A stretch of DNA of 22,286 bases from a virus: the IMG/VR virus record IMGVR_UViG_3300012954_000097, positions 1 through 22,286 of that record. One strand, 5' to 3'. Positions 1 to 22,286 of the stretch are shown one piece after another (the first letter of the stretch is position 1; each line of letters begins with the position of its first letter). The position numbers and the translations under genes are program-made. The notes beneath the pieces were generated by a model. It saw nothing but the letters and a program-made list of their open reading frames with translations, did no database searches and was not told where the DNA came from.

Positions 1-1
1 A

Positions 2-2137
2 TATCATAGAATATGGATGAAACAAAGTCCAAACTATGTCAGATCTAACAGCCAAATATATATGGGAATGCATCAGGGTGAACCAAGAGAGTTTGTAGGT
101 CCTGGTTACTTTACATCAACTGGGTTCTTTAGTGCAAACTATGACGGTCCAGTCTTTACTGGTGGTGGTACAGCCGTCAACTATGAAACATCATTTAGTA
201 CAAATGTATATCAAAAAGCATATGAGGCTGTCCATATAGAATTTGAGCCTAGTATGTATACCCCTCAAATATTCTATGAAACCGTTAATTATACTAGAAA
301 CTATGTTGGTCCTACTGGTCCATCATATACAGGAGCATATACTAGAGTATTTGCTGGTGGTTCATGGTCAAGACAATATATTAAAACATACCTTGGTCAG
401 TATACAAAAGCATACGAGAGAAACTACCAAAAGGCGTTCTCTGCTCAATATCAAAAGAACTTCCAAAGACAGTATCAAAAAAATTATGTTAAACAATATG
501 ATAGAGCAAGAAGCTCTATTGGAACATATACTGGAACCTATGAAGGTCAATTTGATGGAATAACTTATGTAGGATATTATGATGGACTTGGATACGCTGC
601 ATCTTATCATAAAGATTATGTTAAATCATATACAGGTGACTATACAAAAATTTATATGGGCGATTATGTTAAACAGTGGGAAGGCTCATATACTAAAACA
701 TATACAAAGCATTACACAAAAGCATATACAAAACATTATGAAGGACAATACACTGGAGACCAATTATACAATGGTAATGCCATAGGAGCATTTGAAGGAG
801 TGTATCTTGGACTGTATACAAAGACATATGTTAAAACTTATTCCAAGCAATGGTCAGGTCAATACGAAGGAGTGTTTGAAGGTTATTATGATAGAGACTT
901 TATTGGACAATATACAAAAACATATACAGGTCAATATACTGGATTATTTACAGGACAATTTACAGCACATTATGCAAAAGCATATCTAGGAAACTATACA
1001 AAACAATACGGTAAAGTATGGTTAGGATTATATACTAAAACATATGAAGGTGAATATGGTACATCATATCAAAAACTTTATGGTGGAGCATATTCAGGAG
1101 CAACTGCAGGCGGCAATGAAGTTGTGGCATTTACTAATTCATTTGTTGGAGCATTAAGTTATAACACTTCATATGTAAATACTACAACTGCAGCAAATAC
1201 AATGTCAGGTGAACTAACTGATGGTGGTGTAACTAGAATAAGAGAAGACGGTGAACTTAAGAGAGTAAAATCAACTAGAGTAAAAGTTGGTGATGAATGG
1301 AAAGAAGTTGTATTTACCAGAATTAAAGAAAACGACCAATGGAAAATAGTTGGTGTTAATTATGAAAGAAATACAAAAACAATAACCTCTAACACATCAG
1401 TGTTTAGTGTTAAAGATCACTTGACTTCTATAGGAGCAAATTTTGGATCTAAACCACAGCATTTAGTAATAACAGTTAATAGTGGAAAATTTGTACATGG
1501 AACATCTGCTAATGCTGCTATTGATGTAACTGGCTTATCTGCTGTAGGTGGAGTTAATCATAAAGTTAAAGTGTTGTTGAAACCTGGATCATATGTTATT
1601 GGTGCAGGTGGAACAGCAGGTACTCAAAATGCATCTACCAGAACTGGCGGAAATGGTACAGATGGTGGGCATGCAATACAACTTGGTAATGGAGTGGATC
1701 TCTCTATAGAGAACTACGGAATCCTCGCTGGTGGTGGCGGTGGAGGAGGATCTGGTGGTTATCCTGTCGAAGGAGATACATCTACAACTGTAGGTGGTCT
1801 TGGAGGTGTAGGAGCTGGTTGGTCAGTATCATCAAATCAATATATAAGTGAATCTAACGCAAGTAGAAATGGTACAGACAGTGCTGTTAAGTACGGTGTA
1901 CACGGAGGAGACGGAGGATTACTAGGTCAGTATGGAAAGGGTGCAGGAGGCTTTGATGCCGACAATCCAGCACTCAACGAATCCAAGACTGATACGAGTT
2001 ATTCACTATACGCACAATCAGGTGATGGAGGAACTCCTGGATCAGCTATAAAAGGTTATGTTGCATCCAGAGTAAGTTTTATAAATAATACTGAAAGTAG
2101 CGTTTGGGGTGATAACGCGTTCAAATTAAAGGCTTAG
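2..2137 (+). CDS. Tyrosine-rich repeat tail-fibre protein with glycine-rich C-terminal domain (5' end probably outside window)
   Basis: The reading frame is open to the window edge. The ATG at 17 has no ribosome-binding site and the five codons before it are in frame, so it is probably internal. Numbering from that ATG: residues 1-115 are irregular and rich in Tyr/Phe with Gly-Pro turns, like the central island of the next gene. Residues about 117-360 are units with an aromatic every fourth position (e.g. YTKTYTKHYTKAYTKHY). Residues about 395-470 are a charged linker (TRIREDGELKRVKSTRV). Residues about 500-706 are a glycine-rich domain with an ENYGILAGGGGGGG motif, resembling polyglycine adhesin domains of T4-like fibres (family knowledge). 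I saw no cysteine. Role, inferred: a receptor-contacting tail fibre or adhesin on the virion. It ends with tandem stops TAG TGA, six bases before the next gene. Confidence 0.8.
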   Translation, partial: YHRIWMKQSPNYVRSNSQIYMGMHQGEPREFVGPGYFTSTGFFSANYDGPVFTGGGTAVNYETSFSTNVYQKAYEAVHIEFEPSMYTPQIFYETVNYTRNYVGPTGPSYTGAYTRVFAGGSWSRQYIKTYLGQYTKAYERNYQKAFSAQYQKNFQRQYQKNYVKQYDRARSSIGTYTGTYEGQFDGITYVGYYDGLGYAASYHKDYVKSYTGDYTKIYMGDYVKQWEGSYTKTYTKHYTKAYTKHYEGQYTGDQLYNGNAIGAFEGVYLGLYTKTYVKTYSKQWSGQYEGVFEGYYDRDFIGQYTKTYTGQYTGLFTGQFTAHYAKAYLGNYTKQYGKVWLGLYTKTYEGEYGTSYQKLYGGAYSGATAGGNEVVAFTNSFVGALSYNTSYVNTTTAANTMSGELTDGGVTRIREDGELKRVKSTRVKVGDEWKEVVFTRIKENDQWKIVGVNYERNTKTITSNTSVFSVKDHLTSIGANFGSKPQHLVITVNSGKFVHGTSANAAIDVTGLSAVGGVNHKVKVLLKPGSYVIGAGGTAGTQNASTRTGGNGTDGGHAIQLGNGVDLSIENYGILAGGGGGGGSGGYPVEGDTSTTVGGLGGVGAGWSVSSNQYISESNASRNGTDSAVKYGVHGGDGGLLGQYGKGAGGFDADNPALNESKTDTSYSLYAQSGDGGTPGSAIKGYVASRVSFINNTESSVWGDNAFKLKA
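365..1093 (+). repeat. 12-nt (four-residue) aromatic repeat array, first fibre gene
   Basis: Tandem 12-nt units encode [YFW]-x-[G/K/R]-x tetrapeptides, roughly 60 of them. There are a few breaks, for example near 520 (DRARSSIG), near 565-600 and near 765-790 (DQLYNGNAIGAF). Units differ mostly at synonymous third positions. Confidence 0.85.
2090..2097 (+). promoter_or_regulatory. Candidate T4-type late promoter (TATAAATA) inside the upstream gene
   Basis: An exact TATAAATA lies in the C-terminal codons of the first fibre gene, 46 bases before the ATG of the giant gene. In T4-like phages this -10-like box alone defines late promoters, read with gp55/gp33/gp45. The position suits a short leader for the 2144 gene. 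The motif can arise by chance in AT-rich coding DNA. Confidence 0.5.
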
Positions 2138-2143
2138 TGATTA

Positions 2144-5100
2144 ATGGGAAATCCTCTAAAGATAAAAGAAACAGTTGGCGGTACGTTTCTCGGATTGCAG
2201 GAAATGCAAACAACCGAGCAGGATTATGCCGTCCATCAAATCTTAACTGAATTCTCAACTTCACTAACAGGTTCTGGAACTATCAATATTGGTGGTGATG
2301 GAACATCAATGGGATCTTTTGTAGATACCACTTTAACTGGAAACTTAAGTGTTGGAGATCACCCAGGTCCTTTCAGCACTACAAGTTCAACATTCACCCT
2401 TAAACAAAACTTAGAGTCAATTGCAGAGACGTCTATGGTAACTCCATTATTCTTAAATGATGATGGATATGCTGCAGAGCATAGCAACAACCTTAATAGT
2501 ACTCTTATCTCAAGAGCACTATCTAACTTAACCTCGAATGGTCTTGGATCCTACTATCTATCAGCTACAAACCCCGACACTAGCCTTTATACAGACAGTG
2601 GATTTTCAATCACAGATTCAAGATTCTCAGGTAATTCAACTAATGATGTTGTATTTAAGTTATGGAGAAAAACCAAAGGCGTTTCTGCCCCTACAACTGT
2701 AAGAACTGCAAAGATATACAATAACAGTAATGTACAGGAAATGTCAGATGCAGACATTAAAACATTAGCAGCAAGATTAAGAAACCAGATAGCTGCAACA
2801 GGAATAGGGCAATATAAACTATCACAATCCAATCCAGCTGGCTCAGGTGAAACATGGGTACAAGTTGGATCAACTGTTTCAGATATAAGAAACAATTTAG
2901 CAGATCAAACATATGCAGCAACATATGAAGGTGTATACACTAAACAATACTCACAACAGTTCGAAGGAATATTTACTGCTAACTATAACAAACAATACGA
3001 AGGAACATTTAACAAAGCATATGTAGCAACTTACTTAGGACAATACACTGGAGATTTTGTAAAACAATATCTTGGAGAGTATGGAACATTATATGTTGGA
3101 AACTATACTAAAGACTATGAAGGAACATTTGTAAAACAATACGAAGGTACTTTTGAGGGAGTCTATACTGGTGTATATGTAAAACAATATCAGAATGATT
3201 ATTCTAAGTTATATCTTAAAACATACTTAGGTCAATACGAAGGTACATTTGAAGGTGCATTTGATAAACAGTATGAAGGAACATATGAAGGACAATTCCA
3301 AGCAACATATAGTACATTGTTTACAGGTCTTTATACTAAGACATATCTAGGACAATACACAGGAACATTCATTGGTCAATATGATAAGACTTATGAAGGA
3401 ACATTTGAGGGATCCTATGATACAACATACACAGGAGTATATGTTGGTGTATATTCAAAAGAGTACATAGGTGAGTATACTAAAACATATACTGGTCAAT
3501 ATGAAAAAGCATATGTAGGTGTTTATGAGAAACAATATCAAAACGATTACTCTGGAACTTACTTAAAGAATTATCTTGGACAGTATGAAGGAACATTCGA
3601 AGGAGCATTTGAGAAACAATATACAGGTTCTTTCTTAGGACAATATACTAAATCATATGTTGGTCAGTATACAGGACAATATACTAAATCATATGTTGGT
3701 CAATACACTGGTACATTTATAGGTCAATATACAAGAGCATATACTGGACTTTATGCTGGAAACTATAATAAAGAATATGAAGGTGCTTTTGTAGGTGTAT
3801 ATAGTAAAGCATATGAAGGATCATTTACACAACAATTCAGTAAACAATACACAGGAACTTATACTGGAATATATGTAAAACAATATCAAAATGATTACTC
3901 TGGAACTTATCTTAAAAATTATCTAGGACAATACGAAGGAACATTTGAGGGATCATTTGATAAACAATACGAAGGTACTTTTGAAGGAACATATACAAAA
4001 CAGTATCAAGGTGTTTATACTGGGATATATGTCAAAGCATATACTGGTATATACGAAGGACAGTTTGTAGGATTATACAGCAAACAATACGAAGGAAGTT
4101 TCAATAGAACTTATGCTGGTCAATATACTAAAACATATACAGGTCAATACACAGCTACTTGGGAAGGAGCATTCAATAAAACATATCTAGGAAACTACAC
4201 CAAACAATATAGTGGTCAGTATGAAGGATTGTTTACAGGAACATTCTCTGGTACAGCTAACTTTGAAGGTGTGTTTGCAGGATCATATACTGGTATATTT
4301 AACAAACAATATATCAAAACATACTCTGGTACATATACTGGAACGTATGATGGATCGAGAACTTATACAGGTCAATATGCTGACCAATATCAAAAACTTT
4401 ATATTGGTAACTGGACTAAATCATATACAGGACAATACAGTAGACAGTTTACAGGAACAAGAACATACACTGGACAATATACAGGAAACTTTAATAAAAC
4501 ATATCTTGGTACTAATTACGTAAAAGCATACACAAAACAATATGAAGGTACAAGAACCTTTAATGCTCAATACACAGGACAATATACAAAAACTTACATA
4601 GGTCAATATACTAAGTCATATACAGGACAATTCAACAAACAGTTTGAAGGAACCTTTGTAAGTACATCAGATTTCTTTACAGGTTTCTTCTTACATGGAA
4701 ACTTTGAAGGATCATACAATAGCAATTACAATAGAGATTATGTTACTCAGTATACTAAACTATACGAAGGAAACTATGTCAAAACATATGTTGGAGCATA
4801 CGTAGAACAATATACTGGCAACTATGAAAAACAATATACTGGTAACTATGGAAAAGCATATCAAAAAGCATATGTTGGCGAGTATGTAAAACATTATACA
4901 AAAACTTATGTTGGTCAATATGATAGAGTATGGACAGCAATATATGAAGGTTCATATACAGAGAACTATGTAAGAAACTTTGAAAAAGGATATACAAAAC
5001 AATACGCTGGCAACTATACTAGACAGTATCAAAAAGCATATGTAGGTATCTATTCTAAAAACTTCTTGAAACAATATACTGGTGTATATAATAGAATCTA

Positions 5101-8100
5101 TATTAAACAATATACTGGAGTATATAATAGATTATTTGCAAAAGCATATACTGGTGTTTATCTAGGATTATTTACTAAGACATATGCAGGATCATATTCA
5201 AAACAATATGCAGGACAATATGCTAAGATATGGCAAAAAGCATATGTTGGACAATACTCAAGACAGTTTGCAAGACATTATACTGGAGCATTTTCTGGTA
5301 CATATACTTTAAACTATGCTAAACAATATACTGGTGCATACAGTAGAGTTTATTCTGGAAACTATGAAAAATTATTTACAGGAACCTATACATCTGGATA
5401 TTCTAAACAGTATACTGGTAACTATGTAAAGACTTATGCTGGAAACTATGACAGAGCATACACTGGAACATATACAACTAACTTCCAAAAGGCATACACA
5501 GGACAATATACAAAAAGATATACAGGCCAATACAATAAACAATTTGCTGGTCAATATGCTAAAAACTATTTAAAACAATATACTGGTAACTATGATAGAC
5601 AATACTCAGGTACATATGCTACAACATATTCAGGACAGTATGCTACAAACTACTTAAGACAGTATTCAGGTCAATATACAAGACATTATTCTAAGCAGTT
5701 TACAGGTCAATATTCTACAAGTTATTCTGGTACATATAATACAACATACACAGGTTACTACAGTACACAATATACTGGTTCATATACTACAACATATACA
5801 GGATACTATGCTACTAACTATACAAGAGCATATGCAGGAAACTATGTAAGAGTTACAAGAACTCAACAATATACTGGATACTATACTGGTCCAGCACAAG
5901 TACAATACAGTGGACAGTATACAGCATATTATGAAACAGCATACACTGGACACTTCTCAACTGGTTACTCAGGATCTTACAATAGAACATTTACAGGTTC
6001 TTATACAACAGGTTATACATCACCATTTGGTCCAGTATATGGAGGTCCTTCTTCAAACTATCAAAGAGCTTATGTTAAATCAGTTAACTATGCTGGTCCT
6101 CCATTCTATGTAACTGGTAAGGTTGGATATGCAGCTCAATATGCAGCAAACGTAACATACAATAAAAACTATAACAACTCTAAATCATCATTTGAATGTT
6201 ATAACCAAGGACTGATCAACGGTGGACAAGAGTATTGTTCAGCAGCTGTTGGTGGTACTGTATTGTATCAGGCTCCTGTTACATATTCAAGAGCATTCTC
6301 TGGAAACTATGTAAGAGCATATTCAGGTACTTATGTAAGAGTTACAAGATCAACTAATTATAATAGATCAACAAGAACAGCTCAGTTCACAGGTCAATAT
6401 ACTGGTCCAGGTACAGCAGCTTATGCAGGAACATATGAGGGTCAGTTTACCTCTACATTTACTGGATATTATAACACAAGTTATTCAAGAGCATATGCTG
6501 GTAACTATGTAAGAGTAACAAGTACTGCTCAATTCTCAAGAGCATTTGCTGGTAACTATGTAAGAGCATTTAGTGGATCATACTCAAGAGTCACAAGTAC
6601 AGCTAACTTTACAAAACAATATGCAACATCATATACTGGACTATATGGTACAAACTATACAAGACAATATACTGGTAACTATGTAAGACAATATACAGGA
6701 CAGTATACAAAAAGATATACTGGTACATATGGAACAAACTATACAAAACATTATACCGGTAACTATACAAAAACTTATGCAGGAAACTATGACAGACAAT
6801 ACTCTGGTACATATACAACAAACTTCCAAAAAGCATTCTCTGGAAACTATACTAAGAGATATACTGGTCAATATAATAAAACATTTACAGGACAATATAC
6901 TACAACCTATTCAAGAGCTTATAGTGGAAACTATGCAAAAATATTTACCGGAAACTATACTAAGACATTTGAAGGTCAGTTTACAAAACAATATCAGAAA
7001 GCATATGTAGGATCATATGCAAGACAATTTGCAAAACATTATACTGGAACATTTGCTGGTACATACACTACAAACTATGGTGTACAATACACTGGTAACT
7101 ATACAAGAGCATATGCTGGAACATTTAACAAACAGTATGAAGGTCAGTATAGTGGAACATATAATAAACAATATGCAGGAGCATTCAGTGGTACATATAA
7201 CAAACAATACGAAGCTGCCTATACAGGACAATTTGGAAGAAACTATTCTGGTGAATATGCTGGTACATACACATCTAACTATAGTAAGCAATATTCAGGT
7301 ACATTCGGAAAACAATATGTAGCAACATACACAGGTCTATTTACAAAGAACTATGTTGGTCAATATGATAGAATATGGACTGCTTTGTATGAAGGAGCAT
7401 ATAATAAACAATACACTGGAAACTATGAAGGATCTTATGCAAGAAACTATACAAAGAACTTTGCAGGTCAATACACAAGAGCTTATGTAAGACATTATAG
7501 TAAGTCATATGAAGGTGCATATAACAAAGGATATGTTGGCGGATTCAATAAACAATACGAAAAGAATTATACTAAATCATATACAAAAACTTATGTAGGA
7601 ATATATACAAAACACTATGCTGGACAATTTGCTGCACAGTATGTTGGTGTATATGAAGGAACATTCCAAGGTGTATTCAACAAACAATATGAGGGTTCAT
7701 TCAACAAGCAGTATGAAGGACAGTATGCTGGATCAAGAACATATACTGGCCAATATTCTCAAAACTATACTAGAACCTATGCACCAGCTTATATCAAAAC
7801 ATATCTAGGACAATTTGAAGGAACAAGAACATACGAAGGTCAATATACTGGAACCTTTGAGGGTGTATTCAATACAACATATATTAGTTTAAATTATGTA
7901 AGAGCATATGCTAAACTATGGTCTGGATCAAGAACATATGAAGGTCAGTATGATGGAGACTACACAGGCTTCTTCAACAAAGCATATAACAAAGCATATG
8001 AGGGAACATATATTGGATACTATGTTGGAGTTTATGTAGGTGGTCAAGGTTATCAAGGAGTATATGCTGGAGTATATGAAGGACAATTTAATCAAGAATA

Positions 8101-9454
8101 TATTGGTGCATACACTAAGACTTATGTAGGTACATATGATGCAGTTTATGAAGGTACATTTGATAAACAATATACTGGTAACTATGTCAAGGCATATGTA
8201 GGACAATACACAAAAACATACGAAGGATCATTTACAAAACAATTCGAAGGATCTTTCAACAAACAATATGAAGGAACATTTATTGGTCAATATGAGAAAG
8301 CATATGTTGGTCAATATACAGGTCAATATACTAAATCATATGTTGGTCAGTATTCACAACTATTTGAAGGATCATATGCAAGACAATATGTTGGTACATA
8401 TGCTAAAGCATATTCAAAAGAATACGAAGGAACATTTGATGGCCAATATACAAAACAATACGAAGGTGCTTTCTTAGGAATATACAACAAAGCATATGAA
8501 GGCTCATTTACAAAACAATTTGTAACTCAATACGAAGGATTGTATGAAGGTGTTTACACAAAACAATATGAAGGATCTTTTGATCAACAATTTGAAGGTG
8601 TGTTCAATAAACAATACGAAGGAACATTTGAGGGAACCTATAACAAACAGTATGAAGGTTCATATGATAAGAACTTTACAAAAGTATATCTAGGACAATA
8701 CTCTCAACAGTTCGAGGGATCATACACAACTAATTATGTTGGAACATATACCAAAGCATATACAAAAGAATATGAAGGTGTGTTTACAACTCAATATGAA
8801 GGTACATTTAACAAAGTATACCTAGGAAACTATTCAAAAGATTACGAAGGTTCATTTACTGGTAACTATACAAAAACTTATGTAGGTCAGTATACTGGAC
8901 AATATAACAAAACATACGAAGGTGCATTTGATAAACAATTTGAAGGTGCATTCAACAAACAATACTCAGGTCAGTTTGTTGGTAACTTCGTGAAGCAATG
9001 GGCAGGTCAATATACAGGACAATATACTAAAACTTATGTTGGTCAATTCTCTAAATTGTTTGAAGGAGCATTCCAAAGACAATATGTGGGAACCTATGCT
9101 AAAGTATACAGTAAAGAATACGAAGGTACATTTACTGGACAATTTACGCAGAACTTTGAAAAAGCGTATATAGGAGTATATACAAAAGAATATCTTGGAG
9201 CTTATGGTGCTGCGTTTGTAGGCGATTATTCAAAGACATACACTCAACAATTTGAGGGTGCATTTGATAAGCAATATATTAAAACTTATGTTGGCTCATA
9301 TACAAAAACATATTCAAAAGATTATGTTGGCCAATATACTGGTTCATTTGAAAAGGCATACATTGGTAGTTATGACAATGCATGGTCTGGATCTACAATT
9401 CAGTCATCAACATCTACAATAAGCACAACAACATTGTGGGTTAGAGTAGCTTAA
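2144..9454 (+). CDS. Giant tyrosine-rich tetrapeptide-repeat virion fibre protein (2,436 aa)
   Basis: Residues 1-256 form a head domain like those I recall at the N-terminus of marine T4-like fibre or virion proteins (MGNPLKIKETVGGTFLGLQ; LWRKTKG; QEMSDADIKTLAARLRNQI), with an internal duplication (121-160 versus 205-249). Residues 257-2414 are units with an aromatic every fourth residue, of two types: xGx[YF] (e.g. EGTF) and x[K/R]x[YF] (e.g. TKQY). They are interrupted at residues 1292-1380 by a non-repeat island holding the only two cysteines I find (C1352, C1365). The tail (2415-2436) ends in STISTTTLWVRVA, a type of ending I recall from cyanophage virion proteins. Glu-Gly units dominate both ends; Thr/Arg units dominate the middle. 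No transmembrane segment or catalytic motif was seen. The ATG has only a weak ribosome-binding site; a late promoter box lies 46 bases upstream. Structural role is inferred; exact attachment is unknown. Confidence 0.88.
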   Translation: MGNPLKIKETVGGTFLGLQEMQTTEQDYAVHQILTEFSTSLTGSGTINIGGDGTSMGSFVDTTLTGNLSVGDHPGPFSTTSSTFTLKQNLESIAETSMVTPLFLNDDGYAAEHSNNLNSTLISRALSNLTSNGLGSYYLSATNPDTSLYTDSGFSITDSRFSGNSTNDVVFKLWRKTKGVSAPTTVRTAKIYNNSNVQEMSDADIKTLAARLRNQIAATGIGQYKLSQSNPAGSGETWVQVGSTVSDIRNNLADQTYAATYEGVYTKQYSQQFEGIFTANYNKQYEGTFNKAYVATYLGQYTGDFVKQYLGEYGTLYVGNYTKDYEGTFVKQYEGTFEGVYTGVYVKQYQNDYSKLYLKTYLGQYEGTFEGAFDKQYEGTYEGQFQATYSTLFTGLYTKTYLGQYTGTFIGQYDKTYEGTFEGSYDTTYTGVYVGVYSKEYIGEYTKTYTGQYEKAYVGVYEKQYQNDYSGTYLKNYLGQYEGTFEGAFEKQYTGSFLGQYTKSYVGQYTGQYTKSYVGQYTGTFIGQYTRAYTGLYAGNYNKEYEGAFVGVYSKAYEGSFTQQFSKQYTGTYTGIYVKQYQNDYSGTYLKNYLGQYEGTFEGSFDKQYEGTFEGTYTKQYQGVYTGIYVKAYTGIYEGQFVGLYSKQYEGSFNRTYAGQYTKTYTGQYTATWEGAFNKTYLGNYTKQYSGQYEGLFTGTFSGTANFEGVFAGSYTGIFNKQYIKTYSGTYTGTYDGSRTYTGQYADQYQKLYIGNWTKSYTGQYSRQFTGTRTYTGQYTGNFNKTYLGTNYVKAYTKQYEGTRTFNAQYTGQYTKTYIGQYTKSYTGQFNKQFEGTFVSTSDFFTGFFLHGNFEGSYNSNYNRDYVTQYTKLYEGNYVKTYVGAYVEQYTGNYEKQYTGNYGKAYQKAYVGEYVKHYTKTYVGQYDRVWTAIYEGSYTENYVRNFEKGYTKQYAGNYTRQYQKAYVGIYSKNFLKQYTGVYNRIYIKQYTGVYNRLFAKAYTGVYLGLFTKTYAGSYSKQYAGQYAKIWQKAYVGQYSRQFARHYTGAFSGTYTLNYAKQYTGAYSRVYSGNYEKLFTGTYTSGYSKQYTGNYVKTYAGNYDRAYTGTYTTNFQKAYTGQYTKRYTGQYNKQFAGQYAKNYLKQYTGNYDRQYSGTYATTYSGQYATNYLRQYSGQYTRHYSKQFTGQYSTSYSGTYNTTYTGYYSTQYTGSYTTTYTGYYATNYTRAYAGNYVRVTRTQQYTGYYTGPAQVQYSGQYTAYYETAYTGHFSTGYSGSYNRTFTGSYTTGYTSPFGPVYGGPSSNYQRAYVKSVNYAGPPFYVTGKVGYAAQYAANVTYNKNYNNSKSSFECYNQGLINGGQEYCSAAVGGTVLYQAPVTYSRAFSGNYVRAYSGTYVRVTRSTNYNRSTRTAQFTGQYTGPGTAAYAGTYEGQFTSTFTGYYNTSYSRAYAGNYVRVTSTAQFSRAFAGNYVRAFSGSYSRVTSTANFTKQYATSYTGLYGTNYTRQYTGNYVRQYTGQYTKRYTGTYGTNYTKHYTGNYTKTYAGNYDRQYSGTYTTNFQKAFSGNYTKRYTGQYNKTFTGQYTTTYSRAYSGNYAKIFTGNYTKTFEGQFTKQYQKAYVGSYARQFAKHYTGTFAGTYTTNYGVQYTGNYTRAYAGTFNKQYEGQYSGTYNKQYAGAFSGTYNKQYEAAYTGQFGRNYSGEYAGTYTSNYSKQYSGTFGKQYVATYTGLFTKNYVGQYDRIWTALYEGAYNKQYTGNYEGSYARNYTKNFAGQYTRAYVRHYSKSYEGAYNKGYVGGFNKQYEKNYTKSYTKTYVGIYTKHYAGQFAAQYVGVYEGTFQGVFNKQYEGSFNKQYEGQYAGSRTYTGQYSQNYTRTYAPAYIKTYLGQFEGTRTYEGQYTGTFEGVFNTTYISLNYVRAYAKLWSGSRTYEGQYDGDYTGFFNKAYNKAYEGTYIGYYVGVYVGGQGYQGVYAGVYEGQFNQEYIGAYTKTYVGTYDAVYEGTFDKQYTGNYVKAYVGQYTKTYEGSFTKQFEGSFNKQYEGTFIGQYEKAYVGQYTGQYTKSYVGQYSQLFEGSYARQYVGTYAKAYSKEYEGTFDGQYTKQYEGAFLGIYNKAYEGSFTKQFVTQYEGLYEGVYTKQYEGSFDQQFEGVFNKQYEGTFEGTYNKQYEGSYDKNFTKVYLGQYSQQFEGSYTTNYVGTYTKAYTKEYEGVFTTQYEGTFNKVYLGNYSKDYEGSFTGNYTKTYVGQYTGQYNKTYEGAFDKQFEGAFNKQYSGQFVGNFVKQWAGQYTGQYTKTYVGQFSKLFEGAFQRQYVGTYAKVYSKEYEGTFTGQFTQNFEKAYIGVYTKEYLGAYGAAFVGDYSKTYTQQFEGAFDKQYIKTYVGSYTKTYSKDYVGQYTGSFEKAYIGSYDNAWSGSTIQSSTSTISTTTLWVRVA
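3191..4234 (+). repeat. 348-nt super-repeat, three copies, left arm
   Basis: The tetrad QNDY followed by S[KG]xY, LKxY, LGQY, EGTF, EGxF, xKQY starts at 3191, 3539 and 3887. That is exactly 348 nt (29 units, 116 residues) each time. Copies 1 and 2 also agree further on (TGTF IGQY at units 15-16, VGVY SK[EA]Y at units 22-23). Copy 3 matches mainly in its first seven units. Confidence 0.85.
6017..6283 (+). other. Non-repeat central island in the giant fibre gene
   Basis: Residues 1292-1380 break the four-residue register. They contain Pro-Gly turns (SPFGPVYGGPSSNY; NYAGPPFYVTGKVGY) and a Cys-x12-Cys loop (C1352, C1365). The island sits at 6150, while the midpoint of the whole repeat array is 6148.5. 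It could be a turn, a receptor-binding tip or a disulfide-pinned loop. This is inference; no homologue is recognised. Confidence 0.75.
8078..9121 (+). repeat. 348-nt super-repeat, three copies, right arm
   Basis: Copies span 8078-8425, 8426-8773 and 8774-9121, each exactly 29 units. They end with VGTY [AT]K[AV]Y [ST]KEY and share EG[ST]F at unit 7, EGxF-xxQF-EGxF-NKQY at units 13-16 and SxxF-EGxx at units 24-25. The period equals that of the left-arm super-repeat, although the motifs are different. Confidence 0.85.
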
Positions 9455-9464
9455 CTGTTGACCT

Positions 9465-9472
9465 TATAAATA
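9465..9472 (+). promoter_or_regulatory. T4-type late promoter (TATAAATA)
   Basis: An exact TATAAATA, followed by C, lies in the 58-base gap after the giant gene and 40 bases before the ATG at 9513. It matches the T4 late promoter consensus, and an intergenic position makes it more credible than a coding hit. A 12-bp perfect palindrome (ATAGTATACTAT, 9477-9488) lies just downstream, near the expected transcription start. Confidence 0.75.
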
Positions 9473-9512
9473 CATTATAGTATACTATGAACTTCAAATT
9501 TGAGAAATTATT

Positions 9513-10070
9513 ATGGAAGATGTAAAATATGCAAAGGTACCAACAGGTATGACAATTGATAAACCTAGTGAAGAACCTCAGCAAGAGAAAAGAACTACTA
9601 AAGAGAAACCTCTAAGTATTAAAGACTTTGACATAGATCCAGGTTTACCTGTGATACAATATCCACACTACACTAACAATGCTAGATCAGAATTAGGCTG
9701 TCTATTGATAAGACCTGATGGTATGGTTGTTCAAGAAAAAGGCATTAAAGCTGATAAGAACAATCCACTGTTCAGAGATATATTAGCACAGTTTACAGAA
9801 GCTGAGATAGATACTAATACCAAAAGAGAAATACAAATAGCTTCGTCACGTGATAAAGCTATGCAAAGTATAAAAGAAGACGAGGAAAGAGAAAAGACTC
9901 GTCATGAACTTTGGGAAGTTAAGTCCAGCTTTATGGATTTAGATGTTGTTAAGAATAGTGATGAGAAACTGCTAAAGAGACAAATAAGAAAAGCAACCAA
10001 TTACTTTGAGGCTTTTGCTTACGGTGTTGCAGTTATTGTTAAGGAAAGCGAGAAGAACAAAAGTGAATAG
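9513..10070 (+). CDS. Hypothetical charged cytoplasmic protein (185 aa)
   Basis: I do not recognise this protein. It is highly charged, with a Lys/Glu-rich N-terminus (residues 14-40), a middle section around LPVIQYPHYTNNARSELGC, then IRPDGMVVQEKGI. A long, probably helical Lys/Glu/Arg region covers about residues 90-165, and the C-terminus is YFEAFAYGVAVIV. No signal peptide or membrane segment was seen. It is the first gene after the late promoter at 9465, so late expression is likely, and it overlaps the downstream glycosyltransferase by eight bases, which suggests translational coupling. It could be a minor virion or assembly factor, but nothing in the sequence decides this. Confidence 0.8.
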   Translation: MEDVKYAKVPTGMTIDKPSEEPQQEKRTTKEKPLSIKDFDIDPGLPVIQYPHYTNNARSELGCLLIRPDGMVVQEKGIKADKNNPLFRDILAQFTEAEIDTNTKREIQIASSRDKAMQSIKEDEEREKTRHELWEVKSSFMDLDVVKNSDEKLLKRQIRKATNYFEAFAYGVAVIVKESEKNKSE

Positions 10071-10899
10071 AGGCTACTTAGTAGTAGCTACATTATCTAA
10101 GCCTTTTTATGATGCTGCGATAATGGCTATTGAAAGTTTAAAGGATGAAGTGCCTAATGCTAAGGTTGCGTTCTATACTCATGAAGAATGGATAGAGGAC
10201 AGACATAGGCATCTATTTGATCATTTAACTACACCCGTACCTGTTCATTGTAGAACAAAGTTATGGGCATTACCTCTATCTCCATTTGATCAGACTATCT
10301 ATCTTGATGCTGACATTATGGTACTAAGTGATGAGATAGAAGAAGTATGGGATCATTTAGGAAATCATGATGTTGTAATGTCAGAGAATAGACCTTATAA
10401 TGCTAAGGTAGTTTATTTTACACATGATGATCAAGTTGGACCAGGGATACCTGGAAGAGAGTTAGAACACTATAACGAAGACCATATAAAACTTTATAGA
10501 GAAGGAAAAGCTCATAAGTTTAGATGGCATTGTGGAATGTTTGCTTGGAATAAAAACGAACGTACACAGAAGTTATGGGAAGACTGGATGTATTGGTATA
10601 AGAGACATACAGTAGAAAAGAACACTAAGCCATTTCCAAAGAAATTAGCTTTTTGGGATACATTTGCTTTTTGGAGAGCTCTTTATGAGAATCCAGATAA
10701 CAATGTTGATATAGTGCGTTTACCTAATGACGCTAAATATAATTTTGTAACCGGATATAGGGAAGCCGAGTTACGAGCCGGGCATGAGAAGGCTGTATTA
10801 CATTACACCATTCCGCCCGACTTATCAGAGAGGGGGAACCTATTTAAAGATGCAACAGATATTGACGCTGCCTACGGATCTTTTAAACATTTTAAATGA
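10063..10899 (+). CDS. GT8-like nucleotide-sugar glycosyltransferase
   Basis: The product is predicted to transfer a sugar from a nucleotide-sugar donor to an unknown acceptor in the host cytoplasm. Evidence: an N-terminal beta-strand opening (YLVVATLSKPFYDAA), then LWALPLSPFDQTIYLDADIM, which carries the metal-binding DxD motif (D82-A-D84) in the usual GT8 context. HCGMFAWNK (156-164) resembles the family's N-x-G-[VM]-F segment, followed by DTFAFWRAL and the late histidine H247 (AVLHYTIPPDL). I chose the GTG at 10063 (278 aa). The frame extends upstream to an ATG at 10006, but that would overlap the previous gene by 65 bases and adds a non-family N-terminus, whereas a purine-rich stretch precedes the GTG. 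Neighbours are giant tyrosine-rich fibres and an oxygenase-like gene. The acceptor could be a virion protein, host surface glycan or DNA. The last ~150 bases have more GC-ending codons than the rest. Confidence 0.8.
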   Translation: MNRGYLVVATLSKPFYDAAIMAIESLKDEVPNAKVAFYTHEEWIEDRHRHLFDHLTTPVPVHCRTKLWALPLSPFDQTIYLDADIMVLSDEIEEVWDHLGNHDVVMSENRPYNAKVVYFTHDDQVGPGIPGRELEHYNEDHIKLYREGKAHKFRWHCGMFAWNKNERTQKLWEDWMYWYKRHTVEKNTKPFPKKLAFWDTFAFWRALYENPDNNVDIVRLPNDAKYNFVTGYREAELRAGHEKAVLHYTIPPDLSERGNLFKDATDIDAAYGSFKHFK

Positions 10900-10915
10900 T
10901 TACAGCTCATTTGTA

Positions 10916-11569
10916 ATGGAAAACAGACCGGATAAAAATATGCCTAACTGGCCTACTAGAGGCAAATTTATGAAAGAGGACAGGCCAGAATTTTCAACAT
11001 CATTAGATTGTTTGGCAAGTATGAACCATAATGATCATGATGGATACCCACCAGATAGTTTTGGGTATGACTTAAATACTCAGACGTTAAAGAAAACTTT
11101 AACTGAAGAGGGACATAGATTTACTAACGAAGAGAAAGAATGGATTGACAAGTATATGGATAGATCCAAACAACTCGACGATGAACTTGGAAGAGTTATA
11201 GGTTATAAATTTTGTGCACTTAAAATGTTTTATCCAGAGAATGGATATATTGCATGGCATACAAATTGGAATGTACCTGGATTCAATTGTTTATTTACTT
11301 ATGGTGATGGTAATGGTTATTGGCGTCACTTAGACAGTTCAGAAGAAAAAGAAGGTTCTATTATTCCAGATTGGAATAAGAAACTTGTACACTTACAAGA
11401 TCCAAAAGGATGGCATTGCAAACTTGGGTACTATGGTGAGAAGAAAGAACACAATAAAATTATGTGGCACAGTGCATATGGTGGTCCTAGAATAACATTA
11501 GGATGGGTTGTGTATGATGAAAACATCTGGGCAGATATAGTAGAGGAGTTAACAGAACTTGAATCTTAG
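10916..11569 (+). CDS. 2-oxoglutarate/Fe(II)-dependent oxygenase-like protein
   Basis: The fold is inferred from three cues in the C-terminal half. A candidate first iron-ligand motif lies in YIAWHTNWNVPG (H115-T116-N117). A distal histidine and a 2-oxoglutarate-binding arginine lie in WHSAYGGPRITLGWVV (H185, R192). GYKFCALKMFYPENG beta-strands precede them. In the family the first motif is normally H-x-D/E, so the Asn at 117 is unusual; activity may be altered or the true ligand may be elsewhere. A substrate (protein side chain, nucleotide or small molecule) cannot be named. The start is uncertain: I use ATG 10916, 16 bases after the previous stop. An in-frame ATG at 10784 would overlap the glycosyltransferase by 116 bases, with a sequence that looks like a shadow of it. 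It is probably co-transcribed from 9465. Confidence 0.65.
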   Translation: MENRPDKNMPNWPTRGKFMKEDRPEFSTSLDCLASMNHNDHDGYPPDSFGYDLNTQTLKKTLTEEGHRFTNEEKEWIDKYMDRSKQLDDELGRVIGYKFCALKMFYPENGYIAWHTNWNVPGFNCLFTYGDGNGYWRHLDSSEEKEGSIIPDWNKKLVHLQDPKGWHCKLGYYGEKKEHNKIMWHSAYGGPRITLGWVVYDENIWADIVEELTELES

Positions 11570-11888
11570 AAAGGACTACAAGTATGCTCTAGTAGAAGAG
11601 TATAAAACTTATTGGAATGCATATCAAAATCCTAATGAGTTTTATTCTGATCTATTAGGATTAGGTGAATACTTTAGTAAACATTTTAAACTAAGAAAAG
11701 ATGTTGTCAGAGGATCTAATGGTAAGACTGATCTGTTTCTTATAGATCAAAATACATTATGGTTCGTAGTGTATGGCAAGACAAAAAGGTCATTAATGAC
11801 TATTGAAGGGTCGAGAGAAGAAGAGTTGACCTTTAGATGTAAACAAAATAGAATCATACATAGCAGAAAAATAGTACCTTGTAATTAG
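11559..11888 (+). CDS. Small hypothetical protein (109 aa), TTG start
   Basis: Not recognised. The frame starts at TTG 11559, with a good ribosome-binding site (AGAGGAG, 11541-11547) inside the 3' end of the oxygenase-like gene; the two overlap by 11 bases. The product is basic and rich in Tyr/Phe in its first half (DYKYALVEEYKTYWNAYQ; FYSDLLGLGEYFSKHFKLRK). A short beta-rich section follows (TDLFLIDQNTLWFVVYG), with two cysteines near the end. No signal peptide or membrane helix was seen. It is the last gene of the 9465-led block; a new late promoter follows 17 bases downstream. Confidence 0.7.
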   Translation: MNLRKDYKYALVEEYKTYWNAYQNPNEFYSDLLGLGEYFSKHFKLRKDVVRGSNGKTDLFLIDQNTLWFVVYGKTKRSLMTIEGSREEELTFRCKQNRIIHSRKIVPCN

Positions 11889-11905
11889 ATACAACTTTCT
11901 TTTCG

Positions 11906-11913
11906 TATAAATA
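11906..11913 (+). promoter_or_regulatory. T4-type late promoter (TATAAATA)
   Basis: An exact TATAAATA followed by CCTC lies in the 49-base gap between two genes, 24 bases before the ATG at 11938. It would give a leader of about 20 bases carrying the AGGAGAGG ribosome-binding site. It is the likely start of the structural-gene transcription unit. Confidence 0.8.
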
Positions 11914-11937
11914 CCTCTGTATTAGTAGGAGAGGTTA

Positions 11938-12267
11938 ATGGCGACCAGAGTAAACATTGTTATTGATCAAGGCACAGACTTTGAGACATCAGTAAACTTA
12001 ACAGACGCGACAGGTGCACAGTTAGATATGACTGGCATGACTGCTGCCGCACAAATTAGAAAACATCACACATCTAGCAACTCTACAGCATTTGGCACAT
12101 CTTTAGCCAACACGACTGGCACTCTTACACTTACACTAAACAACTCAGTGACATCTAGCTTGACAGCTGGACGATATGTATATGATGTAGAGCTAACTGA
12201 TTCTTCTAGCAAGATCAGTAGAATACTTGAAGGTATAGTTACTGTAACTCCGGAGGTTACAAGATAA
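11938..12267 (+). CDS. Small virion structural protein, beta-sandwich type (109 aa)
   Basis: The product begins ATRVNIVIDQGTDFETSVNL and continues with LDMTGMTAAAQIRKHHTSS, a Thr/Leu-rich strand region, GRYVYDVELTDSS and EGIVTVTPEVTR. I recall this arrangement in small structural proteins of cyanophages and pelagiphages; it also resembles baseplate upper-protein N-terminal domains. It is all-beta in appearance, with no cysteine or signal peptide. The ribosome-binding site is strong (AGGAGAGG). It leads the virion-gene cluster and overlaps the next gene by one base (TAATG). The exact virion location is unknown. Confidence 0.75.
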   Translation: MATRVNIVIDQGTDFETSVNLTDATGAQLDMTGMTAAAQIRKHHTSSNSTAFGTSLANTTGTLTLTLNNSVTSSLTAGRYVYDVELTDSSSKISRILEGIVTVTPEVTR

Positions 12268-12521
12268 TGGCAAATACTTTATTCAACAATACATCTTCAA
12301 ATATCAAAGTCAACATTGGCACACAAAGTGGCGGTATAGTTGGTAGTACTATTGGCAATAATGCAATAACACTTACAAGTCAGAATATAGGTAAAACTAA
12401 ACTAACTGACTTAACTGACGTAAATGACGCAACGGAGGTAGATGGGGGCACATTGGTATACGATGCAACTACGGATGAATACATTCTTCAAGCATTGAAT
12501 GTCGATGGGGGCACCTTTTAG
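12267..12521 (+). CDS. Small virion/fibre protein with C-terminal DGGTF motif (84 aa)
   Basis: A low-complexity N-terminus (NNTSSNIKVNIGTQSGG) is followed by IGKTKLTDLTDVNDATEVDG, a tail-fibre collar-type sequence I recall from marine myophages, then DGGTLVYDATTDEYILQ and the terminus NVDGGTF. DGGT occurs twice, both times encoded GAT GGG GGC AC. The start is ATG with GGAGGT nine bases upstream, in the tail of the preceding gene. The stop overlaps the next start (TAGTG). It is probably a fibre or baseplate component, but may work only with its larger neighbour. Confidence 0.7.
   Translation: MANTLFNNTSSNIKVNIGTQSGGIVGSTIGNNAITLTSQNIGKTKLTDLTDVNDATEVDGGTLVYDATTDEYILQALNVDGGTF
12504..12515 (+). 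promoter_or_regulatory. Ribosome-binding site embedded in the DGGT codons
   Basis: GATGGGGGCACC encodes Asp-Gly-Gly-Thr at the end of the 84-aa protein. It also puts GGGGG nine bases before the GTG start at 12521, deciding that start. GGG is a rare glycine codon elsewhere in these genes. Confidence 0.6.
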
Positions 12522-15500
12522 TGGCTAATAGTGTAATTCAGATAAAAAGAAGTAATACCGAGGCAACAGCATCGAACCTTGCCTTTGGTGAATTAGCTTA
12601 TTCTTTAGTCAGTAATAATTTATTCATTGGTACAGATTCCAATACTGTAATTAAGATTGGTGGTGCATCAGATTCACAACTAGTAAATGTAACTGCTGGT
12701 ACATTAAAGAACGGTGCTGCATTAGTTGTAAACAGTACTGGTGGTGTAGATCAATTAACAGTACAAGATTTATCTGTTAGTTCTAATGTAGTAGTAGTTG
12801 GAAATGTTACATCTAACACAATAGATGGTAAACAAGTATTTGCAAATACATTAGAAGTAACAAGTAGCACAACAGGCAATCAAGCATCATTCCAAGATGT
12901 ATCAATAGCTAACACATTAACAGTAAATGGATCCATAACACTTAGAGGTGATAACATAAACCTTGGTGATGGTGGTGATGTAATATCTTTAGGTGCTACT
13001 GTTAATGATAACATCATACCAACAACAACACAAACATTTAACTTAGGTTCAGCATCACAACAATTTACTATGTTGTTTGCTAACCAAGTAACAGTCAATG
13101 CTACACCTGCTGCTGACTTTGAAGTTGCTAACAAAAAATATGTAGACGATTCACTTAGTGGAATAAGCACAGTAGGAAATACAACACAATTAGGTGCACC
13201 AGCAGATGGTGTATTTGCAAACGGTTCAGGTTCAGGGAATATAGAGGGGGCTGTAACATCAATATCTAATACAACAACAGTTACAGAAGCTATAGATTCT
13301 ATGAATGAAGTTATGTTTAACATACATCAACAAACATATGTACGTGATGTAGTAACAACATGTACTTCAGGAAATACAGGTGGCGCGCCATTAACTGCCA
13401 CCTTAACAATTAATGTCGTTGGAAACGCCAACGCATTTGATATCAACTGGGGGGATGGAAATTATACCAACAATACGACGGACTCGACGCCATCTCATAC
13501 TTATACGGATAATACCAACTCCCCTTTTGATATTGTAGTGACTGCAAGAAACACTGGAGCACTTGGTGAAGGTAATTCTGCAACACAAACAGTAACAGAT
13601 TTAATTACATTGTTTACAGCTGATCCAGTAGCTGACTTTGATATAATGTCAGCAGTATCTGGTGGAAGTGAAATAACATCAGCTAATGTAAACCAAACAA
13701 TATATGTAGACAATGATACAACAAATGCTAATGATGTAGTAGCAACTTTCAATATTGATTGGGGTGATGGTAGTGCAAACGCTATTTCAAATACATCAGT
13801 AGCTGGTGGTCCTCAAGGAGCAAGAGAACCACATACCTATACTTCTGCAACAGGTACAGGTACAAGTACAATAACACTTTCTATCAATACACACTCTACT
13901 GCAGATCCTTCATCATTACCAAGTAGTGCAACTAAAACTATAAAGATATATGATACATCAATAGCAGCACCAGAAGGATTGTCTGGAAAGACATTTAGTT
14001 TAACAACATCATCAGTAGGAAGTTCACCTAAGTTAGCTCAAGGTCATATAGACAATTCATCAGAAAGTACATTAGGTGAAGGTGATAGTATAACAAGATA
14101 TACTACATCAGGAGCTATTGAAACAACTGGTGAAGCTAATTCACAAGTTACATATAATGCTGGAGCAGGAACATTATCAGCAATAGTAGATGGATCAGCT
14201 GATGGAGCTATTGCATTTGATAGTAGTGATAACACAGGAACAAATCAATCATTAGTAGTCGTAGATGAATTAGACTTTAATGGATTCGATAACGATGGTG
14301 ATGCAACTTCAGCAGCAACATCAATATATGCACCAGGATTATATTCTGGATTTAGAGCAAGAGTATCTAAGTCAAGTTTAACTACAGGTGTTCATACATA
14401 TAAACTTTCACATAGTACTACAGGAAATACTTCTGTACTACAATTTGTAAAAGATAACTTAACTGGAAAACCAGTAATGAACTTTAGTGGTACTACCTTG
14501 ACACAGAACTCTGCAGGCACTTTAGCGTATGTGTCAGGTGTACCTTATTATACAAATGATGCAACTTTAAATGTTGTAGGTGCTTTAGTAAGTAATGTAG
14601 CAGGTCAAGTATATAAAGATGATAGTACTCCATTCAATATAAGTAGTGGAACAAATATAGAAGGTGATAGTGGTTCAGCATTTGCATCACAAACAAAAGC
14701 ATATACTATCCTACCAAGTTCAACATTAAGCAGTGGTAAGCCAAAAGCTAATACTGGTGTTGGAGCTAATGTAAGTATAGACACATTCCAAATAAATGTA
14801 AATGGTGGTGGAAGAAGAGTAGAAGGTTTTGGAATGAATATGGAAAATGTAAATGGAACAGGAGACACATTACAATTTGCAAATACAAAAGTAGCAGTAT
14901 ACAACGGAACTTCAAGTGGAGTTAATGAATCAGCAATACCAGTATCAGATAGTTTAGGTGCTGGATTTGATACTGATGGATTAAGAATTATAACAGGATG
15001 GTCTGGTGCAACTCCAGCATTCAATAGTGGACAAGATTACTATGCAAGTAATAATTGGACAGGTGCAGTAACTGTTGCTGGAACAGATGAAGCAATAGTA
15101 AGATATGGAACTTTAGCTCATAACCAGAATAATTATTCTACAGGATTCCTTCCAGCAGGACCAGACTTAAGCTCTGGAAGATCAGGTACACAGTTTTTTA
15201 GATTTGCTTTTAAAAGAACAACAATGTCAAATATGACAATAAAATTAACAACTGGTGGTTTAACATCATTCCACATTGCAGCTCCTAATACAGATATAGA
15301 CGATGCATCATCTATTAATGGTTGGTTAGATGCATCAGCAACATATGCAGGTGCTGGTACTCCTGGAGCAGATACAGGCAATGGTGGTAATGGTTCAGAT
15401 GGTTGTGCATTTACTTCTGGTGATAGAATACAAGCTAGTACAAGTTATACTAACCAGACATTTACATTAACTCTTGGTGATCAGAATGCATCAGATGCTT

Positions 15501-15571
15501 ACAATAATCAAATATTAGTAAGTGTTGGATTAGCAGATGGTCAATCAATTACTAAATTGGAGGTCGAATAA
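12521..15571 (+). CDS. Large virion/tail-fibre protein with PKD-like domains (1,016 aa)
   Basis: The N-terminus (VIQIKRSNTEATASNLAFGE) is a fibre head module shared with the genes at 16563 and 17951. Residues about 50-260 are repetitive beta-rich fibre sequence. Two PKD-like domains follow, marked by INWGDGNYTNN...HTYTDN (about 306-350) and IDWGDGSANAIS...PHTYTS (about 413-455). The middle is Ser/Thr/Gly-rich. The C-terminal domain (about 880-1016: FRFAFKRTTMSNMTIKLTTG; NGWLDASATYAGAG; NGSDGCAF) resembles the end of large cyanophage structural proteins as I recall them. The start is GTG, overlapping the previous stop, with GGGGG nine bases upstream. No catalytic motif was seen. Likely role: a long fibre or baseplate decoration binding surface polymers. 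Codons of the first PKD domain (13379-13525) are visibly more GC-rich than the rest. Confidence 0.82.
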   Translation: MANSVIQIKRSNTEATASNLAFGELAYSLVSNNLFIGTDSNTVIKIGGASDSQLVNVTAGTLKNGAALVVNSTGGVDQLTVQDLSVSSNVVVVGNVTSNTIDGKQVFANTLEVTSSTTGNQASFQDVSIANTLTVNGSITLRGDNINLGDGGDVISLGATVNDNIIPTTTQTFNLGSASQQFTMLFANQVTVNATPAADFEVANKKYVDDSLSGISTVGNTTQLGAPADGVFANGSGSGNIEGAVTSISNTTTVTEAIDSMNEVMFNIHQQTYVRDVVTTCTSGNTGGAPLTATLTINVVGNANAFDINWGDGNYTNNTTDSTPSHTYTDNTNSPFDIVVTARNTGALGEGNSATQTVTDLITLFTADPVADFDIMSAVSGGSEITSANVNQTIYVDNDTTNANDVVATFNIDWGDGSANAISNTSVAGGPQGAREPHTYTSATGTGTSTITLSINTHSTADPSSLPSSATKTIKIYDTSIAAPEGLSGKTFSLTTSSVGSSPKLAQGHIDNSSESTLGEGDSITRYTTSGAIETTGEANSQVTYNAGAGTLSAIVDGSADGAIAFDSSDNTGTNQSLVVVDELDFNGFDNDGDATSAATSIYAPGLYSGFRARVSKSSLTTGVHTYKLSHSTTGNTSVLQFVKDNLTGKPVMNFSGTTLTQNSAGTLAYVSGVPYYTNDATLNVVGALVSNVAGQVYKDDSTPFNISSGTNIEGDSGSAFASQTKAYTILPSSTLSSGKPKANTGVGANVSIDTFQINVNGGGRRVEGFGMNMENVNGTGDTLQFANTKVAVYNGTSSGVNESAIPVSDSLGAGFDTDGLRIITGWSGATPAFNSGQDYYASNNWTGAVTVAGTDEAIVRYGTLAHNQNNYSTGFLPAGPDLSSGRSGTQFFRFAFKRTTMSNMTIKLTTGGLTSFHIAAPNTDIDDASSINGWLDASATYAGAGTPGADTGNGGNGSDGCAFTSGDRIQASTSYTNQTFTLTLGDQNASDAYNNQILVSVGLADGQSITKLEVE

Positions 15572-16317
15572 TGGCTATCAGTGATACCCAAAAAGTAGAC
15601 CTGCTGTGGAAGAAGGTTGGATTTAGTAAAACTAAAACAGATACTAATGCCAATAAGAAAGCTCCTAACGAAGCTATTGTATCTGATTTAATTATCAAAC
15701 CAGCAGAAGTATGGTCAGATGTAGGATCCATACCATCTACAATACCAGGATCCAATACTTCTATACTTAGAATATATACAGAATTAGAAACAACAGAAGA
15801 CGGAACAGCAACAAATAACAGAACATGGAAGACAGGAACAACTAACTGGGTGCCACCAAAGTTTGGTGCTACATATCAATTAAAGGTATATGTAGATAGT
15901 GCTGGATCAAGTAATCCAGCATCTAACGGAACACAGTTATTTGAAACTGGATCAGGCAATGATGACGAATGGTACTTTGATTATCAATCAGGTACATTGA
16001 ATTTCATTGGAACTAATTTACCATCAGGCGTATCTGATGGAAAAAGCATTTTTGTATCAGGAGCAAAGTATCAAGGAAATACATTTGCTACTGGAATCAA
16101 AGATGTAACATTATACAATGCAACGATTGATAGTCTTGCATCACCATTAAAGACATCAGATGGTGGTACAGGATTAAACACTTTTACAACTAGTGGTGTT
16201 TTTTATGCAAGTAATACTTCGACAATGGCTCAGGTAACTGGAACAGAAGGAAAAGTATTACAAGCAGGTTCAGGAGGAACACCAGAGTTTGATGATTTAG
16301 ATGGGGGAACTTATTAA
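15571..16317 (+). CDS. Virion structural protein of the marine T4-like type (248 aa)
   Basis: The N-terminus (TQKVDLLWKKVGFSKTKTD, then ANKKAPNEAI) and the middle (FDYQSGTLNFIGTNLP, SDGKSIFVSGAKYQG) match a structural protein conserved in marine T4-like phages as I recall it. Residues about 190-248 are phage tail-repeat sequence (TSDGGTGLNTFTTSGVFYAS; GTEGKVLQAGSGGTPEF) ending in DDLDGGTY. It is beta-rich with no cysteine. The ATG overlaps the previous stop (TAATG) and has GGAGGT six bases upstream, formed by the Leu-Glu-Val codons of the neighbour. Its own tail carries the ribosome-binding site for the next gene. Confidence 0.8.
   Translation: MAISDTQKVDLLWKKVGFSKTKTDTNANKKAPNEAIVSDLIIKPAEVWSDVGSIPSTIPGSNTSILRIYTELETTEDGTATNNRTWKTGTTNWVPPKFGATYQLKVYVDSAGSSNPASNGTQLFETGSGNDDEWYFDYQSGTLNFIGTNLPSGVSDGKSIFVSGAKYQGNTFATGIKDVTLYNATIDSLASPLKTSDGGTGLNTFTTSGVFYASNTSTMAQVTGTEGKVLQAGSGGTPEFDDLDGGTY
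16300..16310 (+). promoter_or_regulatory. Ribosome-binding site embedded in the DGGT codons
   Basis: GATGGGGGAAC encodes Asp-Gly-Gly-Thr at the end of the 248-aa protein. It places GGGGG exactly nine bases before the ATG at 16317, the same spacing as at 12504-12521. Confidence 0.6.
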
Positions 16318-16553
16318 TGAGTGGTTTGAATGATTTAGATAGAGATGAATTAGAGATGTTAAGTCAATACATACAAAATCAACAACAGATTATAAATGAA
16401 TTAACAGAAAAAAATATGCAATTAACTACTGAAATACAAGTACAAAGATTACGTATCAAAGAGCTTGAACAAATAAATAACGTAAAGAGTAGACATAAAA
16501 GAAGGACAAGTCCCTTCGTTTTAGAAAGATTGCAAGACGCTATAAAAGATTAG
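16317..16553 (+). CDS. Small coiled-coil protein (78 aa)
   Basis: Residues 5-56 have heptad-like spacing of Leu/Ile with many Gln/Glu/Lys (YIQNQQQIINELTEKNMQL, IQVQRLRIKELEQI), predicting a coiled coil. A basic segment (KSRHKRRTSPF) and a short amphipathic end (VLERLQDAIKD) follow. There is no signal peptide or cysteine. The start overlaps the previous stop (TAATG). Its place between fibre genes suggests an assembly chaperone, trimerisation factor or linker, but no homologue is recognised. Confidence 0.7.
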   Translation: MSGLNDLDRDELEMLSQYIQNQQQIINELTEKNMQLTTEIQVQRLRIKELEQINNVKSRHKRRTSPFVLERLQDAIKD

Positions 16554-16562
16554 GAGATATAA

Positions 16563-17879
16563 ATGGCTTCAATTATTAAATTAAAAAGGTCGTCAACCGC
16601 AGATGCGGTACCGGCAAATAACGCGTTGCAGACTGGTGAGTTAGCTATAAACTTAGCAGATAAGAAGCTATTTTCCGCCAATGCAACAGGACACACAATA
16701 CAGTTATCAGGTGATGACTTTACTATTGGAACAACTGCAAACACAGACAATGGTACAGTAACATTAACAGGTACAGGTAATGGATCCAATTCAACACTAA
16801 CAATTAGTGGTGCTAATGGTATAGGTGTAACATCTGATGGTTCAGGTGCAATTACAGTTACAGCAAACACCGTAGATGTAGACCTTGCAACAGTAGCAAA
16901 CACATCATCAGCAAACTTAGTATTATCTGGTGGTGGTGAATCAGAAACAGTTAAACTATCTGGTAACAATGGACTAGTAGTTGCTGCAACTAACACAAGT
17001 AATATTGTACTTGAGAACAAAGGTGCACAGCATGTAGTTACTGTAGTTTCTGATGGCGGAAATAAATACGCTATCGATGGAACAACACAGCAAGCATTAA
17101 GATTAGTACCAGGTGTTATATATTGGTTCGATCAATCAGATTCATCTAACAGTAACCACCCATTAGTTTTCAGTACAACTGATAACGGTACTCATGGTGG
17201 TGGTTCTGAAATATCACAAGGTACAGCAAGTGGTTTTGAGATATATGAAAAAGTAGGTACTCCAGGTAGTGCAGGTGCATATACAAGAATTAAACTACAA
17301 CAAGATGCTGGTAATTTATATTATTACTATTGTTCTCAACATGGTGGTATGGGTGCAGCTGCTTATGTAATGGCAGATAACTATTACAGTAATGCTTCAC
17401 ATTTCATAACAACACAACCATTAAACGTAACTGGCGTTGGTACATTCTCAGGTAATGTATCAGCTTCTCATGTTATAGCAAGTGGTGATGCTGATATTTC
17501 AGGTGAAGTAAATGCAGCTACAGCAGCTATTGTTGGTAATGCTACAGTTGGTGGTAATATGGCTATTACTGGTGACTTAACAGTATCAGGTACAACAACT
17601 ACAGTAAGCAGTACAACAGTAAAAATTAATGATAGTATGCTATCACTTGCTGATAACCAAACTGGAACAGGTCTAGATGAAGTAGACGTAGGTTTCTATG
17701 GAACACATGATGTAGGTGGAACAGATAAGTTCTCTGGAATATTTAGAGACACATCACATTCAAATAAGGCATTTGTTGTTGTTGAAGGAATAACAACAGA
17801 ACCGACTGGAACTGTTTCATATTCAGCTTCTGAACTTGGACAGCTAGATGCAATCATTGATGGTGGGACTTACAGTTAA
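16563..17879 (+). CDS. Virion/tail-fibre protein with cupredoxin-like domain (438 aa)
   Basis: The shared fibre head (MASIIKLKRSSTADAVPANN) covers residues 1-50, then a Thr/Gly-rich beta region. Residues about 155-272 look like a cupredoxin-type fold: YWFDQSDSSNSNHPLVFSTT with H199, a GTHGGGSE loop, GTPGSAGAYTRI, and YYYYCSQHGGMGA with C257, H260 and M263. The His + Cys-x2-His-x2-Met set resembles type-1 copper ligands. Residues about 325-438 are tail-fibre sequence (SGTTTTVSSTTVKINDSMLS; DVGFYGTHDVGG) ending in IIDGGTYS. I recall the same modules in marine phage fibres. The ATG has GGAG five bases upstream. Whether metal is bound is unproven; the domain may be only a stable adhesive fold. 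Confidence 0.8.
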   Translation: MASIIKLKRSSTADAVPANNALQTGELAINLADKKLFSANATGHTIQLSGDDFTIGTTANTDNGTVTLTGTGNGSNSTLTISGANGIGVTSDGSGAITVTANTVDVDLATVANTSSANLVLSGGGESETVKLSGNNGLVVAATNTSNIVLENKGAQHVVTVVSDGGNKYAIDGTTQQALRLVPGVIYWFDQSDSSNSNHPLVFSTTDNGTHGGGSEISQGTASGFEIYEKVGTPGSAGAYTRIKLQQDAGNLYYYYCSQHGGMGAAAYVMADNYYSNASHFITTQPLNVTGVGTFSGNVSASHVIASGDADISGEVNAATAAIVGNATVGGNMAITGDLTVSGTTTTVSSTTVKINDSMLSLADNQTGTGLDEVDVGFYGTHDVGGTDKFSGIFRDTSHSNKAFVVVEGITTEPTGTVSYSASELGQLDAIIDGGTYS

Positions 17880-17885
17880 TAAATA
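17878..17885 (+). promoter_or_regulatory. Weak late-promoter-like box (AATAAATA)
   Basis: AATAAATA overlaps the stop codon of the 438-aa gene and differs from TATAAATA at one base; variants of the form NATAAATA have been proposed for marine T4-like phages. It could serve the gene at 17951, but any transcript would begin just before the hairpin at 17893. The same string also occurs inside coding sequence at 16472 and 17061, so chance is possible. Confidence 0.3.
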
Positions 17886-17892
17886 ATTTTAT

Positions 17893-17914
17893 AGCCTCTT
17901 ATATAAGGGGCTTT
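17893..17914 (+). terminator. Hairpin, possible weak intrinsic terminator
   Basis: AGCCTCTT pairs with AAGGGGCT (8 bp, one G-T wobble) around an ATAT loop, followed by only three T and then AAA. It lies in the only gap over 60 bases in the virion cluster (17880-17950), which also contains a perfect 12-bp palindrome, GCCTATATAGGC (17922-17933). The short T run makes it a weak terminator; an RNA-processing or stabilising hairpin is an alternative. Confidence 0.45.
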
Positions 17915-17950
17915 AAACTCAGCCTATATAGGCAGTGAATGAGGAGCTAA

Positions 17951-18646
17951 ATGGCATCGATTATTAAAATCAAGCGTTCCAGTACTTCTGGAAACGCACC
18001 TACAAATGCACAATTACAAGACGCAGAATTAGCGATCAATACCGCTGATGGTATTTTATATTCTGCAAATAGTACAGCTGTATTTGAGATCGGCGCAAAT
18101 CTATCTTCATTAACTGTCAATGCTCAAGCGTTCCCATCTGAGGATGGTGGATCAGGTCAGATATTAAAAACATATGGTAACGGTACACTCTTCTGGACTA
18201 ATGAAGCCGGTGCAGCAGGATTCAGTGCTTATACACTATATGAATTTGTAACATCAAACAATCAAACAAACTTTGCTGGTAATGATGACAATGGTAGTAG
18301 TTTAGGTTATAGAACCGGTGATAGTATTCAAGTATTCTTGAATGGTATATTATTAGAAGAGACAGAAGACTATACAGCAACTAATGGTGCTAATGTTATA
18401 TTAACACAAGGTGCATCCAATAATGACTTATTACAAATATTTTCATATGGTATTGGATCATCAAATAATATTACAATTGCATCAAATAACAATATAGGTA
18501 TAGCAAATACAAATCCAGCTCATGTATTCTCAGTTAATGGTAATGCATTCTTTAGTGCTAATGTAACTGTAAATAATACATTGTTGGATGGAGATAACAG
18601 AGCATTTAAAGTTTATTATTCTAATGGTGACGTAGCGTGGGGATAA
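17951..18646 (+). CDS. Virion/tail-fibre protein (231 aa)
   Basis: The shared fibre head (MASIIKIKRSSTSGNAPTNA) covers residues 1-55, followed by SEDGGSGQILKTYGNGTLFW. A tail beta-domain occupies about residues 75-175 (YTLYEFVTSNNQTNFAG; GDSIQVFLNGILLEETEDYT), a module I recall from cyanophage fibres. The C-terminal part has IGIANTNPAHVFSVNGNAFF and ends RAFKVYYSNGDVAWG. No cysteine. The ribosome-binding site is GAGGAG ahead of the ATG. It is the first gene after the hairpin gap. The final Trp-Gly codons (TGG GGA) supply a G-rich stretch before the next start. Confidence 0.8.
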   Translation: MASIIKIKRSSTSGNAPTNAQLQDAELAINTADGILYSANSTAVFEIGANLSSLTVNAQAFPSEDGGSGQILKTYGNGTLFWTNEAGAAGFSAYTLYEFVTSNNQTNFAGNDDNGSSLGYRTGDSIQVFLNGILLEETEDYTATNGANVILTQGASNNDLLQIFSYGIGSSNNITIASNNNIGIANTNPAHVFSVNGNAFFSANVTVNNTLLDGDNRAFKVYYSNGDVAWG

Positions 18647-18649
18647 CAT

Positions 18650-18958
18650 ATGGCAAGTAAGGCAAGACATTTAAGTAGTATAATTGGAGACGCAGGAAGA
18701 GGAAAAGACCTTGGTAATGCTGATGCAAAGATCAAACAAGATTCTACTACACAAGGTGGTAAAAGATTAGGTGCAAGTGCATCAGATGATCTATTAGTGG
18801 CAAATACTACATCAGATAGAATAGGAATACAAACAACTAATCCACAAGCAGTATTAGATGTGGAAGGTGATATAAGAGTAGGAACTGACTTGGAGGATAA
18901 CACAGGTAGAATATTTAAAGTATATTATGCTAACACTGATATAGCCTGGGGAGAATAA
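18650..18958 (+). CDS. Small virion/fibre protein, paralogue of the preceding C-terminus (102 aa)
   Basis: The N-terminal half is Gly/Lys/Asp-rich (SSIIGDAGRGKDLGNADAKI; QDSTTQGGKRLG). The C-terminal half, DRIGIQTTNPQAVLDVEGDI...RIFKVYYANTDIAWGE, follows the same order as the end of the 231-aa protein, so it looks like a duplicated module. The start is ATG 18650, three bases after the previous stop, with GGGGA six bases upstream. It lies directly before the neck genes, so a whisker, collar or fibre part is plausible, but not shown. Confidence 0.75.
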   Translation: MASKARHLSSIIGDAGRGKDLGNADAKIKQDSTTQGGKRLGASASDDLLVANTTSDRIGIQTTNPQAVLDVEGDIRVGTDLEDNTGRIFKVYYANTDIAWGE

Positions 18959-18966
18959 ATAGTATT

Positions 18967-19707
18967 ATGAGTAGACCAACAACTAAAGCAACATTCAAAG
19001 AACATTGTCTTCGTAGATTAGGTAAACCTGTAATCGAGATAAATGTTGATGAAGACCAAATTGACGATAGAGTAGATGAGGCTTTAGACTATTATATGGA
19101 TTACCACTTTGATGGTATGGAACATGTATACTATAAGCATCAAGTAACAGCAGACGATAAGACTAATAAATGTTTTACAGTACCAGATAACATTATAGGT
19201 GTAGTTGATCTGTTTGATATAGGTGATGCATTGTCTACAAATAACCTCTTTAATATACGGTATCAGATCGCTTTAAACGACCTCTACGACCTTTCTAGGT
19301 ATGAACTGGTCCCTTACTATATGAACTTCCAAAACATCCGTATGATCGAGGAAATATTAGTTGGTAAACAGAGATTAAGATATACAAGAAACACAAACAA
19401 AGTCCATGTAGATATGGATTGGGATAGATTAAATGTAGGAGACTTTATTGTCGCTAAAGCCTATAAAGTTATAGATCCAGACACTTATCCAGATATATGG
19501 AAAGACAGATGGCTATTGAGATATGCAGCATGCTTGATTAAATTGCAATGGGGAACTAACCTAATTAAATTCGAAGGAATGCAATTACCAGGAGGAGTAC
19601 AGTTTAACGGACAGAAGTTATATGACGATGCCTTTGCTGAAAGACAACAGCTTGAAGAAGAAATGGCAACAGCATACTCATATCCGCCAGAAGATATGGT
19701 AGGATAA
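18967..19707 (+). CDS. gp13: Neck protein gp13 (head completion)
   Basis: The product resembles T4-family gp13, which joins gp14 in the neck that closes the filled head and receives the tail. The N-terminus MSRPTTKATFKEHCLRRLGK followed by VIEINVDEDQIDDRVDEALD is the form I know from marine T4-like phages. Further conserved-looking parts are VPDNIIGVVDLFDIGD, FQNIRMIEEILVGKQRLRYT and WLLRYAACLIKLQWGTNL. It has 246 residues (T4 gp13 has 309), typical of the shorter marine forms. Gene order gp13-14-15-16-17 supports it strongly. The start is ATG 18967; a G-rich stretch at 18948-18953 is rather far (13 bases). A patch at 19245-19345 uses more GC-ending codons than the surrounding gene. Confidence 0.92.
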   Translation: MSRPTTKATFKEHCLRRLGKPVIEINVDEDQIDDRVDEALDYYMDYHFDGMEHVYYKHQVTADDKTNKCFTVPDNIIGVVDLFDIGDALSTNNLFNIRYQIALNDLYDLSRYELVPYYMNFQNIRMIEEILVGKQRLRYTRNTNKVHVDMDWDRLNVGDFIVAKAYKVIDPDTYPDIWKDRWLLRYAACLIKLQWGTNLIKFEGMQLPGGVQFNGQKLYDDAFAERQQLEEEMATAYSYPPEDMVG

Positions 19708-19711
19708 TATT

Positions 19712-20467
19712 ATGGCAACTAGAAATGTTTTCTTTAACAACTTCGAAAGTAAAGGTGAACAAGACTTAATCGAAGATTTAGTAATTGAGTCAATACAAAT
19801 TTATGGTATTGATGCTTACTATATGCCAAAGACTTATGTTGATTATGATAACCTATATGGTGAAAGTGATCTAGCAGTTTACAAAGAATACTATACAGTA
19901 CCAATGTATATCAATACAGTAGAAGGTTTTGGTGGAGAAGGAGACTTCTTATCCAAGTTTGGTGTAGAACAAAGAGACACAATGACTATGTCAGTTGCTA
20001 GAAGAACATTTGAAGAAGATGTTGGAAGAGAAGATTTAGCTAATCTAACAAGACCAAGAGAAGGAGACCTGATCTGGTTTCCACTAAACAATAAAATGTA
20101 TTCAATAAACTTCGTAGAACATGAACCAGTGTTCTATCAAATGGGTACATTACAATTCTATGAACTTAGATTAGAAATGTTTGAATACAGTGGTGAAAGA
20201 TTTGATACTGGTATACAAGAGATTGATAAGTTAGAAGATAACAGATCAATGGATACAGGATTAAACTCACAACTAATTATGGATTCAACAGATAGAATTC
20301 CATTGCCATTACATTTAGAGTCAGGTGAAAGAATATTGTTGGATGGTATAGCAGAGTTGGATCAAGATGATATAACAGATAGTGAAAACCAATTCTTTGA
20401 AACTGGTGCAGATAACTTTATTGACTTCAGTGACGCAGATCCATTTAGTGAAGGAGGTAACTTCTAA
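19712..20467 (+). CDS. gp14: Neck protein gp14 (head completion)
   Basis: The N-terminus ATRNVFFNNFESKGEQDLIE, then YGIDAYYMPKTYVDYDNLYG and a GFGGEGDFLSKFGVEQRDTM section followed by EGDLIWFPLNNKMYSINFVE, is characteristic of T4-like gp14. This protein forms a neck ring with gp13 and is needed for head-tail joining. It has 251 residues against 256 in T4. The acidic C-terminus (DADPFSEGGNF) is encoded with GGAGGT, the ribosome-binding site of gp15, whose ATG overlaps this stop by one base. It lies four bases after gp13, in the same transcription unit. Confidence 0.93.
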   Translation: MATRNVFFNNFESKGEQDLIEDLVIESIQIYGIDAYYMPKTYVDYDNLYGESDLAVYKEYYTVPMYINTVEGFGGEGDFLSKFGVEQRDTMTMSVARRTFEEDVGREDLANLTRPREGDLIWFPLNNKMYSINFVEHEPVFYQMGTLQFYELRLEMFEYSGERFDTGIQEIDKLEDNRSMDTGLNSQLIMDSTDRIPLPLHLESGERILLDGIAELDQDDITDSENQFFETGADNFIDFSDADPFSEGGNF

Positions 20468-21291
20468 TGTTTGGTCATGAGTTTTATCACGAAAGTATAA
20501 GAAAGTATATAATTTTATTTGGAACTATGTTCAATGATTTGCATATCAAAAGAAAGAATAGTTCTGGTAATGTCATACAAAAAATAAAAGTACCTTTAAC
20601 ATATGCACCAAGAGAAAAGGTAACAGCTAGATTAGAACAGAATCTAAGTTTAACTGAACAACAATCTATATTACTTCCTAGAATATCATTTGAAATGATG
20701 AGTATGACATATGATCCAAGTAGGAAGTTAAACACAGTAACAAAATTAGTAAAGGATCCAAATACAGGAAACAATGTAAAAAGAATATTCAATCCTGTAC
20801 CATATGACATTAACTTTGATTTAAACCTTTACACAAGATATGCAGAAGATGCAACACAACTTTTAGAACAAATAATGCCGTTCTTTACTCCTGAATTCAC
20901 AGCAACTATAAACCTTATACCAGAGATGGATATAAAGGTCGATGTTCCAATTGTACTAAATAGTATTAGCTCACAAGATGTTTATGAAGGTGATTTTGAA
21001 ACAAGAAGAGCTTTAATATGGAATTTGGGATTTAACATGAGAGCATATTTCTACGGACCAATCAAAGAACAAGGCGTTATCAAAAACGTTAATACCAATT
21101 TCTATACAACACATGCAAATGGTGCATTTGGAAACACACCTGCATCTGCTGTTAAACAGAAACCTGGTTTAGATCAATTTAGAAATCCAACCACGAACGG
21201 CAGTTTAACTATAGCAGTTGGTGGCATCTTTGCTAATGATAATTATTCTGTAATAACAGATTTTGAGGATTACTTCAATGGCGAAACATAA
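20467..21291 (+). CDS. gp15: Tail completion / sheath stabiliser protein gp15
   Basis: In T4 the gp15 ring caps the tail tube and sheath and docks to the neck. Here the length (274 aa against 272 in T4), the start MFGHEFYHESIRKYIILFGT, VPLTYAPREKVTARLEQN, PRISFEMMSMTYDPSRKLNT and the later FMRAYFYGP-like segment (NLGFNMRAYFYGPIKEQGV) all fit. The C-terminal ~45 residues are looser and extend beyond the core. The start overlaps the gp14 stop (TAATG) with GGAGG nine bases upstream. Its end overlaps gp16 by 14 bases. Confidence 0.92.
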   Translation: MFGHEFYHESIRKYIILFGTMFNDLHIKRKNSSGNVIQKIKVPLTYAPREKVTARLEQNLSLTEQQSILLPRISFEMMSMTYDPSRKLNTVTKLVKDPNTGNNVKRIFNPVPYDINFDLNLYTRYAEDATQLLEQIMPFFTPEFTATINLIPEMDIKVDVPIVLNSISSQDVYEGDFETRRALIWNLGFNMRAYFYGPIKEQGVIKNVNTNFYTTHANGAFGNTPASAVKQKPGLDQFRNPTTNGSLTIAVGGIFANDNYSVITDFEDYFNGET

Positions 21292-21688
21292 AGACACAAT
21301 AGCTGATGCTTTAGACTTAGAACCTATACAAGGTGAAATAGTTAAAGCAGATGAAGCAAACGTAAATCCAGAAATGGAAAATGACTTCAAGTATGCTAGA
21401 GAAAACTTATACAATATTATAGAAAGAGGAACAGATGCTCTTAATGGTATTGTAGATTTAGCACAACAAAGTCAACATCCTAGATCATTTGAAGTTGTTG
21501 CAGACTTGGTAAGAACATTATCAACAGCTAACAAAGACTTGTTAGACTTACAAAAGAAAATGAAAGACCTACAACCAGAGGAACAAAAGAATCAAAAAGT
21601 AACCAATAACCTTTTTGTAGGTAGTACTAAAGACCTTACAGATTTGATAGAAGGTGGTGCTAGGAAGATAAAACCAAAAGATGGCTGA
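21278..21688 (+). CDS. gp16: Small terminase subunit gp16
   Basis: The small terminase binds DNA and regulates packaging by the gp17 motor. The 136-residue product is mainly helical and charged: DTIADALDLEPIQGEIVKAD, DFKYARENLYNIIERGTDAL, then a probable coiled coil (LSTANKDLLDLQKKMKDLQ) and a C-terminus NNLFVGSTKDLTDLIEG, as in T4-like gp16 (164 aa in T4). I chose ATG 21278, with GAGGA nine bases upstream. An ATG at 21263 in the same frame lacks a site and lies deeper in gp15. Its identity rests on position between gp15 and gp17 as well as sequence. Confidence 0.88.
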   Translation: MAKHKDTIADALDLEPIQGEIVKADEANVNPEMENDFKYARENLYNIIERGTDALNGIVDLAQQSQHPRSFEVVADLVRTLSTANKDLLDLQKKMKDLQPEEQKNQKVTNNLFVGSTKDLTDLIEGGARKIKPKDG

Positions 21689-22286
21689 TCATTACTTAGG
21701 AAATCCAAAGCTCAAGAAAGCTAATATCAACATTGACTTTTCAGAAGAAGAGATCAATGAGATAGTCAAATGCAGTAAAGATGTAGTATACTTCTGTGAG
21801 AAATATATTAAGATTGTTAATATTGATGAAGGTCTAATACCATACAAGCCATACGATTATCAAAAAGAAATAATGCATACAGTCGATGATAACAGATTTG
21901 TTATCTGTAAGATGCCTAGACAGACTGGTAAAACAACTACAATGATAGCAATAATGATGCACTATGCATTATTCAATCCAGACTTTAATATTGCTATCTT
22001 AGCTAACAAAGCAGCTACATCAAGAGAAATATTATCAAGATTACAATTAGCATATGAGAACTTACCATGGTTCTTACAACAAGGTGTAGTAGAATGGAAC
22101 AAGGGTAATATAGAATTAGAGAATGGTTCAAAAATATTTGCATCATCTACATCAGCATCATCTGTAAGGGGTATGTCTATTAACTTAGTATACTTAGATG
22201 AGTTTGCATTCGTACCTGCAACTGTACAAGATGAATTCTTTAGTTCTGTATATCCTACAATATCATCTGGTAGAACATCAAGAGTA
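21681..22286 (+). CDS. gp17: Large terminase subunit gp17, N-terminal ATPase part (truncated by window end)
   Basis: This is the packaging motor: an N-terminal ATPase and a C-terminal nuclease, of which only the first 202 residues are inside the window (T4 gp17 has 610). Seen here: an N-terminal helical part, YKPYDYQKEIMHTVDDNRFV (adenine-binding/Q motif region), Walker A in MPRQTGKTTT (R80 to T86, with K84), IAILANKAATSREILSRLQL, SSTSASSVRGMSINLVYLDE and the Walker B/catalytic DE (D173-E174) in VYLDEFAFV. The ATG overlaps the end of gp16 by eight bases. The nuclease domain must lie beyond 22286. Confidence 0.95.
   Translation, partial: MADHYLGNPKLKKANINIDFSEEEINEIVKCSKDVVYFCEKYIKIVNIDEGLIPYKPYDYQKEIMHTVDDNRFVICKMPRQTGKTTTMIAIMMHYALFNPDFNIAILANKAATSREILSRLQLAYENLPWFLQQGVVEWNKGNIELENGSKIFASSTSASSVRGMSINLVYLDEFAFVPATVQDEFFSSVYPTISSGRTSRV

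Follow-up and report, generated by a model that had tools for sequence, protein, structure and literature searches.

We propose that an open reading frame from a marine bacterial virus (IMGVR_UViG_3300012954_000097; the window is the entire 22,286-nucleotide stretch analysed here) encodes a giant fibre protein whose chain very probably folds back on itself, so that two antiparallel arms are zipped together tetrad by tetrad between a shared base and an island at the apex. We also consider it probable that the protein and its relatives represent a new class of fibre, in which a single chain is folded back with about a thousand residues per arm, facing tetrads follow a pairing code and arm length varies nearly fortyfold, from 35 to about 1,330 residues across the family. 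A fold-back hairpin predicts an exact register between the arms, complementary motifs at facing positions, equal arms at any length and paired breaks in the repeat. The initial annotation had put forward such a hairpin, and comparative sequence analysis supports the proposal, as all four features hold in most of the family.

The reading frame (2144-9454; this and all features below lie on the + strand) specifies 2,436 residues. Its N-terminal base domain (2144-2890) is kept in 235 relatives from viral contigs, with an AlphaFold pLDDT of about 90 in models of relatives. From 2912 on, the protein consists of nearly unbroken aromatic tetrads of the form [YF]-x-G/K-x, with an aromatic residue at every fourth position; this register is lost over a non-repeat island (6017-6283), the proposed hairpin apex, and regained on its far side. 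The left arm comprises an outer part built of 348-nt super-repeats (2912-4243), a break zone with FSGTANF and three [ST]RT[YF] breaks (4244-4660), a bulge (4655-4705) and an inner part (4706-6016) with irregular, VRVT-type breaks beside the island. The right arm starts with an irregular stretch that also bears VRVT-type breaks (6284-6607) and continues through an inner part (6608-7660), a break zone with [ST]RT[YF] breaks and YVGGQGY (7724-8053) and an outer part again made of 348-nt super-repeats (8051-9376). A C-terminal segment (9377-9451) that ends in TTLWVRVA is kept throughout the family, and its tryptophan lies level with that of an N-terminal GETW motif. The two arms had initially been described as equal in length around the island, and the coordinates given then hold: they span 3,105 nt (2912-6016) and 3,102 nt (6284-9385), or 1,035 and 1,034 residues. 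The island contains two cysteines and differs strongly in sequence among the giant homologues; the islands of the window protein and of relative L003 have two cysteines each and share the sequence NVTYN.

An ungapped self-comparison of the window protein revealed strong self-matches inside each outer arm, where the super-repeat period is 116 residues. Arm-to-arm matches outside these super-repeats (residues 919-936/1734-1751, 1031-1068/1618-1655, 1061-1138/1508-1585, 1118-1158/1517-1557 and 1219-1238/1440-1459) have their midpoints at residues 1323-1343, in keeping with the common axis noted at the outset. Cross-matches between the outer super-repeats have the same centre on average and are scattered about it because of the 116-residue period. 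Similar blocks that keep their direction from one arm to the other, on which the initial annotation had based its mirror arrangement, thus do exist in mirror order, but their residues are not matched one to one; exact correspondence is antiparallel and links positions that satisfy i+j=S.

As mirror-ordered similar blocks allow several causes, we grouped residues according to tetrad position and scanned all sums S for residue coupling, that is, for the information that residue i holds on residue S-i. The scan bore out the mirror order of the two arms as a sharp register, with a single peak in relatives L003 (S=3374, z 16.9), L008 (S=3071, z 13.0), L006 (S=1384, z 8.4), L002 (S=2359, z 8.2) and L015 (S=2875, z 24.0). 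No comparable peak emerged when five of the six giants, counting the window protein among the six, were scanned for parallel offsets (maximum z 4.8), and shuffling the right-arm tetrads removed the mirror peak (maximum z 3.9 in 60 shuffles of five proteins). The peak of the window protein (S=2675, counting nt 2141 as the start of residue 1) is the weakest among the giants with a z of 4.4, ranks at the top of 3,552 sums and exceeds the highest value seen in 12 shuffles (z 3.5). A single sum gives a modest z here because the register of this protein is S=2673 outside the break zone and S=2677 inside it. Scored by these two registers, the window protein gave r=0.76 for the outer parts (2912-4243 against 8051-9376) and r=0.77 for the inner tetrads (those of 4706-6016 against 6608-7660), with slid controls reaching at most 0.39 and 0.42, respectively. 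Mirrored positions, which the initial annotation had wished to see compared with randomly paired ones, are thus coupled much more strongly than slid or shuffled ones. Secondary coupling peaks occur at S plus or minus 2.

Inspection of the facing tetrads revealed what is paired with what. Aromatic residues lie opposite aromatic residues, and at the third tetrad position, in facing pairs pooled mainly from L003, L008 and L006, glycine faces glycine 226 times (113 expected) and lysine faces threonine 63 times (26 expected), while lysine faces glycine 17 times (84 expected). Facing tetrads agree in glycine state in 232/243 cases in L003, 196/210 in L008 and 117/127 in the inner part of L002; the window protein shows agreement in 104/118 outer and 77/87 inner pairs, together 181/205. 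With sums slid by multiples of a tetrad, the correlations averaged about zero and peaked at 0.18-0.55, according to protein. Moreover, unrelated motifs meet at mirror positions. All seven facing pairs of left-arm QYDRIW and right-arm TNIY motifs in L003 sum to 3372, and one extra DRxW at residue 690 is without a TNIY partner. Three motif pairs in L008 sum to 3069, and a fourth motif, of the DRVW type (residue 1031), lies opposite a variant, TNVY, at the matching place. A distant subgroup of the family has GAKTY opposite GTSAY-like motifs, with GAKTY in either arm; the KTY/SAY pairs sum to 692 (three pairs, L044), 678 (three, L062), 694 (three, L089), 664 (two, L073), 652 (two, L074) and 872 (four, L057), and they share one sum in L053 and L083 as well. 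Three non-glycine tetrad pairs of the YDTT/YTAT type sum to 632 in L092. The presence of different motifs at facing positions is not explained by duplication alone, as copying of blocks would not create them.

The breaks in the repeat are mirrored too, as had been suggested initially. Those of the window protein lie 463, 497 and 531-568 residues from the base on the left and 462, 500, 535 and 565 residues from it on the right, so that the two break zones (4244-4660 and 7724-8053) stand opposite each other. The bulge, FVSTSDFFTGFFLHGNF, is indeed without a partner, as previously pointed out, and the register shifts by one tetrad, from S=2673 to S=2677, across this zone. Break heights match between the arms in five giants, in which the break zones lie either 231 or 463 residues from the base; both arms differ together, and the difference of 232 residues equals two super-repeats.

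A search with the N-terminal domain yielded 235 relatives in viral contigs, 80 of whose sequences we retrieved, and two more in metagenome-assembled bacterial bins. The relatives are 301 to 3,138 residues long and nearly all end in a TVSTxxLWxRTA-like segment; both the base domain and the LWxRTA-like C-terminal segment are present in the window protein. Arm lengths were measured between fixed anchors in 27 shorter relatives with a recognisable tip motif, which include close kin and hence are not 27 independent cases; L045 and L046 were excluded because they gave no anchor match. Across a fivefold spread (left arms of 35-193 residues), left and right arm lengths were correlated with r = 0.9996 and a slope of 0.999. 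The left-right length difference was constant in 23 of these 27 relatives, and the equality of arms that the initial annotation had expected of homologues is thus residue-exact in them. A glycine-containing tip motif, YxxYYSGxxxG, is central even in relatives with 35-residue arms.

The same anchors predict the register. In five giants, adding the positions of the two anchor tryptophans gives a value identical to the outer register or lower by 1. In a composition-only, phase-free scan, which is weaker than the phase-aware scan in the giants and was used solely for this purpose, the anchor-predicted S (best within 4) ranked seventh or better among all sums in 23/28 members and first in many of them, including L015 (first of 4,503 sums). 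Coupling at the predicted sum was weak in L082 and absent in four of the 28 relatives (C48C1, L038, L068 and L069). The first of these four, hypothetical protein WJE88074.1 of phage C48C1 (Kyanoviridae), is the sole relative found among phage records and shares the N-terminal domain with the giant protein at about 30% identity; this 3,347-residue protein (L001 9983-20026) has other repeat types. Two further members stood out at the level of their genes. L004 (13414-19704) and L002 (13387-19761) encode near-identical giants, and the right arm of L004 is without one 28-residue unit; either arms can differ or a repeat has collapsed in one of the assemblies. The giant fibre gene of L006 occupies two frames (9377-11341 and 11497-17397), owing to a real frameshift or an assembly error, and our analyses refer to the longer piece.

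Several other arrangements might be considered. Known fibres of the T4 and T5 types are homotrimers, and an ordinary parallel homotrimer with a composition that happens to be symmetric along its length would accommodate the enrichment of EG tetrads in the outer arms and of TGN tetrads in the inner arms. Such a smooth gradient would, however, lack a single-residue register, whereas the observed correlation collapses upon a slide by one tetrad, and we regard this arrangement as the least probable of all. The mirror order might instead record history alone, with nested tandem duplications at the centre of the gene leaving mirror-ordered blocks without any contact between the arms. In agreement with this idea, similar blocks share one orientation across the arms, and inner block pairs are closer in DNA sequence (0.75-0.83) than outer ones (0.66). 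In addition, similar blocks of the window share synonymous codons across the arms at 0.64-0.75, above a background of 0.56, and part of their similarity is therefore due to descent by copying. Joint lengthening of the arms may well come about by such nested growth. Yet such a history yields neither unrelated complementary motifs at exact mirror positions nor residue-exact antiparallel coupling without a parallel peak, nor matched arm lengths in divergent relatives, and as a full account we deem it highly unlikely. Inverted DNA repeats were considered as a DNA-level cause of the mirror and dismissed; they are scattered, short (16-30 nt) and off axis.

A slightly better, though still improbable, alternative is an antiparallel homodimer, in which two extended chains run head to tail, the left arm of one lies against the right arm of the other and the island marks the two-fold centre. 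Like a palindromic duplex compared with a hairpin, this dimer would give rise to the same i+j=S coupling and to equal arms. On the other hand, relatives with 35-residue arms keep the central, turn-like tip motif YxxYYSGxxxG, and a fibre with two identical base ends would be hard to attach to a tail. AlphaFold models of single chains are, moreover, confident for the C-terminal segment together with the base, an arrangement that a swapped dimer could produce likewise.

In the fold-back fibre that we favour, the base domain would launch the left arm, about 1,035 residues long, outward; the chain would turn at the island, and the equally long right arm would run back to the base in antiparallel orientation and bring the conserved C-terminal segment to the N-terminal domain. 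The arms would pair at i+j=S, aromatic with aromatic, glycine with glycine and lysine with threonine, with motif pairs such as QYDRIW/TNIY, GAKTY/GTSAY and YDTT/YTAT acting as matched teeth that fix the register, and with register breaks sitting at equal height in both arms. The alternation within the repeat, together with the secondary peaks of the coupling scan, suggests that each chain contributes two long antiparallel β strands. The chains probably assemble into multimers, and the variable apex is a candidate contact or attachment point. Arms would lengthen by insertion of matched units at equal height, perhaps near the apex, and subsequent selection for pairing could then account for both the mirror order and the exact register.

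In AlphaFold runs supplied with 25-30 family sequences, confidence was high for the base domain and for the C-terminal segment and mostly below 50 in the shaft. The model of L023 (314 residues) contains strands at 236-253/287-312 and 264-268/271-276, modelled at low confidence. Added together, the positions of their facing boundaries give 539-540, against a mirror sum of 540 expected from the anchors, and the modelled strands thus agree, if weakly, with a hairpin. VIA-align retrieved T4 gp11-type chains alone for this model (Z 2.1-2.4 over about 44 residues), matches too weak to be pursued. A Foldseek search with the L044 model against BFVD and PDB returned nothing at E below 1. The 2,436-residue protein, including its N-terminal base domain, had no match in Pfam, PHROG or NCBIfam, and a sequence search of the PDB gave none either. 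We found no description of such an architecture in open-access papers.

The gene is located in a T4-like tail-fibre cluster. The gene directly upstream (2-2137), whose copy is cut by the window edge, encodes a tetrad shaft that leads into a GP38-like adhesin domain (PF05268), whereas the giant protein has no match to GP38. Full-length upstream companions in L002 (9962-13390), L006 (5831-9370) and L008 (6761-9616) carry a mirrored shaft before the adhesin domain. Their best mirror sums, the best of 460, 570 and 197 tests, respectively, differ from a conserved shaft-end landmark by -2 (L002), -1 (L006) and -2 (L008). The proximity of the mirror sum to this landmark suggests that the upstream protein likewise probably folds back; the landmark is absent from the companions in L005 and L007. 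Downstream genes encode a glycosyltransferase, tail-fibre proteins, the head closure protein Hc2 and a tail sheath stabiliser. The glycosyltransferase gene within the fibre cluster is family 8-like (Glyco_transf_8; 10030-10896), and a 1,016-residue protein (12521-15571) has the unannotated phage family phrog_8578 as its sole match. With fibre, adhesin and glycosyltransferase genes beside neck genes, the locus follows the pattern of the published host-recognition cluster of marine T4-like phages (PMC7029224). This position beside a GP38-like adhesin makes it likely that the giant protein serves as a very long tail fibre in host recognition.

Among known fibrous proteins, we compared the giant protein with two groups. 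Hairpin-like rod models with both ends close together have reportedly been proposed for filamentous haemagglutinin-type adhesins (FHA, CdrA). FHA-type adhesins are right-handed β-helices with longer repeats, and we know of no four-residue aromatic unit or inter-arm pairing register in them. The long tail fibres of T4 are parallel homotrimers. T4 gp34, the structure of which has been described (PMC5537660), gp36 and gp37 resemble the giant protein in being encoded by very long, repetitive fibre genes in a T4-like tail-fibre cluster with an adjoining adhesin; in the sequence of the giant protein, the two halves are coupled in an antiparallel manner, whatever the mutual arrangement of whole chains may be, and there is no sequence match to T4 fibres.

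If the proposed fold is correct, contacts spanning as many as about two thousand residues could be read from the sequence, almost as base pairs can in an RNA stem-loop, and phage fibres, known to date as parallel multimers, would gain a fold-back architecture. With fully extended strands, at 0.33-0.34 nm per residue, the length of an arm (about 1,035 residues) would be roughly 0.35 micrometres, more than twice that of the T4 long fibre. Pairing between facing tetrads could explain how very long fibres keep their register and how their arms change length jointly. It would also constitute a natural code for long fibres and make the build of giant marine phage fibres directly testable.
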